Shown one piece after another: positions 1-64,000 of a DNA stretch of 64,000 nt (its first letter is position 1; the number at the start of each line of letters is the position of its first letter). The notes beneath the pieces were generated by a model, which had not been told where the DNA came from, did not search any database, and saw nothing but the letters and a program-made list of their open reading frames with translations. This DNA is from Amycolatopsis coloradensis (lineage in GTDB: Bacteria; Actinomycetota; Actinomycetes; Mycobacteriales; Pseudonocardiaceae), in NCBI RefSeq assembly GCF_037997115.1, contig NZ_CP150484.1, positions 5,372,400 through 5,436,399 on the forward strand, written 5' to 3'. The position numbers were made by a program, and so were the translations under genes.

Positions 1-305
1 AGGACGGCCGCGGCCCGGCCGCGGGCGCTGCACTCGTTGATGACCCGGACGGCAGGCGCGGGGAGCGTGTCCTGGAGCGCGGTCGCGGTCGCGGCGGCGT
101 GAATCGCTTCCCTCAGCTCACGGGCGAGGTCGAGCTGGGCGGTGGTGCAGGAGCCCACGTCGAGGCCGTTCACGGCCAGCCAGTCCACGAGCCGCGGCGG
201 TGTGGGTATGCGCTCGACGGCGTCGCCATGACGCTCGGTCAGAGTCGCCGTGAAGCTGGTCGCCAGCACGCTACCGAGGCGGAAGTCGGGAAACCCAGCA
301 GGCAT
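1..305 (-). CDS. CGNR/ABATE-type transcriptional regulator (partial, C-terminus off window)
   Basis: The frame opens with ATG at 305-303 and stays open to the window edge, about 101 residues. The visible part begins MPAGFPDFRLGSVLATSF and has RIPTPPRLVDWLAVNGL followed by a helical stretch. That matches the N-terminal ABATE half of stress-type regulators that carry a C-terminal CGNR zinc finger; the finger itself lies outside the window. It is transcribed divergently from an epoxide hydrolase. Two palindromic repeats fill the 81-bp gap, so autoregulation and control of the hydrolase are likely (inference). Two further CGNR proteins occur in this window, at 3480 and 11502. Confidence 0.75.
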   Translation of the reverse strand, partial: MPAGFPDFRLGSVLATSFTATLTERHGDAVERIPTPPRLVDWLAVNGLDVGSCTTAQLDLARELREAIHAAATATALQDTLPAPAVRVINECSARGRAAAV

Positions 306-307
306 GG

Positions 308-366
308 AACCACCTTAGCCGGTTGCACGCCGCCGGCCGGAACTGTTAGAACCGTCTTAGCCGGTT
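308..366. promoter_or_regulatory. Two direct palindromic repeats in the CGNR/epoxide hydrolase intergenic region
   Basis: AACCACCTTAGCCGGTT (308-324) and AACCGTCTTAGCCGGTT (350-366) share 15 of 17 bases. The second copy is an inverted repeat with arms AACCG and CGGTT. Their starts are 42 bp apart, about four helical turns, so both would lie on the same DNA face. They are probable operators for the divergent CGNR regulator; this is inferred from position and symmetry. Confidence 0.55.
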
Positions 367-386
367 CCGCAATGCCAGGAGGTCTC

Positions 387-1532
387 ATGACCAATGAGGT
401 GCGAGCATTCGAAAGCCGGGCGACGGAGGCCGACCTCGAGGAGCTGCGGGCGCGATTGGCCGCGGCGCGGCTGCCCGAGGCCGAGACGGTCTCCAGATGG
501 GAACAGGGCGTTCCTTTATCCGACCTCGTCGACGTCGTGGACTACTGGCGCACGGAGTACGACTGGCGGTCGTTCGAAGAGCGCCTCGACCGGATCGGGC
601 AGTTCCGCACGACCATCGACGGCCTGGGGATCCACTTCCTGCATCGCCGATCCGCGCGTGCGGATGCCACTCCCCTGATCTTGACCCACGGCTGGCCGGG
701 CAGCGTCGCCGAGTTCGTCGACGTGATCGAAGAGCTCTCGGATCCGAAGGACGCGGCCGCGCCGGCGTTCCACGTCGTGGCCCCGTCGTTGCCGGGCTTC
801 GGGTACAGCGACAGGCCTGCCACCACCGGATGGGGCACCGAAAAGATCGCGTCCGCGTGGGTGGAGCTGATGGGAAGGCTCGGCTACGGCGAGTTCGTGG
901 CCCACGGCGGCGACTGGGGAGGCAATATCACCACGGTGCTCGGCGGCAGGTTCCCGGCGCACGTACTCGGCATCCACACGACGTTCGCGCAGGGGCCGCC
1001 CGGGTTGTCCATGGACGGGCTGACGGCGGCCGAGCGCGAGTGGACCGAGCAGACCCGTGATTTCTGGGGCCGTCGCGCGGCGTACGCGAAACAGCAGGCG
1101 ACCCGGCCGCAGACCATCGGTTACTCCCTCGTCGACTCACCGGTCGGGCTGCTCGCCTGGATCCTCGACAAGTTCGCCGAGTGGTCGGACACCGAAGACA
1201 GTCCGTTCGAGACGATCTCCAGAGACCGCGTTCTCGACAACGTGACCCTGTACTGGCTGACACGGACCGGCGCGTCGGCGGCCCGCATCTACTACGAGAG
1301 CCACGATTCCCTGGACCCCGGACTCCGGGTCGACGTCCCGTCGGCGATCACCATGTATCCCCGCGACATCGAGAAATGCCCACGTCCTTTGGCGCAGGAG
1401 CGGTACCGGCGGATCGTTCGCTGGAGGTCTCCCGAATCCGGGGGTCACTTCCCGTCGCTGGAGGTTCCCGGATATTTCGTCAAGGACCTGAGGGAAGGCC
1501 TAGCGGCGGTACTGGCCGCAGGGGGTCGTTGA
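387..1532 (+). CDS. Epoxide hydrolase, EHN-type alpha/beta hydrolase
   Basis: The 381-residue protein has the N-terminal epoxide hydrolase (EHN) region at about 5-110 and an alpha/beta-hydrolase core. HGWP (101-104) forms the oxyanion region, the nucleophile is D176 in HGGDWGG, and the likely catalytic histidine is H354 in SGGHFPSLE. The family opens epoxides to vicinal diols by a two-step ester mechanism, usually in the cytosol, on xenobiotic or lipid epoxides. The start at 387 is set by a perfect AGGAGG at 377-382; an upstream in-frame ATG at 99 would overlap the divergent regulator. A second epoxide hydrolase lies at 17628. Substrate is unknown. Confidence 0.9.
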   Translation: MTNEVRAFESRATEADLEELRARLAAARLPEAETVSRWEQGVPLSDLVDVVDYWRTEYDWRSFEERLDRIGQFRTTIDGLGIHFLHRRSARADATPLILTHGWPGSVAEFVDVIEELSDPKDAAAPAFHVVAPSLPGFGYSDRPATTGWGTEKIASAWVELMGRLGYGEFVAHGGDWGGNITTVLGGRFPAHVLGIHTTFAQGPPGLSMDGLTAAEREWTEQTRDFWGRRAAYAKQQATRPQTIGYSLVDSPVGLLAWILDKFAEWSDTEDSPFETISRDRVLDNVTLYWLTRTGASAARIYYESHDSLDPGLRVDVPSAITMYPRDIEKCPRPLAQERYRRIVRWRSPESGGHFPSLEVPGYFVKDLREGLAAVLAAGGR

Positions 1533-1822
1533 GGTTCTCGGGGAACGAAGCGCTCGCCGTCGAACACCATCTCGAACGGCGGTCGTCGCGCGGCGGGCTG
1601 CCAGCCGGCGCGAAAGGCGTCACGAATGGCGCGGCGGACCTGCGTCTGCGTAGGCAGGAAGGCGTGGTGGTAGGGGTCGAGAACGAGAACCTGTCCGCCG
1701 GTGCCGTCTTCCTTGACGCGGATCACGCGCGTTGTCGTTTCCCAGCCGGCATCGAGGTGCCAGAGGAACGACTGGCCGTTCCGGAGCGAGACCCGGCGGG
1801 TGTCCTTCTCGGGCCAGGTCAT
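1445..1822 (-). CDS. Small hypothetical protein
   Basis: A 125-residue basic protein of unknown family begins MTWPEKDTRRVSLRNGQSFLWHLDAGWE. It has a moderately conserved-looking core (VLVLDPYHHAFLPTQTQVRRAIRDAF) and a disordered C-terminal tail. Its ATG overlaps the dienelactone hydrolase stop in an ATGA junction (1819-1822), so it is probably translated as the last gene of the operon that starts at 3382. The last 88 bp overlap the 3' end of the convergent epoxide hydrolase, so the extreme C-terminus may be unconstrained. I assign no function. Confidence 0.6.
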   Translation of the reverse strand: MTWPEKDTRRVSLRNGQSFLWHLDAGWETTTRVIRVKEDGTGGQVLVLDPYHHAFLPTQTQVRRAIRDAFRAGWQPAARRPPFEMVFDGERFVPREPQRPPAASTAARPSLRSLTKYPGTSSDGK

Positions 1823-2562
1823 CCCAGCGTGCTGCCGAGGAGGGCGACCAGTCGTTCCCAGTGGCGCCGCGATCCGGTCTCGTCGAAGGCTTCGGTGTCG
1901 GACATGGTGAAGCCGTGGACGGTGCCGGGGTAGATCTCACAGCTGTAGCCGACGCCGGCGGCGTCGAACGCCTGGCTGATCTCGATGATCGCCTCGGGTG
2001 TCATGTCGTTCTCGGCGAGTCCGAGGTGGACTTTCGCGGTGAGGCCCGGGATCTGCCGGTGCGGGCTGTCGGGCCGGTCGGTGACCAGGGCACCGGGATG
2101 GAACCCGGCGACGGCGGCGACGCGATCGGGGTGGGCCGTCGCGGTGCGCATCGCGAGGACGGCGCCCATGCAGTAGCCGATCGTGGCGACCGGTCCGCCG
2201 CGGACCTCGCGCCGGGAGGCGAGGAAGTCGAGGTACGCGGCGGCGTCGCTCAGTGCGCGTTCGGTGGTGTGCGCTTCGATGAGCGGCATGATCTGGCTGA
2301 AGAGCGCGGGACGGTTTTGGGTGGTGATGTGCTCGGGCAGGTCGAACACAGGTGCGGGGCGGTGCCGGTGGAAGACGTTCGGGACGAGTACGTAGTAGCC
2401 GTGTCCGGCCAGTTCGCGGGCCATGTCCCACAGGACGGGGCGTGGCCCGAACGCGTCCGGGTACAGGAGGACACCCGGATGCGTTCCGCCGTCGCAGGGG
2501 AAGGCGGCGAAGGCGTCGGACTGGCCGTCCGCGGTGGGAATGCTCAGCGTGGTGGCGGGAAT
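1819..2562 (-). CDS. Dienelactone hydrolase family protein with no canonical start codon
   Basis: This is an alpha/beta-hydrolase of the dienelactone hydrolase type. The nucleophile is Cys in TIGYCMGAVL, the acid is Asp in LAENDMTPEA and the base is His in TVHGF. The family hydrolyses lactone-like esters. The first in-frame ATG (2424) would remove about 46 residues of clear family sequence (TLSIPTADGQSDAFAAFPCD). Upstream in frame there is no ATG, GTG or TTG. AGGGAG at 2576-2571 stands 7 nt before an ATT codon at 2562, so I place the start there tentatively (about 247 residues, Cys near 131). It follows the MBL hydrolase by 52 bp in the same operon. Confidence 0.7.
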   Translation of the reverse strand: MPATTLSIPTADGQSDAFAAFPCDGGTHPGVLLYPDAFGPRPVLWDMARELAGHGYYVLVPNVFHRHRPAPVFDLPEHITTQNRPALFSQIMPLIEAHTTERALSDAAAYLDFLASRREVRGGPVATIGYCMGAVLAMRTATAHPDRVAAVAGFHPGALVTDRPDSPHRQIPGLTAKVHLGLAENDMTPEAIIEISQAFDAAGVGYSCEIYPGTVHGFTMSDTEAFDETGSRRHWERLVALLGSTLG

Positions 2563-2614
2563 GGCGATGCTCCCTCTGTCTCGTCGGTGTGCCTCCGAAC
2601 GTAGACGATCAAGC

Positions 2615-3382
2615 TCAGCCCAGTCGCAGCCGATCGGCCAGCCCGGCCTCGGTGAACGCGGCGACCAGGTCGTCGCGGCCTTCGGTGAAGTGGCCCCAGC
2701 TGTCGATGTGCACGGGGACGACCGTGCGGGCGCCGAGAATCCGGGTCGCCTCCGCGGCCAGCGCGCTGTCGAGAACGAGCAGGGCGCCGTCGAAGACCGG
2801 CTTCAGCCGCGGAGCCCCGGCGAAGAGCACGGCGGTGTCGACTGGGCCGAACCGGTCGGCGACCTGCCGGACGACGTCGAGTGAGGCGTTGTCGCCGCTG
2901 ACGTAGACCGTCGGCAGGCCCTGGCCGGTGAGTACGAAACCGACGACGTCGCCGGTGACCTTCTCCGAGCCTTCCGGCCCGTGGAGCGCGGGCGAGGCGG
3001 TCACGGTCACGACTCCCCCGCCGGGCCGGTCGAGCTCGACCGTCTCCCAGTTCTCCAGCCCTTTCGCGGTGCCGCCCAGCCTGCCCGCGCCGCTGGGCGT
3101 GGTGAGCGTCAAGGGGACGTCCGTCAGTAGCTTCCGCCCGGAGTGGTCGAGGTTGTCGGGGTGCTCGTCGTGGGAGAGCAGGACTGCGTCGATGCGGCCG
3201 AGGTCCGCGGGGGTCACCGATGCCGGCGCGGTCTTGGTGAGGCCGGGTTTCCCGTCGGGACGCCCGTAGTGGCCGGGCTCATCGAAGGTCGGGTCGGTCA
3301 GGAACCGCAGGCCGCCGTAGTCGATCAGGGCGGTCGGGCCGCCGGTGACCTGGACTGAGAGCTGTTCGCCGAGCTGGTGCAT
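2615..3382 (-). CDS. MBL-fold metal-dependent hydrolase (UlaG-like)
   Basis: The 255-residue protein has the metallo-beta-lactamase fold signature: TALIDYGGLRFLTDPTFDEPGHYG near the N-terminus, the metal motif SHDEHPDNLD around residue 69, and further metal-ligand positions near YVSGDN and VPVHIDSWGHF. These UlaG/YtnP-like cytosolic enzymes cleave lactones or phosphodiesters; the substrate cannot be read from sequence. It is the first gene of an operon with the dienelactone hydrolase and a small protein. It is divergent from the CGNR regulator at 3480, with a strong palindromic operator between them. Confidence 0.85.
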   Translation of the reverse strand: MHQLGEQLSVQVTGGPTALIDYGGLRFLTDPTFDEPGHYGRPDGKPGLTKTAPASVTPADLGRIDAVLLSHDEHPDNLDHSGRKLLTDVPLTLTTPSGAGRLGGTAKGLENWETVELDRPGGGVVTVTASPALHGPEGSEKVTGDVVGFVLTGQGLPTVYVSGDNASLDVVRQVADRFGPVDTAVLFAGAPRLKPVFDGALLVLDSALAAEATRILGARTVVPVHIDSWGHFTEGRDDLVAAFTEAGLADRLRLG

Positions 3383-3389
3383 CGTTCAC

Positions 3390-3463
3390 CTCACGGATAG
3401 ATATTTCTTCTTCCGTGAGAACCCTAGCCAGTTCTCACGGAATAGTGCAACAACTTCCGTGAG
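3390..3463. promoter_or_regulatory. Four-half-site palindromic operator between MBL hydrolase and CGNR regulator
   Basis: TTCCGTGAGAAC (3411-3422) and GTTCTCACGGAA (3431-3442) form a perfect 12-bp inverted repeat around 8 nt. Two further copies of the 9-bp half-site flank it, CTCACGGAT (3390-3398) and TTCCGTGAG (3455-3463). Half-sites start 21, 23 and 21 bp apart, so they phase on one DNA face. The array covers both divergent promoters. Confidence 0.75.
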
Positions 3464-3479
3464 GATCTACGATGAGACC

Positions 3480-4070
3480 GTGGACGACACCGCTGCCCTT
3501 CCCCCGGCCCCGGGCGCCGAGCAGTACGTCGCGCTGGCGCTCGCCAACACCACGATCGCGTTGCCCGGCGGCCAGTTCACCGATCTGCTCGGCACTCCGG
3601 CCGCCGCGACGAAGTGGCTCGCCGAACGGGGGCTCGCCCCGGTCGACGCCGGTCTGCAGGAGATGTGCGCGGGACTGGTCCGGTCGTTGCGCGAGCAGGT
3701 GCGGGTGCTGCTCGCGTCGAGGTCGTGCTCGGATCCGGCGCCGCAGAGCGCTCTCAACGCCGTCAACGAAGCGCTGAGCAAGGCGCCCACCGCGGAACTC
3801 CTGCGCTGGGACCCGGCCCGCGGGCTGTACCGCACCGCGTCGCATCCGATCACCCAGATCGTCGAGCACGCGTTGGCGACGCTCGCCGCCAACGCCGCGG
3901 ACTTGCTGACCGGGCCGGACGCGGAGCGGATCGCCGCCTGCGGGTCGCCGCCGTGCACGCGGTTCTTCCTGCGCAACGGGCGGCGCCAGTGGTGTTCCGT
4001 GCGTTGCGGTGACCGGGCTCGTGCCGCCCGCGCCTATGCCAGGCGCTCGCAGCCGGCCGGTCAGCGGTAG
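3480..4070 (+). CDS. CGNR zinc finger / ABATE-domain transcriptional regulator
   Basis: The 196-residue protein starts at GTG 3480 (MDDTAALPPAPGAEQYVAL); an earlier in-frame GTG at 3459 lies inside an operator half-site and is less likely. Residues 14-130 are the ABATE domain (ALANTTIALPGGQFTDLLGTPAAATKWL). The C-terminus has the CGNR-type zinc finger CGSPPCTRFFLRNGRRQWCSVRCG, whose metal-binding cysteines form C-x4-C...C-x3-C, followed by a basic arginine-rich helix. Such proteins are one-component regulators. It faces the MBL/dienelactone hydrolase operon and probably controls it. Its last 10 bp overlap the convergent flavoprotein gene. Confidence 0.85.
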   Translation: MDDTAALPPAPGAEQYVALALANTTIALPGGQFTDLLGTPAAATKWLAERGLAPVDAGLQEMCAGLVRSLREQVRVLLASRSCSDPAPQSALNAVNEALSKAPTAELLRWDPARGLYRTASHPITQIVEHALATLAANAADLLTGPDAERIAACGSPPCTRFFLRNGRRQWCSVRCGDRARAARAYARRSQPAGQR

Positions 4071-5194
4071 GACGCGAACTGGTCCAGCAAAGGCTTCGGG
4101 GAGTCTTCGGCGAAGCAGAGAACGAGACTCGCGGCGGACTCGGCCGCCGACGCCTCACTGCGCGGGAACAGTGCCGCCTCGTACGTGTCGAGGGCGGCTT
4201 CGGCGTCGCCGGGATTCGCGGCGAGCGCGAGGCCGAGTTCCGCGCCGTCGAGCATCGCGAGGTTGGCGCCCTCTCCGGCGAACGGTGACATCAGGTGAGC
4301 GGCGTCCCCGAGCAGGGTGACACCGGGGACCCGGTCCCAGCGGTGGCCGACCGGCAGCGCGTGGATCGGCCGCGGGATCAGCTCGCCGTCGCCGTCGGTG
4401 ATCAGCGCCTGTAGTCCCGCGTCCCACCCGTCGAAGTGGGCAAGGACGGCCGCCTTCGCGGCGGCGGTGTCACTGAAGTCGACGGTGGAGATCCAGTTTT
4501 CGGCGGTCTTCAGCGCGACGTAGACGTGGAGGCTGCCGGCGGTGTCGTGATGCGCCAGAAACCCTTTGCCCGCACCGAGCGCGAAGAACATGCCGCCGCC
4601 GACGAGGGCCGCGCTCGCGGGATGGCGGGTTTCGGCGTCGTTCAGGTGCACTTCGACGAAGGAGAGGCCCTCGTAGGCCGGCGCGGCGGCGGACACCAGA
4701 GGCCGGACTTTGGACCACGCGCCGTCGGCACCGATGAGCAGGTCCGTGGTGAACTTCATGCCGTCGGCCAGGACGACTTCGTGCCTGCCGCCGCCGAGCG
4801 GGTGGGCGCCGGTGACCTTGGCGCCCCAGCGCACGGTGCCGTCGGGCAGGGAGCCGAGCAGCAGATCACGCAGATCGCCCCTGGCCACTTCCGGGCGTCC
4901 GCCGTCACCTTCGTCGGCCTCCTCGTGATGCACGACCGCGTGCCGGTCGAGGATGCGCAGGGCTTCGCCGCCGGGATGCACGATCGCCCGGAATTCGTCG
5001 TGGAGGCCCGCGGCCCGCAGTGCGGCCTGCCCGGAGTCGACGTGGATGTCGAGCATTCCGCCCTGCGTGCGCGCGGACGGCGAGGCGTCCAGGTCGAAGA
5101 CCGCTGCCTCGATGCCGTTGACGCGCAGGACCCGGGCCAGGGTGAGCCCGCCGAGACCGGCGCCGATGATCGCGATGGGGTGGTGTGTGGTCAT
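4061..5194 (-). CDS. TetX-like FAD-dependent monooxygenase
   Basis: The 377-residue class A flavoprotein monooxygenase has GAGLGG at 11-16 (FAD), an ARTQGGMLDIHVDSGQAALRAAGL stretch closely resembling the tetracycline-destructase TetX, the DLR-type segment EVARGDLRDLLLGSL, and GDAAHLMSPFAGEGAN near 296. The family hydroxylates aromatic or polyketide-like substrates using NADPH and O2. Tetracycline inactivation is possible but unproven. The start at 5194 follows the TetR gene with an ATGA overlap, so both are one transcript controlled from the tandem palindrome at 5879-5905. A longer upstream reading in the same frame is only a shadow of TetR. Confidence 0.88.
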   Translation of the reverse strand: MTTHHPIAIIGAGLGGLTLARVLRVNGIEAAVFDLDASPSARTQGGMLDIHVDSGQAALRAAGLHDEFRAIVHPGGEALRILDRHAVVHHEEADEGDGGRPEVARGDLRDLLLGSLPDGTVRWGAKVTGAHPLGGGRHEVVLADGMKFTTDLLIGADGAWSKVRPLVSAAAPAYEGLSFVEVHLNDAETRHPASAALVGGGMFFALGAGKGFLAHHDTAGSLHVYVALKTAENWISTVDFSDTAAAKAAVLAHFDGWDAGLQALITDGDGELIPRPIHALPVGHRWDRVPGVTLLGDAAHLMSPFAGEGANLAMLDGAELGLALAANPGDAEAALDTYEAALFPRSEASAAESAASLVLCFAEDSPKPLLDQFASYR

Positions 5195-5865
5195 GCCTGG
5201 TTCCTTTCGGCGGGGAGGCCGGTATGGGTGATTCCGGTGATCAGCACCCGCAGTCCCCACGACATCCGCTGCTCGGGTGCTCCGGTGAGCAGGTCGGCCG
5301 CGTGGGCGGCGATCTGGGGGTGGGTCGTCTCGTCGGCGTCCCGCACGGCGCGGGCCAGCGCGTCCCACTCCTCCGGTGACTCCTCGTCGGCATGCTCGGC
5401 CGCGGTCGCCGTCGCGTGCTGAAGGAGGATGTCGATCCCCCACGCGCGCCGTTCGGGCGCCACGTCGCCCTCGGCGAGGAGGGCGAGCAGGTTTTCGCAC
5501 AGCGCGAGATAGTTCTCGCCGCTCGGGCGGGCCACCAGCGCGGACAGGGCAAGCCCCGGGTATTCGAGCAGCGTCGCGGTGTAACCCGTGAGCAGCCGTT
5601 CGAGCCGATCACGCCAGTCACCGTCGTCCGGCGGCGAGGGGATCGTGCCGAGGAGTTCGTCCAGGATTGCGGCGTGCAGCTCGGCGGTGTTGCGGACGTA
5701 GACGTAGAGCGAGGCCGCGCCGGTGTCGAGTTCCTGCGCCAGACGGCGCATCGTGACCTTCCGGAGGCCCTCCTCGCGCAGGATCGCGACCGCCGCGGCG
5801 ACGATGCCGTCACGGGTCAGCGCGGGTTTGGCCGGTCGTTCCCGGCGGCTCTTCTCGGGTGCCAT
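5191..5865 (-). CDS. TetR-family regulator of the TetX-like monooxygenase
   Basis: The 224-residue protein has an N-terminal HTH (LTRDGIVAAAVAILREEGLRKVTMRRLAQELDTGAASLYVYVRNTAELHAAILDEL, about 14-70). Its C-terminal ligand domain resembles the tetracycline-repressor class (TetR_C type), with ERLLTGYTATLLEYPGLALSALVARPSGENYLAL. The start at 5865 (MAPEKSRRERP) is 13 bp from a tandem perfect palindrome. As first gene of the bicistron with the monooxygenase it likely senses that enzyme's substrate and autoregulates. The rox gene on the other side of the gap has its own rifamycin element. Confidence 0.9.
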   Translation of the reverse strand: MAPEKSRRERPAKPALTRDGIVAAAVAILREEGLRKVTMRRLAQELDTGAASLYVYVRNTAELHAAILDELLGTIPSPPDDGDWRDRLERLLTGYTATLLEYPGLALSALVARPSGENYLALCENLLALLAEGDVAPERRAWGIDILLQHATATAAEHADEESPEEWDALARAVRDADETTHPQIAAHAADLLTGAPEQRMSWGLRVLITGITHTGLPAERNQA

Positions 5866-5878
5866 ACGGCCACCATAC

Positions 5879-5905
5879 CGAACATGTTCGTCCCGAACAT
5901 GTTCG
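5879..5905. promoter_or_regulatory. Tandem perfect palindrome CGAACATGTTCG, probable TetR operator
   Basis: The 12-bp perfect palindrome CGAACATGTTCG occurs at 5879-5890 and again at 5894-5905, 15 bp centre to centre. It lies 13 bp upstream of the TetR start codon. Two dimers could bind side by side. It is the obvious autoregulatory operator of the TetR/monooxygenase operon. Confidence 0.8.
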
Positions 5906-5950
5906 GCATGTGTCGTGTCTGGCTTGCTTCGTAAAACGGGGGTGAAATGA

Positions 5951-7507
<1,557 letters not shown>

Positions 7508-7577
7508 CGCGCCCGGGGACGGCGGCTATTGGCTGAGGGTGTTCCGAATCCGCTGCCACGACAGGAGTTGATGACCA

Positions 7578-7967
7578 ATGGCCGGACGGGTGGTGCACTT
7601 CGAGATTCCGTTCGAGGACGGCGAGCGCGCACGCGGCTTCTACCGGGAGGTCTTCGGCTGGAAGGCCGACACGATGCCGGGGATGGACTACACGATGGTC
7701 GCCTCGGGGCCGACCGCCGAGACCGGCATGCCCGCGGAGCCGGGGTTCATCAACGGCGGGATGCTGGCCAAGGAACTCAGCCCCGCGTCGGGACCGGTGA
7801 TCGTGCTCGACGTCGACAGCATCGACGACACGCTCGCGGTCATCGAGAAACAGGGCGGCGCGACCCTCGTCGGCCGGACCGCGGTCGGCGACATGGGTTT
7901 CGCCGCCTACTTCAAGGACCCGGAAGGCAACACCATGGGGCTCTGGGAGAACGCGGGCCAAAGCTGA
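7578..7967 (+). CDS. VOC-family (glyoxalase-like) protein
   Basis: A 129-residue single-domain VOC protein with two beta-alpha-beta-beta-beta modules (VVHFEIPFEDGERARGFYREVFGWKAD and VIVLDVDSIDDTLAVIEKQGG). It ends in the typical FAAYFKDPEGNTMGLWE. Family members include glyoxalases, dioxygenases and antibiotic-binding proteins, so substrate is open. AGGAG at 7563-7567 precedes the ATG by 10 nt; an ATG at 7571 is out of frame. A perfect hairpin terminates it against the convergent Lrp gene. Confidence 0.85.
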   Translation: MAGRVVHFEIPFEDGERARGFYREVFGWKADTMPGMDYTMVASGPTAETGMPAEPGFINGGMLAKELSPASGPVIVLDVDSIDDTLAVIEKQGGATLVGRTAVGDMGFAAYFKDPEGNTMGLWENAGQS

Positions 7968-7974
7968 TCCCCGT

Positions 7975-8000
7975 GGCCCGTGACCGCGTGGTCACGGGCC
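7975..8000. terminator. Bidirectional hairpin between VOC and Lrp genes
   Basis: GGCCCGTGACC (7975-7985), loop GCGT, GGTCACGGGCC (7990-8000) form a perfect 11-bp stem. It lies just after the VOC stop and overlaps the Lrp stop codon. There is no U-tract, as is usual in actinobacteria. Confidence 0.75.
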
Positions 8001-8438
8001 CTGCGGCCCCCGGTACGGCAACGTCTGGTTGTAGACGATGTTGGTGTTCGTGCTGCCGAAGAGCGCGAGCTCGTTGACGATCTCCTCCAGCCGCCCCATC
8101 GACGGGGCCGCGATCTTCAGCGAATAGCAGTCGTCACCGGTCGTGCGGAGGCATTCGAGGATTTCGGTCCGCTCGGCCAGGAGCTTGTGCAAGGGTGCGT
8201 GCTTGCTGCCCGGGTACTTCAACCGCACCACCGCGAGCACCACGTACCCGGCCTTCTCCAGATCGACCTCGGCGCGATAGCCGGTGATCACCCCGGCCGA
8301 CTCCAGCCGCTTGACCCGTTCCGTCGTCGCCGACGCGCTCAAGCTGACCCGCTTCCCCAGCTCGGTGAGCGGCAGGCGCCCGTCCTTCTGGAGCTCGACC
8401 AGGATCGCCCAGTCCGTCGCGTCGAGAGTCTCGGCCAT
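7992..8438 (-). CDS. Lrp/AsnC-family transcriptional regulator
   Basis: A 148-residue protein with the AsnC-type HTH at the N-terminus (LDATDWAILVELQKDGRLPLTELGKRVSLSASATTERVKRLESAGVITGY, about 4-53) and the RAM ligand-binding domain at about 65-140 (VVLAVVRLKY, CLRTTGDDCYSLKIA, VNELALFGSTNTNIVYN). Family members sense amino acids or related effectors. It is divergent from the LLM oxidoreductase/deaminase pair at 8532 and most likely controls it together with itself. The start ATG at 8438 matches the usual family length. Confidence 0.9.
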   Translation of the reverse strand: MAETLDATDWAILVELQKDGRLPLTELGKRVSLSASATTERVKRLESAGVITGYRAEVDLEKAGYVVLAVVRLKYPGSKHAPLHKLLAERTEILECLRTTGDDCYSLKIAAPSMGRLEEIVNELALFGSTNTNIVYNQTLPYRGPQGP

Positions 8439-8490
8439 CCGGGGAGAATACCGGCAGATCCACGGCGGGAACGGCCATACGCAGGGAAAG

Positions 8491-8505
8491 ATCCCTTCCC
8501 GGGAT
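8491..8505. promoter_or_regulatory. Inverted repeat in the Lrp/LLM divergent promoter
   Basis: ATCCC (8491-8495) and GGGAT (8501-8505) flank TTCCC midway between the two divergent starts. The LLM gene has no visible ribosome binding site at its GTG (8532), which would fit a leaderless start. Candidate Lrp site. Confidence 0.35.
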
Positions 8506-8531
8506 TCGGGCCCTGCCGATAGCCTTGACCT

Positions 8532-9401
8532 GTGCGAATAGGTGTCAACGTCCCGAATTTCGGACCGGGGACCGACCCCGGGATCCTCCGCGGCTGGGCC
8601 ACCACGGTCGAAGGCCTCGGCTACGACCTGCTCATGGTGTCCGACCACGTCGTCATCACCCCCGACGTCGCCGAGCAGTACCCGGCGCCGTTCTACGAAC
8701 CGTTCACGACGCTGTCGTGGCTCGCCGGCGTGACGGACCGGATCCGGCTGGGCACCACCGTGCTCATCGTCCCGTACCGGCATCCACTGCTCATCGCCCG
8801 TATGGCCGCGAACCTGAACCAGCTCAGCGGCGGGCGGCTCGTGCTCGGCGTCGCGTCAGGCTGGGCCCGTCAGGAGTTCGCGGCACTCGACGTCCCGTTC
8901 GAGCACCGGGGACGGCTGACCGACGGCCACCTCGACGCCGTCCGGAAGGCGTGGGCCGACGACGCCGACTACCGCGCCGGCGACATCCCGATCTGGGTCG
9001 GCGGCAACAGCGACGCCGGGATCCGCCGCGCCGTCCGGGTCGGGGACGCCTGGCACCCGCTGCGGGCCACTCTCCCCTGGCTCACCGAAGCGCTCACCAG
9101 GGTCAAGACCATCGCCGACGCCCACGATCGGCCGGTCCCCGCGTTCGCCCCGCGGATCCTGCTGAACGTCACCGAACACCCGGTCATCGGACCCGATCGC
9201 CCCGCCGGGGAAGGCACGATCGAGCAGATCGTCGACGACCTCGACCGCCTCCAGCACCTCGGCGCCGAGACGGTCGTACTCGACCCGTTCTCCGGCGACC
9301 CCGACGAGACTCTCCGCCCGGAAGCCGCCTGGCAGGCACTGGCGACCGTGGCCGCACACTGGGAACTGGGCCGCTACCGAACCGAACAGGACCGACGATG
9401 A
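8532..9401 (+). CDS. LLM-class (F420-type) oxidoreductase
   Basis: A 289-residue bacterial luciferase-like TIM-barrel protein. Typical segments are MRIGVNVPNFGPG, VEGLGYDLLMVSDHVVI, FTTLSWLAGVTDRIRLGTTVLIVPYRHP and LNQLSGGRLVLGVASGW. In actinobacteria this class usually uses F420 or FMN for hydride transfer; the substrate is not evident. The GTG start at 8532 lacks a Shine-Dalgarno sequence. The stop overlaps the deaminase start (ATGA at 9398-9401), so the two are coupled. The divergent Lrp gene is the likely regulator. Confidence 0.88.
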   Translation: MRIGVNVPNFGPGTDPGILRGWATTVEGLGYDLLMVSDHVVITPDVAEQYPAPFYEPFTTLSWLAGVTDRIRLGTTVLIVPYRHPLLIARMAANLNQLSGGRLVLGVASGWARQEFAALDVPFEHRGRLTDGHLDAVRKAWADDADYRAGDIPIWVGGNSDAGIRRAVRVGDAWHPLRATLPWLTEALTRVKTIADAHDRPVPAFAPRILLNVTEHPVIGPDRPAGEGTIEQIVDDLDRLQHLGAETVVLDPFSGDPDETLRPEAAWQALATVAAHWELGRYRTEQDRR

Positions 9402-9823
9402 CCGAAGAAGACGAGAAGTTCCTCCGCCGCGCCATCGAGCTGGCCGCGAAATCCCGCAAGGACGGCGACCCGCCCTTCGGCTCGCTGCTCGTCGGCGCCG
9501 ACGGCACGGTGCTGGCCGAAGACCACAACACCACGGTGTCGCAATCAGACATCAGCCTGCACCCGGAACTGAAACTCGCCGTGTGGGCCGCCCGCGAACT
9601 CGAACCCGCCGTCGCCGCGAAGACCACCATGTACACCAGCTGCCAGCCATGCGGGATGTGCCAGGGCGCCATCGAACGCTCCGGCCTGGGCAGGGTCGTG
9701 TTCGCCCTCTCCGGCGAACAGGTCACCGCGCTCAAGCCGCCCGTCACCGCACCGCCTGTTCGGCTGGAGGGACCTGCGCTGTACGACGAGGCCCGCGTCC
9801 CCGTCGAGGGCTACTACACCTGA
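9398..9823 (+). CDS. Nucleoside deaminase (CMP/guanine deaminase family)
   Basis: A 141-residue zinc deaminase with the two motifs of the cytidine-deaminase-like fold: HPELKL (HxE type, zinc ligand His and proton-shuttle Glu) near residue 58 and SCQPCGMCQGAI (PCxxC) near 77-83. It most resembles the guanine/tRNA-adenosine deaminase branch that acts on free bases or nucleosides. It is translationally coupled to the LLM oxidoreductase, suggesting a joint salvage or catabolic step (inference). Confidence 0.85.
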   Translation: MTEEDEKFLRRAIELAAKSRKDGDPPFGSLLVGADGTVLAEDHNTTVSQSDISLHPELKLAVWAARELEPAVAAKTTMYTSCQPCGMCQGAIERSGLGRVVFALSGEQVTALKPPVTAPPVRLEGPALYDEARVPVEGYYT

Positions 9824-9829
9824 GCCCCG

Positions 9830-10234
9830 GTCCGTGAAGGCCTCCTTCCCTACCTTGAGAGTCGGGGTCCCGGCGAAGTCGCCTAAACGCTGGCCGGTGC
9901 CGTTCTTGGTGATTCGAGGTGGGCCTCCCGAACGGGCCGATGACAGAGGCTCTGAACGGACGATGTCCACAGAGGACACCAGAGGGGCATATGAATGTCC
10001 GTTTGATGCTTATCTGTACGGTTTTGATGGGGGTCGTGAGTGGTAAGGACGGTTCTAACCCTCCTTATCACTCACGACCACTTCGCAAAACGCCCGAATC
10101 GGGCACGGTCACCCCGAAAGCCTCCCCTGTGGACAGTCGAGAAGTGTCAGGCCCTCCGCCACTCACTTGGGCAGCGTGAACACGACTTTGCCGGAACCCT
10201 GACCCCGAAAGCAGGGAAGGAGGCCTTCACGGAC
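9830..10234. repeat. Intergenic repeat element, copy A, bounded by 22-bp inverted ends
   Basis: No gene is convincing from 9824 to 10275. 9830-9851 and 10213-10234 are a perfect 22-bp inverted repeat containing GTGAAGGCCTCCTT. From about 9830 to 10152 the sequence matches 48189-48514 over roughly 325 bp with only scattered substitutions and small indels. Shared segments include GTCGCCTAAACGCTGGCC, CGATGTCCACA, ATGCTTATCTGTACGG and CGCAAAACGCCCGAATCGGG. Short ORFs inside are not conserved in frame between copies, so it looks like a noncoding dispersed repeat or miniature mobile element. Confidence 0.8.
10035..10076. repeat. Hairpin CGTGAGTGGTAAGGA...TCCTTATCACTCACG
   Basis: Arms 10035-10049 and 10062-10076 pair, with an inner GGTT-CT-AACC stem at the tip (10051-10060). 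The same hairpin occurs at 48395-48437 and, outside the large repeat, at 62716-62757. Confidence 0.8.
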
Positions 10235-10275
10235 TTGCGGGTCGTGAAGGGGGACTTCACGGTCAAACGCATAGG

Positions 10276-11297
10276 ATGATCACGATGTCCGCCGGACTCG
10301 TGCCCACCGCGCCGGAACCGCCGTCGCGCTGCTGCCCGCGCTTCCTCCGGCCGACCCGCTCGACCGGTACGCGATCCGGCACATCACCACGCTTTGGCTC
10401 GAGACCGACAAGACCGATCACACCCGCCGCGCCTACTACGCCGACCTCTCCGCCTGGCTCGGCTGGTGTGCCCGCACCGGGCGCGACCCGCTCATGGCGC
10501 GCCGCGCCGACGTCGACGCCTGGAAGAACACCCTCACCGTCACCGGCAAGGACGGCCTGCCCCGGCCCGCCGCGGACTCCACCGTCGCGCGTACCCTCGC
10601 CGGCATCTCCAGCTGGTACCGATACCTGCAGTCCAACGACATCGCCGACCGCAACCCGATCTCCGCGGTCAACCGACCCAAGACCGGCAAGACCCCGCCA
10701 CTGCCCGCGCTCGGCGGCGAGTCGACGGCGAAACTGCTGAACCACATGGAGAAGCGCGCCCGCGCGAACGACACGGAACCGTCCTGGCGCGACGCCGCCG
10801 TCGTCGCGATCCTGTGCTACACCGGCTTGCGCGTCTCCGGCCTCACCACCGCCACCGTGCAGGACCTCGACACCGACTCCGGGCACACGATCCTGCGCTA
10901 CACCGCCAAAGGCGGCCACCGCGACTTCGTCCCGCTCGCCCCCGCCGCCCAGCACCCGCTGCGCCGCTGCCTCGAACTGCGCGCCGCGCGTACCGGCGTC
11001 CGCTACGACAGCACCAAATCCGGCGGGAAACCACTGGCGCAACGGGATGTCTGGTTCCTTCTGCGGGCACAGGCCCGCGCCGCCGGACTCGCCGAAGCGA
11101 ACACCATCTCCCCGCACACCGCGCGGCGCACCACGGGAACCCTGCTGCTGGCCAATGACGTTCCGGTCCAGAAGGTCCAGGACCTGTTGGGACACGCCGA
11201 CATCCGCACCACTCGCGACCGCTACGACGCGCATCGCCACAAGCTGGAGACCTCTCCCGTGCACGCGCTCGCCGACGCACGGCACCGTCAGAGCTGA
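10276..11297 (+). CDS. Tyrosine recombinase/integrase with a frameshifted N-terminus
   Basis: From 10323 on, one frame gives a full tyrosine recombinase: SAM-like N-domain (HTRRAYYADLSAWLGWCARTG), then catalytic residues Arg in TGLRVSGL, Lys in TAKGGHRDFV, HTARR, LLGHADIRTT and the nucleophile Tyr in RDRYDAH. That frame has no usable start before Met 10494. An ATG at 10276 with GGATG spacing opens another frame (MITMSAGLVPTAPE) that would join the recombinase if one base were missing near the CCGCCG run at about 10319-10324. It therefore looks broken or mis-sequenced at the N-terminus. It lies beside a dispersed repeat and an IS remnant. Confidence 0.8.
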
Positions 11298-11476
11298 GCC
11301 TGCCCCAGCTGGGACTTCGTCGCCCCGATCACCACACCGTCGACACGCGCGAGCCAGCTCCCGCACAGGCACCGGACGTACTCAAGCCTCCCCTGGGAGA
11401 CCCGCTGGGAATTCGTCGCGCTTCCAGGCAGTTCGGCCAGCGGCCACCCACACCGCGGGCACTTGTTCGCTTCCAT
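11288..11476 (-). CDS. Small zinc-ribbon protein
   Basis: A 62-residue protein with two cysteine knuckles, CPRCGW (5-10) and CLCGSW further on, separated by a basic linker. It ends LARVDGVVIGATKSQ. The arrangement suggests one zinc ribbon; function unknown. I use Met 11476 (MEANKCPRCG), since the earlier in-frame ATG at 11512 overlaps the divergent CGNR gene. It converges with the recombinase, overlapping by 10 bp. Confidence 0.65.
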   Translation of the reverse strand: MEANKCPRCGWPLAELPGSATNSQRVSQGRLEYVRCLCGSWLARVDGVVIGATKSQLGQAQL

Positions 11477-11501
11477 GCCGCGATCGTGCTGTAATGAGTC
11501 A

Positions 11502-12014
11502 ATGCACTTCAACCCTTACGGCGGTGCGGCGGCGCAGATCGCCGCCGACCTGGTCAACCTCGGCGACGCCGCCGACCCGGCGACGCTGACCACGATCTTC
11601 CGCGACCGCATGACCGTCGCCGCCGTGAAGGACCACGAATCGACCGAGATCATCGCCTGGACCAAGAGACTCCGCGACGTCTTCGAAGCCGACCCCGCCA
11701 CCCGCGTCGACCTGGTCAACGCACTGCTCCACGATTCCGCGTCCAAGCCCTACATCTCCACCCACGACGGCAAGGCACCCCACCTGCACTACGTCGACGC
11801 ACACGCCGGCACCGCGTCCCGAGTCCGGGCCTACACCGCGGGCGGACTCGCACACCTCGTCTGCGACGCCCCGGACCGCTTCGGCGTCTGCTCACGCGAA
11901 GGCTGCGAAACGGTCTACGTCGACGTCTCCCGCAACGGCCGCCGCCGATTCTGCTCCACCCGTTGCGCGACCAGGGTCCACGTCGCCGACCACCGGAACC
12001 GGCAAGCGGGCTAG
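11502..12014 (+). CDS. CGNR zinc finger / ABATE-type protein
   Basis: A 170-residue protein. The N-terminal ABATE-like domain contains AAQIAADLVNLGDAADPATLTTIFRDRM. The C-terminus has a CGNR-type zinc finger (CSREGCETVYVDVSRNGRRRFCSTRCATRVHVADHRNR) with C-x4-C and C-x3-C pairs followed by a basic tail. It is a probable DNA-binding regulator. Only 25 bp separate it from the divergent zinc-ribbon gene. I see no palindrome array like those near the other two CGNR genes. Confidence 0.8.
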   Translation: MHFNPYGGAAAQIAADLVNLGDAADPATLTTIFRDRMTVAAVKDHESTEIIAWTKRLRDVFEADPATRVDLVNALLHDSASKPYISTHDGKAPHLHYVDAHAGTASRVRAYTAGGLAHLVCDAPDRFGVCSREGCETVYVDVSRNGRRRFCSTRCATRVHVADHRNRQAG

Positions 12015-12295
12015 ATGTAGTCCGGCGTTGCCGGAGCACGGGCGCACGTACGCCCACTTGTCGAGCAGGGTGCGGTTCAAACGCTCGACCGCGGCAGGAG
12101 CCGTTGTCTGTGAAGACGCGTTCGGCGATGATGCCGTGGCCTGCCGATCATTGGCGATCCGTGATGCGATTTTCGCCGGGACGCTCGCGTTCGTATCGGC
12201 GGATGACCTGGCCGGCGGGCCGGTCCATCCAGCGCAGGCTGCCCGGCGACCTGGTGGTCGCGGTGATGGAGCACGCCGGCGGCGCCTGTGTCACA
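12015..12295 (-). pseudogene. IS481-family transposase remnant
   Basis: Read on the minus strand, this stretch contains ordered scraps of an IS481/IS3-type transposase in different frames: LRWMDRPAGQVIRRYERERPGE, then ERVFTDNGSC (the rve-domain DNG segment), then VERLNRTLLDKWAYVRPCSGNAG. Most of the enzyme, including the other DDE residues, is gone. It fills the gap between the CGNR gene and the quinone oxidoreductase and marks an old insertion. Confidence 0.75.
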
Positions 12296-13250
12296 GGAGG
12301 ATGACGGTGCGCTCGCCGGGTGCGTCCTGGTGAGCCCAGGCCGCCTCGACCTGGTCGAGCGGGAACGGGTGCGGGCGCACGGCCATGCCGCCCGCGGCGA
12401 TCGCGGCGACGAGCTCGGTGAACTCCCGCTGCATGACCTGCATGTCCACTGAGCCGAAGCCACTGCCCAGGATGCGGAAGGCGTTGGAGCGCAGGGCGTG
12501 CCCGGACAGGGTGATCGCGTCTCCGCCCATGCCGCCGATCTGTACCCAGTCGAGCAGGCGGGTGTGCTGGGTCCGGGCGCCGAGGACGGCGCGCATGGCG
12601 AGTTCGGTGGGCGGCCCCCACACGTAGTCCAGGACCACGTCGACCTCCGCGGCGGCCTCGGCGAGCGTGGCCGCGGTGACATCCTCGTCGGGGACGAGCT
12701 GAACAACGGCATCCGCGCCCTGGTCCATGAGTTCGTCGAGGCGGGCGCGGTTGCGTCCGGCGGCGATCACTCGCCCCGCGCCGAGGTGCTTGGCGACCTT
12801 GACGGCCATCGAGCCGGCGTTGCCGGTCGCGCCGTGCACCAGGACAGACTGCCCGGCCTGGAACGGGACGCGAGTGCGCAGCGCCCCCCACGAGGACAGG
12901 GCAGGGTTCATGGTGGCGACCAGGAGTGCGGGATCGGCTCCGTCCGGGACTGGGATGACGGCGGCCGGTTCGATGACGATGCGCTCGGCCAGGGTGCCGG
13001 CGCCCATGACCATGACGTAGCCGAGGCTGCCGTCCGCCCGGCGGACGACGGCGTCTGCACCCGCCAGGGCGGGCAATGTCTCAGGACTCGTGTAGTGCTT
13101 GCCGGCGGCGATACCGCGGGTGGCGGGGTGCACGCCGACGGCGAGGACGTCCACCGTCTCCTGACCGGGGGCAGCCTCGGGGGCAGGGATGGAGCGGAAG
13201 TGCGGCGGCTCGTCGAAGGACTCCACAAGCGCGGCATCGATCATGGACAT
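12291..13250 (-). CDS. Quinone oxidoreductase-like MDR protein
   Basis: A 319-residue medium-chain dehydrogenase/reductase of the zinc-lacking quinone oxidoreductase type. It has an N-terminal GroES-like part and a Rossmann motif VLVHGATGNAGSMAVKVAKHLGA near 138-160. It reduces quinones or enones with NADPH in related proteins; the substrate here is unknown. It is divergent from a TetR gene with an inverted repeat in between, so it is likely that regulator's target. MSMIDAALV is the start at 13250; a second Met at 13244 is possible. Confidence 0.85.
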   Translation of the reverse strand: MSMIDAALVESFDEPPHFRSIPAPEAAPGQETVDVLAVGVHPATRGIAAGKHYTSPETLPALAGADAVVRRADGSLGYVMVMGAGTLAERIVIEPAAVIPVPDGADPALLVATMNPALSSWGALRTRVPFQAGQSVLVHGATGNAGSMAVKVAKHLGAGRVIAAGRNRARLDELMDQGADAVVQLVPDEDVTAATLAEAAAEVDVVLDYVWGPPTELAMRAVLGARTQHTRLLDWVQIGGMGGDAITLSGHALRSNAFRILGSGFGSVDMQVMQREFTELVAAIAAGGMAVRPHPFPLDQVEAAWAHQDAPGERTVILL

Positions 13251-13292
13251 GCGCGTTTCCCTTACGTGGTCACACCGCTTAGAAACGGTTCA

Positions 13293-13333
13293 GTATCTTA
13301 TTGCTTCGAGCGTACGACCGCGAGTTAAGATAC
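13293..13333. promoter_or_regulatory. Split inverted repeat GTATCTTA-N25-TAAGATAC
   Basis: GTATCTTA (13293-13300) and TAAGATAC (13326-13333) are exact inverted half-sites in the MDR/TetR divergent promoter. Wide spacing could mean two half-occupied sites or looping; candidate TetR operator. Confidence 0.55.
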
Positions 13334-13372
13334 GCAAGCGGATCCAAACGGCAGGATGGACATAGGGCAGTG

Positions 13373-13975
13373 GTGAGTGAACGGACACGGCGCAGGGGTG
13401 CCGTCCTGGAGAACGCGATCACCGATGGCGCCTGGGACGTGCTCGTTGAGCAGGGCTACAACGGCTTCACCTACGAGGCCATCGCAGCACGCGCCGGAAC
13501 CAGCAAACCGGTGCTCTACCGGCGCTGGCCGCAGCGCGAGGACCTCCTCATCGCCACACTCACCCGACACTGGCGTCCACTCGACATCCCCGACACCGGC
13601 AGCCTGCGCCAGGACGCCCTCGCACTCCTGCGCACGGTCAACGCCGAGCGGGCCCGCACGATGATACTCATGCGCATCCAGCTGGCGGACTACTTTCGCG
13701 AGACCGGCACCGACTTCAACGACCTGCGCAGCCGCCTCCGCCCCGCAGACCAGACGCCCCCCTTCGCGAAGCTCGTCGACCGCGCCATCGAGCGCGGCGA
13801 GCTTACGGACGTACCGCGCCCCGAACGCGTCGTGAACCTGCCCTTCGACCTGGTGCGCCACGACATGCTGATGACCATGGGCGCGGTTCCGGACGAGGCG
13901 ATCGTCGAGATCGTCGACACGGTGTGGCTACCCCTGCTCGACCTGCCGACCCACAGCACGCAAGCAGGACGCTGA
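13373..13975 (+). CDS. TetR-family regulator
   Basis: A 200-residue protein with the HTH ENAITDGAWDVLVEQGYNGFTYEAIAARAGTSKPVLYRRWPQREDLLIATL (about 10-62) and a TetR_C_11-like C-terminal domain (MRIQLADYFRETGTDFNDLRSRLRPAD). GTG 13373 preceded by AGGG is my start; GTG 13370 is equally in frame. It faces the quinone oxidoreductase gene across a split palindrome and probably represses it. Confidence 0.85.
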   Translation: MSERTRRRGAVLENAITDGAWDVLVEQGYNGFTYEAIAARAGTSKPVLYRRWPQREDLLIATLTRHWRPLDIPDTGSLRQDALALLRTVNAERARTMILMRIQLADYFRETGTDFNDLRSRLRPADQTPPFAKLVDRAIERGELTDVPRPERVVNLPFDLVRHDMLMTMGAVPDEAIVEIVDTVWLPLLDLPTHSTQAGR

Positions 13976-14025
13976 GTCCTCCTCAGCCGCCCTGACCACG
14001 CCTACAACGCTTGTGGTCAATACAG

Positions 14026-15261
14026 CTAGATCGCGTACCGCCACGCCGTCAAAGCGTGCGCCGAGAACCACGCACCCAGCACCACCCACGCCACCGCGGC
14101 CGCCACCGTCGTGACCGTCCGCCGTTTCGACAACCCGATCGCGATCGGCACCAGCACCGGGAAGGCGGGCAGGATGAACCGGATCTTCGCGTCCGGCAAC
14201 CCCCGCGTACCGATCGCCAGCAACAGCACCCCGGCCCCGTACAGCGTCAACGGCCACGGAACCCGGATGAACGCCGCCACCAGCACCAGCACCACCGCAC
14301 CCAGCAGCAACAACACCGTCAGCGTGCTGAACACCGACTCGTCCCCGGTCAACCGCGCCAGCACCGAATCCGCGGTCTCCGCACCGAAGTCGAACTCGGT
14401 GTTCCAGCCCCGCAACTCGATGTCCTGCCAGCCGGTCCAACTGCCCGTCCGATACGCGACGAACCCCAGATACCCGGCGACCCCCAGCGGAGCCACCACC
14501 GCACCCGCCAATGCCCACCAACGCTTCTCGGTACGCCGGAAGACCGCGACCAACGCCACCACCACGACCACCGCGACCAGCACCACCGCCGTCGACCTCG
14601 ACAACCCGGCCGCGAAAGCGCACAGGCCCGCCAGCATCCAGCGCCGCTCCAGCACACCCACCAGCGACCACACCGCGAAAGCGCAGAACACCGCTTCCGT
14701 GTAAGCCATCGAGAACACGATCGCCATCGGCGCCCCGGCCCACAACGCCACCAGCAACAACCCGGCCCGGTCACCCCGCTCCGGCGAAACCGCCCGCCCG
14801 ATCCGGATCAACCCGCACGCCAGCACCAGACCGGCCAGCACCGACACCGTCAACGCCGCCGTCACCACATCCGGCCCTAGCCACATCACCGCGCCGACGA
14901 GCTTCGGATACAACGGGAAGAACGCCATCGGCGCGTCCGAATACGGTTGCCGCGCCGCGTCCAGCGTCCCCGGCAGATCCGCGTACCCGTGCACCGCCAA
15001 CCGCAGATACCACTGCCCGTCCCACGCCGTGAGCCGATCGGTCAACGTGGCACCACGCCGAGCGGCCAGCAAATCGAGCAGCTGGACACTCGCCGTCCGG
15101 ATCACGAGATACAACAGGATCGCCCTCGGATAAGGCGACCACGCCAGTCTGTCGAGCGCTCTCTCGAACACACGCGCCGGACGCCCCTGCCGGGGCGCCC
15201 TCTCGGGAGCGGCGGGCTGATCAAGGTCGTCGACTTCTCGGAGCACGCTCAGAGTGTCCAC
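14026..15261 (-). CDS. PIG-V-like polytopic mannosyltransferase
   Basis: A 411-residue integral membrane protein with about ten hydrophobic helices after a cytosolic N-terminal tail. The first extracytoplasmic loop carries TAWDGQWYLRLAVHGY and the second FPLYPKLVGAVMWLG, which match the PIG-V/GT-C type mannosyltransferases that use polyprenyl-phosphate-linked sugars at the membrane. The acceptor is unknown. It is a single-gene unit, convergent with the TetR gene at its 3' side. Confidence 0.8.
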   Translation of the reverse strand: MDTLSVLREVDDLDQPAAPERAPRQGRPARVFERALDRLAWSPYPRAILLYLVIRTASVQLLDLLAARRGATLTDRLTAWDGQWYLRLAVHGYADLPGTLDAARQPYSDAPMAFFPLYPKLVGAVMWLGPDVVTAALTVSVLAGLVLACGLIRIGRAVSPERGDRAGLLLVALWAGAPMAIVFSMAYTEAVFCAFAVWSLVGVLERRWMLAGLCAFAAGLSRSTAVVLVAVVVVVALVAVFRRTEKRWWALAGAVVAPLGVAGYLGFVAYRTGSWTGWQDIELRGWNTEFDFGAETADSVLARLTGDESVFSTLTVLLLLGAVVLVLVAAFIRVPWPLTLYGAGVLLLAIGTRGLPDAKIRFILPAFPVLVPIAIGLSKRRTVTTVAAAVAWVVLGAWFSAHALTAWRYAI

Positions 15262-15311
15262 AATGCGGGGTCAGCTCGCCGTTCGATCCCGAAGATTCCC
15301 AGGCTCCGCGC

Positions 15312-15350
15312 AGGTGGGGAAGGCCACAAACCCGGCTTGTGACCCCACCT
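15312..15350. promoter_or_regulatory. Nested inverted repeat upstream of the SDR gene
   Basis: AGGTGGGG (15312-15319) pairs with CCCCACCT (15343-15350), enclosing CACAA (15325-15329) and TTGTG (15337-15341). It lies about 50 bp before the SDR start and could be a LysR site or promoter-proximal hairpin. TACGTT at 15386-15391 stands 7 nt before the ATG, which suggests a leaderless SDR transcript. Confidence 0.5.
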
Positions 15351-15398
15351 CGATCCTGTGTTTCCCAGCCACCGCCCCCGGCTCCTACGTTCGAAGTC

Positions 15399-16154
15399 AT
15401 GAGCGAACAGAACCTCGAAGGCACAGTCGCGATCATCGCCGGCGGCGCGAAGAACCTCGGCGGGCTCCTCTCCACCACCCTCGGCGAAGCCGGCGCCAAA
15501 ATCGTCGTCCACTACCACGGCGACGCCTCCGCGGCCGACGCCGACAAGACAGTCGAAGCCGTCCGCGGCGCGGGCTCCGAAGCCATCGCCGTCCAAGGCG
15601 ACCTCACCGCGGTCGCCGACGTCCGCCGCCTCTTCGACACCGCCGTCGACACCTTCGGCGGCCCCGACATCGCGATCAACACCACCGGCATGGTCCTGCG
15701 CAAGCCGATCCTCGAAACGACCGAGGAGGACTACGACCGCATGTTCGCGGTCAACGCCAAAGCCGCCTACTTCTTCATCCAGGAAGCCGGACGACGCCTC
15801 TCCGACAACGGCAAGATCATCAGCCTCGGCACGTCGCTGCTGGCGGCCTTCACCGACGGCTACTCCACCTACGCCGGCGGCAAGGCCCCGCTGGAGCACT
15901 TCACCAGGGCCGCCGCCAAGGAGTTCGCCGACCGCGGCATCTCGGTCAACGTCGTCGCACCCGGCCCGATGGACACCCCGTTCTTCTATCCGCAGGAAAC
16001 CCCCGAGCGGGTCGAATTCCACAAATCCCAGGCGATGGGCGGACGACTCACGAAGATCGAGGACATCGTGCCGATCATCAGGTTCCTGGCCACCGACGGC
16101 GCCTGGTTCACCGGCCAGACGATGTTCCCCAACGGCGGCTACACCACCCGCTGA
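15399..16154 (+). CDS. SDR-family oxidoreductase
   Basis: A 251-residue short-chain dehydrogenase with cofactor motif AIIAGGAKNLGGLLS near 11-25 (a variant of TGxxxGxG), INTTG in place of NNAG, catalytic Ser in SLGTS and YxxxK in YSTYAGGK. The C-terminus GQTMFPNGGYTTR is the usual Rossmann closing strand. Substrate is unknown. It is followed 51 bp later by a LysR gene in the same direction, an arrangement that suggests co-transcription or local control. Confidence 0.88.
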   Translation: MSEQNLEGTVAIIAGGAKNLGGLLSTTLGEAGAKIVVHYHGDASAADADKTVEAVRGAGSEAIAVQGDLTAVADVRRLFDTAVDTFGGPDIAINTTGMVLRKPILETTEEDYDRMFAVNAKAAYFFIQEAGRRLSDNGKIISLGTSLLAAFTDGYSTYAGGKAPLEHFTRAAAKEFADRGISVNVVAPGPMDTPFFYPQETPERVEFHKSQAMGGRLTKIEDIVPIIRFLATDGAWFTGQTMFPNGGYTTR

Positions 16155-16205
16155 CCCTTACGCTGGCCAAGACGCCGTAGACCGGACACGAAGGGGAACC
16201 CCGGG

Positions 16206-17081
16206 GTGGGCCTCGACCTGTACAAGCTGAACCACCTCATCGCCGTCGCCGAAGAAGGCAGCTTCACCCGCGCGGCGGCCCGGCTGCACCTGAGCCAGCA
16301 GGCGCTGTCGACGTCGGTGCGCACGCTCGAGCGGGAGGTCGGCGTCCCCCTGCTCGAGCGGAGCGCCACCGGCATCACCGTGCTCCCCGCAGGACAGGCA
16401 CTGATCGCCGACGCCCACCTCCTGCACGGCATCGCCGACTCCGCCGTCCGGCGCGCCAGGCGCATCGGCCGCAGCGAACCGGAACGACTCCGCGTCGGCC
16501 ACACCCCCGCCGTCACCGGCGACGAGGTCACCGCCCTCCTGCGCAGACACCAGACCGACCCGGACCTGATCATCGACGTCAACCAGCGCTACCCCGACGA
16601 ACTCGTCGCACAACTGCTCGGCGGGCAACTGGACCTGGGTCTCGGCCGCGCGCTGCCCCTCGCGCACGGCCTGGTCGGGACCACCCTGATCCGGCAGCGG
16701 CTCAACGTCGCGGTCGCCACCGGACACCGGCTCGCCGAACGCGAGTACCTCGCCTTGACCGACCTCGACGGCGAGGAGATCACAGTCTGGGGTCACCCCG
16801 GCCGGTCCGGATACACCGATCTGCTCGTCAATCTCTGCCGCGACGCGGGATTCGAACCCCGTATCCGCCGCAACCCCATCCAGGGAACGCCACCGGTCAC
16901 CGCCGTCCTCGACACCGAAGGCGTCGCGTTCGTGACCGCGTCACCCGGACCGGCGGCGGGCGGCGCCGTCCAGGTCAGGGAGCTGCAGCCTGCCGCGCAC
17001 GTCCCGCTGCAAGCCCTTTGGCCACAGCACAGCACTTCCGACGCACGCGAAGCGTTTCTCGCGTCCGCTCAAGGCTTCTAG
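16206..17081 (+). CDS. LysR-family transcriptional regulator
   Basis: A 291-residue protein with the LysR HTH at 3-62 (LYKLNHLIAVAEEGSFTRAAARLHLSQQALSTSVRTLEREVGVPLLERS) and a substrate-binding C-terminal domain at about 90-280 (LRVGHTPAVTGDEVTALLRRHQ). It starts with GTG. It probably regulates the preceding SDR gene. Its TAG stop and the MarR stop overlap at CTAG (17078-17081), a zero-gap convergent end. Confidence 0.9.
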   Translation: MGLDLYKLNHLIAVAEEGSFTRAAARLHLSQQALSTSVRTLEREVGVPLLERSATGITVLPAGQALIADAHLLHGIADSAVRRARRIGRSEPERLRVGHTPAVTGDEVTALLRRHQTDPDLIIDVNQRYPDELVAQLLGGQLDLGLGRALPLAHGLVGTTLIRQRLNVAVATGHRLAEREYLALTDLDGEEITVWGHPGRSGYTDLLVNLCRDAGFEPRIRRNPIQGTPPVTAVLDTEGVAFVTASPGPAAGGAVQVRELQPAAHVPLQALWPQHSTSDAREAFLASAQGF

Positions 17082-17536
17082 GGCCCGAGCCGGTCGTGGT
17101 GGTCCAGTAGCTTCGACAGCAGCTCGGTGAACCGCTTCCGCTCGTCGGCCGAAAGCGGAGCCAGCAGCTCGTCCTGCCGTTCGGCCAGCTGTTTCTCCAG
17201 CCGTCGCAGTTGCCGCTTGCCTGCGGTGGTCAGCGAGATGACGTTACGCCGCCGATCGGCCGGATCCGGGGCACGCTCGACCAGCTCACGTTCGGCGAGC
17301 TCGTTGATCGCCGCGACCATCTCGCTCACGTGGATGCCGCTCCGGCGGCCCAGCATCGCCTGGCTGGCAGGCCCGAACTCGTCCAGCGTCGCCAGCACGC
17401 GGTAGTGGTAGCCACGGGAGTCGACCGCGGCGAACCCTTCGGTCACCAGGCGATGCGCGTGGTTCGCGGTCTGCGTGAGCAGCCAGCTGGGCAGCTTCCG
17501 CCAGCGGCCGCACGGCTCGTCCGAGGAGTTCTCCAT
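17078..17536 (-). CDS. MarR-family transcriptional regulator
   Basis: A 152-residue winged-helix protein: dimerisation helices at both ends and the MarR core LDEFGPASQAMLGRRSGIHVSEMVAAINELAERELVERAPDPADRRRNVISLTTAGKRQL (about 51-110), with the conserved DxRxR wing (DPADRRR). It is divergent from an epoxide hydrolase across a long palindrome, so it is likely the repressor of that gene and itself, released by an electrophile or phenolic ligand (inference). Confidence 0.92.
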   Translation of the reverse strand: MENSSDEPCGRWRKLPSWLLTQTANHAHRLVTEGFAAVDSRGYHYRVLATLDEFGPASQAMLGRRSGIHVSEMVAAINELAERELVERAPDPADRRRNVISLTTAGKRQLRRLEKQLAERQDELLAPLSADERKRFTELLSKLLDHHDRLGP

Positions 17537-17554
17537 GTGACGAGTCTAACTAAT

Positions 17555-17598
17555 CGTTGGGCACCCGAACGATTCCGGTATCGTTTGGGTGCCCAACG
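17555..17598. promoter_or_regulatory. Long palindromic operator between MarR and epoxide hydrolase
   Basis: The 19-nt arms 17555-17573 and 17580-17598 pair at 18 of 19 positions around TCCGGT. The core is CGTTGGGCACCC against GGGTGCCCAACG. The site starts 18 bp upstream of the MarR ATG and lies in the divergent promoter, so a MarR dimer or pair would block both directions. Confidence 0.8.
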
Positions 17599-17627
17599 TT
17601 TAGTGCACCAACGGATCGGGAGAGTAC

Positions 17628-18731
17628 ATGACGATCAAGCCCTTCCACATCGACATCCCCCAGGCCGACCTCGACGACCTCGCCGACCGGCTGGCCCGCA
17701 CCCGCTGGCCCAACGAGGTCGCCGACGCGGGCCTGGACTACGGATTCCCGCTCGCCCGCCTCAAGGAACTCGCCGAATACTGGCGAACCGGATACGACTG
17801 GCGCGCCCACGAAACCGAACTCAACAAGCTTCCGCACTTCACCACCGAGATCGACGGCCAGAACATCCACTTCGTGCACGTCCGGTCGGCGAACCCGGAC
17901 GCGCTCGCGCTGGTCCTCACTCACGGCTGGCCCGGTTCGTTCCTGGAGTTCCTCGACCTGATCGAGTCGCTCTCACCCGACTTTCACCTGGTGATCCCTT
18001 CGATTCCGGGCTTCGGGTTCTCCGGTCCGACCCACGAACGAGGCTGGAGCACCGACCGGATCGCCCAGGCGTGGGCCGAGCTGATGCGCCGCCTCGGGTA
18101 CGAGCGCTACGGCGCACAAGGCGGCGACTTCGGCTCGGGGATCTCGACGGCACTCGGCGCGGCGGCACCGGAGCACGTGGTCGGGGTACACGTGAACTAC
18201 CTGCCGACCCGGCCGGATCCGGACGCCGGTCTCGAACTGTCCGAAGAGGACGAAGCTCGCTTGGAGAAGGTGAAGCGACTCATGGTGAATCGCCCGCCGT
18301 ATCAGGCATTGCAGGCCGCCACCCCGCAGACCATCGGCTACGCGTTGACCGATTCACCGGTCGGCCAGCTCGCCTGGATCGCCGAGCGCTTCGCACAGTG
18401 GACAGACCCGCGCACGCCGGTCAGCGACGACCGGATGCTCACCGACATCTCGCTGTACTGGCTGACCGCGACCGCGGCGTCGTCCGCGCGCCTCCACCAC
18501 GACGCCGGAAGGGGGAACACTCCTTGCCGCGCACCACTCGGCGTGGCGGTGCTCCCGCATGACATCACGCAGTCGGTGCGACCACTGGCCGAGCGGCTGT
18601 ACGACATCAGGCACTGGTCGGAGTTCGACCGGGGCGGGCACTTCGCCGCGATGGAGGTTCCGGACCTGCTCGCCGAAGACATCCGGAAGTTCTTTCTCGG
18701 TCTCACCTCAATGCAGGTTTTTGCGAGGTGA
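17628..18731 (+). CDS. Epoxide hydrolase, EHN-type (second copy)
   Basis: A 367-residue EHN-type alpha/beta-hydrolase. It has an N-terminal EHN region (IPQADLDDLADRLARTRWPNE, EYWRTGYDWRAHE), HGWP at 99-102, nucleophile D167 in GGDFGS, and His338 in RGGHFAAMEVP. It shares architecture with the copy at 387 but differs clearly in sequence, so it is a paralogue and not a recent duplicate. Control by the divergent MarR protein is likely. The last residues SMQVFAR extend slightly past the usual end. Confidence 0.9.
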   Translation: MTIKPFHIDIPQADLDDLADRLARTRWPNEVADAGLDYGFPLARLKELAEYWRTGYDWRAHETELNKLPHFTTEIDGQNIHFVHVRSANPDALALVLTHGWPGSFLEFLDLIESLSPDFHLVIPSIPGFGFSGPTHERGWSTDRIAQAWAELMRRLGYERYGAQGGDFGSGISTALGAAAPEHVVGVHVNYLPTRPDPDAGLELSEEDEARLEKVKRLMVNRPPYQALQAATPQTIGYALTDSPVGQLAWIAERFAQWTDPRTPVSDDRMLTDISLYWLTATAASSARLHHDAGRGNTPCRAPLGVAVLPHDITQSVRPLAERLYDIRHWSEFDRGGHFAAMEVPDLLAEDIRKFFLGLTSMQVFAR

Positions 18732-18757
18732 TTCTGAGTTTTTCACTACGCTGTGCC

Positions 18758-18773
18758 GTATAGGTCGTTATAC
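18758..18773. repeat. Motif GTATA-GGTCGT-TATAC, first intergenic copy
   Basis: The palindrome GTATA-N6-TATAC sits inside a longer shared stretch (GCCGTATAnGTCGTTATAC plus ATTT) that recurs at 48004-48026. A related palindrome is at 58682-58699 within a CDS. Function unknown. No gene is convincing between 18732 and 18939. Confidence 0.6.
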
Positions 18774-18794
18774 ATTTCGAAAGTTCAGCATGTC

Positions 18795-18820
18795 GCCGGG
18801 AGGTCGGCCGGCCTCCCGGC
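18795..18820. terminator. Hairpin downstream of epoxide hydrolase
   Basis: GCCGGGAGG (18795-18803) and CCTCCCGGC (18812-18820) form a perfect 9-bp stem with an 8-nt loop, 63 bp after the epoxide hydrolase stop. Probable factor-independent terminator. Confidence 0.65.
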
Positions 18821-18920
18821 TGTCCGGACGGCGATCGCCGCGCCACGCTCCCCCGCTGTCCAGCGTCCTGTATGGCACGCCACTCCCCTCCCCCTGGGCG
18901 ACACCTGGCAAACACCTCCG

Positions 18921-18935
18921 TGGCACTGAGTGCCA
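18921..18935. promoter_or_regulatory. Palindrome TGGCACTGAGTGCCA at the 3' end of the TetR gene
   Basis: A perfect 15-bp odd palindrome lies 4 bp beyond the TetR stop. The same core is repeated upstream of that gene at 19693-19706. It has no obvious promoter or gene to serve on this side. Confidence 0.6.
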
Positions 18936-18939
18936 GTCC

Positions 18940-19665
18940 TCACTGTTCGGTCAAGGCGGCGTTGACCTTGGCGATGACGGTGTGCAGAGGCGTCGAGGTG
19001 GTCATCACCGCCACCATGGTCGTTTCGGCTGCGGCGTCCTGGACCTTGAACGCGTCGATCACCAGCGCGAAGGCCTCCGCCGCGCTGGCGGCGATGTCGT
19101 CCTGGCCGCCGCTGCGCAGCCAGCGCCGGAGCACATGGTTGTTGGCGGCCGCGATCGCCGCCGCGGCCACGGCCGCCCGCAGGCTCGCCGTCTCGTCACC
19201 CTGTTCGGTGAACCGCGCCCGCAGATAGCGGGCGAGCACGCGCTGATAGCGGTCGACGGTCGCGACTTCCTTGTCCCGCAACGAAGGCACCGTCCGCGTC
19301 AGCGTGAACCGCTTGAGCGACACGTCGAGTTCCGCGGCGTAGGAGTCGAGGACCAGACCGACGGCGGCACATGCCACCTCGACGGGATCACGGTCCGGAT
19401 CCGCGGCGGCGAACGTCTCCTCCATCTCCGCCACGATCTCGTCGTGGTTGGCGAAGAGCACGTCGTCCTTGGCGTCGAAGTACCGGAAGAACGTCCGGCG
19501 GCCCACCCCCGCCGCGGCCGCGATCTCGTCCACCGTGGTGGCCTCGTAGCCCTTCGCCACGAACAGGTCCACGGCCGCCGCCGCGAGCGCACGACGCAGC
19601 CGGCGCCTCCCCGCGGGGGTCGCGCCGGCTCTGGACACCGGCACCCGGCGCGGCGAATCGGTCAT
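18940..19665 (-). CDS. TetR-family regulator
   Basis: A 241-residue protein with HTH RRALAAAAVDLFVAKGYEATTVDEIAAAAGVGRRTFFRYFDAKDDVLFANHD (about 23-75) and a C-terminal helical domain. GRRTFFRYF is typical of regulators close to the MftR/SACE_7040 group. The start MTDSPRRVPV at 19665 is preferred; an upstream in-frame Met would run into the operator. GGCACTGAGTGCC lies 28 bp upstream and again just beyond the stop, so it probably autoregulates; other targets are not visible. Confidence 0.87.
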   Translation of the reverse strand: MTDSPRRVPVSRAGATPAGRRRLRRALAAAAVDLFVAKGYEATTVDEIAAAAGVGRRTFFRYFDAKDDVLFANHDEIVAEMEETFAAADPDRDPVEVACAAVGLVLDSYAAELDVSLKRFTLTRTVPSLRDKEVATVDRYQRVLARYLRARFTEQGDETASLRAAVAAAAIAAANNHVLRRWLRSGGQDDIAASAAEAFALVIDAFKVQDAAAETTMVAVMTTSTPLHTVIAKVNAALTEQ

Positions 19666-19692
19666 AGCGGGACGGTAGCAGCCACTTGCTAG

Positions 19693-19706
19693 TGGCACTG
19701 AGTGCC
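19693..19706. promoter_or_regulatory. TetR operator GGCACTGAGTGCC upstream of its gene
   Basis: TGGCACTGAGTGCC (19693-19706) is a near-perfect palindrome identical over its core to the site at 18921-18935. It stands between the TetR start and the divergent gene at 19766 and may control both. Confidence 0.7.
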
Positions 19707-19765
19707 GTTAGGCTGTGCGAAGTTCCCGGGGCCGTGTCCCCTCCCCCGCTCGGAAGGCGCCGACG

Positions 19766-20221
19766 ATGTCGCTGGACCACCAAGTGCTCCCGGTCGAGTC
19801 ACGTTCGATCCGCCCCCGGGGCGATGCCTTCTACGGCAGGCTCTTCGGCTGGTCGCTCAAATGGCTAGGTCCACAGCCGTTCCTGGTCCTCGAAGGCGGG
19901 ATCTGCGCGGTGACCCTGCCCAAGATCAACGGCGCCCAGGTCCTCGCCCGGCTCGCCGAGACCGGCTGCGAAGGCCCCGCCATGACGGTACTGACGCAGC
20001 AGGGACCGCGTGTGGCCATTCTCGCGGAGACCGACGGGCTGATCCCCTCTCGGGATTCCCTGCCGCAGCACGTCGAAGTACTCGCCTGGGGCACGCTGCT
20101 CCCCCTTCCCGCCGACTCCGGCCGGGCAGAGGCCCACGCGGAATGGCTCTCGGCACCGGATCCCCGGCAGAGGTGGCTTCCCAGCCTGGACGCCGTCCTC
20201 GCGGGCGTCCGGCCGAGGTAG
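19766..20221 (+). CDS. Hypothetical protein
   Basis: A 151-residue cytosolic protein of unknown function begins MSLDHQVLPVESRSIRPRGDAFYGRLFGWSLKWLG. It has repeated-looking VLEGGICAVTLP and VAILAETDGLIP strands and a C-terminal APDPRQRWLPSLDAVLAGV. It has no catalytic motif I recognise. GGAAGG at 19752-19757 supports ATG 19766 over an earlier in-frame ATG at 19715, which lies close to the operator. It is divergent from TetR and could be its target. Confidence 0.7.
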   Translation: MSLDHQVLPVESRSIRPRGDAFYGRLFGWSLKWLGPQPFLVLEGGICAVTLPKINGAQVLARLAETGCEGPAMTVLTQQGPRVAILAETDGLIPSRDSLPQHVEVLAWGTLLPLPADSGRAEAHAEWLSAPDPRQRWLPSLDAVLAGVRPR

Positions 20222-20230
20222 CCACGCGGC

Positions 20231-20953
20231 TCATGCCGCCACCGACGCCTGCGCGGAAACGAGCAGCGCTCCACCGTCCGATTCGGACAGGGTGATCTCG
20301 AGAGTCGCCCCTTCCGCCATCGGCGGCAGATCGCTCAGGGTCACGCGGCCGATCAGCCGTTGACCGCGGCGGGCGTTCACCACACCGGAACGCCGGACTT
20401 CGATTCCCGAGCGGTGCCACACGCGAACGCTGCCCGTCGCCCGGCCTCGCCACCGGCTTCCGCACCAGGCCGCGAGCGCGGCCCCGGCCGTGTTGCACAA
20501 GACGTCGTCCAGCGAACCCACCCGTCCGGCGCCCTGCCAGACCTGAAGGCATTCGATCGATACGGACACCGCGAACGCCGCCAGGACGATCCGCGGAACC
20601 GGCTTCGTCCAGTCGAAGCGCACTGACGCCAGCACCGCGAGCGGCACCAGCAGCAAAACGTTGCCCGCCAACTGGAACAAGGCGAGGTCCGGGCGATCCT
20701 CGAAGACGGGCAGGACATCACCCAGCAGGTGGAGACTCACCGAGGAACCGCGACCCGCCATCGGCGCCGGCACGAACACGACCGGAAGCACCGCGAAAAG
20801 CGAGGCCAGCAAAGCGAAATCCAGCGCAATCGCGGACCGGCGACGCCGGTTCCCCCGAAGCCGCGCGACGAATTCGGCGACGACGGCACCGGCCGCGGCG
20901 GCGAGCAGCGACCACGGTGCGACGTCGGAGAACGCCCGCCACCACCATCCCAT
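20231..20953 (-). CDS. VanZ-like membrane protein
   Basis: A 240-residue protein with four to five hydrophobic segments and the VanZ signature NVLLLVPLAVLASVRF, SIECLQVW, then GRVGSLDDVLCNTAGAALAAW (about 90-160). A soluble C-terminal beta-rich tail follows. VanZ itself gives low-level teicoplanin resistance by an unknown mechanism; most family members have no known role, so this should not be read as a resistance gene. It is a single gene. Confidence 0.8.
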   Translation of the reverse strand: MGWWWRAFSDVAPWSLLAAAAGAVVAEFVARLRGNRRRRSAIALDFALLASLFAVLPVVFVPAPMAGRGSSVSLHLLGDVLPVFEDRPDLALFQLAGNVLLLVPLAVLASVRFDWTKPVPRIVLAAFAVSVSIECLQVWQGAGRVGSLDDVLCNTAGAALAAWCGSRWRGRATGSVRVWHRSGIEVRRSGVVNARRGQRLIGRVTLSDLPPMAEGATLEITLSESDGGALLVSAQASVAA

Positions 20954-21077
20954 GCACTCCCCTTCCGCCGATGATCGTCTTCGGCGAGGGTGGCAGCATC
21001 GTGAAGACCAGACAAGGACCCTGGTTATTGTCGGTGAATAACTACCATCCGCGTTGATACTTCACGGGGTTCGATTG

Positions 21078-21692
21078 TCACGGCCGTGCGGTCAGCGCCG
21101 GACCGATCCACCGGCGGACCAAGGCCCTCAACTGTTCGTCGGTGTGCGCCGGTGTCGAGGGGTACTGCAGGAACGACAGGAACAGCCGCATCAGCATTTC
21201 AGCGAGGCCCTCGAAGTGCTCGTCGGCCGTGACGCCCGCCGCGGCCCAGTCGACCGGCACGTTCCGCAGGATCCGCGCGCCGAGCGCGAACGACTGCGAA
21301 GAAGTGACCGCCACGGTGAAGACATCGGCCTCGCCCGCTTTCAGGAGCAGTCCCAGGTACGGCTCGTCGGGGACCGCACGGACGCCGAACACGACGGATT
21401 CCACCGCGACCTCGGCGGGGTCGGCGAACGTGGCCAGATGCCGCTCCATCCGGCCGGCGAACTCCTCGACCCGGTCCAGCGCGACGGCGCTGAGAATGTC
21501 GGCGAGGCTAGGGAAGTAGCGGTAGACGGTCTGCCGGGTGACGCCCGCTTCCGCGGCGACGTCGGAGAGGCTGGTCTTGGCGAGGCCGACCCGGTCGATG
21601 CAGGCGGTCGCCGCCTCGACGATCCGGCGGCGTGCCTCGCGCTCGGTTCCGGGCGGATTGCCCCGCCATCCGTGGTGCCCCATACGCCTCAT
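21078..21692 (-). CDS. TetR-family regulator, third gene of the FAD/AveC-like operon
   Basis: A 204-residue protein with HTH ARRRIVEAATACIDRVGLAKTSLSDVAAEAGVTRQTVYRYFPSLADILSAVALDRVEEFAGR (about 19-80). The remainder is a helical ligand domain. The start at 21692 is 19 bp beyond the AveC-like stop; Met 21683 is an alternative. Operon position suggests it represses its own operon through the CATTCATACA palindrome at 24234-24266. Confidence 0.88.
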   Translation of the reverse strand: MRRMGHHGWRGNPPGTEREARRRIVEAATACIDRVGLAKTSLSDVAAEAGVTRQTVYRYFPSLADILSAVALDRVEEFAGRMERHLATFADPAEVAVESVVFGVRAVPDEPYLGLLLKAGEADVFTVAVTSSQSFALGARILRNVPVDWAAAGVTADEHFEGLAEMLMRLFLSFLQYPSTPAHTDEQLRALVRRWIGPALTARP

Positions 21693-21711
21693 CTTCCCCG
21701 AACGGAGAATC

Positions 21712-22755
21712 TCAGACGGTGGCAGGTACCGAGCGGTGCACGCGGTACAGCGCGGTGAGCATCAGGCCGGCGGCCACGAAGCAGGCCAGTACGTACAGGC
21801 CGCTCCCCAGTGTGACACCGTTTTCGATGACGGCGCCCAGCCAGAACACGACCATCGCACCCAGATAGACGGCGGGATAGAACCGGGCGAAAGGCGCCAG
21901 AGCCTCTTCGGTACCCCAGTGCCGGACGAAGATCCAGGTTCCCGCCACCCACAGCAGCGCCAGCTCGGCGGCGAGAATCCAAGCTTGCGTGGTCACGTTG
22001 CCGCCGAGCAGGCTCGACGGGAGCCCGGCGATCGCCATGCTCAGCGGCGTGAGGACCCCGGCCACCACGATGCGCGCCACCAGCGACCACCCGCGCCTCG
22101 AACCACCGGCGAGCCGCACCACCAGATAGGTCATGGCGCCCATGGATACGGACGCGAAGAGCAGCATGCTGGTCATGGGCACGGAATCCAGTGCCGGGTG
22201 ATTGACGATCCGGTTGTTCCCGTTCCAGGCCCACCACTTCAGCTGGGGCCCGAGGTGGTCGAAGACCTCGTAGAAGACCTGGCAGGCGAAGGCGACCGCC
22301 ACCGACCCGGCCAGCGCGCCGCGCGCACGGAAGATCCCCAGCGACCGGACGAGTTCGTAGGCGAGCTGGCTGATCATCGGATAGAACGCCACGATGTAGA
22401 GGGGCAGCCGGTCCCACATGAACTGCACGGTGAACCGGTTGTGGGCGAAGATGAATCCGTACTGCCGCTCGAGGCCGAACCATTCCGGGAAGTACAGGGG
22501 CGGTTCGATGACGAACAGGTAGACCAGCGAAGCGCACCACAGCGCCAGATTGACCGAGTCGCCCTGGCGGTGACGGCGGACGGCGTGCACCAGCGCGAAC
22601 ACGGCTCCGCCGAGGACGAGCAGTTCCAGCAGCGGCATCGTCCAGTGCCCCGCCGCCCACGGTGGGCGGATCGAGAGCCAGGCGGCCACGTCGTGACAGT
22701 CGATGCCGAGGCCTCGGGTGACGGCTTTCGCGTCCGCCCCGCATACGGCGCTCAT
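21712..22755 (-). CDS. Polytopic membrane protein, AveC-like spirocyclase family (tentative)
   Basis: A 347-residue protein with eight or so transmembrane segments. The region LYFPEWFGLERQYGFIFAHNRFTVQFMWDRLPLYIVAFYPMISQLAYELVR and NHPALDSVPMTS recall the AveC-like family, whose founder shapes the avermectin spiroketal. This is pattern memory, not an alignment, so I hold it as tentative. Its ATG overlaps the FAD oxidoreductase stop (ATGA 22752-22755). A much longer upstream reading in this frame is a shadow of that gene. Confidence 0.75.
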   Translation of the reverse strand: MSAVCGADAKAVTRGLGIDCHDVAAWLSIRPPWAAGHWTMPLLELLVLGGAVFALVHAVRRHRQGDSVNLALWCASLVYLFVIEPPLYFPEWFGLERQYGFIFAHNRFTVQFMWDRLPLYIVAFYPMISQLAYELVRSLGIFRARGALAGSVAVAFACQVFYEVFDHLGPQLKWWAWNGNNRIVNHPALDSVPMTSMLLFASVSMGAMTYLVVRLAGGSRRGWSLVARIVVAGVLTPLSMAIAGLPSSLLGGNVTTQAWILAAELALLWVAGTWIFVRHWGTEEALAPFARFYPAVYLGAMVVFWLGAVIENGVTLGSGLYVLACFVAAGLMLTALYRVHRSVPATV

Positions 22756-24215
22756 CGGGCGACCGCCGGTTCGGTGGAATAGTCCGTGACCGGCGGCTCG
22801 GCGCGGGCGTCGAAGTCGAACGGGATCCGGTGCCGCCCCAGCGCCGCCCGGATCCGGTAGCGCACGAGGCCCGCGATCACCCTCGGGTTCGTCATCATGT
22901 CGCGCAGCGACTCGTCGAGGTTGAACACCTTCGCGAAATGCTCGTCGACCACGTCGTCTTCGCGAGCTGCGCCGACGATGAGCCTGAACGCCGGGCCGGA
23001 CACCGCCGAGAGCAGACGTCGCTTCCACTCTCCCGCCTTTTCGGTGCCCACCGCGCAGGCGTACCCCTGGTCCCTCGCCATCGCCAGGCTCCACGGCACG
23101 GTGAGCAGCTTGCGCTGGGCCGCGAGGAAACGTGCGGAGAACCCGGTGTCGAGACGCTCGGCGCCGGCGAGGTGCTCGCGCAGCAGCAGCGCCGAACCGG
23201 CGGCGGAACTGATGCCCTGTGCGTAGAACGGGTTGAACGCGCAGATCGAGTCGCCGACGAACGCCAGCCGTTCCGGCGGGGTGCGGAGCCGGTCGTAGCG
23301 CCGCCATTTGTTGCCGGTCGACCGGGTGAGGTGCACCTCGGAGGTCGGCGTGGACCGGTCCATCGCGGCCGCGAACAGCGGTGCCCGCACTCGGCGGGCG
23401 GACTCGACGAACGCCTCGGTGGTGCGTGGCATCTCGATGCCCCACGAGCCCATGCACGCGATGACCCGGTTGCCCTCGATCGGGAAGAAGTTCACCAGGA
23501 ACTCGTGCTCTTCCGGATGCGGACCCTTGTCGGGGGTCGGCATGATCACCAGATGCCGCCACCACCACGACGGCGGGCGCTCCTCGGGTGACGGCAGGTC
23601 GTACCAGCGTGAGGTGTAGGTGACCTTGGCGTCGAGGGTCCGCACTTCGGGTTCCGGCCAGCCGGCCGCCACCAGCCACGCGCCGACCGGGGAACCGCGG
23701 CCCATCGCGTCCACCACGAAGTCTGCGTCGAGGTGCTCCTCGCCGTCGCCCGTGGAGAAGCCGACCCCCGTGACGGCGCCGTCCCGGGTCTTCAGCCCAC
23801 TGACCGCGACGCCCTCACGGATCACGACGTTGGACAGCCCGCGGACCTTGTCCCGGAGCACGCGTTCGATGAGGATGCGCGAGCTGTAGATCATCGTCAT
23901 CGCGCTGCGTTTCCGCGCCGACCAGCCCTTCCCATCGAGGTATGCGGCGTCCATGGACGGCATGAGATGCAGTCCGCCGGCGGCGATGAGGTCATCCTCC
24001 AATCCGGGGAACAACGCTCCGATCGCGCGGCGACCCGAGTTCAGGAGGAAATGCGGATGTTTGCTCTGCGGCACCCCGCGCCGGTGTTCGGCCTCGGCCG
24101 GAAGCTCGTCGCGTTCGAGCACCAGCACGCGGTCGAAGTACGGGGCGAGCGCGCCCGCGGTGCAGAGTCCGGCGGCGCTGCCACCGAGGACGACGGCGGT
24201 CTTGCCGAGTCGCAT
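22752..24215 (-). CDS. FAD-dependent oxidoreductase (halogenase/epoxidase-like)
   Basis: A 487-residue protein with the N-terminal FAD motif MRLGKTAVVLGGSAAGLCTAGAL, a glutathione-reductase-type DG region VVDAMGRGSPVGAWL near 155-170, and AFVGDSICAFNPFYAQGISSAAGSALLL near 295-320. It resembles flavin monooxygenases near squalene/geranylgeranyl epoxidases; halogenase lysine motifs are not evident. The start at 24215 has GGGAG 8 nt upstream, and the Met at 24236 lies inside the operator. It leads an operon with the AveC-like protein and TetR. Confidence 0.82.
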   Translation of the reverse strand: MRLGKTAVVLGGSAAGLCTAGALAPYFDRVLVLERDELPAEAEHRRGVPQSKHPHFLLNSGRRAIGALFPGLEDDLIAAGGLHLMPSMDAAYLDGKGWSARKRSAMTMIYSSRILIERVLRDKVRGLSNVVIREGVAVSGLKTRDGAVTGVGFSTGDGEEHLDADFVVDAMGRGSPVGAWLVAAGWPEPEVRTLDAKVTYTSRWYDLPSPEERPPSWWWRHLVIMPTPDKGPHPEEHEFLVNFFPIEGNRVIACMGSWGIEMPRTTEAFVESARRVRAPLFAAAMDRSTPTSEVHLTRSTGNKWRRYDRLRTPPERLAFVGDSICAFNPFYAQGISSAAGSALLLREHLAGAERLDTGFSARFLAAQRKLLTVPWSLAMARDQGYACAVGTEKAGEWKRRLLSAVSGPAFRLIVGAAREDDVVDEHFAKVFNLDESLRDMMTNPRVIAGLVRYRIRAALGRHRIPFDFDARAEPPVTDYSTEPAVAR

Positions 24216-24233
24216 ACGACCAACTCCCAGCGT

Positions 24234-24266
24234 CATTCATACAGTTTGACAACGCTTGTATGAATG
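24234..24266. promoter_or_regulatory. Operator CATTCATACA-N13-TGTATGAATG
   Basis: Perfect 10-bp inverted arms at 24234-24243 and 24257-24266 flank 13 nt. A partial third half (GTATGAAC) follows. The site overlaps the upstream candidate start of the FAD gene, which favours the start at 24215. Probable binding site of the TetR encoded at 21692. Confidence 0.75.
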
Positions 24267-24379
24267 TATGAACGACGCCACAGGCTGTCAAGGTGCTCGC
24301 GTTTCCGGCCTCCGCTGACGGGTGTGTCCGGAGCCGGATCCCGCGTGTCTGCGGACGGATCAGCGAGTTCGGCCTTCAG

Positions 24380-27300
24380 TCACGCGAGTTCGGGCGAGCG
24401 GACACGATCCGGAGCCTCGACCTCGCGGCGTCCGAGCAGCAGGCCGCCGACGGTCGCCGTACCAGCGCTGCCGAGTGCGATCCCCCAGCCGACCGGCCCG
24501 AGTGGCGTGCATCCGAAGAACTGGCTGACCCCGGGAGTCTGGACCAGGATCGCCAGCAATGCGGCGGAGCCCAGACCCGCGGCGAGGACGGTGCCGTCCC
24601 GGCCGCCGACGGCCAGCGTCTGCCCGAGCTGGGTACCGATCAGGGAGACGAGCGCGATCGTGCTCGCCCGCCGTCGCCTCCCGGTCAGCCGCGCGAGGGT
24701 CCACGCGGTGGATGCCCCGAGTGTCGTGGTCACCGCCCGCGTGGTGATGTCGCGCCGGAGAGCGTTCCCGAGCGACGCGCTGGGCCCTTCGCGCAGCAAC
24801 TCCGGCACGGACTCGCCGTCCGGCCTGCTCAACGCGATCGCCAGCGCGGGCGCCAGGTCGGTGAGGAGGTTCATCAGCAGCAACTGGCGGGCGGTGAGCG
24901 GCGAACGCCCGGTGACGGCCGAGCCGAGCACGGTGAAGGCGATCTCCCCCAGGTTCCCGCCGAGCAGGATGCCGAGCGCCTCGCGGACCGACGCCCACAT
25001 CGCCCGGCCTTCCACCAGCGCGGCGACGATCGTCTCCAGCCGGTCGTCGGTCACCACGAGGTCCGCGGCCGCCCTCGCCGCGGCCGTACCCCGCTGACCG
25101 AGCGCGATCCCGACGTCGGCGAGCCGGATGGCCGGGGCGTCGTTCGCGCCGTCACCGGTCATCGCGACGACCCGGCCACCGCGTTGGTACGCCTGGATGA
25201 TCCGGACCTTCTGCGCCGGGCTGCACCGCGCGATCACGTCGACGTCGGCGAGTTCGCGATCGAGCTCTTCGTCGGCGAGTTCCTCGATCCTCGCGCCGGT
25301 GAGCACCTTGGTGTCGCCGTTGCGGCCGGTGATCTCCTCTGAGACGGCCTCGCCGGTGGCCGGATGATCGCCGGTGATCATCACCGTGCGCACTCCGGCC
25401 TCGCGAAGCCGATCCGCCGCCGGTGCGGCACTGTCACGCACCGGATCCGCCAAGGCGATGAAGCCGAGCAACCGGAGATCGGCGACGTCGTCCTCGGAAA
25501 GGTCCTTTGTGGACACCGTGCGCTCGGCGACGGCGAGGACGCGGTGCCCGGCAGCGGCCAGGCGGCCGACCCGCTTCTCCAGCCTGCTCCGCACACCCGC
25601 ACTCATCGGCCGATCGCCGTGCCTGGTGCACAGCGGAAGGACGGTCTCCGGTGCGCCCTTGACGCACACCACGTGCCGTTCGCCGAGTTTCCCGTTGGTC
25701 GCGTGGAATCCCCGCGACGACTCGAACGGGACGGCGCCCGTCTTCTCCCAGCCGCCGGCGTCCACGCCCGCGGTGATGCCGCCTTCGAGCACGGCTTGAT
25801 CCGTGTGATGCGGCAGCTCCTCGGGGTTCTCCGCCCGGGGCGTCGCGCGGACGGCGGCGGCCAGCACCGACCGGTGGCTCTTCCGCAGCCGGCTCACCGA
25901 GGCGGTGGCCCTGCCGTCGTCGATCCGGTTGACGCTCAGCTTGCCTTCGGTGAGGGTGCCTGTCTTGTCGAAACAGAGGACGTCTACCCGCCCAAGCGCT
26001 TCGATGGTCCGCGGATTACGGACGAGCGCGCCGTGTTCGGCGAGCCGTCGAGCGGCCGCCAGCTGGGCCGCGTTCACCAGGAACGGCAGGCCTTCCGGCA
26101 CCGAAGCGACCGCGAGGTTCACCGCCGCCCCGACACTTTGCCGCAGCGGCACGCCACGGATGAGCCCGGCGCCCGCGACGGCGGCCGCCGAGCCGACCGC
26201 GACCGGCAAGGCTTGTTTGGTGAGCGACGCGAGCCGTGCTTCGACGCCGGTCTCTGGGGCGGCACCTCGTGCGGCGGCCATCCCCCGTCCGACCTCGGTC
26301 TCGTCTCCGGTCGCCACGACGACGGCGGACACCTTGCCCGCGGCGACCGTGGTGCCCTCGTACAGCATCGACGCCCGCTCGGCGAGTTCCGCGGCCACGA
26401 CCGGCGCCGGGGTCTTCGGTACCGGCAACGACTCCCCTGTCAGCGAGGACTCGTCGAGTTCCGCGCCGGTCGCCTCGAGCACCCGGCAGTCCGCGGGTAC
26501 GACGTCGCCGGACCGCAGCGACACGACGTCACCCAGCACCAGCGCGTCGGCGACGATCTGCCGCTCGGCACCGTCACGCACGACGGTGGTCACCGTCGCG
26601 GACCGTTCGAAGAGCCCGGCGAGCGCGCGGTCGGTGTGCACCTGCTGCGCGCTGCCGATCAGCGCCGACACCCCGACGATCCCGGCGACCAGCGCGGCGT
26701 CGACCGGAGAGCCCACCGCGGCCGAAACCGCCGCGCCACCGGCCAGTACAGGGGTCAGCGGGTTGGCGAGCTCGGCCATGAACGCCTTCGCGATGCTCGT
26801 GCCGGCGCCGCGTTCTGCGCCCGGGCGGTCGGCGGGCGCCCGCCGCCGGGCCTCGCGCTCGTCCAGACCACGCGGGCCCGAACCGAGCCGGTCGAGCACG
26901 AGGTCCGCCGGCATCAGGTGCCACGGCGGCGCCACACGGCCCGAGAAAGGAGCCTTCCGCTCGCCGGTGAGAGTGCGGGCGCGCCAGATCCCGTCACCGA
27001 AAGCCATGAGCGCCCCGGCGTTCACCGCGCGAAGCCCGCTCGCGGCGGGCCTGCGCCGGGCGCTGAGCGCGGTCACACCACCGATTCCGCTGGCCGCGGT
27101 CGCGAACATCGTCGAGTCACGGACGACCGCTTTGGCGGCGGTGATCGCCTCGGCGAGCAGGACGGCCGTGCCGATGTCGCGGCCGATCAGCACATGCGCG
27201 CCCCACGGCGGCGGGGTCCCGTCCTCGTGCACGCCGACTCCGCAGTCGGACGCCCCCAGCGCCCGGCGATCATCGGAGACCAGCATGACCACACGTCCCT

Positions 27301-28756
27301 CCGCCTGGAGTTCGCGGACGGCGTCGAGCACCACCTCACCGTCGGTCTGGACCACCCGCACCCCGGCGGCCTCGGCCGCGGAAGCCAACGCGTCCACGTC
27401 GGGTGAGCGCTCCTGCGCGACGGCGAGCAGTCCCGCCGGATTCCCGTCACGGACCAGCCCCAGCACCATGTGGGCGCCCTGGTCCAGCATCCGCTGCCGG
27501 TCGGGGAATCCTTCGCCACCGTCCAGGTCTTCGACCGGCCCGAGCGTCCACTCGCCGTCCCGCCGGACCACCTCGGGTTTCTCCGGGTCGAATAACGCGA
27601 AAGCGGCAGCCGTCAGGTCCACGGGGTCACCACCGGGCAACGGGACCAGATCGCTGAGGACGTTCGCCCCCGCACCGAGCGCCGTGGTGTCGATGACGAT
27701 CGTGTCGAGCAGGTCGAGCCCGCGCAGCACGGACCGGTCCATCACCAGCGCGCCGCGCCTGGCGAGGACTTGGCCCAGCTGGGCGGAAAAGGCGGCCGCG
27801 CCGTTGGACGGGGCCTTGGGCAACGCGGAGATCCCGACCGCGGCGGCGCGCCTCGGCCCGACGAACGGCAGGGTCGCCGCGGCGGCCGCGGCTCCGGCGG
27901 TGATGGACCGGCGGGCGTGACGATCGACGGCACTTTCGGGAAGCGGCCGCGGTCGTTCGCTCACCACCGAGTCCGCGCCGGCGTGCTCGCGCTGTCCGAC
28001 CAGCCTGGACTCGGCCTCGCACCAGGCCCGCTGGTGCGCCTTGGCTTCCCGCCATTGGGTGCCGCGGACCATGATGTCCAGGACCGTCCCCTCGCTGCGG
28101 GCCGCGAGTCCGTGGACCAGCGCCGCACCGATGGAGGTGGCCGAATCCGCCCTTTCCCGTCCGCGCAGCTTCCGGTCCGCCAAGGCACGCAACCGCGGGT
28201 GCAGGTCGACGAGTGACGCCAGCGCCGCGACCTCCGTCGGCAACGGAGCCCACGGCATGATCTTCGAAGCCACCGACAGCATCAATCCCGCGGCGTCCGC
28301 CGCGAGTGTGGAGGGCAGCCGGGTCGCCATGGTGCCGTCCGCCGGATGGTGCAGTTCGTCCTCCTCGACCCGCTCGGCTTCGGAAGCGGGCTCCGCCTCG
28401 GCTCGTTCGACCGCGCGGACCAGCTCCAGACGCCGGGGCCCCGGATCCTCGACCGCGACGACGACTCGCGACGTCGGCGCGTTCACCTGTGCCCATCGCA
28501 CACCGGGGATCTCCGTCAAGGCTCGTTCCACCCGCCGGGCGACAGGGGCGCCGTCGGGTCCTTTCACGCCGTGGGTCTCGATGTAGAGCCTGCCGGGACA
28601 CGACCAGACCGCCCGCCGCGGTCCGCGTCCCGGGATTCCCTCCAGCGGCAGAAGTGCCAGCCCGGCCAGCCCCCGGGCGACCCGCCCCAGCGTCCGCGAC
28701 GGTTTGGGGAAGGCGACACCCAGCACGTCCACGGTCTCCAGGTCCGTCCGCCGCAT
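24380..28756 (-). CDS. Giant cation P-type ATPase with degenerate N-terminal ATPase half (CtpH/CtpI-like)
   Basis: The 1458-residue product has GAGGAGG upstream of ATG 28756. The C-terminal half is a complete P-type ATPase: SLTGES (near 770), SVPEGLPFLVNA (near 887, P2-type membrane motif), CFDKTGTLTEGKL (Asp near 929), MITGDHPATG and MTGDGANDAPAI (near 1200), then C-terminal helices. The N-terminal half has ferredoxin-like metal-binding folds and a second HAD-like module in which DKTGT is replaced by IDTTAL (near 355) and other P-loop residues are lost. That matches the long mycobacterial CtpH/CtpI type. The ion is unknown. Confidence 0.87.
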   Translation of the reverse strand: MRRTDLETVDVLGVAFPKPSRTLGRVARGLAGLALLPLEGIPGRGPRRAVWSCPGRLYIETHGVKGPDGAPVARRVERALTEIPGVRWAQVNAPTSRVVVAVEDPGPRRLELVRAVERAEAEPASEAERVEEDELHHPADGTMATRLPSTLAADAAGLMLSVASKIMPWAPLPTEVAALASLVDLHPRLRALADRKLRGRERADSATSIGAALVHGLAARSEGTVLDIMVRGTQWREAKAHQRAWCEAESRLVGQREHAGADSVVSERPRPLPESAVDRHARRSITAGAAAAAATLPFVGPRRAAAVGISALPKAPSNGAAAFSAQLGQVLARRGALVMDRSVLRGLDLLDTIVIDTTALGAGANVLSDLVPLPGGDPVDLTAAAFALFDPEKPEVVRRDGEWTLGPVEDLDGGEGFPDRQRMLDQGAHMVLGLVRDGNPAGLLAVAQERSPDVDALASAAEAAGVRVVQTDGEVVLDAVRELQAEGRVVMLVSDDRRALGASDCGVGVHEDGTPPPWGAHVLIGRDIGTAVLLAEAITAAKAVVRDSTMFATAASGIGGVTALSARRRPAASGLRAVNAGALMAFGDGIWRARTLTGERKAPFSGRVAPPWHLMPADLVLDRLGSGPRGLDEREARRRAPADRPGAERGAGTSIAKAFMAELANPLTPVLAGGAAVSAAVGSPVDAALVAGIVGVSALIGSAQQVHTDRALAGLFERSATVTTVVRDGAERQIVADALVLGDVVSLRSGDVVPADCRVLEATGAELDESSLTGESLPVPKTPAPVVAAELAERASMLYEGTTVAAGKVSAVVVATGDETEVGRGMAAARGAAPETGVEARLASLTKQALPVAVGSAAAVAGAGLIRGVPLRQSVGAAVNLAVASVPEGLPFLVNAAQLAAARRLAEHGALVRNPRTIEALGRVDVLCFDKTGTLTEGKLSVNRIDDGRATASVSRLRKSHRSVLAAAVRATPRAENPEELPHHTDQAVLEGGITAGVDAGGWEKTGAVPFESSRGFHATNGKLGERHVVCVKGAPETVLPLCTRHGDRPMSAGVRSRLEKRVGRLAAAGHRVLAVAERTVSTKDLSEDDVADLRLLGFIALADPVRDSAAPAADRLREAGVRTVMITGDHPATGEAVSEEITGRNGDTKVLTGARIEELADEELDRELADVDVIARCSPAQKVRIIQAYQRGGRVVAMTGDGANDAPAIRLADVGIALGQRGTAAARAAADLVVTDDRLETIVAALVEGRAMWASVREALGILLGGNLGEIAFTVLGSAVTGRSPLTARQLLLMNLLTDLAPALAIALSRPDGESVPELLREGPSASLGNALRRDITTRAVTTTLGASTAWTLARLTGRRRRASTIALVSLIGTQLGQTLAVGGRDGTVLAAGLGSAALLAILVQTPGVSQFFGCTPLGPVGWGIALGSAGTATVGGLLLGRREVEAPDRVRSPELA

Positions 28757-28835
28757 GCGGAATCCTCCTCGCGCTCGGTGCCTTGTGGATCTCACCGAGT
28801 ACCCGCGTGCCGGAAGGTCGAATCCCCTTTCCGCC

Positions 28836-29498
28836 TCAAGAGGTGACGGAGTCGATCAACCGGTTGTACCGGAGCCTCAGCGCGCGTTCGAGGGCGGAGA
28901 AGAATCCCGCCACCCCGAGAGTGATCTTCGCCCACTGTGGCAGCGGTACCGGCGAAGTGAACGTGCCGATGTGTTCGGCGACGACCGGGATCTTGGTGAC
29001 GGCCTCCGCGCCTTGGAGCAGGCCGACGACGAGCGCGACCAGGAGGATGACCAGCGAGACCACGCCGATCGCGGCACTGGTACGGGGAAACCGCCGTCCG
29101 AACCTCGCCCGCAGTCCTTCCTGCGAACGAGGGTGAGGGCGCAGTGCTCGCTCGCCGCCGTGGTCGGGGACGAAGTGCATGCGCTTCAGCCCGACCGCGC
29201 TGGTCGCGACCTCGATGACACCTCCCGGCACGGGGAACGCCGTGGGAAGGTTGGACCGGAAGAGCTGGACACCGTCCCGGTACAGCGCGGCGGGACTCTT
29301 GCCGACCGCGTCTTCGTGCTGCTTCCGGGTTTTGGCGTCGGCGAGGTACCGGACGTCGACCGCGTAGACGTGTGCTTCGAGATCCAGGAAGAACAGCGAA
29401 CGGGAGAAGAGCTGCCACCGGCGGTACTCGGCCAGGGCGGATCCGTCCCCGGACCTGACCCTGGAGAGCTGCCAGCGTCGTTTGAGCTTTTTGACCAT
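28836..29498 (-). CDS. Hypothetical membrane protein
   Basis: A 220-residue protein: a soluble N-terminal part (RRWQLFSRSLFFLDLEAHVYAVDVRYLADAKTRKQHEDAVGKSPAALYRDGVQLFRSNLP), then two transmembrane helices, AAIGVVSLVILLVALVVGLLQG and WAKITLGVAGFFSALERAL. No known domain is recognised. It starts at 29498, directly after the MerR stop (29501), so it is likely co-transcribed with MerR. A longer reading upstream is a shadow of that gene. Confidence 0.7.
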   Translation of the reverse strand: MVKKLKRRWQLSRVRSGDGSALAEYRRWQLFSRSLFFLDLEAHVYAVDVRYLADAKTRKQHEDAVGKSPAALYRDGVQLFRSNLPTAFPVPGGVIEVATSAVGLKRMHFVPDHGGERALRPHPRSQEGLRARFGRRFPRTSAAIGVVSLVILLVALVVGLLQGAEAVTKIPVVAEHIGTFTSPVPLPQWAKITLGVAGFFSALERALRLRYNRLIDSVTS

Positions 29499-29500
29499 CG

Positions 29501-30223
29501 TCAGGACGTCGCTTCCGGTGGGTTGAGGTCGAGGAGGGCGTTCACGCGCTGCAGAACGTCGAGCTGGGCCGGGTTGTACAGATCCACCACGCCGTGGAGG
29601 ACGACCGGTTTGGTGAGGGCCTTCCACGTCTTCGCGTCCAGCAACCCGGGCTGGGCTTCGTACTGGTCGCGGGCGACCGGCGCGAGGGCCTCGGCGATGC
29701 GCTGCCTCGTCGCGTCGTCGGCGTCCGCGGGCAGTTCGTCGAACTCCGTCTGGACAGCGGGCCGGGACGCCGGTTGGAGCGCGTGCAGCGAAGCCATCGT
29801 GGCCGCGTCCAGCACGGTCGAAAAGATCATCATCAACGACCGTTCCTCCTCCGTCATGCCCTCGACGTTCCCGTCGAAGCCCGGTGGCAGGTCCACCAGG
29901 CTGCGGCGGCGCAGGATCAAGGCCAATTCGTCGCGCATCCGCTGCTGCCGTTCGATACTCGCCCGGAGTTCCTCGTCCAGCGCGCGCAGTGTCTGCTCCG
30001 TGCGTTCGTCCGAGTCCGCCATCGCAGGGATTTCGGACAGCGGTACCCCTAGGTCCACCAGCCGCCGGATCCGCAGCAACCGGACCAGATGCTCGACCCG
30101 GTACCGCTTGTATCCGTTGTGCGCTCGTTCCGGCTCGTCGAGCAACCCGATCCGGTGGTAGTAGCGGACGGTCTTCAGCGTCGTGCCGGCCAGTTCCGCC
30201 AGCTCCCGTGTGCTCCAGGACAT
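29501..30223 (-). CDS. MerR-family regulator with extended C-terminal domain
   Basis: A 240-residue protein. The N-terminal MerR HTH and wing (STRELAELAGTTLKTVRYYHRIGLLDEPERAHNGYKRYRVEHLVRLLRIRRLVDLGVPLSEI) are followed by the dimerisation coiled coil (DEELRASIERQQRMRDELALIL) and about 130 residues of effector domain. There are no metal cysteines, so an organic ligand is likely. The start is MSWSTRE at 30223 (MRGMSW at 30232 is possible). It faces a secreted peptidase across a 51-bp palindrome. Confidence 0.88.
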   Translation of the reverse strand: MSWSTRELAELAGTTLKTVRYYHRIGLLDEPERAHNGYKRYRVEHLVRLLRIRRLVDLGVPLSEIPAMADSDERTEQTLRALDEELRASIERQQRMRDELALILRRRSLVDLPPGFDGNVEGMTEEERSLMMIFSTVLDAATMASLHALQPASRPAVQTEFDELPADADDATRQRIAEALAPVARDQYEAQPGLLDAKTWKALTKPVVLHGVVDLYNPAQLDVLQRVNALLDLNPPEATS

Positions 30224-30238
30224 CCCCCGCATTGGACA

Positions 30239-30289
30239 CCGTGCCCCAGGGGCATGGTCAAGCGGCTTGACCATGCCCCGAGGGCACGG
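30239..30289. promoter_or_regulatory. 51-bp palindrome with MerR-type divergent promoters
   Basis: Arms 30239-30262 and 30266-30289 (24 nt, two mismatches) surround CGG. Each arm holds a smaller inverted repeat of GTGCCC/GGGCAT type and a TTGACC-like box reading outwards (CTTGACC at 30266). This resembles two back-to-back MerR promoters sharing a centre. Confidence 0.8.
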
Positions 30290-30332
30290 TCTCGAATACG
30301 CCCGTCGGTGATCATTCCAAGATCGGGGGAAG

Positions 30333-31826
30333 ATGATGAGACGGAAGCGAGTTGTGGGCCTGGCGGTGATCCTCGGCCTCACGGCGCCGCTGTTCACGGC
30401 GCCGTCCGGGGCGGCCGGACCCGCGCCGGGCCTGGCGTGGGCCGCATGTCCCGAGGACGTGAAGGTGCCCGCGGGCATCGTGCTGCAGTGCGCCACGGTG
30501 CCGGTGCCACTGGACTACCGGTTGCCGGAGGGTGAGCGGATCGACGTCATGATCTCCCGGCTGGCCAGCACGAAACCGGCGGCGCGGCGAGGCGTGCTCA
30601 TGCTGAACCCGGGCGGCCCGGGTGGGCCGGGGTTGTCGTTCCCCGCTGATCTGGCCTCGCACGGCATGCCCGCGAGTGTCCTGGACGGCTACGACGTGAT
30701 CGGCATGGACACCAGAGGCATCGGGCACTCGACGCCGGTGAGCTGCGGATTCACGTCGGAGCAGGAGTACCTGGGCAACATCCCGCCGTACGCGGTGGAC
30801 GAAGCGGCCGTCGCCGAACAGGCGAAGATCGCGAAAGGCGTGGCCGCGCAGTGTGCCGCGAACGACAAGGACGGCAGGCTGCGGCACATCTCCACGGCGA
30901 ACATGGCGAGGGACCTCGACCGGATCCGGGCCGCGCTCGGCGAGGAGAAGGCCAGTTTTCTGGGGTATTCGTACGGTTCCGCGCTCGGTGCGGCGTACGC
31001 GTCGATGTTCCCTGAGAAGTCCGACCGGGTAGTGCTCGACAGCAACGTCGGCGACACCCACCTCAACCGCGAGGGGCTGCGCAGGTTCGGGCTCGGCGCC
31101 GAGGAGGCCTTCCCGGACTTCGCGAAGTGGGTGGCGGCACGGCATGAGTCGTACGGCCTCGGCCGTACCGCCGCCGAAGTGCGCAGGACGTACTTCGCGC
31201 TCGCGGAGAAGCTCGACAAGACCGCGGTGAACGGCCTCGACGGGCGTTTGTTCCGGCTGGCCACCTTCGCGGGCCTTTACGGGAAGACGCGGTACGCGCA
31301 GACCGCGCAGTGGTGGCAGTCGGTCCGTGACGGTGACCAGGCGGCGGCGGAACGCGTCGCCGCCGAAGCGAAGCGCCTGTCCCTGGCGGCCACGCCGTCG
31401 CCGACGGACAACGCGTGGTCGGTGTTCCTCGCGGTGACGTGCAATGACGTCGCGTGGCCATCGGAAATGCGCACCTATCAGCGGGGTGTGGCCGAAGACC
31501 GCGAGCGGTACCCCCTCTTCGGCGCCGCCGGAGCGAACATCCTGCCGTGCGCGTTCTGGCCTTACGCGCCGACCGAACCCCCGGTGGCGGTCAAGGGCAA
31601 GGGGCCGGAGAACGTGCTGGTCGTCCAGAATCGGCGGGACCCCGTGACACCGCTGCGGGGCGGGCAGCTGATCGACGAGAAGTTCGGTGACCGGTCGCGG
31701 CTGGTGACCGTGGACGCCGGTGGCCACGGCGTGTACGTCCTCGGCGGCAACGCCTGCGCGCTGAACACCACGACGGACTTCCTGATCTCCGGGAAGCTGC
31801 CGAAGCGCGACGTGTACTGCAGGTGA
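30333..31826 (+). CDS. Secreted alpha/beta-hydrolase, S33 peptidase/TAP-like
   Basis: The 497-residue protein has a Sec signal peptide (MMRRKRVVGLAVILGLTAPLFTAPSGAAG, about 1-28). The mature part has CATVPVPLDYRLPEG, oxyanion LNPGGPGGPG, nucleophile Ser in FLGYSYGSALG near 210, Asp in VVQNRRDPVTPL and His in AGGHGVY. A C-terminal TAP-like extension carries cysteines that may pair (NACALN, DVYC). The family releases N-terminal tripeptides or small peptides outside the cell. Expression is probably set by the divergent MerR. It ends in a strong hairpin. Confidence 0.9.
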   Translation: MMRRKRVVGLAVILGLTAPLFTAPSGAAGPAPGLAWAACPEDVKVPAGIVLQCATVPVPLDYRLPEGERIDVMISRLASTKPAARRGVLMLNPGGPGGPGLSFPADLASHGMPASVLDGYDVIGMDTRGIGHSTPVSCGFTSEQEYLGNIPPYAVDEAAVAEQAKIAKGVAAQCAANDKDGRLRHISTANMARDLDRIRAALGEEKASFLGYSYGSALGAAYASMFPEKSDRVVLDSNVGDTHLNREGLRRFGLGAEEAFPDFAKWVAARHESYGLGRTAAEVRRTYFALAEKLDKTAVNGLDGRLFRLATFAGLYGKTRYAQTAQWWQSVRDGDQAAAERVAAEAKRLSLAATPSPTDNAWSVFLAVTCNDVAWPSEMRTYQRGVAEDRERYPLFGAAGANILPCAFWPYAPTEPPVAVKGKGPENVLVVQNRRDPVTPLRGGQLIDEKFGDRSRLVTVDAGGHGVYVLGGNACALNTTTDFLISGKLPKRDVYCR

Positions 31827-31832
31827 TCGACA

Positions 31833-31868
31833 GCAAGAGGGCCCAGGCGCGGCCCTGGGCCCTCTTGC
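31833..31868. terminator. Terminator after the secreted peptidase
   Basis: GCAAGAGGGCCCAGG (31833-31847) and CCTGGGCCCTCTTGC (31854-31868) form a perfect 15-bp stem with a 6-nt loop, 6 bp after the stop. A typical actinobacterial terminator. Confidence 0.9.
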
Positions 31869-31961
31869 TCCGGGCACGACGGGTCCCGGCGATCGCCGAA
31901 CCGCGGTAAATATTCGTAACACCGGAGCGGGTCCGGAAAAAGGACTTTCCGGCGAAGCCTT

Positions 31962-32433
31962 TCAACGAAAAGCACCAAGCCAATAGGATGATCGGGCGTG
32001 AACGGATATACCGAGCGCCGGTGACCCGTGAGAACCGGATGGATTGTCCTTCTCCCAAGGGCCTCCACGGCACAACAGGATCCGGCCTTCCACGGGTACT
32101 GTGCGACGCCAGCCCGACATGGTCATCACCGAGCTGTCGATCTGGGGTGAGCCCGCCGGGACCGCGATTCCGCGATCCAGCGCGAGTTCCCGCTCCTTCT
32201 GCCAGAGCATCGCCTCCAGCGCGATCTCCGGTCGCACCGCCGAATACGCCTCGGCCGGGCCGGGCAGCCCCGGTGAGCAACCCCTTTTCGGTCAGCACGC
32301 GAAGAACCGGGAGCAGCCGCTGCTCGGGCAACCCGGTTCGCTGCCGGAGTTCGGCGACGGTCATCGAACCGGTGCCGCCGAAAGCGTCGTAGACCTCGAC
32401 GTCGATTTCGCTCAGACCGATGATGTCCAGCAA
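31962..32433 (-). pseudogene. Frameshifted TrmB/winged-helix regulator fragment
   Basis: From TTG 32433 (GGGAG 5 nt upstream) one frame reads LLDIIGLSEIDVEVYDAFGGTGSMTVAELRQRTGLPEQRLLPVLRVLTEKGLLTGAARP, a TrmB-like winged helix. Family-like sequence then continues in the next frame as AEAYSAVRPEIALEAMLWQKERELALDRG, so a single-base indel lies near 32255-32268. After about residue 85 the reading becomes nondescript. It is probably a decayed regulator. The 31870-31960 gap holds nothing I recognise. Confidence 0.65.
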
Positions 32434-32557
32434 TTCAGCTCCCGCCACGGTCGCTTCCGCCTGACGATACCGCTGGGCTTGAGCGGGCAAAAGGGACCAC
32501 GTTCCGCCGAGGAGGGGGCTGCCAGACGCAGCGCACCGGTCTGGGTAGCATCCTGGT

Positions 32558-33316
32558 ATGAGCAAGCGCTTAGTCAGTCTCGGAGACTCCTTCACCGAGG
32601 GTGTCGGTGACGAAGACCCGTCGTCGCCCAATGGCGTCCGGGGCTGGGCCGACCGCGTCGCGAGTACCCTCGCGGCCAACCACCAGGACTTCCGTTACGC
32701 GAACCTCGCGATCCGCGGCAAGCTCCTCGGGCAGGTTCTCGCCGAGCAACTCGACCCGGCACTCGCGCTGAACCCGGATCTCGTGACGCTGTACGCCGGC
32801 GGCAACGACCTGATGCGGCCGAAGGTCGACATCGACGCCCTCATCGACGACTACGACGCCGCGGTCGGCAAGGTGGTCGCCACGGGTGCGCGGGTCATCC
32901 TCTTCACCGGTGTAGACGGCGTCGAGGACGCGTTGTTCCGCAGGATCCGGGGCCGGGTCGCGATCTACAACGAGCACGTCCGCGGCGTCGCGGTGCGGCA
33001 CGGGGCACTGCTGGTGGACATGTGGGCGATGCGGCAGCTGCGGGACAGGCGACTGTGGGCTCCCGACCGCTTGCACCTGAACTCGTTGGGGCACAACGAG
33101 ATCGCCATCGCCGTCCTCGAAGCTCTCGGTGAACCGCACAAGCTGACTCCCGCCGAACTCGGACCGCGGCCGCTGCTGAGCCCGCAGGCGCGGCGCACCG
33201 AGAACCTCCAGTGGGGCAAGGAGCACGCTGTCCCGTGGATCAAACGCAGGCTGCGTGGGGAGTCTTCGGGCGACTCGCTCGCACCGAAGCGGCCGACGAT
33301 GGAGCCCTACGCCTGA
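32558..33316 (+). CDS. SGNH/GDSL-type hydrolase
   Basis: A 252-residue cytosolic esterase-like protein. It has block I GDSFTEG (Ser nucleophile near residue 10), block II Gly in IRGKLLG, block III GGND in LYAGGNDLM near 86-89, and block V DRLHLNSLGH (catalytic Asp and His near 170). Substrate unknown; related actinobacterial proteins are lipases or deacetylases. It is a single gene whose 3' end overlaps the convergent TetR gene by 10 bp. Confidence 0.9.
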   Translation: MSKRLVSLGDSFTEGVGDEDPSSPNGVRGWADRVASTLAANHQDFRYANLAIRGKLLGQVLAEQLDPALALNPDLVTLYAGGNDLMRPKVDIDALIDDYDAAVGKVVATGARVILFTGVDGVEDALFRRIRGRVAIYNEHVRGVAVRHGALLVDMWAMRQLRDRRLWAPDRLHLNSLGHNEIAIAVLEALGEPHKLTPAELGPRPLLSPQARRTENLQWGKEHAVPWIKRRLRGESSGDSLAPKRPTMEPYA

Positions 33317-33879
33317 CGCGGCCGAAGCCCGTCGAAGAGGACGCAGATCGTCCGGGCCCGGAATTCGGGCCCGGCATGCTCCGCCGCCTTCGCCGTTCCG
33401 ATGATCACCGCGATCAGTTCGTCAACGCCGATGTCCTTGCGGACGTCGCCGGTGTCCTGTGCCCTGCCGAGCAGGACGCCGAGTGCGTCTTTCAGCCGCG
33501 CGCCGATGACTGACCCGGCCGACGGGACGGTGACCCCGGCCGCTGACAGCGCTTCGAAATAGGCGTTCTTGGCACCCGCCATCTCGATCCAGCCGGTCAG
33601 GAAGCCGAAGAACGTGGCGCCAGGGTCGGGCGACTCGACGGCCACCGTGGCCTCCGCTTCGTCGACGAAGCGGTGCAGACGCGCGAAGAGCACAGCCTCC
33701 AGCAGCGCTTCCTTCGTCGGAAAGTGCCGGAATACAGTGCCGACCCCGACGCCTGCTTCGCGGGCGACTTCTTCGGTCGGCGCACTGGTGCCTTTGGCCG
33801 TGAAGACGCGCTCCGCGGCCTCCAACACCCGCGTGCGGTTACGGCGGGCATCGGCTCGGAGCGGTTTCTCGTCCGTCAC
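33307..33879 (-). CDS. TetR-family regulator
   Basis: A 190-residue protein from GTG 33879 (MTDEKPLRADARRNRTRVLEAAERVF). The HTH follows at about 11-55 (TSAPTEEVAREAGVGVGTVFRHFPTKEALLEAVL), then a SbtR-like C-terminal domain (FFGFLTGWIEMAGAKNAYFEAL). It lies downstream of a VOC/ArsR/SRPBCC operon on the same strand, but 64 bp separate them, so it may have its own promoter. Target unknown. Confidence 0.87.
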   Translation of the reverse strand: MTDEKPLRADARRNRTRVLEAAERVFTAKGTSAPTEEVAREAGVGVGTVFRHFPTKEALLEAVLFARLHRFVDEAEATVAVESPDPGATFFGFLTGWIEMAGAKNAYFEALSAAGVTVPSAGSVIGARLKDALGVLLGRAQDTGDVRKDIGVDELIAVIIGTAKAAEHAGPEFRARTICVLFDGLRPRQA

Positions 33880-33943
33880 AGCGGGGATCCTAGACCCGTT
33901 GTCGAGGGGCACAGCAGAGGTACCGACCAAGAAACGACCGCTT

Positions 33944-34360
33944 TTAGCCGTCCGGCATCTCATCCAATACGCGCGCCAGCGCCTTCGGGACTCCGGTGCG
34001 CCAGCCACCGCCCATGATCCGGCGCGACATCCGCTGGAACTCGTCGTCCGGGTCGAAGCCCTCGTGGCTGAGGAACAGCCGCGTCCCACGCCCCTCGGGT
34101 TCGAGCCTCCAGGTGACCGTCCACTCCGGACCCCAGCTGATGCTGAGCAACCGCTCCGGCTCCACGGCCAGCACCTCGCAGGCGACCGGGCCGCCCGCGA
34201 ACCCGGCGGCGGGAACCGGGTCGGCGAGCAGTTCGAACCGATGTCCCACAACGGGTTTGATGTCGTTCGGCATCCGCAGCCAGCGTTCGAGCAGCTGCGG
34301 TTCGGTCAGCGCGCGCCACACCTTGCGCGGAGGATGCGCCAGGAACTGGTCGACGTGCAC
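33944..34360 (-). CDS. SRPBCC/AHSA1-family protein
   Basis: A 138-residue START-like domain protein: VDQFLAHPPRKVWRALTEPQLLERWLRMPNDIKPVVGHRFELLAD at the N-terminus and WTVTWRLEPEGRGTRLFLSHEGF in the middle. Family members bind hydrophobic ligands and often sit beside ArsR regulators, as here. The start is uncertain: GTG 34360 lacks a good ribosome binding site, whereas a CTG at 34384 in a CTGA overlap with the ArsR stop has AGGAGG just upstream and would add 8 residues. Confidence 0.82.
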   Translation of the reverse strand: MHVDQFLAHPPRKVWRALTEPQLLERWLRMPNDIKPVVGHRFELLADPVPAAGFAGGPVACEVLAVEPERLLSISWGPEWTVTWRLEPEGRGTRLFLSHEGFDPDDEFQRMSRRIMGGGWRTGVPKALARVLDEMPDG

Positions 34361-34380
34361 GGCCGTCGGATCCTCGTCGT

Positions 34381-34698
34381 TCAGAAGTCCTCCTCGTCCA
34401 GCAGGTCGCGCAGGTTGCCCAGTTTGCCGCGCCAGTACCGCTCGTACGGCGAAAGCCAGTCGGAGACCTCTTGCAGCGGCGCGGCCTCAAGAGAGTAGAC
34501 GCGGTTGCGGCCCTGCCTCTCTTCACGGACGAGCCCGGCTTCACGCAGCACGCGAAGGTGTTCCGACAGGCTCGGCCGCCGCATGTCGAACCGTTCGGCG
34601 ATCTCCCCCGCCGCTCGTGGACCGTCGAGAAGGATGCCGAGAACTTCGCGGCGGGCCGGGTTGGCGAGCGCGGCGAAAACGTCGTCGTTGACCGGCAC
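34381..34698 (-). CDS. ArsR-family (SdpR-like) regulator
   Basis: A 105-residue winged-helix protein: DDVFAALANPARREVLGILLDGPRAAGEIAERFDMRRPSLSEHLRVLREAGLVREERQGRNRVYSLE. It lacks the ELCVCDL metal motif, so it is of the non-metal SdpR type that co-occurs with SRPBCC proteins. GTG 34698 overlaps the VOC stop by one base, linking translation. Its operator is likely the GTAGGA palindrome at 35098-35113. Confidence 0.9.
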   Translation of the reverse strand: MPVNDDVFAALANPARREVLGILLDGPRAAGEIAERFDMRRPSLSEHLRVLREAGLVREERQGRNRVYSLEAAPLQEVSDWLSPYERYWRGKLGNLRDLLDEEDF

Positions 34699-35084
34699 TA
34701 GCGCGGCCAGTTCCCGTAACTCGAGGGTTCGAGTAGGCCCATCGCGTTGCCGTCGGGGTCCTTCAGGGAGGTCACGCGACCCCACGGCACCTCCTCCGCG
34801 TCGCCGACCTCGACGCCTTGAGTACGGAGTTCGGCGATGTCGGCATCGACGTCGGCGGTGCTCAGCTGGAAGTGCACGCGTGTGTCAGGGTCCAGGTCGC
34901 CGACGGCGCGGTCCACGAGGACGATCCCGGTGGCCGCCCCCTTGGGGCCGACCATGACGAACGGACCGTGCGGGCCACTGACGTCGACGAGCAGGTCGAA
35001 TCCCAGCTTGCCGACGTAGAAGTCCCGCGCTTTCACCTGATCGGAGACCGGCACGGTGAGGAACTGGATGCGGTCGATGTTCAT
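34698..35084 (-). CDS. VOC-family protein
   Basis: A 128-residue glyoxalase-fold protein: MNIDRIQFLTVPVSDQVKARDFYVGKLGFDLLVDV, then FVMVGPKGAATGIVLV, VHFQLSTADVDADIAELRTQGVEV and VTSLKDPDGNAMGLLEPS. This YwbC-like subgroup is often paired with ArsR/AHSA1 genes. It is the first gene of that three-gene operon. Start ATG 35084 lies 13 bp from the palindrome; the in-frame Met further up would include it. Confidence 0.87.
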   Translation of the reverse strand: MNIDRIQFLTVPVSDQVKARDFYVGKLGFDLLVDVSGPHGPFVMVGPKGAATGIVLVDRAVGDLDPDTRVHFQLSTADVDADIAELRTQGVEVGDAEEVPWGRVTSLKDPDGNAMGLLEPSSYGNWPR

Positions 35085-35097
35085 ACCGCGACCATAC

Positions 35098-35113
35098 GTA
35101 GGAGATTTCCTAC
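35098..35113. promoter_or_regulatory. ArsR-type operator GTAGGA-GATT-TCCTAC
   Basis: A perfect 6-bp inverted repeat around 4 nt lies 13 bp upstream of the VOC start and 4 bp before the end of the neighbouring gene at 35117. The position fits autoregulation by the ArsR gene in the operon. Confidence 0.7.
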
Positions 35114-35116
35114 ATG

Positions 35117-36139
35117 TCAACTCGTGCTGCCATCGACGACAAGGAACATCTGGGCAGCAAGAGCGCCAGGAGTCGCCTGGGAACCGCCGAACACCGCCGG
35201 TCGCCGGATGATTCCGGCCGCCTCCAAGGCTTCCATGAGGTTCCAGATCAGCTCATGGGCGGCCACGACCACACCGGGCTTCAACATGTCCCGCAGCAGC
35301 ACCGAGACGACCTTTGCCGCGATCCGCAGGCCGATCGCGTGGACGGGATCGGACTCCCGCCGCCTGATGAGCGGAATCGTCGGCCACGCACCGTCGACGG
35401 TGAGCGTCCACGTATGCCCTTCACCTGCCATGAAAGTCGCGCGCGGAAGATCGCCACGACCGACCGCGCGCAAAGCCGGGCGCAGCGCCGGAGACTCGAC
35501 CAGCCGGTTCAAGGACTCGACCGTCGGATCCGTCCAGACCATCGTCAATCCGACCCCGGCTTCCTTGATTTCATTCGTACCCATAGCCCCCTCCCGCGGC
35601 GGGTAGACCGCCCAAAAGGCACCATTCCAATAAGGGCGTTCGACACTCAGCTCACCGGCAGGAAGCAAGCCGTCCGACCGGAGACAGTCCCAGACGAGAC
35701 CATCGATCACGTATCCGAAGAGCACTCCGTAGACACAGTGAGCCAGTCCCCGACCGGCCAAGACGTCAGAGAACGCGGACACGTCGGCCGCGATTTCTGG
35801 CGCGATCACGTCAGCGAGGCCGGCCATCCGGGCACGCAATGCGGCCGTCTCCTGCGAACCGAGCACGGGAAACGTGGTCACCAGCCGATCACCTTCGACC
35901 GCGATGAGGTGATACGCCCTCAGAAGCGCGATCTGACTGTCCAGCGGGTCGATTCCCTGGTGCCGCAGTTCCGTGCGACTGACGCCCAGACGCGCGCGAA
36001 AGAGAAGACGGCCGTTGTCATCCATCTTCACAACGTGATGCGGAGTGCTCCGCGCGCCGAGGCAAAAGCAGTGCAGACCCCATTTCGCCAGGTCATCCGG
36101 GTCATCGTCGAGGTGATCCATGACCGAAAGACATACCAC
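35117..36139 (-). CDS. Orphan hypothetical protein
   Basis: A 340-residue soluble protein that I do not recognise. It begins MVCLSVMDHLDDDPDDLAKWGLHCFCLGARSTPHHVVKMDDNGRLLFRARLGVSRTELRHQG. Features are a Trp-rich middle (VWDCLRSDG, YWNGAFWAVYPPREG) and a C-terminal helix pair (VLLRDMLKPGVVVAAHELIWNLMEALEAAG). Base composition looks less GC-rich than its neighbours, with more mixed third positions, which suggests recent acquisition. A stand-alone gene with no evident partner. Confidence 0.7.
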   Translation of the reverse strand: MVCLSVMDHLDDDPDDLAKWGLHCFCLGARSTPHHVVKMDDNGRLLFRARLGVSRTELRHQGIDPLDSQIALLRAYHLIAVEGDRLVTTFPVLGSQETAALRARMAGLADVIAPEIAADVSAFSDVLAGRGLAHCVYGVLFGYVIDGLVWDCLRSDGLLPAGELSVERPYWNGAFWAVYPPREGAMGTNEIKEAGVGLTMVWTDPTVESLNRLVESPALRPALRAVGRGDLPRATFMAGEGHTWTLTVDGAWPTIPLIRRRESDPVHAIGLRIAAKVVSVLLRDMLKPGVVVAAHELIWNLMEALEAAGIIRRPAVFGGSQATPGALAAQMFLVVDGSTS

Positions 36140-36203
36140 ACCGGCAGCGCTATAACCTCGACCTAACTAGAGGTCCAGGGTTCGTGACCAGGGACGCAAG
36201 AGC

Positions 36204-36234
36204 TTGAGTTCACCTATGGACGAACTTTTAGCGT
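36204..36234 (+). promoter_or_regulatory. MerR-type promoter with 19-bp spacer, probably leaderless
   Basis: TTGAGT (36204-36209) and TAGCGT (36229-36234) are separated by 19 bp, the long spacing used by MerR-activated promoters. The inverted repeat AGTTC-N10-GAACT lies within the spacer. The -10 box ends 7 nt before ATG 36242 and there is no ribosome binding site, so transcription should start at or next to the ATG. Confidence 0.65.
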
Positions 36235-36241
36235 CTTCGTC

Positions 36242-36826
36242 ATGAGCAAAGAAACCACCGCCCAGTCCCCCGTTCGCCTCGCCGTGATCATCGGCAGTGT
36301 CCGCCACGAACGCTTCGCCGACGCCATCACGGGCTGGCTGCTGGCCGAACTCGCCGCGATCGACGGCCTGGAAGTCGACCCGATCGACCTCGCCGACGTC
36401 GATCTCCCGCTGCAGGGAACGCGGCCCGGCGGCACCCGGACGGTGATCAGCGACAGGCTGCGCGCGGCCGACGCCTACCTCGTCGTCACCCCGGAGTACA
36501 ACCACAGTTTCCCGGCGGCGCTGAAGAACGCGATCGACTGGCACTTCACGGAATGGGCGTACAAGCCCGTCGGGTTCGTCGGTTACGGCGCGGGTTCGGG
36601 CGGCATCCGCGCGATCGAGCAGCTGCGGCTGATCTTCCCCGAGCTGCGGGCGACCACGATCCGCGACGCGGTCCTGCTGAACGCGCCGTGGACCCGGCTC
36701 GGTCCGAACGGCTACGAGGGCACCGAAGGCGAACGCGGCGCGCTGGTAGCGACGATGACCGAACTGACCTGGTGGGCCCGCACCCTGCGCGCCGGACGCG
36801 TCGCGGATCAGGTGAGTGCGGCATGA
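36242..36826 (+). CDS. NADPH-dependent FMN reductase-like flavoprotein
   Basis: A 194-residue flavodoxin-fold protein with the FMN-binding loop GSVRHERF near 18-25 and the signature TPEYNHSFPAALKNAIDW near 82-99. It reduces FMN, quinones or azo-type substrates in related enzymes. It leads a three-gene operon with an efflux pump and a MerR regulator (ATGA overlaps at both junctions), consistent with redox-active drug or quinone defence (inference). Confidence 0.9.
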   Translation: MSKETTAQSPVRLAVIIGSVRHERFADAITGWLLAELAAIDGLEVDPIDLADVDLPLQGTRPGGTRTVISDRLRAADAYLVVTPEYNHSFPAALKNAIDWHFTEWAYKPVGFVGYGAGSGGIRAIEQLRLIFPELRATTIRDAVLLNAPWTRLGPNGYEGTEGERGALVATMTELTWWARTLRAGRVADQVSAA

Positions 36827-38271
36827 ACCGCCTGACCGCACAAGAACTGCGTATCGCGGCGGTGATCGCGCTCGGCGGCTTGATGGCCGTTCTCGACACC
36901 ACGATCGTCGCCGTCGCGCTGCCGCGGTTCATGACGACCTTCTCCGCGTCCCTCACCACGATCCAGTGGATCGTGACCGCGTACGCGCTCGGCATGGTCG
37001 CGGCGATGCCGCTCGCCGCGACCTTCGCGCTGCGGTGGGGAGCGCGCCGGGTGTATCTGATCGCGCTGCTCGTGTTCGCGGTGGCGTCCGCGGCGGCCGG
37101 AGCCGCCGGTGATCTGGGTTGGCTGATCACCGCACGAGCGGTGCAGGGCCTCGCCGGCGGCCTGATCAATCCCCTGGGCATGACCATCGGCTTCGGCACG
37201 GTGGCCCCGGAGCGCCGGAGCCGGATGACCGCGATCACCGGTCTTCCGTTGCTGATCGGGCCGATCCTCGGCCCGATGCTCGGCGGGATCCTGCTGGACA
37301 GCCTGTCGTGGCGGGCGCTGTTCTTCATCACCGTCCCCCCGGCTCTGCTCGCCGTCGTGGGGGTGCTGCGCTGGGTGCCCGCCGATACTCCTTCGGCGGA
37401 ACGCGCTCCGATCGATTTCGCCGGCGGCCTGTTGCTCGTCCCCGGCGTGGTCGCCGTGGCGTACGGCTTCAGCGAAGAGACGCTCGGCGTGGACGTCCGG
37501 TCGAGCATCGTCGCCGCCGGGCTGGTGCTCATGGCCGTGTTCATCCGGAGGTCGTGGGGTCATCACGCGCCGCTTCTGAACGTCCGGCTCCTGCGCGACC
37601 GGACCTTCGGCCGCAACACCGCCGTCCTCGTCCTGTACGCCGCGCCCTACTTCGGCTCGATGCTGCTGATGCCCGCCTACATTCAGGTGATGCGCGGCGA
37701 CTCGGCCCTGACCAGCGCGCTGATGATGGTCCCTGGAGCGATCGGGATGGGCATCACCATCCAGTTCGCCGCCCGCGTCCTGGAACGCTTCGGTCCGAGG
37801 ATCGTCGTCGGGACGGGACTGAGCCTGGCGATCGTCTCGACCGCTCTGACGGTGCTCGTTCTCACGCCGGATACCCCGTACCTGGTGCTGGGGATCTTGG
37901 GAGTGCTCCAGGGAGCGGGTACCGGAGCGATCATGATGCCCACCATTGTGAGCGCCGGCCGCGAACTGCGGGGGCCGGATCTCGCATCCGGTTCCGCGAT
38001 CCTCCCCTTGGCCAGCACCATCGCGAGCGCGGTCGGCACCGCGGTGGTGAGCGCGGTGTTCACCGGGCTGATCGCGTCCGCCACCGCTGGACAGGGTCTC
38101 GCCGCGCTGAGCGATCCGTCGGCGGGCTCGATGCTCACCGGGGAGATCGTCGACGCGTATCGTGTGACTCTCGTCGGAGTCCTCGCGATCATGGTGCTCG
38201 CCCTGGTGGTCAGGCTGCGGACACGCCCAGCCCCGACGACGAAACCCACCACGGTACGGAGCGCAGCATGA
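36823..38271 (+). CDS. DHA2-type MFS drug exporter
   Basis: A 482-residue transporter with 14 predicted transmembrane helices. The DHA2 motif LDTTIVAVALPRF is in helix 1, followed by IQWIVTAYALGMVAAMPL, RWGARRVYLIALLVF and ARAVQGLAGGLINPLG. Proton-coupled export of hydrophobic or cationic compounds is the expected role. Its start overlaps the FMN reductase stop (36823-36826) and its stop overlaps the MerR start. Confidence 0.92.
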   Translation: MNRLTAQELRIAAVIALGGLMAVLDTTIVAVALPRFMTTFSASLTTIQWIVTAYALGMVAAMPLAATFALRWGARRVYLIALLVFAVASAAAGAAGDLGWLITARAVQGLAGGLINPLGMTIGFGTVAPERRSRMTAITGLPLLIGPILGPMLGGILLDSLSWRALFFITVPPALLAVVGVLRWVPADTPSAERAPIDFAGGLLLVPGVVAVAYGFSEETLGVDVRSSIVAAGLVLMAVFIRRSWGHHAPLLNVRLLRDRTFGRNTAVLVLYAAPYFGSMLLMPAYIQVMRGDSALTSALMMVPGAIGMGITIQFAARVLERFGPRIVVGTGLSLAIVSTALTVLVLTPDTPYLVLGILGVLQGAGTGAIMMPTIVSAGRELRGPDLASGSAILPLASTIASAVGTAVVSAVFTGLIASATAGQGLAALSDPSAGSMLTGEIVDAYRVTLVGVLAIMVLALVVRLRTRPAPTTKPTTVRSAA

Positions 38272-38642
38272 CGACGTCGACACTGTCCCCGCTCGATGCC
38301 CGGCTGACCGTCAGCGAGGTCGCGAGCAAAGCCGGGGTCTCGGCGAACGCGGTCCGGTACTACGAGCGCTACCGCGTCATCACCGCGGAGCGGACAGCGG
38401 GCAACGCACGCCGGTTCACGATCGACGCCATCTGCCGGATCCGGCTCGCGGTCGCCGCCCAGCGGGTGGGGCTCAGCCTCGCCGAAAGCGCGGAGATCCT
38501 GGCCGAGATCCCGCCGATGTCACCCGATCTCGAACAGTGGTCGCGGGCGGGGCAACGGCTCATCGACGCCGGGCAGGCTCGTATCGCCGAGCTCACCTCA
38601 GTGGTCGACGAGTACCGGACACTCGAGTTCCTCAGGAGTTGA
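38268..38642 (+). CDS. MerR-family regulator (short, cysteine-free)
   Basis: A 124-residue protein: RLTVSEVASKAGVSANAVRYYERYRVITAERTAGNARRFTIDAICRIRLAVAAQRVGLSLAESAEILAEIP, then a short coiled coil (AGQARIAELTSVVDEYRTLEFL). It resembles SoxR in layout but has no cysteines, so no Fe-S cluster. It is the last gene of the reductase/exporter operon, and the MerR-type promoter at 36204 is its likely target. Confidence 0.9.
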   Translation: MTTSTLSPLDARLTVSEVASKAGVSANAVRYYERYRVITAERTAGNARRFTIDAICRIRLAVAAQRVGLSLAESAEILAEIPPMSPDLEQWSRAGQRLIDAGQARIAELTSVVDEYRTLEFLRS

Positions 38643-38721
38643 ACGGTCCTTCCGCCGCGCTCGACCAGCGGAACACAGGACGGTTCTCGAGACCGCCGTT
38701 TCGACTCCCGCGAACGAGTCC

Positions 38722-38768
38722 GTGAAGGCCTCCTTGCCTACCCTGAAGGTAACGAAGGAGGCCTTCAC
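38722..38768. repeat. GTGAAGGCCTCCTT hairpin
   Basis: GTGAAGGCCTCCTT (38722-38735) and AAGGAGGCCTTCAC (38755-38768) form a perfect 14-bp stem with a 19-nt loop that includes a smaller inverted repeat. The same arm forms the inverted ends of the repeat at 9830-10234. The rest of 38643-38856 holds only this and the next hairpin. Confidence 0.8.
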
Positions 38769-38813
38769 TACCTATGCGGTCACCTGACTCGCCACCAGTC
38801 ACAGCGGCAGCAC

Positions 38814-38850
38814 GAAAGAGGGCCGCCCCGAACGGGACGGCCCTCTTTCA
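38814..38850. terminator. Terminator of the SPFH/NfeD operon
   Basis: GAAAGAGGGCCG (38814-38825) and CGGCCCTCTTTC (38838-38849) form a strong stem closing on CCCCGAACGGGA, just downstream of the SPFH stop on the minus strand. On that strand it ends GGCCCTCTTTCGT, a short U-rich tail. Confidence 0.85.
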
Positions 38851-38856
38851 CGTGAC

Positions 38857-40176
38857 TCAGCGCTGCGGCGGCGGACCACCCTGCGGACCGCCGAACGGTC
38901 CCTGCTGCGGGAACGGGCCACCCTGCGGACCGGCGGGCGGCTGCGCCTGCGGCATCCGGGTGGGCGGCGGGGTCTGCGGCCGCTCCGGAGCGGCCTCCGG
39001 CTCGGGAGCAGGCGCGACCTTGGGGACCTGACGCGGAGCGGGCGGCTCCTGTCGCGGCGTCGCGACACCCAGCGCCGGAACCTCCTTGCGTGCCACGGCT
39101 TCCGCGGCCGCGACAGCTTCGGCGACCTTCGGGTCGCTGGAGGTGTCGAACCAGCCCTGGACCTCTTCGTCCTCCAGGTCCGGCTTCTCGACCGGGTCTT
39201 CCTTCGGCGGCTCGTAGCGGAACACGCCATCGTCGCCGGGTGCGCCGAGCGCGCGGGCGAAGCCCTCCAGGGCCTTGCCGTAGTCGCTCGGGATCATCCA
39301 GACCTTGTTCGCGTCGCCCTGCGCCAGCTGCGGCAGGGTCTGCAGGTACTGGTACGCCAGGACTTCGGGCGTGGGACGTCCGGCCTTGATAGCCGCGAAG
39401 ACCTTCTCGATGGCCTTCGCCTGACCCTGCGCCTGCAGGTATCGGGCAGCACGTTCACCCTGCGCACGCAGGATCCGCGACTGCCGCTCGGCCTCCGCGC
39501 TCAGGATCGCGGCCTGCTTGGCACCTTCGGCCGCGAGGATCTGGCTCTGCTTCTGGCCTTCCGCGGTCTTGATCGCCGATTCACGCTGACCTTCGGCGGT
39601 CAGGATCATCGCGCGCTTCTCACGGTCGGCGCGCATCTGCTTCTCCATCGAGTCCTGGATGGAGGGCGGCGGGTCGATCGCCTTCAGCTCGACCCGGGCG
39701 ACGCGGATGCCCCAGCGGCCGGTCGCCTCGTCGAGCACGCCGCGCAGCTGGCTGTTGATCGAGTCGCGCGAGGTCAGCGTCTGTTCGAGGCTCATGCCAC
39801 CGACGACGTTACGCAGGGTCGTCGTGGTCAGCTGCTCGACACCGACGATGTAGTTCGAGATCTCGTAGACCGCGGCCCGCGAGTCGGTGACCTGGAAGTA
39901 CACGACCGTGTCGATGGACACCGTCAGGTTGTCCTCGGTGATCACGGGCTGCGGAGGGAACGAGACGACCTGCTCGCGGAGGTCGATCCGCGCCCGGACC
40001 TTGTCCAGGAAGGGCACCAGAAACGTCAGGCCGGGAGAAGCCACCGTCCGGAACCGGCCCAGCCGTTCGATCACAGCGGACTGTGCCTGCGGCACCACCA
40101 TGATCGCCTTGACCACGACGACGACCACGAACAACGCGAGCAGTCCGACGACGATGAACACCACTGTCTCTGACAA
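38857..40176 (-). CDS. SPFH/stomatin-like membrane protein
   Basis: A 439-residue protein. The N-terminal membrane segment is VVFIVVGLLALFVVVVVVKAIM (4-25). The SPFH domain follows (VPQAQSAVIERLGRFRTVASPGLTFLVPFLDKVRARIDLREQVVSFPPQPVITEDNLTVSIDTVVYFQV), then an Ala/Gln/Glu-rich coiled coil (REKRAMILTAEGQRESAIKTAEGQKQSQILAAEG). The roughly 60-residue C-terminal tail is rich in Pro, Gly and Gln. It resembles QmcA/HflK-like scaffolds of membrane microdomains. It is encoded after NfeD in the usual pairing. Confidence 0.93.
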   Translation of the reverse strand: MSETVVFIVVGLLALFVVVVVVKAIMVVPQAQSAVIERLGRFRTVASPGLTFLVPFLDKVRARIDLREQVVSFPPQPVITEDNLTVSIDTVVYFQVTDSRAAVYEISNYIVGVEQLTTTTLRNVVGGMSLEQTLTSRDSINSQLRGVLDEATGRWGIRVARVELKAIDPPPSIQDSMEKQMRADREKRAMILTAEGQRESAIKTAEGQKQSQILAAEGAKQAAILSAEAERQSRILRAQGERAARYLQAQGQAKAIEKVFAAIKAGRPTPEVLAYQYLQTLPQLAQGDANKVWMIPSDYGKALEGFARALGAPGDDGVFRYEPPKEDPVEKPDLEDEEVQGWFDTSSDPKVAEAVAAAEAVARKEVPALGVATPRQEPPAPRQVPKVAPAPEPEAAPERPQTPPPTRMPQAQPPAGPQGGPFPQQGPFGGPQGGPPPQR

Positions 40177-40222
40177 CTACCTTCCCCTTACGTAGAAACC
40201 TGTTGCGGTGCGGCCGTCCGGC

Positions 40223-40654
40223 TTACAACTCGGCCGAGACGACCGCAGTGGCGCCCGAGATCTCGACGACCGTCACCGATGTCCCCGGGGCGATCGGTTC
40301 CCCGTCGGTCATGCTCCGTGCCGACCAGACGTCGCCTGCCAGCTTCACCTGACCCGTATCGCCGTCCACTGTGGACACTACTACCGCCCGCGCGCCGATC
40401 AGCGCGTCGGTGTTGGTCTTGATGTCCGGCCCCGCGAGGAACCGGCGTTTGAGGGTCGGCCGGACGAGGACGAGCATCCCGACCGAGGCGACGGCGAACA
40501 CCGCGACGTCGATGAACGGGTTCCCGGTCAAGGCGGCCGAGCCCGCTCCGAACAGGGCTCCGACGCCGACCATGAGCAGGAACAGATCACCCGAGAGCAG
40601 CTCGGCGATGATCAAGAGGATGCCGGCGATCAGCCAGATGAGCGCGCCTGTCAT
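40223..40654 (-). CDS. NfeD-like membrane protein
   Basis: A 143-residue protein: three to four hydrophobic segments (ALIWLIAGILLIIAELLSGDLFLLMVGVGALFGAG, PFIDVAVFAVASVGMLVLV) and a C-terminal OB-fold (LIGARAVVVSTVDGDTGQVKLAGDVWSARSMTDGEPIAPGTSVTVVEISGATAVV). Short NfeD proteins partner stomatin-type SPFH proteins in membrane organisation. The SPFH gene follows after 46 bp on the same strand. Confidence 0.9.
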   Translation of the reverse strand: MTGALIWLIAGILLIIAELLSGDLFLLMVGVGALFGAGSAALTGNPFIDVAVFAVASVGMLVLVRPTLKRRFLAGPDIKTNTDALIGARAVVVSTVDGDTGQVKLAGDVWSARSMTDGEPIAPGTSVTVVEISGATAVVSAEL

Positions 40655-40749
40655 GCGTTCATGCTCCCAGATCGCGCCGATTCATACCGAGGAAGCGAAT
40701 CCGACGTGACCGACGCGTGACCTTGAGTGACCTCGCACAAACCGGGCAT

Positions 40750-41565
40750 TCAGAACTCTTCGCCCGGGTCCGAGACGAAGTCGATGAGCCGTTCCACCGC
40801 TCCGATCAGCGGCGTTTCCAGATCCCGATAGCTGCCGACCGCCGCCAGGATCCGCTGCCAGCCCTCCCAGGGCTCGCCCCAGCCGAGCGCGTCGCAGACG
40901 CCCTGTTTCCACTCCGTGCCGTGCGGGATCTTCGGCCAGGCACGGATACCGACGACCGACGGCTTCACGGCCTCCCAGATGTCGATGTACGGATGCCCGG
41001 TGATCAGCACGTTCTCGTCGCGGATCGCGTCGACGATCCGCGACTCCTTGCTGCCCGCGACCAGGTGGTCGACCAGCACGCCGAGGCGTCGGCCGCGTCC
41101 GGTGCCGAACTCGTCGATGCGGTCGGACAGCACGTCCACCCCATCGAGTGGTTCCACCACCACGCCTTCGACTCGCAGATCGTGGCCCCAGACCCGTTCG
41201 ACGAGTTCGGCGTCGTGCTTGCCTTCCACCCAGATGCGTGAATCGCGGGCGACCCGCGCCTTGAGCCCTTGGACCTGGACCGACCCGGACGCGGAGATCC
41301 GCCGCGCGGGGGCCTTCGGCGCGGCCTTCGACGGCACCAGCGTGACCGGCTTGCCCTCGAGCAGGAAACCCGCGGGATTCAGCGGGAACACGCGGTGCTT
41401 GCCGTGCCGGTCTTCGAGGACGACGTTGCCGTACTCGATCTTCACCACGGCACCGCAGTAGCCGCTGGCCGGGTCTTCGACCACGAGCCCCGGCTCCGCG
41501 GGCACCTCGGGGATCTTCCGCTTGCGCGGGCCGGACAGCACGTCGTCGTACGAATGGGAGCGCAC
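40750..41565 (-). CDS. DUF3097-family protein
   Basis: A 271-residue actinobacteria-specific protein: YDDVLSGPRKRKIPEVPAEPGLVVEDPASGYCGAVVKIEYGNVVLEDRHGKHRVFPL at the N-terminus, then a TOPRIM-like segment SRIWVEGKHDAELVERVWGHDLRVEGVVVEPLDG and HPYIDIWEAVKP. DUF3097 has no established function; the WVEGKHDAE and DH/DE pattern suggests a nucleic-acid or metal role (inference). I start at GTG 41565 (RSHSYDD) by analogy with family length; a longer start at 41610 is possible. Confidence 0.85.
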   Translation of the reverse strand: MRSHSYDDVLSGPRKRKIPEVPAEPGLVVEDPASGYCGAVVKIEYGNVVLEDRHGKHRVFPLNPAGFLLEGKPVTLVPSKAAPKAPARRISASGSVQVQGLKARVARDSRIWVEGKHDAELVERVWGHDLRVEGVVVEPLDGVDVLSDRIDEFGTGRGRRLGVLVDHLVAGSKESRIVDAIRDENVLITGHPYIDIWEAVKPSVVGIRAWPKIPHGTEWKQGVCDALGWGEPWEGWQRILAAVGSYRDLETPLIGAVERLIDFVSDPGEEF

Positions 41566-41662
41566 GGCGGACGACGCTATCGGTGCCAGGGGCCGTCGTC
41601 TCCCCGCCACGCCGGTCAGGCGGCCATCCGCCGCCCTGCCGACGTCGATCGCGGACTCAGGT

Positions 41663-42562
41663 TCACCAACAGAATGACAGCATCGCGTCGACGAACGGGG
41701 TCCGCTCGCCCCGCTCGAGCGGGCGCATCACGAACAGCGGCGCGAGCGCGGCACACCACGCGCGCACTCGTCCGGCGTCGAAACCCGGCAGATGCGGCGC
41801 GATCGCGTCGAAACCGTCTTCGAGCGTTCCGCCGTCACGCATCGGCAACGTGACCCAGTCGGCCAGATCGAAGGACGGGTCGCCGACGCTCGGCCGCGGG
41901 TCGATCGCGACCGCTCCTCGTCCGGGCCCGCCGTCGAGGACATTGCCCGGATGCAGGTCCCCGTGCACGATCGCGTTCCTGCCCCCGCCGGTCGCGAGTT
42001 CGAGCGCCCGCAGCCGCGCGCGATCGAGCGTCTCCAGCGAGAGCGTGGCCTCGGCCACCGAGCCGCGCAGCCCCCGCTCGGCGAGCCGGTACATGAAGAC
42101 GACACGGTCTTCCAGCGGCGGGAAATCCGACGGCGGGGTGACCGAGTGGATCTGGATCAGCAGGTCGCCGACCTCGGCCCACGGGATGTTCGCCCCCGCC
42201 TCCAGCAGCTGCGTGCCTGGGTCGATGCCCTCCAGCAGGATCGCCCCGGCGGCGAGTTCCGTGTCGAGCACCTGCACGACCCGCGAACAGCCGTCCCACG
42301 CCCGCAACGCGGCGGCTTCCGATTCGGCGATCGTGCGGTCCGGGGTCAGCTTGAGGACCTTCGTCAGGCCGTCGTCCCCGTGGCAGATCAAGGTCCGGCC
42401 GGTGTTGCCCGGTTTGGCGTCGACGACGGTGAGCCCCCACCGCGCGGCCAACCGCTCCACGAGGGCGGGCAGCTCGTCACACCACGTCGCGACGTCCTCG
42501 CCGAATCGCGTGATCAGACGCGCGCGGGCCTGCTCGTCCAGAACCTTCAGAACAGCGGCCAC
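41663..42562 (-). CDS. Aminoglycoside/hydroxyurea phosphotransferase-like kinase
   Basis: A 299-residue protein-kinase-fold enzyme of the APH(6)/hydroxyurea kinase type: KPGNTGRTLICHGDDGLTKVLKLTPDRTIAESEAAALRAWDG (nucleotide-binding lobe), NAIVHGDLHPGNVL (catalytic loop, Asp near 202) and VAIDPRPSVGDPSFDLADW (Mg ligand). Characterised members inactivate streptomycin or hydroxyurea by phosphorylation; the substrate here is unknown. It overlaps the SCO1664-family gene by 16 bp, so it is coupled to that conserved operon. Confidence 0.83.
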   Translation of the reverse strand: MAAVLKVLDEQARARLITRFGEDVATWCDELPALVERLAARWGLTVVDAKPGNTGRTLICHGDDGLTKVLKLTPDRTIAESEAAALRAWDGCSRVVQVLDTELAAGAILLEGIDPGTQLLEAGANIPWAEVGDLLIQIHSVTPPSDFPPLEDRVVFMYRLAERGLRGSVAEATLSLETLDRARLRALELATGGGRNAIVHGDLHPGNVLDGGPGRGAVAIDPRPSVGDPSFDLADWVTLPMRDGGTLEDGFDAIAPHLPGFDAGRVRAWCAALAPLFVMRPLERGERTPFVDAMLSFCW

Positions 42563-43329
42563 GGGATGGCGCGCCAGTCGTCGCCGGGCTCAGGGAAGAC
42601 CCCCTCCGCCAGAAGCAGTTCGGTCCGTTCGGCCAGCGCGCGGATCTCGAAGCCGGTGAGGTGCTCGCCGAGCGCGTCCCCGAGTTCCCCGTCCAACCGC
42701 TCGCGAAGGCCGTGGAGCTTGCCGACCTCGTCATCGGTCAGCCGCTCGCCGATCCAGCCCCAGAGCACCGTCCGCAGCTTCGGGTCGGTGTGCAGGCAGA
42801 TCCCGTGATCCACGCCGTAGATCCGGCCGTCGGCACCGGCGAGCACGTGGCCGCCCTTGCGGTCGGTGTTGTTGACCACGATGTCGAGCACGGCCAGCTC
42901 CCGCATGCCCTGCCGGTCCGCGTGCGCGAGTACCGCGGGTTCGCCGTCGCGATCGTGCGCGTGGAGCACGACACGCCAGTCTTCCGGCAGGCTCTCCGGC
43001 GACCGGACGTCGACGAGCTCCTCGTCGGTGGTCTCGATCCACAGCTGCACCATGCCGGGCCCGAACGGCCCGTCGCGCAGCACCGTGGGCGGGATCGCGC
43101 CCAGTCCGGAGGCTTCGGCGACCATGGCCGTCGCGACCTCGCGGCCCGCGAGCGTCCCGTCCGGGAAGTCCCACAGCGGCCGCTCACCGGAAACCGGCTT
43201 GTACACGACGTTCCCGGTGACGCCGTCGAGCTCGATCGTGCAGAAGAGCGTGACGTTGGAGGCGTCGACGAGCCTGCCTTCGACGTCGATCTTGCCGCGC
43301 GTCACCAGCTCCCGAGAAGACTCCTCCAC
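42547..43329 (-). CDS. SCO1664-family protein (PI3/4-kinase-like fold)
   Basis: A 260-residue protein: GRLVDASNVTLFCTIELDGVTGNVVYKPVSGERPLWDFPDGTLAGREVATAMVAEASGLGAIPPTVLRDGPFGPGMVQLW, then LDIVVNNTDRKGGHVLAGADGRIYGVDHGICLHTDPKLRTVLWGW. The NNTDRKGGHV and GVDHGICL motifs look like a kinase catalytic loop (DRKxxH) and Mg-binding Asp. The family is near-universal in actinobacteria and is normally found beside DUF3090, as here (4 bp gap). Confidence 0.88.
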   Translation of the reverse strand: MEESSRELVTRGKIDVEGRLVDASNVTLFCTIELDGVTGNVVYKPVSGERPLWDFPDGTLAGREVATAMVAEASGLGAIPPTVLRDGPFGPGMVQLWIETTDEELVDVRSPESLPEDWRVVLHAHDRDGEPAVLAHADRQGMRELAVLDIVVNNTDRKGGHVLAGADGRIYGVDHGICLHTDPKLRTVLWGWIGERLTDDEVGKLHGLRERLDGELGDALGEHLTGFEIRALAERTELLLAEGVFPEPGDDWRAIPWPLF

Positions 43330-43333
43330 CTCG

Positions 43334-43909
43334 TCAGTCCTCGAGGACGTCGACGTCGCGCCGGTACCCGTTCTGGCGCGGGCAGATGTGGCCCGCCGGG
43401 TCGAGCGGTTCCGCGCAGAGCGGGCACGGCTTGCGGCCGGCGTTGACCACCCGGTCCGCTCGTTCCGCGAACGCGCGCGCCGCGCCAGGACTCAGGAAGA
43501 CGCGCACGGCGTCCGGCCCCTCTTCGGTGTCGTCCAGCACGACCGTTTCGTCCACCTCGCCCTCCGTCATCGCGAGCAGCTCGATCACGACGGCTTTGCT
43601 CTCGGCGTCCCAGCCGAGTCCCATCGTGCCGACGCGGAACTCCTCCTCGACCGGAACGGTCAAGGGGTCGACGTCGAGGAGCTCGTCGGGCGCGTCGTCC
43701 GGTACATCCGCTCCGAACCGGCTGGCGACCTCTTCCAGCAGCGAGGTGAGCCTCTCGGCCAAGACCACCACCTGCTGTTTTTCGATCGTCACACTGATCG
43801 TGCGGACGTCCTCGGACGCCTGGAGGTAGAACGTGCGGTCGCCGGGCTCACCGACGGTTCCTGCGACGAACCGGTCGGGCTGGCGGAAGACGTGGATTAC
43901 GCGAGACAT
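43334..43909 (-). CDS. DUF3090-family protein with C-terminal zinc ribbon
   Basis: A 191-residue protein: MSRVIHVFRQPDRFVAGTVGEPGDRTFYLQASEDVRTISVTIEKQQVVVLAERLTSLLEEVASRF, a central beta domain (VGTMGLGWDAESKAVVIELLAMTEG), and a C-terminal ribbon CPLCAEPLDPAGHICPRQNGY (C-x2-C...H-x-C). DUF3090 is an actinobacterial conserved protein, often near mycothiol genes; function unknown. Start ATG 43909 has AAAGGTG upstream. It is the first gene of the operon running to 41663. Confidence 0.9.
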   Translation of the reverse strand: MSRVIHVFRQPDRFVAGTVGEPGDRTFYLQASEDVRTISVTIEKQQVVVLAERLTSLLEEVASRFGADVPDDAPDELLDVDPLTVPVEEEFRVGTMGLGWDAESKAVVIELLAMTEGEVDETVVLDDTEEGPDAVRVFLSPGAARAFAERADRVVNAGRKPCPLCAEPLDPAGHICPRQNGYRRDVDVLED

Positions 43910-44030
43910 GGCACCTTTGACACTAGGCCACGGCCCCATGATCGGCATCCGCCGCCCCAAGGTTCAGCCCAGGGCGAAACCGCCGCGCCCCAGACCGTCA
44001 TGGGCAAAGGGCCGAACCTAGTCTTCAATC

Positions 44031-45971
44031 GTGGTTGAGATCGCCCCTTACGGCACCTGGACGTCTCCCCTGTCGGCCGCCGCTGTCGCGGCCTCGGGAG
44101 TCAGCGCGCAATGGCTCGATACCGTGGGAAACGAGGTCTGGTGGGCCGAAGCGAGAACCGGTGAAGGCGGCCGCGTGACCCTCGTGCGGTCCCGCGCCGA
44201 CGGCACGGTCGAAGACGTCCTCCCCGCTCCGTGGAGCGTCCGGAACCGGGTCCACGAATACGGCGGCCGGCCCTGGCTCGTCCTCGGTGACGTCCTGGTC
44301 TTCACCCACTGGGCGGATCAGCGCGTCTACCGCCGCGACCTGACCACCGGCGAGACGACACCGCTGACCCCGGAACCGGCGACCCGGCACCAGATCCGCT
44401 ACAGCGACCTCAGGCCCGGCCTCACCGGCGAAGTGTGGCTGGTTCGCGAACGCAGCACCGGCCCCCGTCGCGTCGACATCGCCCGGGATCTCCTCGCGGT
44501 GCCCCTCGACGGCGGCCCGGAACGGGTTCTGACGGCGAGCCATCACTTCCTCACCGCGCCGCAGCTTTCGCCAGGCGGCGCACGCGCGGCGTGGATCGGC
44601 TGGAACCACCCCGCGATGCCTTGGGACGGCACCGAACTGTGCGTCGCCGAACTCGACGAGGACGGGGCGTTCGGCCCGCACCGTGTGCTCGCCGGTGCGG
44701 CCGGCATCTCCGTCTGCCAGGTCGAATGGGAGTCGGCGGACAGCCTGCTGGCGTTGCTCGACCCGGACGGCTGGTGGAACCTGCACCGCGTCGGACTCGA
44801 CGGCGGCATCACGAACCTCGCCCCGGCCGAACAGGAGATCGGCGGCGCGCAGTGGAAACTCGGCACGCGCTGGTTCACCCCGCTCGGCGACGGCAGGTTC
44901 GCCGTCATCGCGTCGGGCAGGCTCGCCGTCCTCGACGAAGCGACGCGGGAAGTGACCCCGGTGGCGGCCGCCGCCGATCTGACCGCGTGGTCCACCAACG
45001 GGTTCGCCATCCACGAAGGCGACATCGTCGGCGTCGCGGCGGGGCCGAAGCGCGAAGGTGCCGTCGTGAAAGTCGGTCTCGACAGCGAAACGGTGACCGA
45101 ACTCGCCTCGGCACCTGAACCGCCCTCTCCCGCCTACCTGTCGACGCCCGTCGAACGGACCTTCAAGACCGACGACGGCGATCGGATCCCCGCCTTCGTC
45201 TACCTTCCCGCCAACGACGACTTCGCCGCTCCGGACGGGGAACTGCCGCCGTTGCTCGTGTACCCGCACGGCGGGCCGACCGGCCGGGACAGCGCGGTGC
45301 TCGACTACGAGATCGCCTACTTCACCAGCCGCGGGATCGCCGTCGTCACGGTGAACTACGGCGGCTCGACCGGCTACGGACGCGCTTATCGCGAGCGGCT
45401 GCGGGAACAGTGGGGCGTCGTCGACGTGGCCGACTGCGTCACCGTCGCCGAAGCCCTCGCCGCCGAAGGCACCGTCGACGGCGACAGGCTGGCCATCCGC
45501 GGCGGCAGCGCGGGCGGGTACACCTCCGCCGCCTCGCTGACCACCACCACGACCTACCGCGCGGGCACCGTGATGTACCCGATCCTCGACCTCACGCAGT
45601 GGACCGGCGACGGCGGTGAGACGCACGACTTCGAGTCCCGCTACCTCGACGGGCTGATCGGGCCGCTGCCCGACGCCGCACAGCGCTACCGGGACCGGTC
45701 GCCGATCAACAACACGGGCACCCTCGCCGGCCCGCTGCTGTTCCTGCAGGGGCTGGAGGACGAGATCTGCCCGCCCGAACAGGCTGACCGGTTCGTTGCC
45801 GGACTGGAAGGGCGCGGCATCGAGCACGCCTACCTCAGGTTCGAGGGCGAGCAGCACGGTTTCCGGAAGGCGGAGACGATCGTGACCGCGCTCGAAGCGG
45901 AGTTGTCGTTCTACGGTCAAGTCCTCGGCTTCGAGACACCCGGCGTGCCGAAACTCCGACTGAGCCGATGA
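44031..45971 (+). CDS. S9-family (prolyl oligopeptidase-type) peptidase
   Basis: A 646-residue protein: an N-terminal beta-propeller (about 1-370) and a C-terminal alpha/beta-hydrolase with oxyanion VYPHGGPTGRD, nucleophile Ser in IRGGSAGGYTS near 493, Asp in LQGLEDEICPP and His in EGEQHGFRK. It resembles acylaminoacyl or dipeptidyl peptidases; no signal peptide, so cytosolic. GTG 44031 follows TAGTCT (44019-44024) with no ribosome binding site, so it is probably leaderless. It overlaps the LD-carboxypeptidase start by ATGA. Confidence 0.92.
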   Translation: MVEIAPYGTWTSPLSAAAVAASGVSAQWLDTVGNEVWWAEARTGEGGRVTLVRSRADGTVEDVLPAPWSVRNRVHEYGGRPWLVLGDVLVFTHWADQRVYRRDLTTGETTPLTPEPATRHQIRYSDLRPGLTGEVWLVRERSTGPRRVDIARDLLAVPLDGGPERVLTASHHFLTAPQLSPGGARAAWIGWNHPAMPWDGTELCVAELDEDGAFGPHRVLAGAAGISVCQVEWESADSLLALLDPDGWWNLHRVGLDGGITNLAPAEQEIGGAQWKLGTRWFTPLGDGRFAVIASGRLAVLDEATREVTPVAAAADLTAWSTNGFAIHEGDIVGVAAGPKREGAVVKVGLDSETVTELASAPEPPSPAYLSTPVERTFKTDDGDRIPAFVYLPANDDFAAPDGELPPLLVYPHGGPTGRDSAVLDYEIAYFTSRGIAVVTVNYGGSTGYGRAYRERLREQWGVVDVADCVTVAEALAAEGTVDGDRLAIRGGSAGGYTSAASLTTTTTYRAGTVMYPILDLTQWTGDGGETHDFESRYLDGLIGPLPDAAQRYRDRSPINNTGTLAGPLLFLQGLEDEICPPEQADRFVAGLEGRGIEHAYLRFEGEQHGFRKAETIVTALEAELSFYGQVLGFETPGVPKLRLSR

Positions 45972-46855
45972 GGCCACCGAAGACACGGCCGGGTGACACG
46001 ATCGCCCTTGTCGCCCCGGCGGGGCCGGTCCCGCCGGACCTCGTCGAGAAGGCCCTGCCGGTGCTCCGCGGCTGGGGCGTCGATGTCCATGTCGGTGAAT
46101 GCGTCCGCGCGACCTCCACCGGCTATCTGTCCGCCTCCGACGAGGCGCGGGCCGCCGAGTTCACCCGCGCCTGGCTGGACCCGGGAGTCACCTGCGTCCT
46201 GGCCGCACGCGGCGGTTACGGCTCGCAGCGGATGCTCGACCTGCTCGACTGGACGGCGCTCAAGGCGGCCGGGTCCAAGACGTTCGCCGGGTCGAGCGAC
46301 GTCACCGCGCTGCACCGGGCGGTGAACGTCCACTTGGGACTGGAGACGCTGTTCTCCCCGATGCCCGCGACCACCCTCTTCGACGCGGTGGCCGCCGAAC
46401 ACCTGCGGCTGTCGTTGTTCGAGCCGGAGAGCGTGCGGCTGATCGCCTCGCCGACGGCGTCGCCGCTGGTGCCGGGCACCGCGACCGGGACGCTCACCGG
46501 CGGCAACCTCGCCCTCCTGACCTCAGGCCTCGGCGGGCCTGAGCAGGGCACCGGGCGTGACGCGCTCGTACTGCTGGAGGACGTCACCGAGAGTCCCTAC
46601 CGGATCGACCGGATGCTCACCCAGCTGCTGCGTTCCGGCTGGCTCGACGGCGTCCGAGGATTCGTGCTGGGCTCATGGAAGTCCTGCGGTGATCCGGAGG
46701 CGGTCCGAGCCCTGATGTTCGACCGCCTCGGCCCCCTCGGCGTGCCGATCGCCTGGGACTTCGGCGTCGGGCACGTGCCGGCGTCGCCGACCATCCCCCT
46801 CGGCGCGCGGGCCACCCTCGACGCCGACGCGGGTACGCTCCTGACTTTGCCATAA
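45968..46855 (+). CDS. LD-carboxypeptidase (S66 family)
   Basis: A 295-residue protein with the S66 order of motifs: RPGDTIALVAPAGPV at the N-terminus, GGYGSQRMLD, nucleophile Ser in FAGSSDVTALH near 116, Glu in LLEDVTESPYRIDRML near 200, and His in DFGVGHVPASPTIPLG near 270. The family trims the L,D bond of murein tetrapeptides in recycling, or self-immunity peptides. It has no signal peptide, suggesting cytosolic recycling. Co-translated with the S9 peptidase, a peptide-processing pair. Confidence 0.92.
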   Translation: MRPPKTRPGDTIALVAPAGPVPPDLVEKALPVLRGWGVDVHVGECVRATSTGYLSASDEARAAEFTRAWLDPGVTCVLAARGGYGSQRMLDLLDWTALKAAGSKTFAGSSDVTALHRAVNVHLGLETLFSPMPATTLFDAVAAEHLRLSLFEPESVRLIASPTASPLVPGTATGTLTGGNLALLTSGLGGPEQGTGRDALVLLEDVTESPYRIDRMLTQLLRSGWLDGVRGFVLGSWKSCGDPEAVRALMFDRLGPLGVPIAWDFGVGHVPASPTIPLGARATLDADAGTLLTLP

Positions 46856-46903
46856 CGGCAACGGAACTTGCGGTATCGGCCGAGGCGGAGGCATCTTGCG
46901 GTC

Positions 46904-47527
46904 ATGGATTCCACACAGCAGTTCTGGGAAGACTTCTACCGGGACAAGGATCAGGTCTGGAGCGGGAAGGCGAACCCGATCCTGGTGAACGAGGTCGCCG
47001 CGCTCACGCCGGGGACGGCGCTCGATCTCGGCTGCGGCGAGGGCGGCGACGCCATCTGGCTCACCCAGCAGGGCTGGCGGGTCACCGCCGTCGACATCTC
47101 GGACGTCGCGCTCAAGCGTGCCGCCGAGCACGCGGCCGAGGCCGGCGTCGAGGGCATCGTCTGGGAACGCCACGACCTGGCGAAGTCGTTTCCGGCAGGA
47201 CGCTTCGACCTCGTCTCCGCACAGTTCTTCCACTCCCCCGTCGCCGAGGACGGCGAGCGGGACAAGGCACTCCGCCGCGCCGCCGAAGCGGTCGCGCCGG
47301 GCGGCACGCTGGTGGTGGCAGGCCACGCGGGCTGGCCGACGTGGATGGAAGAGCCGCCGCACAAGCACGCCCACTTCCCGACGACGGCCGAGGTCCTCGA
47401 AACGCTGGCGCTGGCCGACGGCGAATGGACCGTGGAGCGGCAGGATCTGATCACCCACGACTTCCCGGGACCGGAAGGACAGCAGGGAACGCGTTCGGAC
47501 AACGTGCTCCGCGTGCGCCGCGCCTAG
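46904..47527 (+). CDS. Class I SAM-dependent methyltransferase
   Basis: A 207-residue Rossmann methyltransferase: motif I ALDLGCGEGGDAIWLTQQGWRVTAVDISDVALKRA near 40-75, then FDLVSAQFFHSP and the motif III-like LRRAAEAVAPGGTLVVAGH. It resembles the thiopurine/tellurite-type or UbiE-like small methyltransferases; substrate unknown. The start at 46904 (MDSTQQFW) has a GGCGGAGG tract 12 nt upstream. An independent unit 48 bp after the LD-carboxypeptidase. Confidence 0.88.
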   Translation: MDSTQQFWEDFYRDKDQVWSGKANPILVNEVAALTPGTALDLGCGEGGDAIWLTQQGWRVTAVDISDVALKRAAEHAAEAGVEGIVWERHDLAKSFPAGRFDLVSAQFFHSPVAEDGERDKALRRAAEAVAPGGTLVVAGHAGWPTWMEEPPHKHAHFPTTAEVLETLALADGEWTVERQDLITHDFPGPEGQQGTRSDNVLRVRRA

Positions 47528-47541
47528 GTACCGTCTGCGAC

Positions 47542-47958
47542 ATGCGGATGACGCGTGCCGAAGCCAGGTCACGATTCGAAGGCGAGCGGATAGCGAGGCT
47601 GGCGACGACGGGTTCGGACGGCGTGCCCCATGTGGTGCCGGTGACGTTCGTTCTCGAAGGCGACTCGGTGGCGTTCGCGATCGACCACAAGCCCAAGAGC
47701 ACGACGGCGTTGCGGCGGCTGAAGAACATCGCGGAGAACCCCGCGGTCAGTTTTCTGACCGACCACTACGACGAGGACTGGGCCGGACTGTGGTGGGCTC
47801 GGGCCGACGGTGTCGCCCGGATGCTGACTGATCCCGACGAGCAGGCGCTACCGGCGCGCCTGCTGCGGGACAAGTATCCGCAGTACGAGGCGCAGCCTCC
47901 TCCGCATGTCGTGGTGACCACGCTCGTTCACTCATGGAGTGGGTGGCGTGCTTCCTGA
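47542..47958 (+). CDS. PPOX-class F420-dependent oxidoreductase-like protein
   Basis: A 138-residue split-barrel protein: EARSRFEGERIARLATTGSDGVPHVVPVTFVLEGDSVAFAIDHKPKSTTALRRLKNIAENPAVSFLTDHYDEDWAGLWWARADGVARM. It matches the actinobacterial F420-linked PPOX group (TIGR03668 type). It would bind F420 or a flavin through the split barrel; substrate unknown. TACCGT at 47529-47534 is 7 nt before the ATG with no ribosome binding site, suggesting a leaderless transcript. A very strong terminator follows. Confidence 0.88.
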   Translation: MRMTRAEARSRFEGERIARLATTGSDGVPHVVPVTFVLEGDSVAFAIDHKPKSTTALRRLKNIAENPAVSFLTDHYDEDWAGLWWARADGVARMLTDPDEQALPARLLRDKYPQYEAQPPPHVVVTTLVHSWSGWRAS

Positions 47959-47964
47959 GCTTTT

Positions 47965-47995
47965 GGCCTTGTTGCCGTTTTACGGCAACAAGGCC
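47965..47995. terminator. Strong terminator after the PPOX gene
   Basis: GGCCTTGTTGCCGT (47965-47978), loop TTT, ACGGCAACAAGGCC (47982-47995) form a perfect 14-bp stem 6 bp after the stop, preceded by TTTT. Confidence 0.92.
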
Positions 47996-48006
47996 TTCAC
48001 CATGCC

Positions 48007-48022
48007 GTATATGTCGTTATAC
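48007..48022. repeat. Motif GTATA-TGTCGT-TATAC, second intergenic copy
   Basis: This is the same motif as at 18758-18773, embedded in a nearly identical 23-bp context (48004-48026). It lies right after the terminator and before a cluster of hairpins. Confidence 0.6.
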
Positions 48023-48051
48023 ATTTTGGTGAGACTCCTTGGGGACCCCGG

Positions 48052-48139
48052 GGGCCGTGAAGGTGCCCTTCACGGCCCGCTTGAGCGTCTCAGGAGTCAC
48101 AACCTTCACTCCAGAGCACGTGAAGGCTCCCTTCACGTG
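48052..48139. repeat. Two GTGAAGG/CCTTCAC hairpins
   Basis: GGGCCGTGAAGG (48052-48063), loop TGC, CCTTCACGGCCC (48067-48078) and CACGTGAAGG (48117-48126), loop CTC, CCTTCACGTG (48130-48139). Both use the same GTGAAGG core as the hairpins at 38722 and 10243 and the ends of the dispersed repeat. Confidence 0.8.
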
Positions 48140-48188
48140 GCTCAGCTGAGGAAACTCGCCCTTCACGATCGCCAGGCCCTCACCTGAC

Positions 48189-48514
48189 GTCCGTGAAGGC
48201 CTCCTTCCCTACCTTCAGGGTCAGGGTCCCGGCGAAGTCGCCTAAACGCTGGCCGGTGCCGTTCTTGGTGATTCGAACTGGACCTCCCGAACGGGGCCGA
48301 ATGACAGCGGCCCTGAACCGACGATGTCCACAAAGGACGCCAGAAGACAGATGAATATCCGTTTTATGCTTATCTGTACGGGTTTGACCGAGGTCGTGAG
48401 TGATCAGGACGGTTCTAACCCTCCTTCATCACTCACGACCACTTCGCAAAACGCCCGAATCGGGCACGGTCACCCCGAAAGCGTCCCCTGTGGACAGTCG
48501 AGAAGTGTCAGGCC
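48189..48514. repeat. Intergenic repeat element, copy B
   Basis: This matches 9830-10152 in the same orientation over about 325 bp with scattered substitutions and small indels. It begins at the same CGTCCGTGAAGGCCTCCTT boundary and ends at GAAGTGTCAGGCC, 10 bp before the mptB stop. It lacks the right-hand portion (10153-10234) that closes copy A with an inverted end. The stretch 47996-48524 has no convincing gene. Confidence 0.85.
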
Positions 48515-48524
48515 ACCGTGACGG

Positions 48525-50087
48525 TCAGCACGAGCGTGGAGCCTCGGCAGGCAGGAACTGCTCCACCGGCTTCCCCCGCCAAGCGGCGACGATCCCCAGC
48601 GGATCCGGCCGCAGCAGCGAAGCGGCCGCGTACACGCTCGCCGCGACGACGCCCGCCATGAACCACCAGTCGTACAGCGCCTGCTCCCCCGTCGGGTAGT
48701 AGACCAGCGTCACGAACACCGACACCGCGACGACGACCGCGAGATTACGGCGGCGCCATTCGAACGCGGAAAGAACGACGAAACCCCAGGTCAGGTACCA
48801 CGGCAACGAGGGCGGCGGGACGATCGCACCGGCCAGCAGCACGATCGCCATCCGGTGGATCGCCGGGTAGCCGCCGTCGCGGGCGAGCCACCACTGCCAG
48901 CCGGCGAAGACGAACAGGCCGACCATCGCGATCGCGCGGAACACCGTGACGAACGGCGAGACCTCGACGTCGATCACCAGGTTCACCAGCGAGTAGAAGA
49001 TCTCACCGATCCCCGTCGGGAAGTTCATCCAGTTCGCGATCAGCGTCGGCGCCTTGAGACCGGTCAGCCAGCCGAGGTTGACCGAGCCGAGCGACAGCCA
49101 GGTGCCGGCGACGAACACCGGCAGGAAGATCCCGACCGACGCGGCGCCCGCGCGGAAGAAGTTGACCACCTTCCGGTCGCCGGGCAGGTGGTTCGCCCAC
49201 ACCCAGACCAGGAACGGCAGCGCCCACGCCGCGGTGGGCTTGATCAGCATGCCGATGGTGACCAGGACGATCGCGACGACGTGCTTGCGCTCCAGCGCGG
49301 CCAGCACGCCGACGGTGAGGAAGCCCAGCATCAGCAGGTCGTTGTGCGGTCCGCCGACCAAGTGGATCACCGTCATCGGGCTGGCGATGGCGAGCCACAA
49401 CGTGATCGGCAGTTTGCCACCGAGGTGCTTGACCAGCCGCGGCAGCGACCACAGCATCCCGACCAGGCCGAGCATCAGGACCAGCCGGGTCGCGATGACG
49501 CCGGCGATCATGTCGTTGCCGGTGACCGAGACGATCCCCTTGGCGACCAGCAGGAACAGCGGGCCATACGGCGCGGGCGTGGTCTGCCACAGCGGATGGA
49601 CGTTCTGCACGACGTCCGGCAGTACGGCCAGTTCGGCCGGGCCGTTGGCGTACGGGTCGAGCCCATTGAGCAGCTGCGCGCCCTGCGCGAGGTAGGAGAA
49701 GACGTCGCGGGTGAACAGCGGCGGCGAGACCAGCAGCGGCGCCATCCAGCAGGCGGCGGCGATGACGATCGGACGGCTGCCGATCCGGCCCGCGAGCGCG
49801 TAGCGCCCCAAACGGACCCACGCCCAGATGATCAGCGCGAAGCCCGTGTAGAGCATCACGTTGGCCAAGATGCGGCCATGGCCGTAGCGGATCCACGACA
49901 GCGGTCCGTGCCCCAGGATCGGGTCACGGATGAGAATTCCACCGGCGCCGAGCGCCGCCAGCATCAGCAGCGTGCTGCCTATGGTTCCCATCGCGATGGT
50001 GCGGTACGGGAACCGGGAAGGCACCCGGAGCCGCTCGCCGAGGGAACCGGCCGAGGGCGTCTGCTGGGGGTCTGTAGTGGTCGCCAT
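48525..50087 (-). CDS. mptB: Alpha-1,6-mannopyranosyltransferase, MptB-like
   Basis: A 520-residue GT-C polytopic membrane enzyme with about 13 helices. The first extracytoplasmic loop has PPLFTRDVFSYLAQGAQLLNGLDPYANGP, with acidic residues as in GT-C catalytic sites, and TTPAPYGPLF. The pattern matches actinobacterial MptA/MptB, which extend the lipomannan alpha-1,6-mannan backbone from polyprenyl-phosphomannose. It starts 14 bp after the peptide ABC ATPase stop on the same strand, with no clear ribosome binding site, so it may be read from the ABC operon. Confidence 0.85.
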   Translation of the reverse strand: MATTTDPQQTPSAGSLGERLRVPSRFPYRTIAMGTIGSTLLMLAALGAGGILIRDPILGHGPLSWIRYGHGRILANVMLYTGFALIIWAWVRLGRYALAGRIGSRPIVIAAACWMAPLLVSPPLFTRDVFSYLAQGAQLLNGLDPYANGPAELAVLPDVVQNVHPLWQTTPAPYGPLFLLVAKGIVSVTGNDMIAGVIATRLVLMLGLVGMLWSLPRLVKHLGGKLPITLWLAIASPMTVIHLVGGPHNDLLMLGFLTVGVLAALERKHVVAIVLVTIGMLIKPTAAWALPFLVWVWANHLPGDRKVVNFFRAGAASVGIFLPVFVAGTWLSLGSVNLGWLTGLKAPTLIANWMNFPTGIGEIFYSLVNLVIDVEVSPFVTVFRAIAMVGLFVFAGWQWWLARDGGYPAIHRMAIVLLAGAIVPPPSLPWYLTWGFVVLSAFEWRRRNLAVVVAVSVFVTLVYYPTGEQALYDWWFMAGVVAASVYAAASLLRPDPLGIVAAWRGKPVEQFLPAEAPRSC

Positions 50088-50101
50088 TTCGAGATTGGAG
50101 G

Positions 50102-51772
50102 TTACACACCGCGCCTGTGCGAGTGCGCGGCAATGGGTGTTTCCCGCGCGGTGCCACCGGGCAACGCGGCGAGCAGCGACTTCGTGTAGTCGTGCTTCGG
50201 ATCCAGCAGAACCTCCTCCACGGTGCCGACCTCCACCAGCTCCCCTCGGTACATCACGGCGACCCGGTCGGCGATGTTCCAGGCCAGCCCGAGGTCGTGG
50301 GTGATCACGAGCCCGGCGAGACCGAGTTCACGCCGCAAGCGCAGCAACAGCGCGAGGATCTCCCCTCGCACCGACGCGTCGAGCGAGGCCACCGGTTCGT
50401 CGGCCACGATCACGCCCGGATCCAGCGCGAGCGCGCCCGCGATGACGACCCGCTGACGCTGCCCGCCGGACAGCTCGTGCGGGAGCCGGTCGAGGAACTT
50501 CTCCGCGGGCCGCAGTTCGGCCGCTTCCAGTGCCTTGACGACGATCTCGTGCTCGCTCGCGCCCATCCCGTGGATGCGCGGGCCTTCCGCGACCGCCTCG
50601 TACACCGTGTGGTTCGGGTTCAGCGCGCTCGTCGGGTCCTGCAGCACGAGCTGGACCTGCCGCCGGTACGCCTTGAGCCCGGCGCCACCGAGCGGGACCG
50701 GCTTGCCGTCGTATCGCACCGCGCCGGAATCGGGTTTCTGCAGCCCGAGCAGCGTCCTGGCCAGCGTCGTCTTGCCGGAGCCGGACTGGCCGACGAGCGC
50801 GACGATCTCGTCCTTCCGCACCTGCAGGCTCACCCCGGCGACGGCGTTGATGCGCTTGCCGGTGCGATCGCGGAAGCTGACGCGCAGGTCTTCGGCCTCC
50901 AGCAACGCGGGCTGGTCGGCGCTGCGTTCCGGCTCGGGCGGCAGCGGTGTGCTGGTCGCGGGCGCGAACCGGGACACCGGGTCGCCGACGGTCGGGAACG
51001 CGGCCGCCAGCGCCTTGCTGTGCTCGTGGTGCGGCGCGCTCATCAACTCGACGCTCGGCCGCTCCTCGACGATCTCGCCGTCGTACATCACCGCGATCCG
51101 GCGGCAGGTCGCGGCGAGCACCGACAGATCGTGACTGATCATGATCAGCCCGATCCCCTGCTCGGCGACGAGCCTGCCCAGCAGGTCGAGCACCTGGGCC
51201 TGGACGACGACGTCGAGCGCGGTCGTCGGCTCGTCCGCGATGATCAGCCGCGGCGAGCAGGCCAGGGCCATCGCGATCATGACGCGCTGCTTCTGCCCAC
51301 CGGACAGTTCATGGGGATACGCACCGGCACGACCAGGCGGCAGATCGACCTGTTCGAGCAGTTCCTTGACCTTGGCCTGGATCTCGGCGTCCGACAGCGC
51401 CTTGCCACCGGGCGGATGCAGGCGGATCGGCTCCGCGATCTGCTCGCCGATCTTCCGCACCGGGTTGAGCGCGTGCATCGCGCCCTGGAACACGACCGAG
51501 GCCTCGGCCCAGCGCACCGCGCGCAGCCTGCCCCACTTCATGGCCGTGACGTCTTCGCCGTCCAGCAGGATCTCGCCACTGACCTTCGCCGAACGCGGGA
51601 GCAGCCGCAGCACGCTCATCGCGACCGTCGACTTCCCCGACCCCGACTCCCCCGCGACGCCGAGGGTGTCGCCGGGCTCGAGCACGAGGTCGACCCCGCG
51701 GACGGCGGCGACCTCGCCGCTTCCGGTGGCGTAGGTGACGCCGAGGTTCTTCAGTTCCAGCAAGGGGCTCAT
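50102..51772 (-). CDS. Fused dual ABC ATPase for a peptide importer (DppD-DppF type)
   Basis: A 556-residue protein with two complete nucleotide-binding domains. Domain 1: Walker A GESGSGKST near 40, signature LSGGQKQR, Walker B LIIADEPTTALD. Domain 2: Walker A GQSGSGKTT near 330, LSGGQRQR, VIVADEPVASLD. Each has the oligopeptide-transporter C-terminal extension. It energises import of oligo- or dipeptides through the two permeases at 51769 and 52671. ATGA overlap with the permease gene links translation. Confidence 0.92.
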   Translation of the reverse strand: MSPLLELKNLGVTYATGSGEVAAVRGVDLVLEPGDTLGVAGESGSGKSTVAMSVLRLLPRSAKVSGEILLDGEDVTAMKWGRLRAVRWAEASVVFQGAMHALNPVRKIGEQIAEPIRLHPPGGKALSDAEIQAKVKELLEQVDLPPGRAGAYPHELSGGQKQRVMIAMALACSPRLIIADEPTTALDVVVQAQVLDLLGRLVAEQGIGLIMISHDLSVLAATCRRIAVMYDGEIVEERPSVELMSAPHHEHSKALAAAFPTVGDPVSRFAPATSTPLPPEPERSADQPALLEAEDLRVSFRDRTGKRINAVAGVSLQVRKDEIVALVGQSGSGKTTLARTLLGLQKPDSGAVRYDGKPVPLGGAGLKAYRRQVQLVLQDPTSALNPNHTVYEAVAEGPRIHGMGASEHEIVVKALEAAELRPAEKFLDRLPHELSGGQRQRVVIAGALALDPGVIVADEPVASLDASVRGEILALLLRLRRELGLAGLVITHDLGLAWNIADRVAVMYRGELVEVGTVEEVLLDPKHDYTKSLLAALPGGTARETPIAAHSHRRGV

Positions 51773-52674
51773 GAGTGCTGTCCCTTCAGGCGCGGGTTCA
51801 GCACGGTTTCCAGCGCGCGTCCGACGAGGGTGAAGGCGAGGACGACCACGACGATCGCGACACCCGGCGGCAGCAGGTTCCACCAGGCGCCCTTGCTGAT
51901 CGCGCCGTTGTTCAAGGCGGTCTGCAGCATGGTGCCCCAGGAGATGGTGTTCGGGTTGCCGACGCCGAGGAACGCCAGCGTCGCGTCCGCGATGACCGCG
52001 TTGCCCACGACGAGCGTGGTGTTGGCCAGCACGAGCGGCATGACACCGGGCAGGACGTGCTTGCCGACGATGTGCAGATGACCGCCGCCGAGCGCCTTCG
52101 CGCGCTCGATGTACGGGCGGCCTTCGATCGTCAAGGTCTGCGCGCGGACCAGCCGCGCGGTGCTCGGCCAGGCGGTGACCCCGATGGCGATGATCACTGT
52201 CATGGCGCCCTGGTCCAGCACCGAGGCCAATGCCACGGCGAGCACGAGCGACGGCAGCACCAGGAAGAAGTCCGTGAACCGCAGCAGGAGTCCGGACAGC
52301 CAGCCTCGGAGGTGCGCGGCCGCGATCCCGACGATCGTGCCGATGAGTACGGAGAGGAGTGCCGCCGAGAAGCCGGTGAGCAGCGAGATCCGTGCTCCCC
52401 AGAACGTCATCAGCAGCACGGAACGGCCGTCGATGTCGGTGCCCAGCCAGAACTCCCCGCTGGGTGGGTCCAGGGAAGTGCCTTCGGCCTTGGTGACGTC
52501 GAGGCCGGACTCGTCCGAGATCACCGGCGCGAGGATGGCCAGCAGCGTGATGACGCCGAGGAAGGCCAGCCCGAACACGCCCGCCTTGTTCGTCGTGAAC
52601 TCGTGCCAGCGCTTCGCCACGGCCTCGCGGCGGCGGCGCCAGACGATCGAACCGGGTTTTTCCGCTGTGGTCAT
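51769..52674 (-). CDS. Peptide ABC transporter permease, DppC type
   Basis: A 301-residue inner-membrane permease with six helices: an N-terminal OppC-N segment (FTTNKAGVFGLAFLGVITLLAILAPVI), LGTDIDGRSVLLMTFWGARISLLTGF and the EAA-like loop YIERAKALGGGHLHIVGKHVLPGVMPLVLANTTLVVG. It pairs with the DppB-type permease just upstream. Start and stop overlap both neighbours by 4 bp, so the three are one translational unit. Confidence 0.92.
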   Translation of the reverse strand: MTTAEKPGSIVWRRRREAVAKRWHEFTTNKAGVFGLAFLGVITLLAILAPVISDESGLDVTKAEGTSLDPPSGEFWLGTDIDGRSVLLMTFWGARISLLTGFSAALLSVLIGTIVGIAAAHLRGWLSGLLLRFTDFFLVLPSLVLAVALASVLDQGAMTVIIAIGVTAWPSTARLVRAQTLTIEGRPYIERAKALGGGHLHIVGKHVLPGVMPLVLANTTLVVGNAVIADATLAFLGVGNPNTISWGTMLQTALNNGAISKGAWWNLLPPGVAIVVVVLAFTLVGRALETVLNPRLKGQHS

Positions 52675-53702
52675 GCCGTCCGCACCCTGGGGTCGAGCAC
52701 GCGGTAGAGCAGCTCCGCGAGCAGGTTCATCAGCACCACCGCGCCGGCGAGGGTGACGAAGACTCCTTGCAGGACAGGCAGATCAGGCCCGCGGAGCGCT
52801 TCGTAGAGCAGTTGCCCGAGCCCCGGCCAGCTGAACACTGCCTCGACCGAGACAGCTCCCGAGACCACCATGCCGAACTGCATGAAGACCAGCGTCACCG
52901 TCGGGAGCAGGGCGTTGGGCACGGCGTGCCGCTTGCGGACGAGGTCGTCCCGCAGTCCCTTGGCCCGAGCCGTGGTGAGGTAGTCCGAATCCATCTCGCT
53001 GATCAACGACGACCGCATGACCAGCATGTACTGCGCGTAGAACACCACCAGCAGGGTCACGCACGGCAGCACCAGATGGTGGAGCACATCGAGCCCTTCG
53101 CTGAAGAAGCCCGGCTCGACATCCGGGGAGTGCATGCCGCGGCTGGGAAAGAGGCCGTTGGTGGCCACCAGCAGCATGAGCCCCAGCCAGAACTGCGGCA
53201 CCGACCACAGCGTCAAGGCGACCCCGGTCTGGACCTTGTCGAATCGGCTGCCCCGGCGCCAGCCCGCGCGGACGCCGAGCCACAGACCGAGCGCGATCGC
53301 GAGCACGGTCGCGCTGCCGACCAGCAGGATCGTCGGCCACAACCGCTCGCCGATCATGTCGACGACCGGACGCCGTTGCAGGTACGAATCGCCCATGGTG
53401 CCTTGAAGCAGGCCGACGACGTAGTCCCAGAACTGCTGCAGCAGCGGCTTGTCCACGCCCATCTGCGCCCGGAGCTCCGCCATCATCTTCGGATCGGTCG
53501 GCCGGTCGCGGACCATGAACCGCACGGGATCGCCGGGCAGCGTCCGGAACAGGAAGAACCCCAGCACGACGACGAGCGCGAGGCTCGCCAGCGCGCCGCC
53601 GATCTTGGAGAGCACGAACCGGGCGGTGCCGGTCCCGCCCCGGCGCTCGTCGGGATCGCCGAGCGCCGGGGGCTTTTCGAGGGAACTGAGTGCTTCGGTC
53701 AA
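52671..53702 (-). CDS. Peptide ABC transporter permease, DppB type
   Basis: A 343-residue permease: N-terminal helix IGGALASLALVVVLGFFLFRTLPGDPVRFMV, then SATVLAIALGLWLGVRAGWRRGS, SVPQFWLGLMLLVATN and the EAA-type loop YLTTARAKGLRDDLVRKRHAVPNALLPTVTLV. It forms the channel with the DppC subunit. It follows the substrate-binding protein by 8 bp. Confidence 0.92.
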   Translation of the reverse strand: MTEALSSLEKPPALGDPDERRGGTGTARFVLSKIGGALASLALVVVLGFFLFRTLPGDPVRFMVRDRPTDPKMMAELRAQMGVDKPLLQQFWDYVVGLLQGTMGDSYLQRRPVVDMIGERLWPTILLVGSATVLAIALGLWLGVRAGWRRGSRFDKVQTGVALTLWSVPQFWLGLMLLVATNGLFPSRGMHSPDVEPGFFSEGLDVLHHLVLPCVTLLVVFYAQYMLVMRSSLISEMDSDYLTTARAKGLRDDLVRKRHAVPNALLPTVTLVFMQFGMVVSGAVSVEAVFSWPGLGQLLYEALRGPDLPVLQGVFVTLAGAVVLMNLLAELLYRVLDPRVRTA

Positions 53703-53710
53703 CGCTGCTC

Positions 53711-55546
53711 TTACTCCCGGTCGTCAGCCGACTTGCCGCGCCGCCCGAGCAGCACGCCGCCGCCGACGAGCACCACGAGCACGACCGCGCCGATGCCGAT
53801 CCACAATCCGGTGTTGCTGCTTTCCTCGGCGCCCGCCGCGGCGGCGTCGGCCGGAGTGGCGCCGTAGACGCCCCAGTAGCCGGACTGTTCGAGGATCGCG
53901 CCGTCGGGCTGCGGCTGCTTGGTGAACGAGGAGAACTTGTCCGAGCGGTAGGCCTCGAGCACGTTGTCGTAGTCCAGGACGACGTCGACGTACTCACCCG
54001 CCAGCACCGCCTGCGCCTGCTTGACGAGTTCGGCGCGCTTCGCCGGGTCGAACTCGGTCAGCTGCTTCTTGTACAGGTCTTCGTAGCGCGGGTCGCAGAA
54101 GAACGTCGCCGAGCTGCCGCCGTTGCCCTCCGCGTTCGGGCGGCCGGCGCAGGTGTTCAGGCTGAGGGCGTAGTCCGGGTCGGGTGACGTGCCGTAGCCG
54201 GAGATCGCGAGGTCGTAGTTGCCCGCGGTGGTGCGGTCGTCCAATTCGTCGTCGGAGACGAGCTCCTGCTTGACACCGATGCCGACGTCCTTGAGCCAAC
54301 CGCTGACGAACTGCGCGACACGCTGGTCGAACGGCCGGTTCGCGTGACCGGCGAGCCGGAACTCCAGCTTCGCGCCGCCGGGGGCGACGCGGATGCCGTC
54401 CGCACCCTTGGCGTAGCCGGCCTGGTCGAGGGTGGCGTTCGCGGCCGCGATGTCGAACTTGGTCTTCTCGGCGTCCGACGGGCTCCAGGTGTAGGCCTTG
54501 TAGATCGCCGGAACGACACCGGTCCCCGGCTGGCCGTACCCGTTCATCACCTTGTCCACGATGGTCTTGGTGTCGATGGCCTGGGCGATCGCCTTGCGGA
54601 CGCGGAGGTCCTTCAAGATCGGGTTGCCGTCACCGATCGGCTGGTCGAGGACGTTCTTGACGCCGAAGTTGATGATCAGCTCGTTGTACCGGCGGCCCGG
54701 CGCCTTGTTCGTGGTGATGTTCTTCTCGCCCTTGAGCGCGTCGAACTGCGTCGGCGTGAGCCGGTTGATGACGTCGACCTCGCCCTGCTTCAGCGCGTTG
54801 ACCGCGGCCTCGGCGTCCTTGAACTGCAGGAGTTGCAGCTCGTCGACCTTGGGCGCACCGCGCCAGTAGTCCTTGTTCGCCTTGAACTTCACGAACTCGT
54901 TCTTCTTGTACTCGGTCAGCAGATACGGTCCGCTGCCGACGCCGACCACGGCCATGTCGTCGGTCGAGGGGGCGTTGAGATCCTTGATCGGCTCCCAGAT
55001 GTGCTTGGGCACGATCGGGACGTCGAGCGAGGTCATGGTCGCCTGCGGGGCCTTGGTCTTGATGACCAGCGTCTTGTCGTCGGGTGCCGACACCGAGGCG
55101 AAGTTGGTGACGTAGCTGCCGTTCGCGGTGCGGGCGTTCTCGTCGTCGAGCATCCGCTGGAAGGTGTACGCGGGGTCCTGCGCGGTGATCGGCTTGCCGT
55201 CGGACCACTTCATCCCCTGGCGGATGGTGAAGGTCCAGGTGAGCTTGTCGTCGGAGGTCTTCCACGACTCCGCGATCCCGCCCGTGGGCTGGGTGTCCTC
55301 GGCCGAGGGCAGGGTCAGGAACTCGTAGTTGAACCGGCCGACCTGCGTCGACGCCGCCAGCTGGGCGGTGAAGGGGTTCAGGTGGTCGATGCCGGTCGTG
55401 AGCGCCACCCGGAGCACCTTGCCCTGTTGCTGCGCCGACGCGGCGGGCACGAAAGGCACCGTCGCGACCGCCGAAGCGGCGAGGACCGCGACCACGCGAA
55501 GACCGCGCCGTCGCTTCGGAAAACGCTCTGTGCGCACGAAGACCAC
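53711..55546 (-). CDS. Peptide ABC substrate-binding protein with C-terminal membrane anchor
   Basis: A 611-residue extracytoplasmic solute-binding protein (family 5): signal peptide (LRVVAVLAASAVATVPFVPAASAQQ) without a lipobox cysteine, then KVLRVALTTGIDHLNPFTAQLAAS, GIAESWKTSDDKLTWTFTIRQGMKWSDGKPITAQD and YNELIINFGVKN. Unusually, the C-terminus ends with a transmembrane helix and basic tail (LWIGIGAVVLVVLVGGGVLLGRRGKS), so the protein is tethered by its C-terminus and not by lipid. GTG 55546 or 55537 are possible starts. It is the first gene of the importer operon. Confidence 0.88.
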   Translation of the reverse strand: MVFVRTERFPKRRRGLRVVAVLAASAVATVPFVPAASAQQQGKVLRVALTTGIDHLNPFTAQLAASTQVGRFNYEFLTLPSAEDTQPTGGIAESWKTSDDKLTWTFTIRQGMKWSDGKPITAQDPAYTFQRMLDDENARTANGSYVTNFASVSAPDDKTLVIKTKAPQATMTSLDVPIVPKHIWEPIKDLNAPSTDDMAVVGVGSGPYLLTEYKKNEFVKFKANKDYWRGAPKVDELQLLQFKDAEAAVNALKQGEVDVINRLTPTQFDALKGEKNITTNKAPGRRYNELIINFGVKNVLDQPIGDGNPILKDLRVRKAIAQAIDTKTIVDKVMNGYGQPGTGVVPAIYKAYTWSPSDAEKTKFDIAAANATLDQAGYAKGADGIRVAPGGAKLEFRLAGHANRPFDQRVAQFVSGWLKDVGIGVKQELVSDDELDDRTTAGNYDLAISGYGTSPDPDYALSLNTCAGRPNAEGNGGSSATFFCDPRYEDLYKKQLTEFDPAKRAELVKQAQAVLAGEYVDVVLDYDNVLEAYRSDKFSSFTKQPQPDGAILEQSGYWGVYGATPADAAAAGAEESSNTGLWIGIGAVVLVVLVGGGVLLGRRGKSADDRE

Positions 55547-55598
55547 CCCATCGAACTCGCTGTAACCCAACCCCCGAGGCGGAAAAGTAACCACATGT

Positions 55599-55611
55599 CG
55601 CGGTAACCGCG
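55599..55611. promoter_or_regulatory. Palindrome CGCGGTAACCGCG upstream of the peptide importer
   Basis: A perfect 13-bp odd palindrome stands about 53 bp upstream of the binding-protein start, in the 55547-55886 gap. Candidate operator; the rest of that gap has no gene I can support. Confidence 0.4.
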
Positions 55612-55818
55612 CAATGACTCGCCAATACCGATCGTGCACAGCGGATGTCGTCACGTGGTCGACAGCTACTTTAAGTCTCACAGACGTTGCGCTGTGTCAC
55701 CATTTCGGCGCACGAACCGGCAACACGTGCGGTGTCCTGGATATTCAAGGGAAGCGGGCTTGCAAAAGCCTTGCGCGCGATGATGCCCAATCGATACGTG
55801 CGACGAAGTGAGAGCAAA

Positions 55819-55880
55819 GCGTTTCGTCCTCTGAACGCGGTGGTTGCACACGCAAGCACCGCGTTCAGAGGACGAAACGC
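55819..55880. terminator. 24-bp perfect hairpin downstream of the membrane protein
   Basis: 55819-55842 and 55857-55880 are perfect 24-nt inverted arms (core CGTCCTCTGAACGCGG) with a 14-nt spacer. It lies 7 bp beyond the stop of the minus-strand gene at 55887. It is a strong terminator by position, though longer than most. Confidence 0.8.
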
Positions 55881-55886
55881 GAGGGG

Positions 55887-57677
55887 TCAGCCGACCGGGA
55901 CCTCACGCCGCCGCGCGGTGGCCGCGGCAGCGTAGAGCCACGCGAACAGCGCCCACATACCGGCGAAGATGAGCCCCACGGTCACGTAAGCGACAGTCCA
56001 CAGCACGGCGGGTGTGTCCGACTTCCGCTCCCGTTGCAGGAACTCGATCTCCGACATGAACGGGCGCGTGCCGGACGTCGCGTCGATCGACGGCGCGTTC
56101 GCGGCCGGGTCGGCGGGCGCGTAGATCGGGGCGAGCCCCATCACCCGGTTCGGGACGTGCACGCGGATCCCCGTCTTCCACTGGCCGAACACCGGCAACG
56201 GCTGGGCGGTGCGATACACCCCGTCGCCGATCTTCTCCAGCGGCGCGGTGAAGAAGTCGCCGCCCTGCCAAGCGAAACCGTTGAGCCACACGGCATCGTC
56301 GGCCAGGTCGGGCCGCGAGATCGTCACGGTCGCGTCGACCCAGCGGGGTGTGCCGCCGCCGTGCGGATTCGAGATCGGCAGCCCGGTCGCGGCCTCGGTC
56401 AGCCGGACGTCGGCGGTGAACCCCGGTTCCGGATCCTGCGGGACGGCGACCGCCGACATCAGGGCGACCGCGCCCAGCGCGCCGACGAGTCCGACCGAGT
56501 GCCGGGGCCCCGCCGCGGGCACCCGCGTCGCCGTCTCCTCCACTCGCTGGTACTGCCAGACACCGATGAACGTACCCGCGAGCGCCGCGCCGGTCCCGAA
56601 CAGGACGAACAGCGGCAGATGGGCGGCGGGCCACGGGTTCGGCATCAACCAGTGGGTGAACGCCGCCTCGGCGAGCATCCCGGCGGTCCCCACGAGCAGA
56701 CCGGCGACAGCGGCGAACGTGTAGCCCTGCCGGTTGCGCATCGCGAGGGCGACGACCTCGATGATCACCGCTTCGGCGACGTACGGCAGCAGCGAGGCTA
56801 CGTGCAGGTCCGCGAACAGCGGGATGACGGCGAACGAAGCACGGGACGCGAGGAAGACCGCGAGCACGATCAGCGCGCCGCCCGGACCCCAGGACAGCCG
56901 CCCGTAGGTCAGCGTCCAGGCGCCGATCAGGCCGACGAGCACGACCTGCGACAGCATCGGGAACTGCGGGACGCCGAGGTCGAACTCCATGAGGAACGCC
57001 GAAGCACCCATCATCCAGGCACCGGCGAGCACCGGGCCGAGCAGGCGCACCACCGGCCCGGTCGCGCCGACCTGACGGGCCTCGCCGAGCAGCAGTTGCA
57101 GGCCCAGCACGACACAGACGCCGCCGCCGATCATCAGGACGTGCGTCGGTCCCCATTCGGTGACGTCCTGGCCGAACAGGCGGTGCCACACGTCGTCGAG
57201 CGGGAAGCCCGCGATGCCGACCAGGCCGGTCGCCATCATCTGGATGGACCCCATCGGCGCCCGCCAGTGCGGGCCGATCTTGAACGTGCGCTTGGGCAGG
57301 TCCTTCGTCGCGAGGGTCGCGCTGAGCACGCCGCTGGCGAAGATGCCCATCAGTCCGAAGTAGATCGGGTAATGCGAAGGGTTCGCGAGCGGGCCTTCGT
57401 CGCGGCCGAGTTCCATGTGGATCGGCACGTCCCAGTAGACGCCGATCAGCGCCGACATCCCGGAGAGGAAGGCGACGAACATCGGCAGCGCCGCCCAGCG
57501 CGGCAGACCGCTGAACTCGCCCATCCAGTCGGCGACGCGGCCGAAGACCGTCCGCTTCCCCGCGCGCTCGCGGAGCACGAAAAGGGCCAAGGGCAGGAAG
57601 ACCGCGGTGAACATCAGGCCCGCGATGACGATCTGCCCGAATTGCGCGCCGCCGGCAGGCGGGCTCTCCTGAGCCAT
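55887..57677 (-). CDS. Large polytopic membrane protein with extracytoplasmic FixH-like domain
   Basis: A 596-residue protein with about 12 transmembrane helices in the first 430 residues. An extracytoplasmic beta-domain follows (GFTADVRLTEAATGLPISNPHGGGTPRWVDATVTISRPD, GDGVYRTAQPLPVFGQWKTGIRVHVPN), resembling FixH/YtkA modules. A final helix is near 570. Conserved-looking His/Asp pairs occur in loops (YWDVPIHMELGRDEGPLANPSHYPIYFG, DDVWHRLFGQDVTEWGPTHVLM). I do not recognise the family. It faces the cupredoxin-like gene across a palindrome. GTG 57683 is an alternative start. Confidence 0.78.
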   Translation of the reverse strand: MAQESPPAGGAQFGQIVIAGLMFTAVFLPLALFVLRERAGKRTVFGRVADWMGEFSGLPRWAALPMFVAFLSGMSALIGVYWDVPIHMELGRDEGPLANPSHYPIYFGLMGIFASGVLSATLATKDLPKRTFKIGPHWRAPMGSIQMMATGLVGIAGFPLDDVWHRLFGQDVTEWGPTHVLMIGGGVCVVLGLQLLLGEARQVGATGPVVRLLGPVLAGAWMMGASAFLMEFDLGVPQFPMLSQVVLVGLIGAWTLTYGRLSWGPGGALIVLAVFLASRASFAVIPLFADLHVASLLPYVAEAVIIEVVALAMRNRQGYTFAAVAGLLVGTAGMLAEAAFTHWLMPNPWPAAHLPLFVLFGTGAALAGTFIGVWQYQRVEETATRVPAAGPRHSVGLVGALGAVALMSAVAVPQDPEPGFTADVRLTEAATGLPISNPHGGGTPRWVDATVTISRPDLADDAVWLNGFAWQGGDFFTAPLEKIGDGVYRTAQPLPVFGQWKTGIRVHVPNRVMGLAPIYAPADPAANAPSIDATSGTRPFMSEIEFLQRERKSDTPAVLWTVAYVTVGLIFAGMWALFAWLYAAAATARRREVPVG

Positions 57678-57713
57678 GAACACCGTGCTCGCCTTCCTGC
57701 TAACCTGAGTAAC

Positions 57714-57731
57714 TGTTACCTTGGGGTAACA
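57714..57731. promoter_or_regulatory. Operator TGTTACC-TTGG-GGTAACA
   Basis: A perfect 7-bp inverted repeat around 4 nt lies between the divergent membrane-protein and cupredoxin genes. Further GTAAC/GGTTA halves stand at 57701-57713. It could co-regulate both sides; no regulator gene is adjacent. Confidence 0.6.
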
Positions 57732-57788
57732 CGATAGGCGCAAGGTCCCGGCCGGGCAAGCCGGGGCGTACGACTTGGAGGCACCTCG

Positions 57789-58154
57789 ATGCGGAGGATC
57801 GGCGGGATCTGCGGGATCACCGTGGCCGTACTGCTGGCCGTGACCGGCTGTTCGGGAACGACCGGTTCCGAACAGGCGCCGGGCGCCGGCACCCGGACCG
57901 TCAAGTTCTCGATCACTGAGGGCAAGCGCACGGCGGGCCCCGAGGAGGTCGCGGTGCGCACGGGCGAGAACGTCGCACTCGAAGTCACCTCGGACCAGCC
58001 GGACGAACTGCACGTCCACGGCTACGACAAGGCCGCCCAGCTGTCTCCCGGGGTTCCGGGGACGGTCGCCTTCACCGCGAACATCGACGGGATCTTCGAG
58101 GTGGAACTGCACAAGAGCGGCGCGGCGGTGACCAAGCTCCGGGTGAGCGGATGA
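57789..58154 (+). CDS. Cupredoxin-like lipoprotein
   Basis: A 121-residue protein with a lipoprotein signal (GITVAVLLAVTGCSG; lipobox LAVTGC, Cys 21). A compact beta-domain follows: RTVKFSITEGKRTAGPEEVAVRTGENVALEVTSDQPDELHVHGYDKAAQLSPGVPGTVAFTANIDGIFEVELHKSGAAVTKLRV. The HVHGYD segment and the beta pattern match cupredoxin_1-type domains; a classic C-x-M copper site is absent, so metal binding is not assured. It starts a three-gene unit with the next two membrane genes (ATGA overlaps). Confidence 0.85.
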   Translation: MRRIGGICGITVAVLLAVTGCSGTTGSEQAPGAGTRTVKFSITEGKRTAGPEEVAVRTGENVALEVTSDQPDELHVHGYDKAAQLSPGVPGTVAFTANIDGIFEVELHKSGAAVTKLRVSG

Positions 58155-59374
58155 TCCTGGCGCACGGTCTCGGCGGCCGGTCCGATCTGCCGGTCCCGCT
58201 GTGGCTCGCGCTCTACGCGGGAGCGGCGGCCGTCGTGGTCTCCTTCTTCGCGCTCACCGTGCTTTGGAAGAAGCCCAAACTCCGCGGCGCCGACGCCGGC
58301 CGCCCCCTTCCCGAAGCCCTGCAACGGTTCGCCGATGGTGGGTTCTCGCGGATCGCGGCGCGCGTACTCGGCTTGGCGCTGTTCGCGGGCTTTCTCGCGA
58401 TGGCGTGGGCAGGCCCGGACAACTCGGCCGGCAACCCGGCTCCGGCGTGGTTCTACGTCTGGTTCTGGGTCGGACTGGTCCCGCTTTCGCTCCTGCTCGG
58501 CCCGGTCTGGCCGCGGTTGAATCCACTGAGGACGATCGCGGTGCTGATCCCCGCGCGACAGCGCGAACTCCCGGATCGACTGGGTTACCTGCCCGCGATC
58601 GTCGGCCTCCTGGCGTTTCTTTGGCTGGAACTGGTGTTTCCGCATTCGGACTCACCCAGGGCGATCGCCTTTTTCGCCACCGTGTATGCCGTTATACACA
58701 TCGCTCTCGGGGCGGTGTTCGGTCCGCGCTGGTTCGACCGCGGGGACGCTTTCGAGGTCTACGCGCGTCTGATCGCGGCCCTCTCCCCTTTCGGGAGGCG
58801 GACAGATGGGCGCCTGGTGATCCGGAATCCGCTGGACGGCCTGCTCACCGTCTCCCCCGCGCCTTGGCTGACCGCGCTGGTGCTGGTGGTGCTCGGCTCG
58901 ACGGCGTTCGACGGCCTCACCCGGCTTCCGTTCTGGACGTCGCTGGACGCGGGCGTTTTCGGCGGCACCGCCGGGCTCGCGGTCTGTATCGCGCTCACCT
59001 ACGGCGCCTATGCGGGCGCCATCAGCCTGACCAGGCCGTATCTGCGCCGAGGGTTCGACCCGTATCCCGCGTTCGCGCCGTCGTTGATCCCGATCATGGT
59101 CGGCTACACGGTCGCGCATTACTTCTCGTTCGCCGTGTTCTCGGGCCAGCAGGGATTCGGCCGCGCGATCGACTACACGGTCGTCTCGGCCGAGGTGATC
59201 GCGCTGGTGCAGATCGCCGGGATCGTCGCCGGGCACGTGCTGGCCGTAACCTCGGCGCATGACCGTTCCGTCGGCGTGCTGCGCTCGAACTACGTCAAGG
59301 TGGGCCAGTACCCCATGCTGGCGCTGATGATCGGCTACACCGTGCTCGGGATCGCGCTGGTCTCCGGCTCATGA
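58151..59374 (+). CDS. Polytopic membrane protein of unknown function
   Basis: A 407-residue protein with about 10 hydrophobic helices. Distinctive loops are WAGPDNSAGNPAPAWFYVWFWVGLVPLSLLLGPVWPRLNPLRTI, LWLELVFPHSDSPRAIAFF and PIMVGYTVAHYFSFAVFSGQQGFGRAIDY. His residues in VAHYFS and IHIALG could bind metal or haem (inference). Start and stop overlap the cupredoxin-like and the small membrane gene by 4 bp each. I do not recognise the family. Confidence 0.8.
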   Translation: MILAHGLGGRSDLPVPLWLALYAGAAAVVVSFFALTVLWKKPKLRGADAGRPLPEALQRFADGGFSRIAARVLGLALFAGFLAMAWAGPDNSAGNPAPAWFYVWFWVGLVPLSLLLGPVWPRLNPLRTIAVLIPARQRELPDRLGYLPAIVGLLAFLWLELVFPHSDSPRAIAFFATVYAVIHIALGAVFGPRWFDRGDAFEVYARLIAALSPFGRRTDGRLVIRNPLDGLLTVSPAPWLTALVLVVLGSTAFDGLTRLPFWTSLDAGVFGGTAGLAVCIALTYGAYAGAISLTRPYLRRGFDPYPAFAPSLIPIMVGYTVAHYFSFAVFSGQQGFGRAIDYTVVSAEVIALVQIAGIVAGHVLAVTSAHDRSVGVLRSNYVKVGQYPMLALMIGYTVLGIALVSGS

Positions 59375-59517
59375 CCATCGCGGCGCGGGTGGTGATGATG
59401 CACCAGGGCGGCTGGGACGAGATCCTCATCTTCGCCGGCCCCGTGGTGATCATCGGGCTGCTCGTCTACGTCGCGCGCAAGCAGGCCCCGACGACACCCG
59501 AAGAAGACGACGATTAG
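59371..59517 (+). CDS. 48-residue single-helix membrane peptide
   Basis: ATG 59371 overlaps the stop of the preceding membrane gene (ATGA). The product reads MTIAARVVMMHQGGWDEILI, then a hydrophobic helix FAGPVVIIGLLVYVAR, then KQAPTTPEEDDD. It has one transmembrane segment with an acidic tail. Tight coupling and sensible codon use support a real gene, possibly a small subunit of the membrane complex encoded here. Confidence 0.75.
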   Translation: MTIAARVVMMHQGGWDEILIFAGPVVIIGLLVYVARKQAPTTPEEDDD

Positions 59518-59543
59518 TCTTTGGCGCCGCGCCCGTCAGTACG

Positions 59544-59560
59544 TGTGAGATCGACTCACA
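59544..59560. promoter_or_regulatory. Inverted repeat TGTGAG-ATCGA-CTCACA
   Basis: A perfect 6-bp inverted repeat around 5 nt ends immediately before the AGGAGG region that serves the gene at 59574. Candidate operator for an unlinked regulator. Confidence 0.5.
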
Positions 59561-59573
59561 GGAGGCTGACGCC

Positions 59574-60158
59574 ATGCGGAAATTGACCTTCGGCATGAAC
59601 CTGACCGTGGACGGCTACATCGCCGCGCCCGGCGACGACCTCGGCTGGAGCGGCGGTGACGGACCGGACTCGTCACCGAGCGACGAGCTGTTCGGGTGGT
59701 GGTCCGACCGGGTGGCGGCGACGGGCCTGGCGCTGTACGGACGCAAGCTGTGGGAGGCGATGAGTTCCCACTGGCCGACCGCCGACCGGCAGCCCGGCGC
59801 CACCCCGGCGGAGACCGAGTTCGCCCGCCGCTGGCGGGACATGTCGAAGGTGGTGTTCTCCTCGACGACCGGCACGGTCGACTGGAACACCCGCCTGGTC
59901 ACCGGCGACGCGGTCACCGAGATCACCCGGCTCAAGGCCGAGGACGCCGGCCCGATGGACATCGGCGGCGCGACGCTCGCCGGGGCGGCCATGCGGGCCG
60001 GACTGATCGACGAGTACGTACTGGTCACCCATCCGGTCCTGGTGGGCGGCGGCACGCCGTTCTTCACCGCCCTGGACAACTGGGTGAACCTTGCCCTGGT
60101 GGAGACGCGGACGTTTCCCGGCGGCGTGGTGCTGACCCGCTACGAGACAAGGCGCTGA
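59574..60158 (+). CDS. Dihydrofolate reductase-like (RibD C-terminal) protein
   Basis: A 194-residue protein: MRKLTFGMNLTVDGYIAAPGDDLGW, LALYGRKLWEAMSSHWP, KVVFSSTTGTVDWNTRLVTGDAVTEITRLKAEDAGPMDIGGATLAGAAMRAGLIDEYVLVTHPVLVGGGTPFF. This is the RibD C-terminal/DHFR fold that binds NADPH. Stand-alone copies are common in actinobacteria with unknown substrates; housekeeping DHFR is unlikely. CAGGAGG precedes the ATG by 8 nt. Convergent with the sigma factor gene. Confidence 0.9.
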   Translation: MRKLTFGMNLTVDGYIAAPGDDLGWSGGDGPDSSPSDELFGWWSDRVAATGLALYGRKLWEAMSSHWPTADRQPGATPAETEFARRWRDMSKVVFSSTTGTVDWNTRLVTGDAVTEITRLKAEDAGPMDIGGATLAGAAMRAGLIDEYVLVTHPVLVGGGTPFFTALDNWVNLALVETRTFPGGVVLTRYETRR

Positions 60159-60162
60159 GTGG

Positions 60163-61197
60163 TCACAGTGCCGGGGGTACGTCCAGCCATGGTTTGCCGG
60201 CGGCGTCGAATCCGGTGAGCTCGGCGATCTTCCCGTCGACGATGCGCAGGACAGCGATGGCGAAGAGCCGGTACTCCGGATCGCCGGGGGTGCGCAGGTA
60301 GAGCGCGGCGGCCGGCATGCGGTTGACCGTCGTGGTGATACCGCGCCAGTCGTCGTGACCGCGCTGGAAGAGCCCGCCGGAGACCCAGCCGTCCACCGCG
60401 TCCTTGGCCGTCCTGACCACGGTGCCCGATTCGGGCAGCATCGCGAAGCGCAGATCGCCGCGCAGCAGGGAGATCAGCCCGTCGAGGTCGTTGCGCTCAT
60501 GGGCCTCGATGTACGACTTCACCACTCCGCGCTCGTCATCCGACAGTTCGTGGGTGGTGGGGCTCCGCCAATCGAGGCGGCTGCCGGGCAGCCGCTCCCG
60601 CATCGTCACGCGCGCTCGCTGCAGTGCGCTGGTCACCGACGCGACGGTCACCTCGAGGGCGTCGGCGGCCTTCGACGCCGGCCAGCCGAGGACGTCGCGC
60701 AGGATGAACACCGCCCGCTGGCGCGGCGGCAGATGCTGGACGGCGACGATGAACGCCAGCTCGATCGTCTCCCGCACCACCACCGATTCCTGCGGGTCCT
60801 CGGGGAGCATCCGGTCGGGGTACGGCTGCAGGTACAGCACCTCGGAGTCCGGCAGCTCGGACGGTACGGGCGCGCGGTCGTCGCGCTTCTCCAGGAAGTC
60901 GAGGCAGACGTTGGTCGCGATCCGGTACAGCCAGGTCCGCAACGTGGCGTCGCCTTTGAAGGACTCCCGCTTGTTCCACGCCCGCAGGAACGTCTCCTGC
61001 GTCATGTCCTGGGCGTCCTCGTAGTTCGCGAGCATCCGGTAGCAGTGCACCTGCAGCTCACGCCGGTGGCGCTCCGTGATGAGCGCGAACCGCGCGGTAT
61101 CGCCGGAGCGGGCCGCCGCGATGAATGTGGCCGCGTCGGCGCGCAGCGGTCCAGCGTCGGAACTGACGACGTGGTGGCCCGCCTCCTCAGCCGTCAT
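60163..61197 (-). CDS. ECF sigma factor with C-terminal SnoaL-like domain
   Basis: A 344-residue protein: sigma region 2 (FIAAARSGDTARFALITERHRRELQVHCYRMLANYEDAQDMTQETFLRAWNKRESFKGDATLRTWLYRIATNVCLDFLEKR), region 4 (ELAFIVAVQHLPPRQRAVFILRDVLGWPASKAADALEVTVASVTSALQRARVTMRERL), then a SnoaL-like domain (RGVVKSYIEAHERNDLDGLISLLRGDLRFAMLPE). It matches the long ECF type (TIGR02960), whose C-terminal domain tunes activity without a separate anti-sigma factor. It overlaps the TetR gene by 11 bp. Confidence 0.9.
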   Translation of the reverse strand: MTAEEAGHHVVSSDAGPLRADAATFIAAARSGDTARFALITERHRRELQVHCYRMLANYEDAQDMTQETFLRAWNKRESFKGDATLRTWLYRIATNVCLDFLEKRDDRAPVPSELPDSEVLYLQPYPDRMLPEDPQESVVVRETIELAFIVAVQHLPPRQRAVFILRDVLGWPASKAADALEVTVASVTSALQRARVTMRERLPGSRLDWRSPTTHELSDDERGVVKSYIEAHERNDLDGLISLLRGDLRFAMLPESGTVVRTAKDAVDGWVSGGLFQRGHDDWRGITTTVNRMPAAALYLRTPGDPEYRLFAIAVLRIVDGKIAELTGFDAAGKPWLDVPPAL

Positions 61198-61753
61198 GAC
61201 CGGGCCGACCGCCGAGGAGCAGCGCTCCGGCCAGCTCGGTGACCTCGTCTCGGGTACGGCCACCGTGGTCGGCGGCCATGAAGTGCTTGCCGATGAGGAG
61301 CGAGAACGCGAGCAGGCAACGGGCCTCGACCTCGTCCTCGTCGGCGAAGATCTCGCGCATGAGGGAACGCAGGTAGTCCATTCGCTGGTTGTCGACCCGG
61401 CGGAGCCGCTCGGCCACCGCCGGGTCGCGCCGGGCCCAATCCCGGATGGCGAGGTCGATCGGCAGCAGACGATCGCCGGCGAGCAGACCCGCGCGCCGGA
61501 TCTTCGCCCTGGCGTCACCGCCTTCGCTCTCGACGCTTTCGAAGAGCAGGTCGGTGCTCATCCGCTCCCACGTGGCGAGCATTCCCTCCAATAGCGCGCC
61601 CCGGTCGGCGAAATGTCCGTAGAACCCGCCTTTGGTGACTCCCAGGGCTTTCGCGAGCGCCTCGACGCGCACGGCGTCGGGACCTCCGGCGGCGAGGGCG
61701 TGCAGCCCCGCGTCGATCCAGGCGCTCGGCGGGGTCCGGGTTTCGGCGGCCAT
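61187..61753 (-). CDS. TetR-family regulator
   Basis: A 188-residue protein: SAWIDAGLHALAAGGPDAVRVEALAKALGVTKGGFYGHFADRGALLEGMLATWERMSTDLL (HTH with the GGFYGHF recognition helix) and a TetR_C_33-like C-terminus (MREIFADEDEVEARCLLAFSLLIGKHFMAADHGG). Its last 11 bp overlap the sigma gene start, so the two are co-expressed. It faces an ABM monooxygenase across the TATACG palindrome and is likely its repressor. Confidence 0.9.
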   Translation of the reverse strand: MAAETRTPPSAWIDAGLHALAAGGPDAVRVEALAKALGVTKGGFYGHFADRGALLEGMLATWERMSTDLLFESVESEGGDARAKIRRAGLLAGDRLLPIDLAIRDWARRDPAVAERLRRVDNQRMDYLRSLMREIFADEDEVEARCLLAFSLLIGKHFMAADHGGRTRDEVTELAGALLLGGRPGHDG

Positions 61754-61797
61754 GGGATCACCGTATCTCCCGTCACTCCGGCACCACGAGGACGATA

Positions 61798-61813
61798 TAT
61801 ACGCTACCGTATA
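61798..61813. promoter_or_regulatory. Operator TATACG-CTAC-CGTATA
   Basis: A perfect 6-bp inverted repeat around CTAC lies in the 93-bp gap between the divergent TetR and ABM genes. It overlaps the probable -10 region of the ABM gene (TATACG/CGTATA). Probable TetR site. Confidence 0.75.
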
Positions 61814-61846
61814 GGTGGCGGAAGTTCACTGGGAGGAACAACGACG

Positions 61847-62131
61847 ATGACTGTCGGATTCGTGGCCACGCATTACCCGCACACCGACCACCACGACGAA
61901 TTCGTCGCGCGAGTCCGGCGAGTCGCCGACGTCTTGCGCTGCACGCCGGGCTGTCTCGCCGCCGAATGCTGGGTCACCGCCGCGGGTGACGCCGTGGTGT
62001 CGATCGTGCGCTGGGAATCCGAGGCGGCACAGGCGGCCTCGATGCAAGCTCTGGGGTCGGCGGCCGTGGACGTCGCCTTCGACGACCGCGAGGTCCGTCC
62101 GCGCGAGATCGTCCAGTTGGTGTCGGCATGA
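61847..62131 (+). CDS. Antibiotic biosynthesis monooxygenase (ABM)-type protein
   Basis: A 94-residue dimeric ferredoxin-like-fold protein: FVATHYPHTDHHDEFVARVRRVADVLRCTPGCLAAECWVTAAGDAVVSIVRWESEAAQAASMQALGSAAVDVAFDDREVRPREIVQLVSA. ABM proteins are cofactor-free oxygenases or haem-degrading or quinone-modifying enzymes; this one lacks diagnostic residues. GGGAGG stands 10 nt before the ATG. It overlaps the DUF2867 gene by ATGA. Confidence 0.87.
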   Translation: MTVGFVATHYPHTDHHDEFVARVRRVADVLRCTPGCLAAECWVTAAGDAVVSIVRWESEAAQAASMQALGSAAVDVAFDDREVRPREIVQLVSA

Positions 62132-62706
62132 AGCTCGCGAACACGGCCCACACCACCCGCTCGTGGCGGATCCACGAAATCGCCGGGGACTTCGACCTCG
62201 AAGACGTCTGGGCGCTCGGAACACCCGGCGGGCCGGACGATTTCGGCAAGCTGGTGGTGCAGTTCTCGTCGGGGAATTTCCCGGACGGGGCACCACTCCC
62301 CGTCCGGGCGCTGTGGGCGCTGCGCTGGAAGCTCGGTCGCCTGCTGGGGCTGGACGAACGGAATTCCGGCCTCGACACCCGGGTGGGATCGCTCCGCGGC
62401 AAGCTGCCGGAAGACCTCCGCGGCACACCCACCGGCCCGGACGAGGCCTGGCTTCCGTTCACTCCGCTCTACCGGCTCGACGACGAATTCGCCGCCGAAA
62501 TGGCGAACCGGACCATGCACGGCGTTCTGCACATCGCCTGGGTCGAAGACGGGCGTGGCGGGTATCGCGGTCAGATGGCGGTGCTGGTCAAACCCAACGG
62601 GTTGTTCGGCCGGGTGTACATGGGATTCATCAAGCCGTTCCGGTACCTGATCATCTATCCGGCGCTCATGCGGATGATCGCGCGGGAATGGAAGAACCAC
62701 TCCTGA
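62128..62706 (+). CDS. DUF2867-family protein
   Basis: A 192-residue protein: RSWRIHEIAGDFDLEDVWALGTPGGPDDFGKLVVQF, PVRALWALRWKLGRLLGLDERNSGLDTRVGSLRGKLPEDLR, then MHGVLHIAWVEDGRGGYRGQMAVLVKPNGLFGRVYMGFIKPFRYLIIYPALMRMIAREW. This pattern is DUF2867, a lipocalin/START-like domain with unknown role. The C-terminal amphipathic helix suggests membrane contact. It is coupled to the ABM gene under the TATACG operator. Confidence 0.87.
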   Translation: MKLANTAHTTRSWRIHEIAGDFDLEDVWALGTPGGPDDFGKLVVQFSSGNFPDGAPLPVRALWALRWKLGRLLGLDERNSGLDTRVGSLRGKLPEDLRGTPTGPDEAWLPFTPLYRLDDEFAAEMANRTMHGVLHIAWVEDGRGGYRGQMAVLVKPNGLFGRVYMGFIKPFRYLIIYPALMRMIAREWKNHS

Positions 62707-62715
62707 GACCGGCTT

Positions 62716-62757
62716 CGTGAGTGGTAAGGACGGTTCTAACCATCCTTACCACTCACG
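62716..62757. terminator. Hairpin CGTGAGTGGTAAGGA...TCCTTACCACTCACG between convergent genes
   Basis: A perfect 15-bp stem (62716-62730 and 62743-62757) with an inner GGTT-CT-AACC tip. It overlaps the HxlR stop (62753) and serves both convergent genes. The same hairpin is found inside both copies of the dispersed repeat (10035 and 48395). Confidence 0.85.
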
Positions 62758-63199
62758 AGGAAGTGGCGCGACGACTGCTCCGTATCAGCGTCATGTCCTT
62801 CTCCCGCACCGGTTCGCGGCAGTGCGCGCATACGGTCTCCGGCGCGAGGACCTCGCCGCACGAATGCCGCCACACCGTCGGCGGCGGCCCCTCCGTGACG
62901 TGCGCGTCGCCCCAAGCCATGAGGTTCAGCAGCACGTGATTGAGGGCGTGCCCGGCCTCGGTGAGCACGTACTCGTAGCGCGGCGGATGCTCCTCGTAGA
63001 GGCGCTTTTCGAGGATTCCCGTCTCGACGAGCTTCCGCAGCCGCGCGGTCAGGATGTCCCGGCTCGCCCCCGTGTTGCGGACGATCTGGTCGAACCGCCG
63101 CGCACCGAAGAACACTTCGCGCAGCGCGAGCAGGCTCCAGCGCTCCCCGATCACCTCCATCGCGTTGGCGATCGAGCAGTCCCTCGGTCCTTCGGTCAT
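62753..63199 (-). CDS. HxlR-family regulator with C-terminal zinc ribbon
   Basis: A 148-residue protein: the HxlR winged helix (DCSIANAMEVIGERWSLLALREVFFGARRFDQIVRNTGASRDILTARLRKLVETGILEKRLYEEHPPRYEYVLTEAGHAL, about 6-85) has a Cys near position 7 typical of thiol- or aldehyde-sensing HxlR proteins. A C-terminal C-x11-C-x2-C ribbon follows (HSCGEVLAPETVCAHCREPV). It faces a thiolase gene across tandem 23-bp palindromic sites. Confidence 0.9.
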   Translation of the reverse strand: MTEGPRDCSIANAMEVIGERWSLLALREVFFGARRFDQIVRNTGASRDILTARLRKLVETGILEKRLYEEHPPRYEYVLTEAGHALNHVLLNLMAWGDAHVTEGPPPTVWRHSCGEVLAPETVCAHCREPVREKDMTLIRSSRRATSS

Positions 63200-63217
63200 G
63201 CGACCAGCGTAAACCCA

Positions 63218-63274
63218 GTGAGTCTTGATTTCCAACCCACTCGATGCCACAGTGAGTTGGAAATACCAACTCAC
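63218..63274. promoter_or_regulatory. Tandem 23-bp HxlR operator sites
   Basis: GTGAGTTGG (63252-63260), AAATA, CCAACTCAC (63266-63274) is a perfect palindrome. A degenerate copy of the same length lies at 63218-63240, 34 bp upstream (GTGAGT...CCAACCCAC). Together they cover the HxlR/thiolase divergent promoters. Confidence 0.75.
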
Positions 63275-63287
63275 CCTGGAGGCAGCC

Positions 63288-64000
63288 GTGCACGACGCGG
63301 TCATCGTCGACGCCGTCCGTACCCCGATCGGCAAGGGCAAAGCCGGTGGCGCCCTGCACGGGGTTCATCCGGTCCAGCTGCTCGCCCATACGCTGCAGGC
63401 TCTCGTCCGACGCAACGGCCTCGATCCGGAGCTGATCGACGACGTCATCGGCGGTGCGGTCGACCAGGTCGGCGAACAGGCCCAGAACGTCACACGGTGG
63501 GCGGCGCTCGCGGCCGGGCTGCCGGAAACCGTGCCGGCGACCACCGTCGACAGGCAGTGCGGAAGCAGTCAGCAGGCCGTGCACTTCGCCGCGCAGGGCG
63601 TGATGGCCGGCGCGTACGACGTCGTCATCGCCTGCGGCGTCGAGTCCATGAGCCGCGTCCCGATGTGGTCGAACGTCCTGCCGGGCACCGATCCGCTCGG
63701 CCCGGGCGTCGCCGCCCGCTACCCGGAAGGCCTGGTGCCCCAAGGGATCAGTGCCGAACTCATCGCCGCGAAGTGGTCGCTCAGCCGCCAGGCCATGGAC
63801 GAGTTCGCGATGTTCTCGCACCAGAAGGCGGCCAGGGCGCACCAACTCGGGCGGTTCGCGAGCCAGATCGTGCCGATCGAGACACCGTCGGGCCGGGTGT
63901 CCACCGACGAGTCCGTCCGGCCGGGGACCGACCTCGAAACGCTCGCCAAGCTGCGCCCGGCGTTCCAGGATCCGGCTGTCGCCGCGCGTTTCCCGCAGAT
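63288..64000 (+). CDS. Thiolase / acetyl-CoA acetyltransferase (partial, C-terminus off window)
   Basis: The gene runs from GTG 63288 (GGAGG 7 nt upstream) to the window end, 237 residues. It is a type II thiolase N-half: MHDAVIVDAVRTPIGKGKAGGALHGVHPVQLL, the acyl-accepting Cys in TVDRQCGSSQQAVHFAAQGV near 89, and ESMSRVPMW. The C-terminal catalytic His and Cys lie beyond the window. Thiolases condense or cleave acyl-CoA in fatty acid or sterol catabolism. Control by the divergent HxlR regulator is likely. Confidence 0.93.
   Translation, partial: MHDAVIVDAVRTPIGKGKAGGALHGVHPVQLLAHTLQALVRRNGLDPELIDDVIGGAVDQVGEQAQNVTRWAALAAGLPETVPATTVDRQCGSSQQAVHFAAQGVMAGAYDVVIACGVESMSRVPMWSNVLPGTDPLGPGVAARYPEGLVPQGISAELIAAKWSLSRQAMDEFAMFSHQKAARAHQLGRFASQIVPIETPSGRVSTDESVRPGTDLETLAKLRPAFQDPAVAARFPQ

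Follow-up and report, generated by a model that had tools for sequence, protein, structure and literature searches.

A putative ISAs1-type miniature element within an intergenic hairpin of Amycolatopsis coloradensis

Anatomy of the composite repeat

An intergenic repeat in the 64,000-nt stretch of the Amycolatopsis coloradensis contig NZ_CP150484.1 analysed here (the window) is very probably a non-autonomous DNA transposon with ISAs1-type ends that inserted at the dyad centre of a palindrome. An earlier note on this DNA had described two blocks matching over their full length, in the same orientation and beyond chance, and alignment bore this out: 9830–10153 and 48189–48514 lie on the same strand and share 91.7% identity over 327 columns (E 4e-132). 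The match is real, but the block ends given in that note are not those of the element. Copy 1 continues to 10234, with 9830–9895 matching 10169–10234 in inverted orientation, and the shared block appears 325 bp long because copy 2 lacks the right end (right TIR and right F1 arm). Similarity between the copies fades ~12 bp beyond 48514. A genome-wide search (9.06 Mb, one contig) recovered 11 copies with lengths of 230 bp or more and identities of 87–100%, plus ~30 partial or diverged ones. A segmental duplication with only two copies, which the note had named as the alternative, is ruled out by these 11 copies. The repeat is present in ~30 of the 35 Amycolatopsis genomes searched and in almost none of the genomes sampled outside the genus.

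As judged from its sequence, copy 1 is a composite, namely a MITE within the loop of an intergenic hairpin. The left arm of the outer hairpin (family F1; 9830–9851, plus strand, GTCCGTGAAGGCCTCCTTCCCT) is an inverted match to the right arm (10213–10234, plus strand, AGGGAAGGAGGCCTTCACGGAC), and F1 hairpins also occur elsewhere. The left target-site duplication (9852–9862, plus strand, ACCTTGAGAGT) is the 11-nt centre of an F1 hairpin and equals the centre of empty F1 hairpins, CCCT[ACCTTGAGAGT]AGGG. Between this and the right duplication (10202–10212, plus strand, ACCCCGAAAGC)—which has diverged, 7 of 11 positions being identical to the left and 4 of 11 differing—lies the 339-bp ISAs1-type MITE (9863–10201, plus strand), with ends CGGGGTCCCGGCGAAGTCG ... 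CGACTTTGCCGGAACCCTG whose first 32 nt match at 24 of 32 positions. The MITE is multicopy and has neither coding capacity nor a transposase gene. The segments outside it, 9830–9862 and 10202–10234, thus read as one hairpin split in two. Within the MITE lies a second hairpin of 46 nt, belonging to family F3 (10033–10078, no strand assigned; GTCGTGAGTG...GTTCTAAC...CACTCACGAC), which shows covariation, has exact-ended copies in the genome and serves elsewhere as an IS481 target.

Copy 2 repeats this layout on the plus strand up to its truncation. It comprises a left F1 arm (48189–48210) matching copy 1 in sequence, a left target duplication (48211–48221, ACCTTCAGGGT) whose right counterpart is lost, and a MITE (48222–48514) without the right TIR and right F1 arm. 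Its inner hairpin (48393–48439, no strand assigned) is an exact-ended F3 copy at G000:C1:5420792-5420838.

Four copies (L001, L003, L004 and L006) share a nearly identical mismatched pair of duplications, which suggests recombination or conversion between copies, and not four simple insertions. Elsewhere, a composite copy (L070 505-1004, G000:C1:7112004-7112503) joins a partial MITE end, an F1 arm and a complete MITE, all lying within a perfect duplication of 11 bp (GCGTCTAGCGC). This locus forms a pair with L009 in which F1 and F2 arms are mixed, again suggestive of recombination between copies.

ISAs1-type ends and MITE-free sites

Public genomes were scanned by an exact pattern corresponding to the inner part of the inverted repeat of copy 1. 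In a Saccharothrix genome this revealed an insertion sequence of 1.3 kb that has CAGGGTTCCGGCAAAGTCG at one end, the complement of this at the other and an 11-bp duplication (CCACCCCCCGG) on its flanks; it encodes a transposase of the ISAs1 family (NF033564, E 1e-51; Pfam DDE_Tnp_1 and DDE_Tnp_1_assoc). More generally, NF033564 ISAs1 elements of 1.2–1.35 kb from Saccharothrix and Amycolatopsis have the terminal sequence CAGGGTTCCGGCAAAGTCG ... CGACTTTGCCGGAACCCTG. ISAs1 genes were found in 13 of 80 Amycolatopsis genomes, and the ends were identical in the full-length copies read. The right TIR of the window MITE agrees with several Amycolatopsis ISAs1 insertion sequences at 19 of 19 positions and its left TIR at 15–16 of 19; because its ends match these insertion sequences, the MITE is placed at 9863–10201. 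Other copies are flanked by perfect duplications of 10–11 bp (e.g. ACCCTGAAGGT at L024, CCTTGAGGGT at L008 and GCCCTCAAGG at L060). The MITE thus resembles ISAs1-family elements (NF033564) and the MITEs derived from insertion sequences in its ends (CAGGGTTCCGGCAAAGTCG), its 10–11 bp target duplication and its non-coding nature; unlike ISAs1-family insertion sequences, it occupies long intergenic hairpins at their dyad and brings a second hairpin of its own.

We envisage that an ISAs1-type transposase, acting in trans, placed the MITE into the dyad centre of an intergenic palindrome. Insertion duplicated the central 10–11 bp and left one arm of the hairpin on either side of the MITE, where the two resemble extra-long terminal repeats. 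The transposase may since have been lost or be located elsewhere: none was detected in the A. coloradensis genome by a protein search that ran without a positive control and weighs little alone. With no ISAs1 transposase detected, the MITE is probably stranded in this genome.

Sites without the element were found in related species. At the site of L004, a copy in the A. coloradensis genome, eight relatives were read, and five of them carry an uninterrupted F1-type hairpin (e.g. GTCCGTGAAGGCCTCCTTCCCTACCCTCAAAGTAGGGAAGGAGGCCTTCACGGA), the flanks aligning almost to the last base, and the sites orthologous to L006 and L008 likewise hold MITE-free hairpins in relatives. At orthologous sites, species differ in the palindrome present, which may be F1, F2, F3 or a member of other, unrelated families. 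The A. coloradensis genome itself contains 31 exact-armed empty F1 hairpins, several of which have the centre ACCTTGAGAGT seen as the left duplication in the window. One empty F1-type hairpin, the kind of site that the MITE enters, is located in the window at 38722–38768 (GTGAAGGCCTCCTTGCCTACC[CTGAA]GGTAACGAAGGAGGCCTTCAC).

Among the identities proposed in the earlier note, that of a miniature mobile element is the one borne out by terminal inverted repeats, target duplications, an autonomous relative and MITE-free sites. The same holds for exact insertion boundaries, for which the note had suggested looking: the ISAs1-type ends at 9863 and 10201 adjoin the 11-nt duplications, the right one diverged. 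The 405-bp block of F1 arms plus interior could alternatively constitute one REPIN-like mobile palindromic unit whose enzyme recognises the outer arms (GTCCGTGAAGG). Four copies with nearly the same mismatched inner duplication pair, and the dispersal of short F1 hairpins in many copies, would fit such a unit, but the arms are not flanked by any visible target duplication, relatives already carry an empty F1 hairpin at that very base position, and the ends matching those of a known transposase are the inner and not the outer pair. We therefore regard it as improbable. A reading of the whole 405 bp as a MITE that ends in GTCC and has terminal repeats of 66 bp was dropped as well, as the inner ends match ISAs1 and the outer arms are those of the target hairpin.

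Dyad-centred hairpin targets

Dyad-centred stems were scored at 28 MITE sites with duplications and at 20,000 random positions within these loci; 17 of the MITE sites lie above the 99th percentile of the random set, against an expectation of 0.3. Many of the loci derive from a small number of species, meaning that the sites are not all independent. Scanning the collection with the MITE's own end sequence biases the MITE sample, not the target position. The longest target arm, from Amycolatopsis sp. WAC 01376, is perfect over 29 bp. Five MITE sites (L018, L135, L150, L207 and L209) are not within long palindromes; some of these are from other genera or may reflect chance pairing of the pattern. 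Full-length Amycolatopsis ISAs1 elements occupy short hairpins rich in G+C (GCCCCC ... GGGGGC), their duplication falling on the loop, and these are only marginally above the random control (8 of 15 sites above the 95th percentile and 1 of 15 above the 99th). In other genera of the order, ten ISAs1 elements had stem scores of 1.5–6, none above the 99th percentile. Since they stay under that level, targeting of long hairpins is not ISAs1-wide, and hairpin targeting as a general ISAs1 trait found no support in other genera of the order.

The inner hairpin is itself a dispersed family. F3 has 45 exact-ended copies in the A. coloradensis genome, stand-alone or embedded (0 in the control), 24–122 copies in most Amycolatopsis sampled and 0–2 in the majority of the family's other genera, a few exceptions aside. 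The earlier note had proposed a check for covarying structure, and the variable F3 stem does covary, with 86 double-changed cells vs. 42 in shuffles (none of the 500 shuffles reached 86), although these counts are inflated by related sequences. Arm exchange is also visible, e.g. where the two arms that meet at the dyad differ in type. A stand-alone F3-type hairpin with neither MITE nor insertion sequence is found in the window at 62715–62758 (TCGTGAGTGGTAAGGACGGT[TCTA]ACCATCCTTACCACTCACGA).

One MITE copy (L060, G000:C1:2094922-2096656) contains a 1.3-kb IS481-family insertion sequence within its inner F3 hairpin (best family NF033577, 215.8 bits, slightly under the curated cut-off of 224), giving the nesting order F1 hairpin, MITE, F3 hairpin, IS481. 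The 1.7-kb span of this copy had made it a candidate for the autonomous parent of the MITE, which the identity of the insert rules out. All five copies of this insertion sequence in A. coloradensis lie inside an F3-type hairpin that they interrupt, as do most copies elsewhere in the genus, and their duplication, mostly 16 bp, is dyad-centred (e.g. GACGGTTCTAACCGTC). Across the genus, 29 of 33 IS481 sites, the five in A. coloradensis among them, exceeded the 99.9th control percentile (median stem score 20 vs. 2.5 in the control), with a dyad offset of 0 in nearly all 33. Dyad-centred hairpin targeting by ISAs1-derived and IS481 elements is well supported by these sequences. The earlier note's idea of a recombination target survives only in an unforeseen sense, with the inner hairpin as a landing site for IS481-family insertion sequences.

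What the transposases recognise can be read in two ways. Each might read the sequence of a particular repeat family, and not the hairpin or its dyad symmetry, a real possibility though short of likely: the targets in any one species are mostly drawn from a single family (F1/F2 in the case of the MITE, F3 with the core GTTCTAAC in that of IS481), but the hairpins that MITEs enter vary in sequence between species (F1, F2 and the A. suaedae AGCACGTGAAGG and TTGAATGAGTCATTCA types) while the dyad position is constant, and IS481 keeps its dyad-centred position at L279 and L284, where the hairpins are of different sequence. Alternatively, we tentatively propose, as a scenario that we rate somewhat below even, that intergenic Amycolatopsis hairpins form a shared landing-pad system, in which at least two unrelated DDE families would choose the dyad by shape (cruciform or symmetry), not by sequence, and hairpin-bearing MITEs would swap terminator hairpins.

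Gene context and relation to known systems

MITE copies are mostly found at gene 3′ ends, with 8 convergent, 5 tandem and 1 divergent arrangement among 14 assessed by a simple GC-frame method. Because of this position, often between convergent genes, we infer that the hairpins may act as bidirectional transcription terminators. Insertion into a terminator hairpin would then be harmless, and would be tolerated further because the MITE supplies a replacement: its own hairpin could assume the terminator role once the outer one decays, amounting to hairpin turnover via MITEs. Window copy 2 and, in a relative, L088 have retained the left part and the inner hairpin and lack the right part; both look like intermediates of such a replacement.

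The earlier note had also considered an RNA gene family, for which the Rfam covariance models at gathering thresholds gave no match in the window, even though the MITE bears a strongly covarying hairpin that is also found elsewhere in the genome; a tRNA search likewise found nothing. A structured non-coding RNA or terminator family maintained by selection without any transposition might account for the strong RNA fold (z −11), the covariation of the inner hairpin and the position at gene 3′ ends. Yet the fold is a direct result of the inverted repeats, no Rfam model matches, and insertion is shown by the duplicated targets, by sites lacking the MITE and by an autonomous insertion sequence with matching ends. 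As a full account it is contradicted, and we consider it very improbable; a terminator role of the hairpins is compatible with the MITE explanation.

Directly downstream of copy 1, at 10276–11297, lies a gene for a XerC/XerD-like tyrosine recombinase. Its role as the mover is unsupported, as the adjoining flank also aligns in relatives that are MITE-free there, and its link with the MITE looks accidental.

Several known systems offer parallels. Correia/NEMIS and ERIC elements are non-coding repeats of 100–400 bp that fold end to end, as does the Amycolatopsis repeat; unlike in those elements, its outer fold appears to belong to the target hairpin and not to the element. With REP/REPIN sequences and their RAYTs, the Amycolatopsis hairpins share an intergenic palindromic nature, tens of copies per genome and covarying stems, but they are near-perfect over 46–54 bp, have symmetric ends and belong to several families that replace one another at orthologous sites. 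Repeated extragenic palindromes are also where IS1397, ISKpn1, IS621, ISPpu9, ISPpu10, ISPa11, ISPsy8 and ISRm22 insert, whereas the present case involves ISAs1-derived MITEs and IS481, in actinobacteria, with a duplication centred on the dyad. The known REP-palindrome-targeting insertion sequences belong to the IS3, IS110, IS4, IS256 and IS5 families (PMC1525189). Our literature search, which covered mainly open-access papers, returned none on Amycolatopsis MITEs or on hairpin targets of ISAs1 or IS481.

ISAs1-derived elements and IS481 extend the list of transposon families to which extragenic palindromes offer safe landing sites, on unusually clean evidence, comprising a dyad-centred duplication and element-free sites in several species. 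How a transposase finds a palindrome becomes testable in a pair of unrelated enzymes. If true, landing pads combined with replacement by MITEs would explain why sister species carry different palindromes at the same base position, and would offer a mechanism for the rapid turnover of intergenic hairpins between species.

Other repeats and palindromes were noted in passing. The right flank of one MITE copy (L072) holds another intergenic repeat of ~90 bp (CGCGTGAAGGCCCCCCTCCCTCGGCTCAGCC...GGCCTTCAC), which occurs many times in relatives. In the window, long palindromes at 30228–30300 (73 bp) and 17549–17604 (56 bp) matched none of the hairpin families studied. A near-perfect 62-bp palindrome at 55819–55880 (GCGTTTCGTCCTCTGAACGCGG...CCGCGTTCAGAGGACGAAACGC) belongs to another family, and similar words recur at a hairpin site in L093 and L094.

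Follow-up and report, generated by a model that had tools for sequence, protein, structure and literature searches.

The locus studied here lies on contig NZ_CP150484.1 of Amycolatopsis coloradensis, within a stretch of 64,000 nucleotides that we call the window and whose coordinates are used throughout. Four open reading frames, P0001 to P0004, are arranged around one divergent promoter, and the features of the locus are as follows:

55887..57677, minus strand: P0001, 596-residue polytopic membrane protein, a candidate single-chain PmoC-PmoA-like copper protein
56010..56447, minus strand: P0001 residues 411-556, predicted extracytoplasmic beta-sandwich (DSSP of the model), then a C-terminal helix, 557-586
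56517..57059, minus strand: P0001 residues 207-387, PmoA-like transmembrane domain, fold match to 3rfr_B
57141..57197, minus strand: triad 2 codons, D161-x3-H165-x13-H179, spaced as in CuD but with Asp in place of Asn, invariant in 60 aligned sequences
57372..57431, minus strand: triad 1 codons, D83-x3-H87 ... R92 D93 ... H102, CuC-like, invariant in 60 aligned sequences
57714..57731, no strand: palindrome TGTTACC-TTGG-GGTAACA in the divergent promoter, a candidate operator
57789..58154, plus strand: P0002, 121-residue cupredoxin-like lipoprotein with conserved H75, H77 and H108 and no type-1 Cys
58151..59374, plus strand: P0003, 407-residue polytopic membrane protein with invariant H5, H323, H362 and H370
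59371..59517, plus strand: P0004, 48-residue single-helix peptide with an acidic tail

The layout agrees with that described in an earlier note on this DNA: all four genes are present, each has homologs, and three of them are chained by ATGA overlaps at two junctions (58151-58154 and 59371-59374). The promoter palindrome it reported is TGTTACCTTGGGGTAACA at 57714-57731. The exact form TGTTACC-N4-GGTAACA has a single site across the 9.06 Mb genome, which is the one in this promoter; with two mismatches, nine further genome sites were found, versus two for a reversed control pattern. Among the 18 closest P0001 loci the palindrome is intact or near-identical in 11, and several others carry AGTAACAGTTACT-type half-overlaps. 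The proposal that it is the operator of the MerR regulator adjoining P0001 in other genera was rejected, as a similar palindrome lies upstream in just 2 of 62 further loci outside those first 18. The neighbours of the A. coloradensis locus (a peptide ABC transporter, a reductase and a sigma factor) point to no pathway.

Only four histidines of P0001 (H87, H102, H165 and H179) are invariant among the 60 aligned sequences, and each triad also contains an invariant Asp. According to passages of PMC12576850 and PMC11194816, the PmoC ligands are D156, H160 and H173 for CuC and N227, H231 and H245 for CuD. The PmoC triads thus read D-x3-H-x12-H and N-x3-H-x13-H. Triad 1 of P0001 is D83-x3-H87-x14-H102, the spacing being x12 in a sister family, B; the Asn at the CuD position is replaced by Asp in all 60 sequences of the P0001 family, with the spacing and both His retained. 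A pattern of two triads 60-90 residues apart was found in all 82 family members, in 11/11 PmoC proteins and in one of 1,279 other called proteins. The triads are predicted to face outward because of a charge-based topology, in which K and R account for 15 of 73 inner-loop residues versus 1 of 55 residues in the short outer loops.

Profile comparisons with hhalign showed weak similarity to PmoC. The PmoC-like segment of P0001 ranked first against PmoC among 118 profile segments, reversed decoys included (E about 0.005-0.0071), and sister family B, aligned over 100 columns with both copper sites (CuC and CuD) in register, reached E 0.0015. Out of 60 column-shuffled PmoC profiles, none scored as high for the P0001 C-like segment, for family B or for the combined set, and one did for family C; the best match falls on the CuC site in all three sister families. 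Moreover, one family B protein lists AmoC in an unbiased Pfam scan (E 0.23, one of two families listed), its residues 28-134 being aligned onto positions 119-226 of the 245 of the model.

For residues 207-387 of P0001 the top match in VIA-align 2 was 3rfr_B, a PmoA chain (Z 12.7, 169 residues aligned with rmsd 3.3, against Z 6.2 in the next row); this Z value calls for caution, since such a score can by itself arise among helical proteins. By sequence, PmoA was second of the 118 profile segments, with a non-significant E of 0.039, and PmoB was thirtieth. The PmoA-like part of P0001 keeps many acidic and aromatic residues (E199, E231, R279, Y299, E307). PmoC is absent among the 50 VIA matches listed for P0001, which does not count against the PmoC likeness. 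No PmoA was found in viral contigs, a viral fold library gave no match to P0001, and PF02461 gave no match in the A. coloradensis genome, this last search having no positive control and hence not being proof of absence.

The C-terminal part had been described as FixH-like. An extracytoplasmic beta domain is indeed predicted there; its likeness to FixH is weakly supported, with 0/60 members matching FixH at E 0.1 and one sister protein matching below cut-off. The domain has middling similarity (Z 4.5-6.2) to many Ig-like domains, including those of the copper proteins CrdA and FetP. Among the 60 sequences, residues 411-556 hold no His that is invariant or nearly so, and the domain thus has no conserved histidines for CuB. 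Such histidines in the PmoB cupredoxins are not present in all CuMMOs.

Blue (type 1) cupredoxins use a Cys, two His and a Met as copper ligands. P0002 does not have this set: H75, H77 and H108 are conserved, and the only conserved Cys is that of the lipobox. Its description as a cupredoxin-like lipoprotein is upheld by the lipobox Cys (36/41) and the HxH pair (41/41) and not by the Pfam cupredoxin model, which stays below cut-off (E 0.027). P0003 matched no known family, in Pfam or otherwise, and its fold searches gave nothing usable, the best results being E 0.022 with Foldseek and Z 5.7 with VIA. An annotation of P0003 as "fenitrothion hydrolase FedA/FedB" was discarded, as the named plasmid matches say hypothetical protein and a literature search gave nothing relevant. 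None of the proteins of the locus is covered by Pfam or NCBIfam, as the earlier note had anticipated.

P0001 homologs were found in 35 of 296 genomes sampled from the phylum and, as strong matches, in 86 of 298 genomes of the order. P0003 is also encoded in 82 of these 86, and in 67 the two genes are less than 3 kb apart; the synteny that had been proposed as a check in other actinobacteria is therefore conserved for this pair. Homologs occurring singly, or relatives without the 48-residue ORF, had been named as evidence against a complex, and both were seen in part: 36 of 80 P0001-homolog loci have no P0003 partner in the stretch examined (at most 10 kb each side, often shorter), and P0004 was recovered in 26 of the 80, usually with the ATGA overlap, and was not found in the Actinomadura, Blastococcus or Saccharopolyspora loci. 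Neighbouring genes were called with a composition-based gene caller, by which some were missed or mis-started.

On balance we favour the reading of P0001 as a remote relative of copper membrane monooxygenases (pMMO/AMO) in a single polypeptide, a PmoC-like third being followed by a PmoA-like third. The proposed homology to pMMO/AMO is based on the motif, the order of parts, one fold match and profile scores that are weak. The copC neighbour of a P0001 homolog and the hmo neighbours of P0002-P0003 homologs, described below, also favour this reading. The order would be C then A, as in pmoCAB, because the PmoC-like triads precede the PmoA fold match at 207-387. The N-terminal third would thus resemble PmoC, with CuC-like and CuD-like triads (D-x3-H-x(13,14)-H) at the outer membrane face, and the middle third PmoA, and the beta-sandwich outside the membrane and the last helix may lie roughly at the place of PmoB. 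The triads would hold copper and activate O2 with electrons from the quinone pool, and P0001 may hydroxylate a small or lipophilic substrate. P0002 could pass copper (or electrons) on to P0001, its putative membrane partner being P0003, and P0004 may be a small accessory helix. The earlier reading of the locus as an envelope complex for metal or redox handling stands as far as it was stated, with synteny conserved and relatives beside copper genes and hmoCAB; it missed the likely PmoC-PmoA-like identity of P0001.

The gene neighbourhoods of relatives bear on whether P0001 is an enzyme at all. On a Mycolicibacterium plasmid a P0001 homolog adjoins copC, with CtaG, DUF305 and a BlaI/CopY-type regulator nearby, a context which would suit a P0001 of PmoC ancestry that handles copper instead of performing catalysis, as a sensor, exporter, importer or loading factor for envelope cuproenzymes, together with P0002 and P0003. 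The same role is favoured by the change of N227 to Asp, which would go against the Cu(I) chemistry that has been suggested at CuD, and by the frequent occurrence of P0002-P0003 without P0001 (P0003 without P0001 in 26 of 108 genomes). CcdA-like, thioredoxin-like and CopZ-like sequences, recognised by eye in sister-family loci, would also suit it. However, all triad ligands and the residues E199 to E307 listed above are retained, which is enzyme-like, and the MerR, flavin monooxygenase, SDR and hydrolase genes that neighbour P0001 in other genera look catabolic. In Kribbella and Nocardioides a Baeyer-Villiger-type flavin monooxygenase lies nearby, in some loci with an SDR and an alpha/beta hydrolase, and these neighbourhoods would fit hydrocarbon or ketone catabolism there; SDR and hydrolase genes are common in general, and the cases with a BVMO signature are mostly from Kribbella. 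We regard a role confined to copper handling as unlikely.

The PmoC likeness could instead be a common Asp/His motif at helix ends; P0001 would then be an unrelated oxidoreductase or hydrolase of the membrane, using zinc, iron or copper. Several searches agree with such convergence: hhalign probabilities were only 1-17% and none of the profile scores reached usual significance, Foldseek gave nothing below E 0.001 for P0001, PDB chains of pMMO or AMO were not recovered at E 10 by HMMER with profiles of P0001 or of either sister family, 0/60 family members matched Pfam AMO, AmoC or Monooxygenase_B at E 0.1, and Z 12.7 is a value for which caution is advised with helical folds. Nevertheless, convergence is made improbable by the paired motifs, whose spacing and order are right, by the PmoA-like fold that comes after them as in pmoCA, by the shuffle and decoy controls and by the CuC-site matches of the three sister families. 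The general reading of the earlier note, if taken as an envelope redox complex unrelated to monooxygenases and linked, for instance, to respiratory oxidase assembly, is very improbable. In its favour, cytochrome c oxidase genes (ctaD, subunit III, CtaG) lie within about 12 kb of a P0001 homolog on one plasmid, and one sister protein weakly matched FixH below cut-off (E 0.007, 16.8 bits against a 23-bit cut-off). Against it, this context was found on that one plasmid only, and no oxidase genes lie near the A. coloradensis locus in the window.

More tentatively, and with somewhat less than even confidence, P0001 might found an unrecognised, widespread actinobacterial class of copper monooxygenases made of one polypeptide, joined by at least two sister families and oxidising hydrocarbons or trace gases; if so, it would have been overlooked because no family model reaches such proteins. 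In one sister family a hydrophobic stretch is followed by a conserved A-x-A-H-D-P-G-Q-G; cleavage, if it occurs, could leave a histidine at the N-terminus, as in PmoB. Methane and ammonia oxidation are controlled by pMMO and AMO, which are hard to express because three membrane subunits are needed. If our reading is true, ordinary culturable bacteria of the soil, among them the actinobacteria Amycolatopsis, Kribbella, Blastococcus and Actinomadura, would offer in a one-chain relative a tractable system for studying the CuC/CuD chemistry, which is disputed. Copper monooxygenase potential would extend to many bacteria without such annotation, and the finding would inform views on the origin or splitting of the three-gene operon.

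The canonical CuMMO is described in a passage of PMC6215863 as three subunits from three genes, xmoCAB. P0001 has C-like and A-like parts in one 596-residue ORF, and its CuC-like triad, D83-H87-H102, is invariant in 60 sequences, though with x14. It falls outside the canonical CuMMOs: it is encoded by a single gene, CuB histidines are lacking, Asp stands at the position of the CuD Asn and no Pfam match exceeds the cut-off. Its likeness to PmoC/AmoC (PF04896), which is subunit C of pMMO/AMO/HMO, lies in two triads of matching spacing that are separated by about 75 residues, with R-D and P-x-H in the first motif and a G following it; it differs in the 14 rather than 12 residues of triad 1, in the Asp for the CuD Asn and in a direct sequence match that is not significant. 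The fold match to PmoA (PF02461) comes directly after the PmoC-like part, in the order of pmoCA, whereas in P0001 it is fused to the C-like part and sequence similarity is not significant. As in PmoB, there is an extracytoplasmic beta domain flanked by helices, and a cupredoxin-like lipoprotein carrying an H-V-H pair is encoded separately beside it; unlike PmoB, P0001 has no conserved His in its beta domain, no second beta domain and no profile match. The role proposed for P0002-P0003, a cupredoxin-like protein and a membrane partner beside a copper monooxygenase, would resemble that of the accessory proteins PmoD and CopC-CopD of pmo operons (PMC6189053), although these are other families and P0003 is without a Pfam match. 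The HmoCAB/BMO of actinobacteria differ in their three genes and significant Pfam AmoC match; hmoC was found in 0/298 genomes of the order, in a search without a positive control that is hence not proof of absence. P0002-P0003 homologs lie close to hmoCAB, 1-10 kb from the hmo genes on all four actinobacterial hmoC plasmids.

All four genes reported in the earlier note are present as stated:

55887-57677, minus strand: P0001, a 596-aa membrane protein
57789-58154, plus strand, divergent from P0001: P0002, a 121-aa cupredoxin-like lipoprotein
58151-59374, plus strand, ATGA overlap with P0002: P0003, a 407-aa membrane protein
59371-59517, plus strand, ATGA overlap with P0003: P0004, a 48-aa single-helix peptide

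The ATGA overlaps are two, chaining P0002, P0003 and P0004 on the plus strand with P0001 divergent on the minus strand, and the palindrome described between the divergent genes is found as TGTTACCTTGGGGTAACA at 57714-57731; no second exact match to its pattern exists in the 9.06 Mb genome, and close relatives retain it. The view that no known family covers the set also stands, P0001, P0003 and P0004 being without a Pfam or NCBIfam model and P0002 having a sub-cutoff cupredoxin match in Pfam. Judged by inspection, the surrounding genes in the window encode a peptide ABC transporter, a reductase and a sigma factor. A perfect 23-bp inverted repeat (arms 55820-55842 and 55857-55879), probably a strong terminator, lies directly past the P0001 stop, between this gene and that of a peptide-binding protein.

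It appears rather likely that P0001 is a one-chain protein resembling the copper membrane monooxygenases (CuMMOs). Metal would sit at one or both of its outward triads, P0002 and P0003 would serve it by supplying copper (or electrons), and P0004 possibly accompanies it. This reading builds on observed conservation, spacing, topology, gene order and synteny; metal, electron donor, substrate and turnover we infer.

An alignment of 60 sequences leaves P0001 with just four invariant histidines, H87, H102, H165 and H179, which lie in two triads, D83-x3-H87-x14-H102 and D161-x3-H165-x13-H179, with an equally invariant Asp four residues before the first His. According to the available text of PMC12576850 and PMC11194816, the ligands in PmoC of pMMO are D156, H160 and H173 at CuC (D-x3-H-x12-H) and N227, H231 and H245 at CuD (N-x3-H-x13-H). 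The actinobacterial HmoC sequences examined have the triad pattern of PmoC. Triad 1 of P0001 has x14 where CuC has x12, whereas triad 2 shares the x13 spacing of CuD but begins with Asp (D161) instead of Asn (N227). All 82 called family members and all 11 non-redundant PmoC have two such triads 60-90 residues apart, as does one of the 1,279 remaining proteins called in these loci.

Lysine and arginine number 15 in the 73 residues of the inner loops of P0001 and one (R92) in the 55 of the short outer loops, a bias which places both triads and the beta domain on the outer side. The AlphaFold model is confident (pLDDT 93, pTM 0.92), and Foldseek gave it no match below E 0.001. When VIA-align was run over the top 998 Foldseek chains, residues 207-387 matched 3rfr_B (Z 12.7, rmsd 3.3, 169 residues aligned; second row, Z 6.2), which is PmoA judging by the PmoA entry of 3rfr and the chain length. 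Since the tool warns that helical proteins may reach such Z values through arrangement alone, this modelled match is support, not proof, for a PmoA-like part.

In P0002, H75 and H77 are kept in 41/41 sequences, H108 in 40 and the lipobox Cys in 36, and no type-1 copper Cys is conserved. The invariant histidines of P0003 are H5, H323, H362 and H370; fold searches matched it to no known fold. Four of the 10 plasmid records with hmoC-like genes are actinobacterial, and each of the four has, ~1 to 10 kb from its hmo genes, P0003 homologs preceded by a small partner gene. Unannotated P0002-P0003 homologs stand beside hmoCAB on these plasmids (L142, L143, L145, L148; hosts Mycobacterium dioxanotrophicus, Mycolicibacterium chubuense NBB4 and two Rhodococcus) and are possibly accessory genes of the hydrocarbon monooxygenase. 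On the Mycolicibacterium vanbaalenii JOB5 plasmid a P0001 homolog lies immediately downstream of copC, and this region of copper and oxidase genes also carries P0002-P0003 homologs. Beside such surroundings, the reading that P0001 is a copper-handling protein of the same ancestry also has to be weighed; we hold it to be rather unlikely. P0003 is broader than P0001, with matches also on haloarchaeal and proteobacterial plasmids. Its homologs on haloarchaeal and rhizobial plasmids (L146:7566-8948; ~30% identity over residues 123-405) have different surroundings, which gives P0003 a wider role.

A further alternative is that the triads are a convergent site. Profile comparisons bear on it from both sides. 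By hhalign against PmoC, whole P0001 gave E 0.057, aligned at triad 1, and residues 1-206 in a wider alignment gave 0.0071. Among 118 segments, which took in reversed decoys and other families from the loci, residues 1-206 ranked first (E 0.0052; next segment 0.02), residues 207-387 came second against PmoA at E 0.039, and against PmoB the C-terminal part stood 30th. The weak matches of the order search gave two sister families (L247-L261): family B matched PmoC with E 0.0015 across 100 columns that keep both CuC and CuD in register, and E was 0.0097 for family C and 0.0062 for the combined set. None of 60 column-shuffled PmoC profiles matched the real score for the PmoC-like segment of P0001, family B or the combined set; for family C one of 60 scored as high. 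A family B protein as query retrieves P0001 (E 3e-7). The hhalign probabilities reach 17% at most, HMMER profiles against PDB found no pMMO or AMO chain at E 10, and Pfam CuMMO models matched 0/60 P0001 family members. We hold convergence to be improbable. Scanned against all of Pfam, one family B protein listed two families and no other, FixH at E 0.007 and AmoC at E 0.23; its AmoC alignment falls on the correct positions. AmoC is absent from the Pfam listings of the other four members. A respiratory assembly role for P0001, to be set beside the FixH match and the JOB5 oxidase genes, is highly improbable.

Family B (L247, L248, L259, L260, L261) has an invariant A-H-D-P-G-Q-G behind a hydrophobic stretch; cleavage at this point would leave an N-terminal His similar to that of PmoB (AHGE). 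Of the wider family, the own genome holds at least two members besides P0001: one of family C, 413 aa long (1694925-1696160; L266, L267:7926-9149), and a third stretch at 2430261-2430743 within a 440-aa frame.

Homologs of P0001 occur in 35/296 genomes of the phylum. In the order (298 genomes, strong matches) P0001 is found in 86, P0003 in 108 and both in 82; adding weak matches brings P0001 to 93, and any test of the association is inflated by kinship among genomes. In named genomes, the best 80 of 570 relatives gave 80 loci, all actinobacterial by record title (Amycolatopsis, Actinokineospora, Kribbella, Blastococcus, Actinomadura, Nocardioides, Solirubrobacter, others), with P0003 in 44 (opposite strand to P0001 in 27, same in 17) and P0002 in 36. 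The synteny that the earlier note had linked to an envelope complex holds in part: P0001 and P0003 lie <=3 kb apart in 67/298 order genomes, but in 36/80 loci P0003 was not found within flanks of up to 10 kb each side, often less. Likewise, the 48-residue frame is recovered in 26 of these 80 loci but not in the remainder. The P0003-P0004 ATGA overlap is seen in Amycolatopsis, Actinokineospora and Kribbella, and two further genomes of the order have a comparable single-helix peptide after P0001.

In 66 loci surveyed with the closest Amycolatopsis left out (raw counts), 25 have a divergent MerR-type regulator adjoining P0001; at a distance of <=8 genes, 12 have an FMO-like flavin monooxygenase, 10 an SDR and 8 an alpha/beta hydrolase. 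A large protein with FxGxxxHxxxW, which we take to be the Baeyer-Villiger signature, occurs in 10 of the 80 loci from the best 80 of 570 relatives. Its gene immediately precedes P0003-P0004 in Kribbella, and the three tandem P0001 copies of Nocardioides phosphati (L083:9884-16042) are followed by such a flavin monooxygenase. Such neighbours suggest that a carbon compound may be oxidised in those genera. The suggestion does not extend to the window, with its transporter, reductase and sigma-factor genes.

In the openly available, non-preprint literature, as far as its accessible text goes (including PMC9038741 and PMC10030591), no fused or PmoC-like actinobacterial family was found. CuMMOs are described in the accessible text of PMC6215863 as three-gene xmoCAB enzymes. 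P0001 falls short of the canonical kind in gene number, at CuB and on Pfam cut-offs, and we therefore do not file it as a CuMMO; it is probably a new variant related to that kind.
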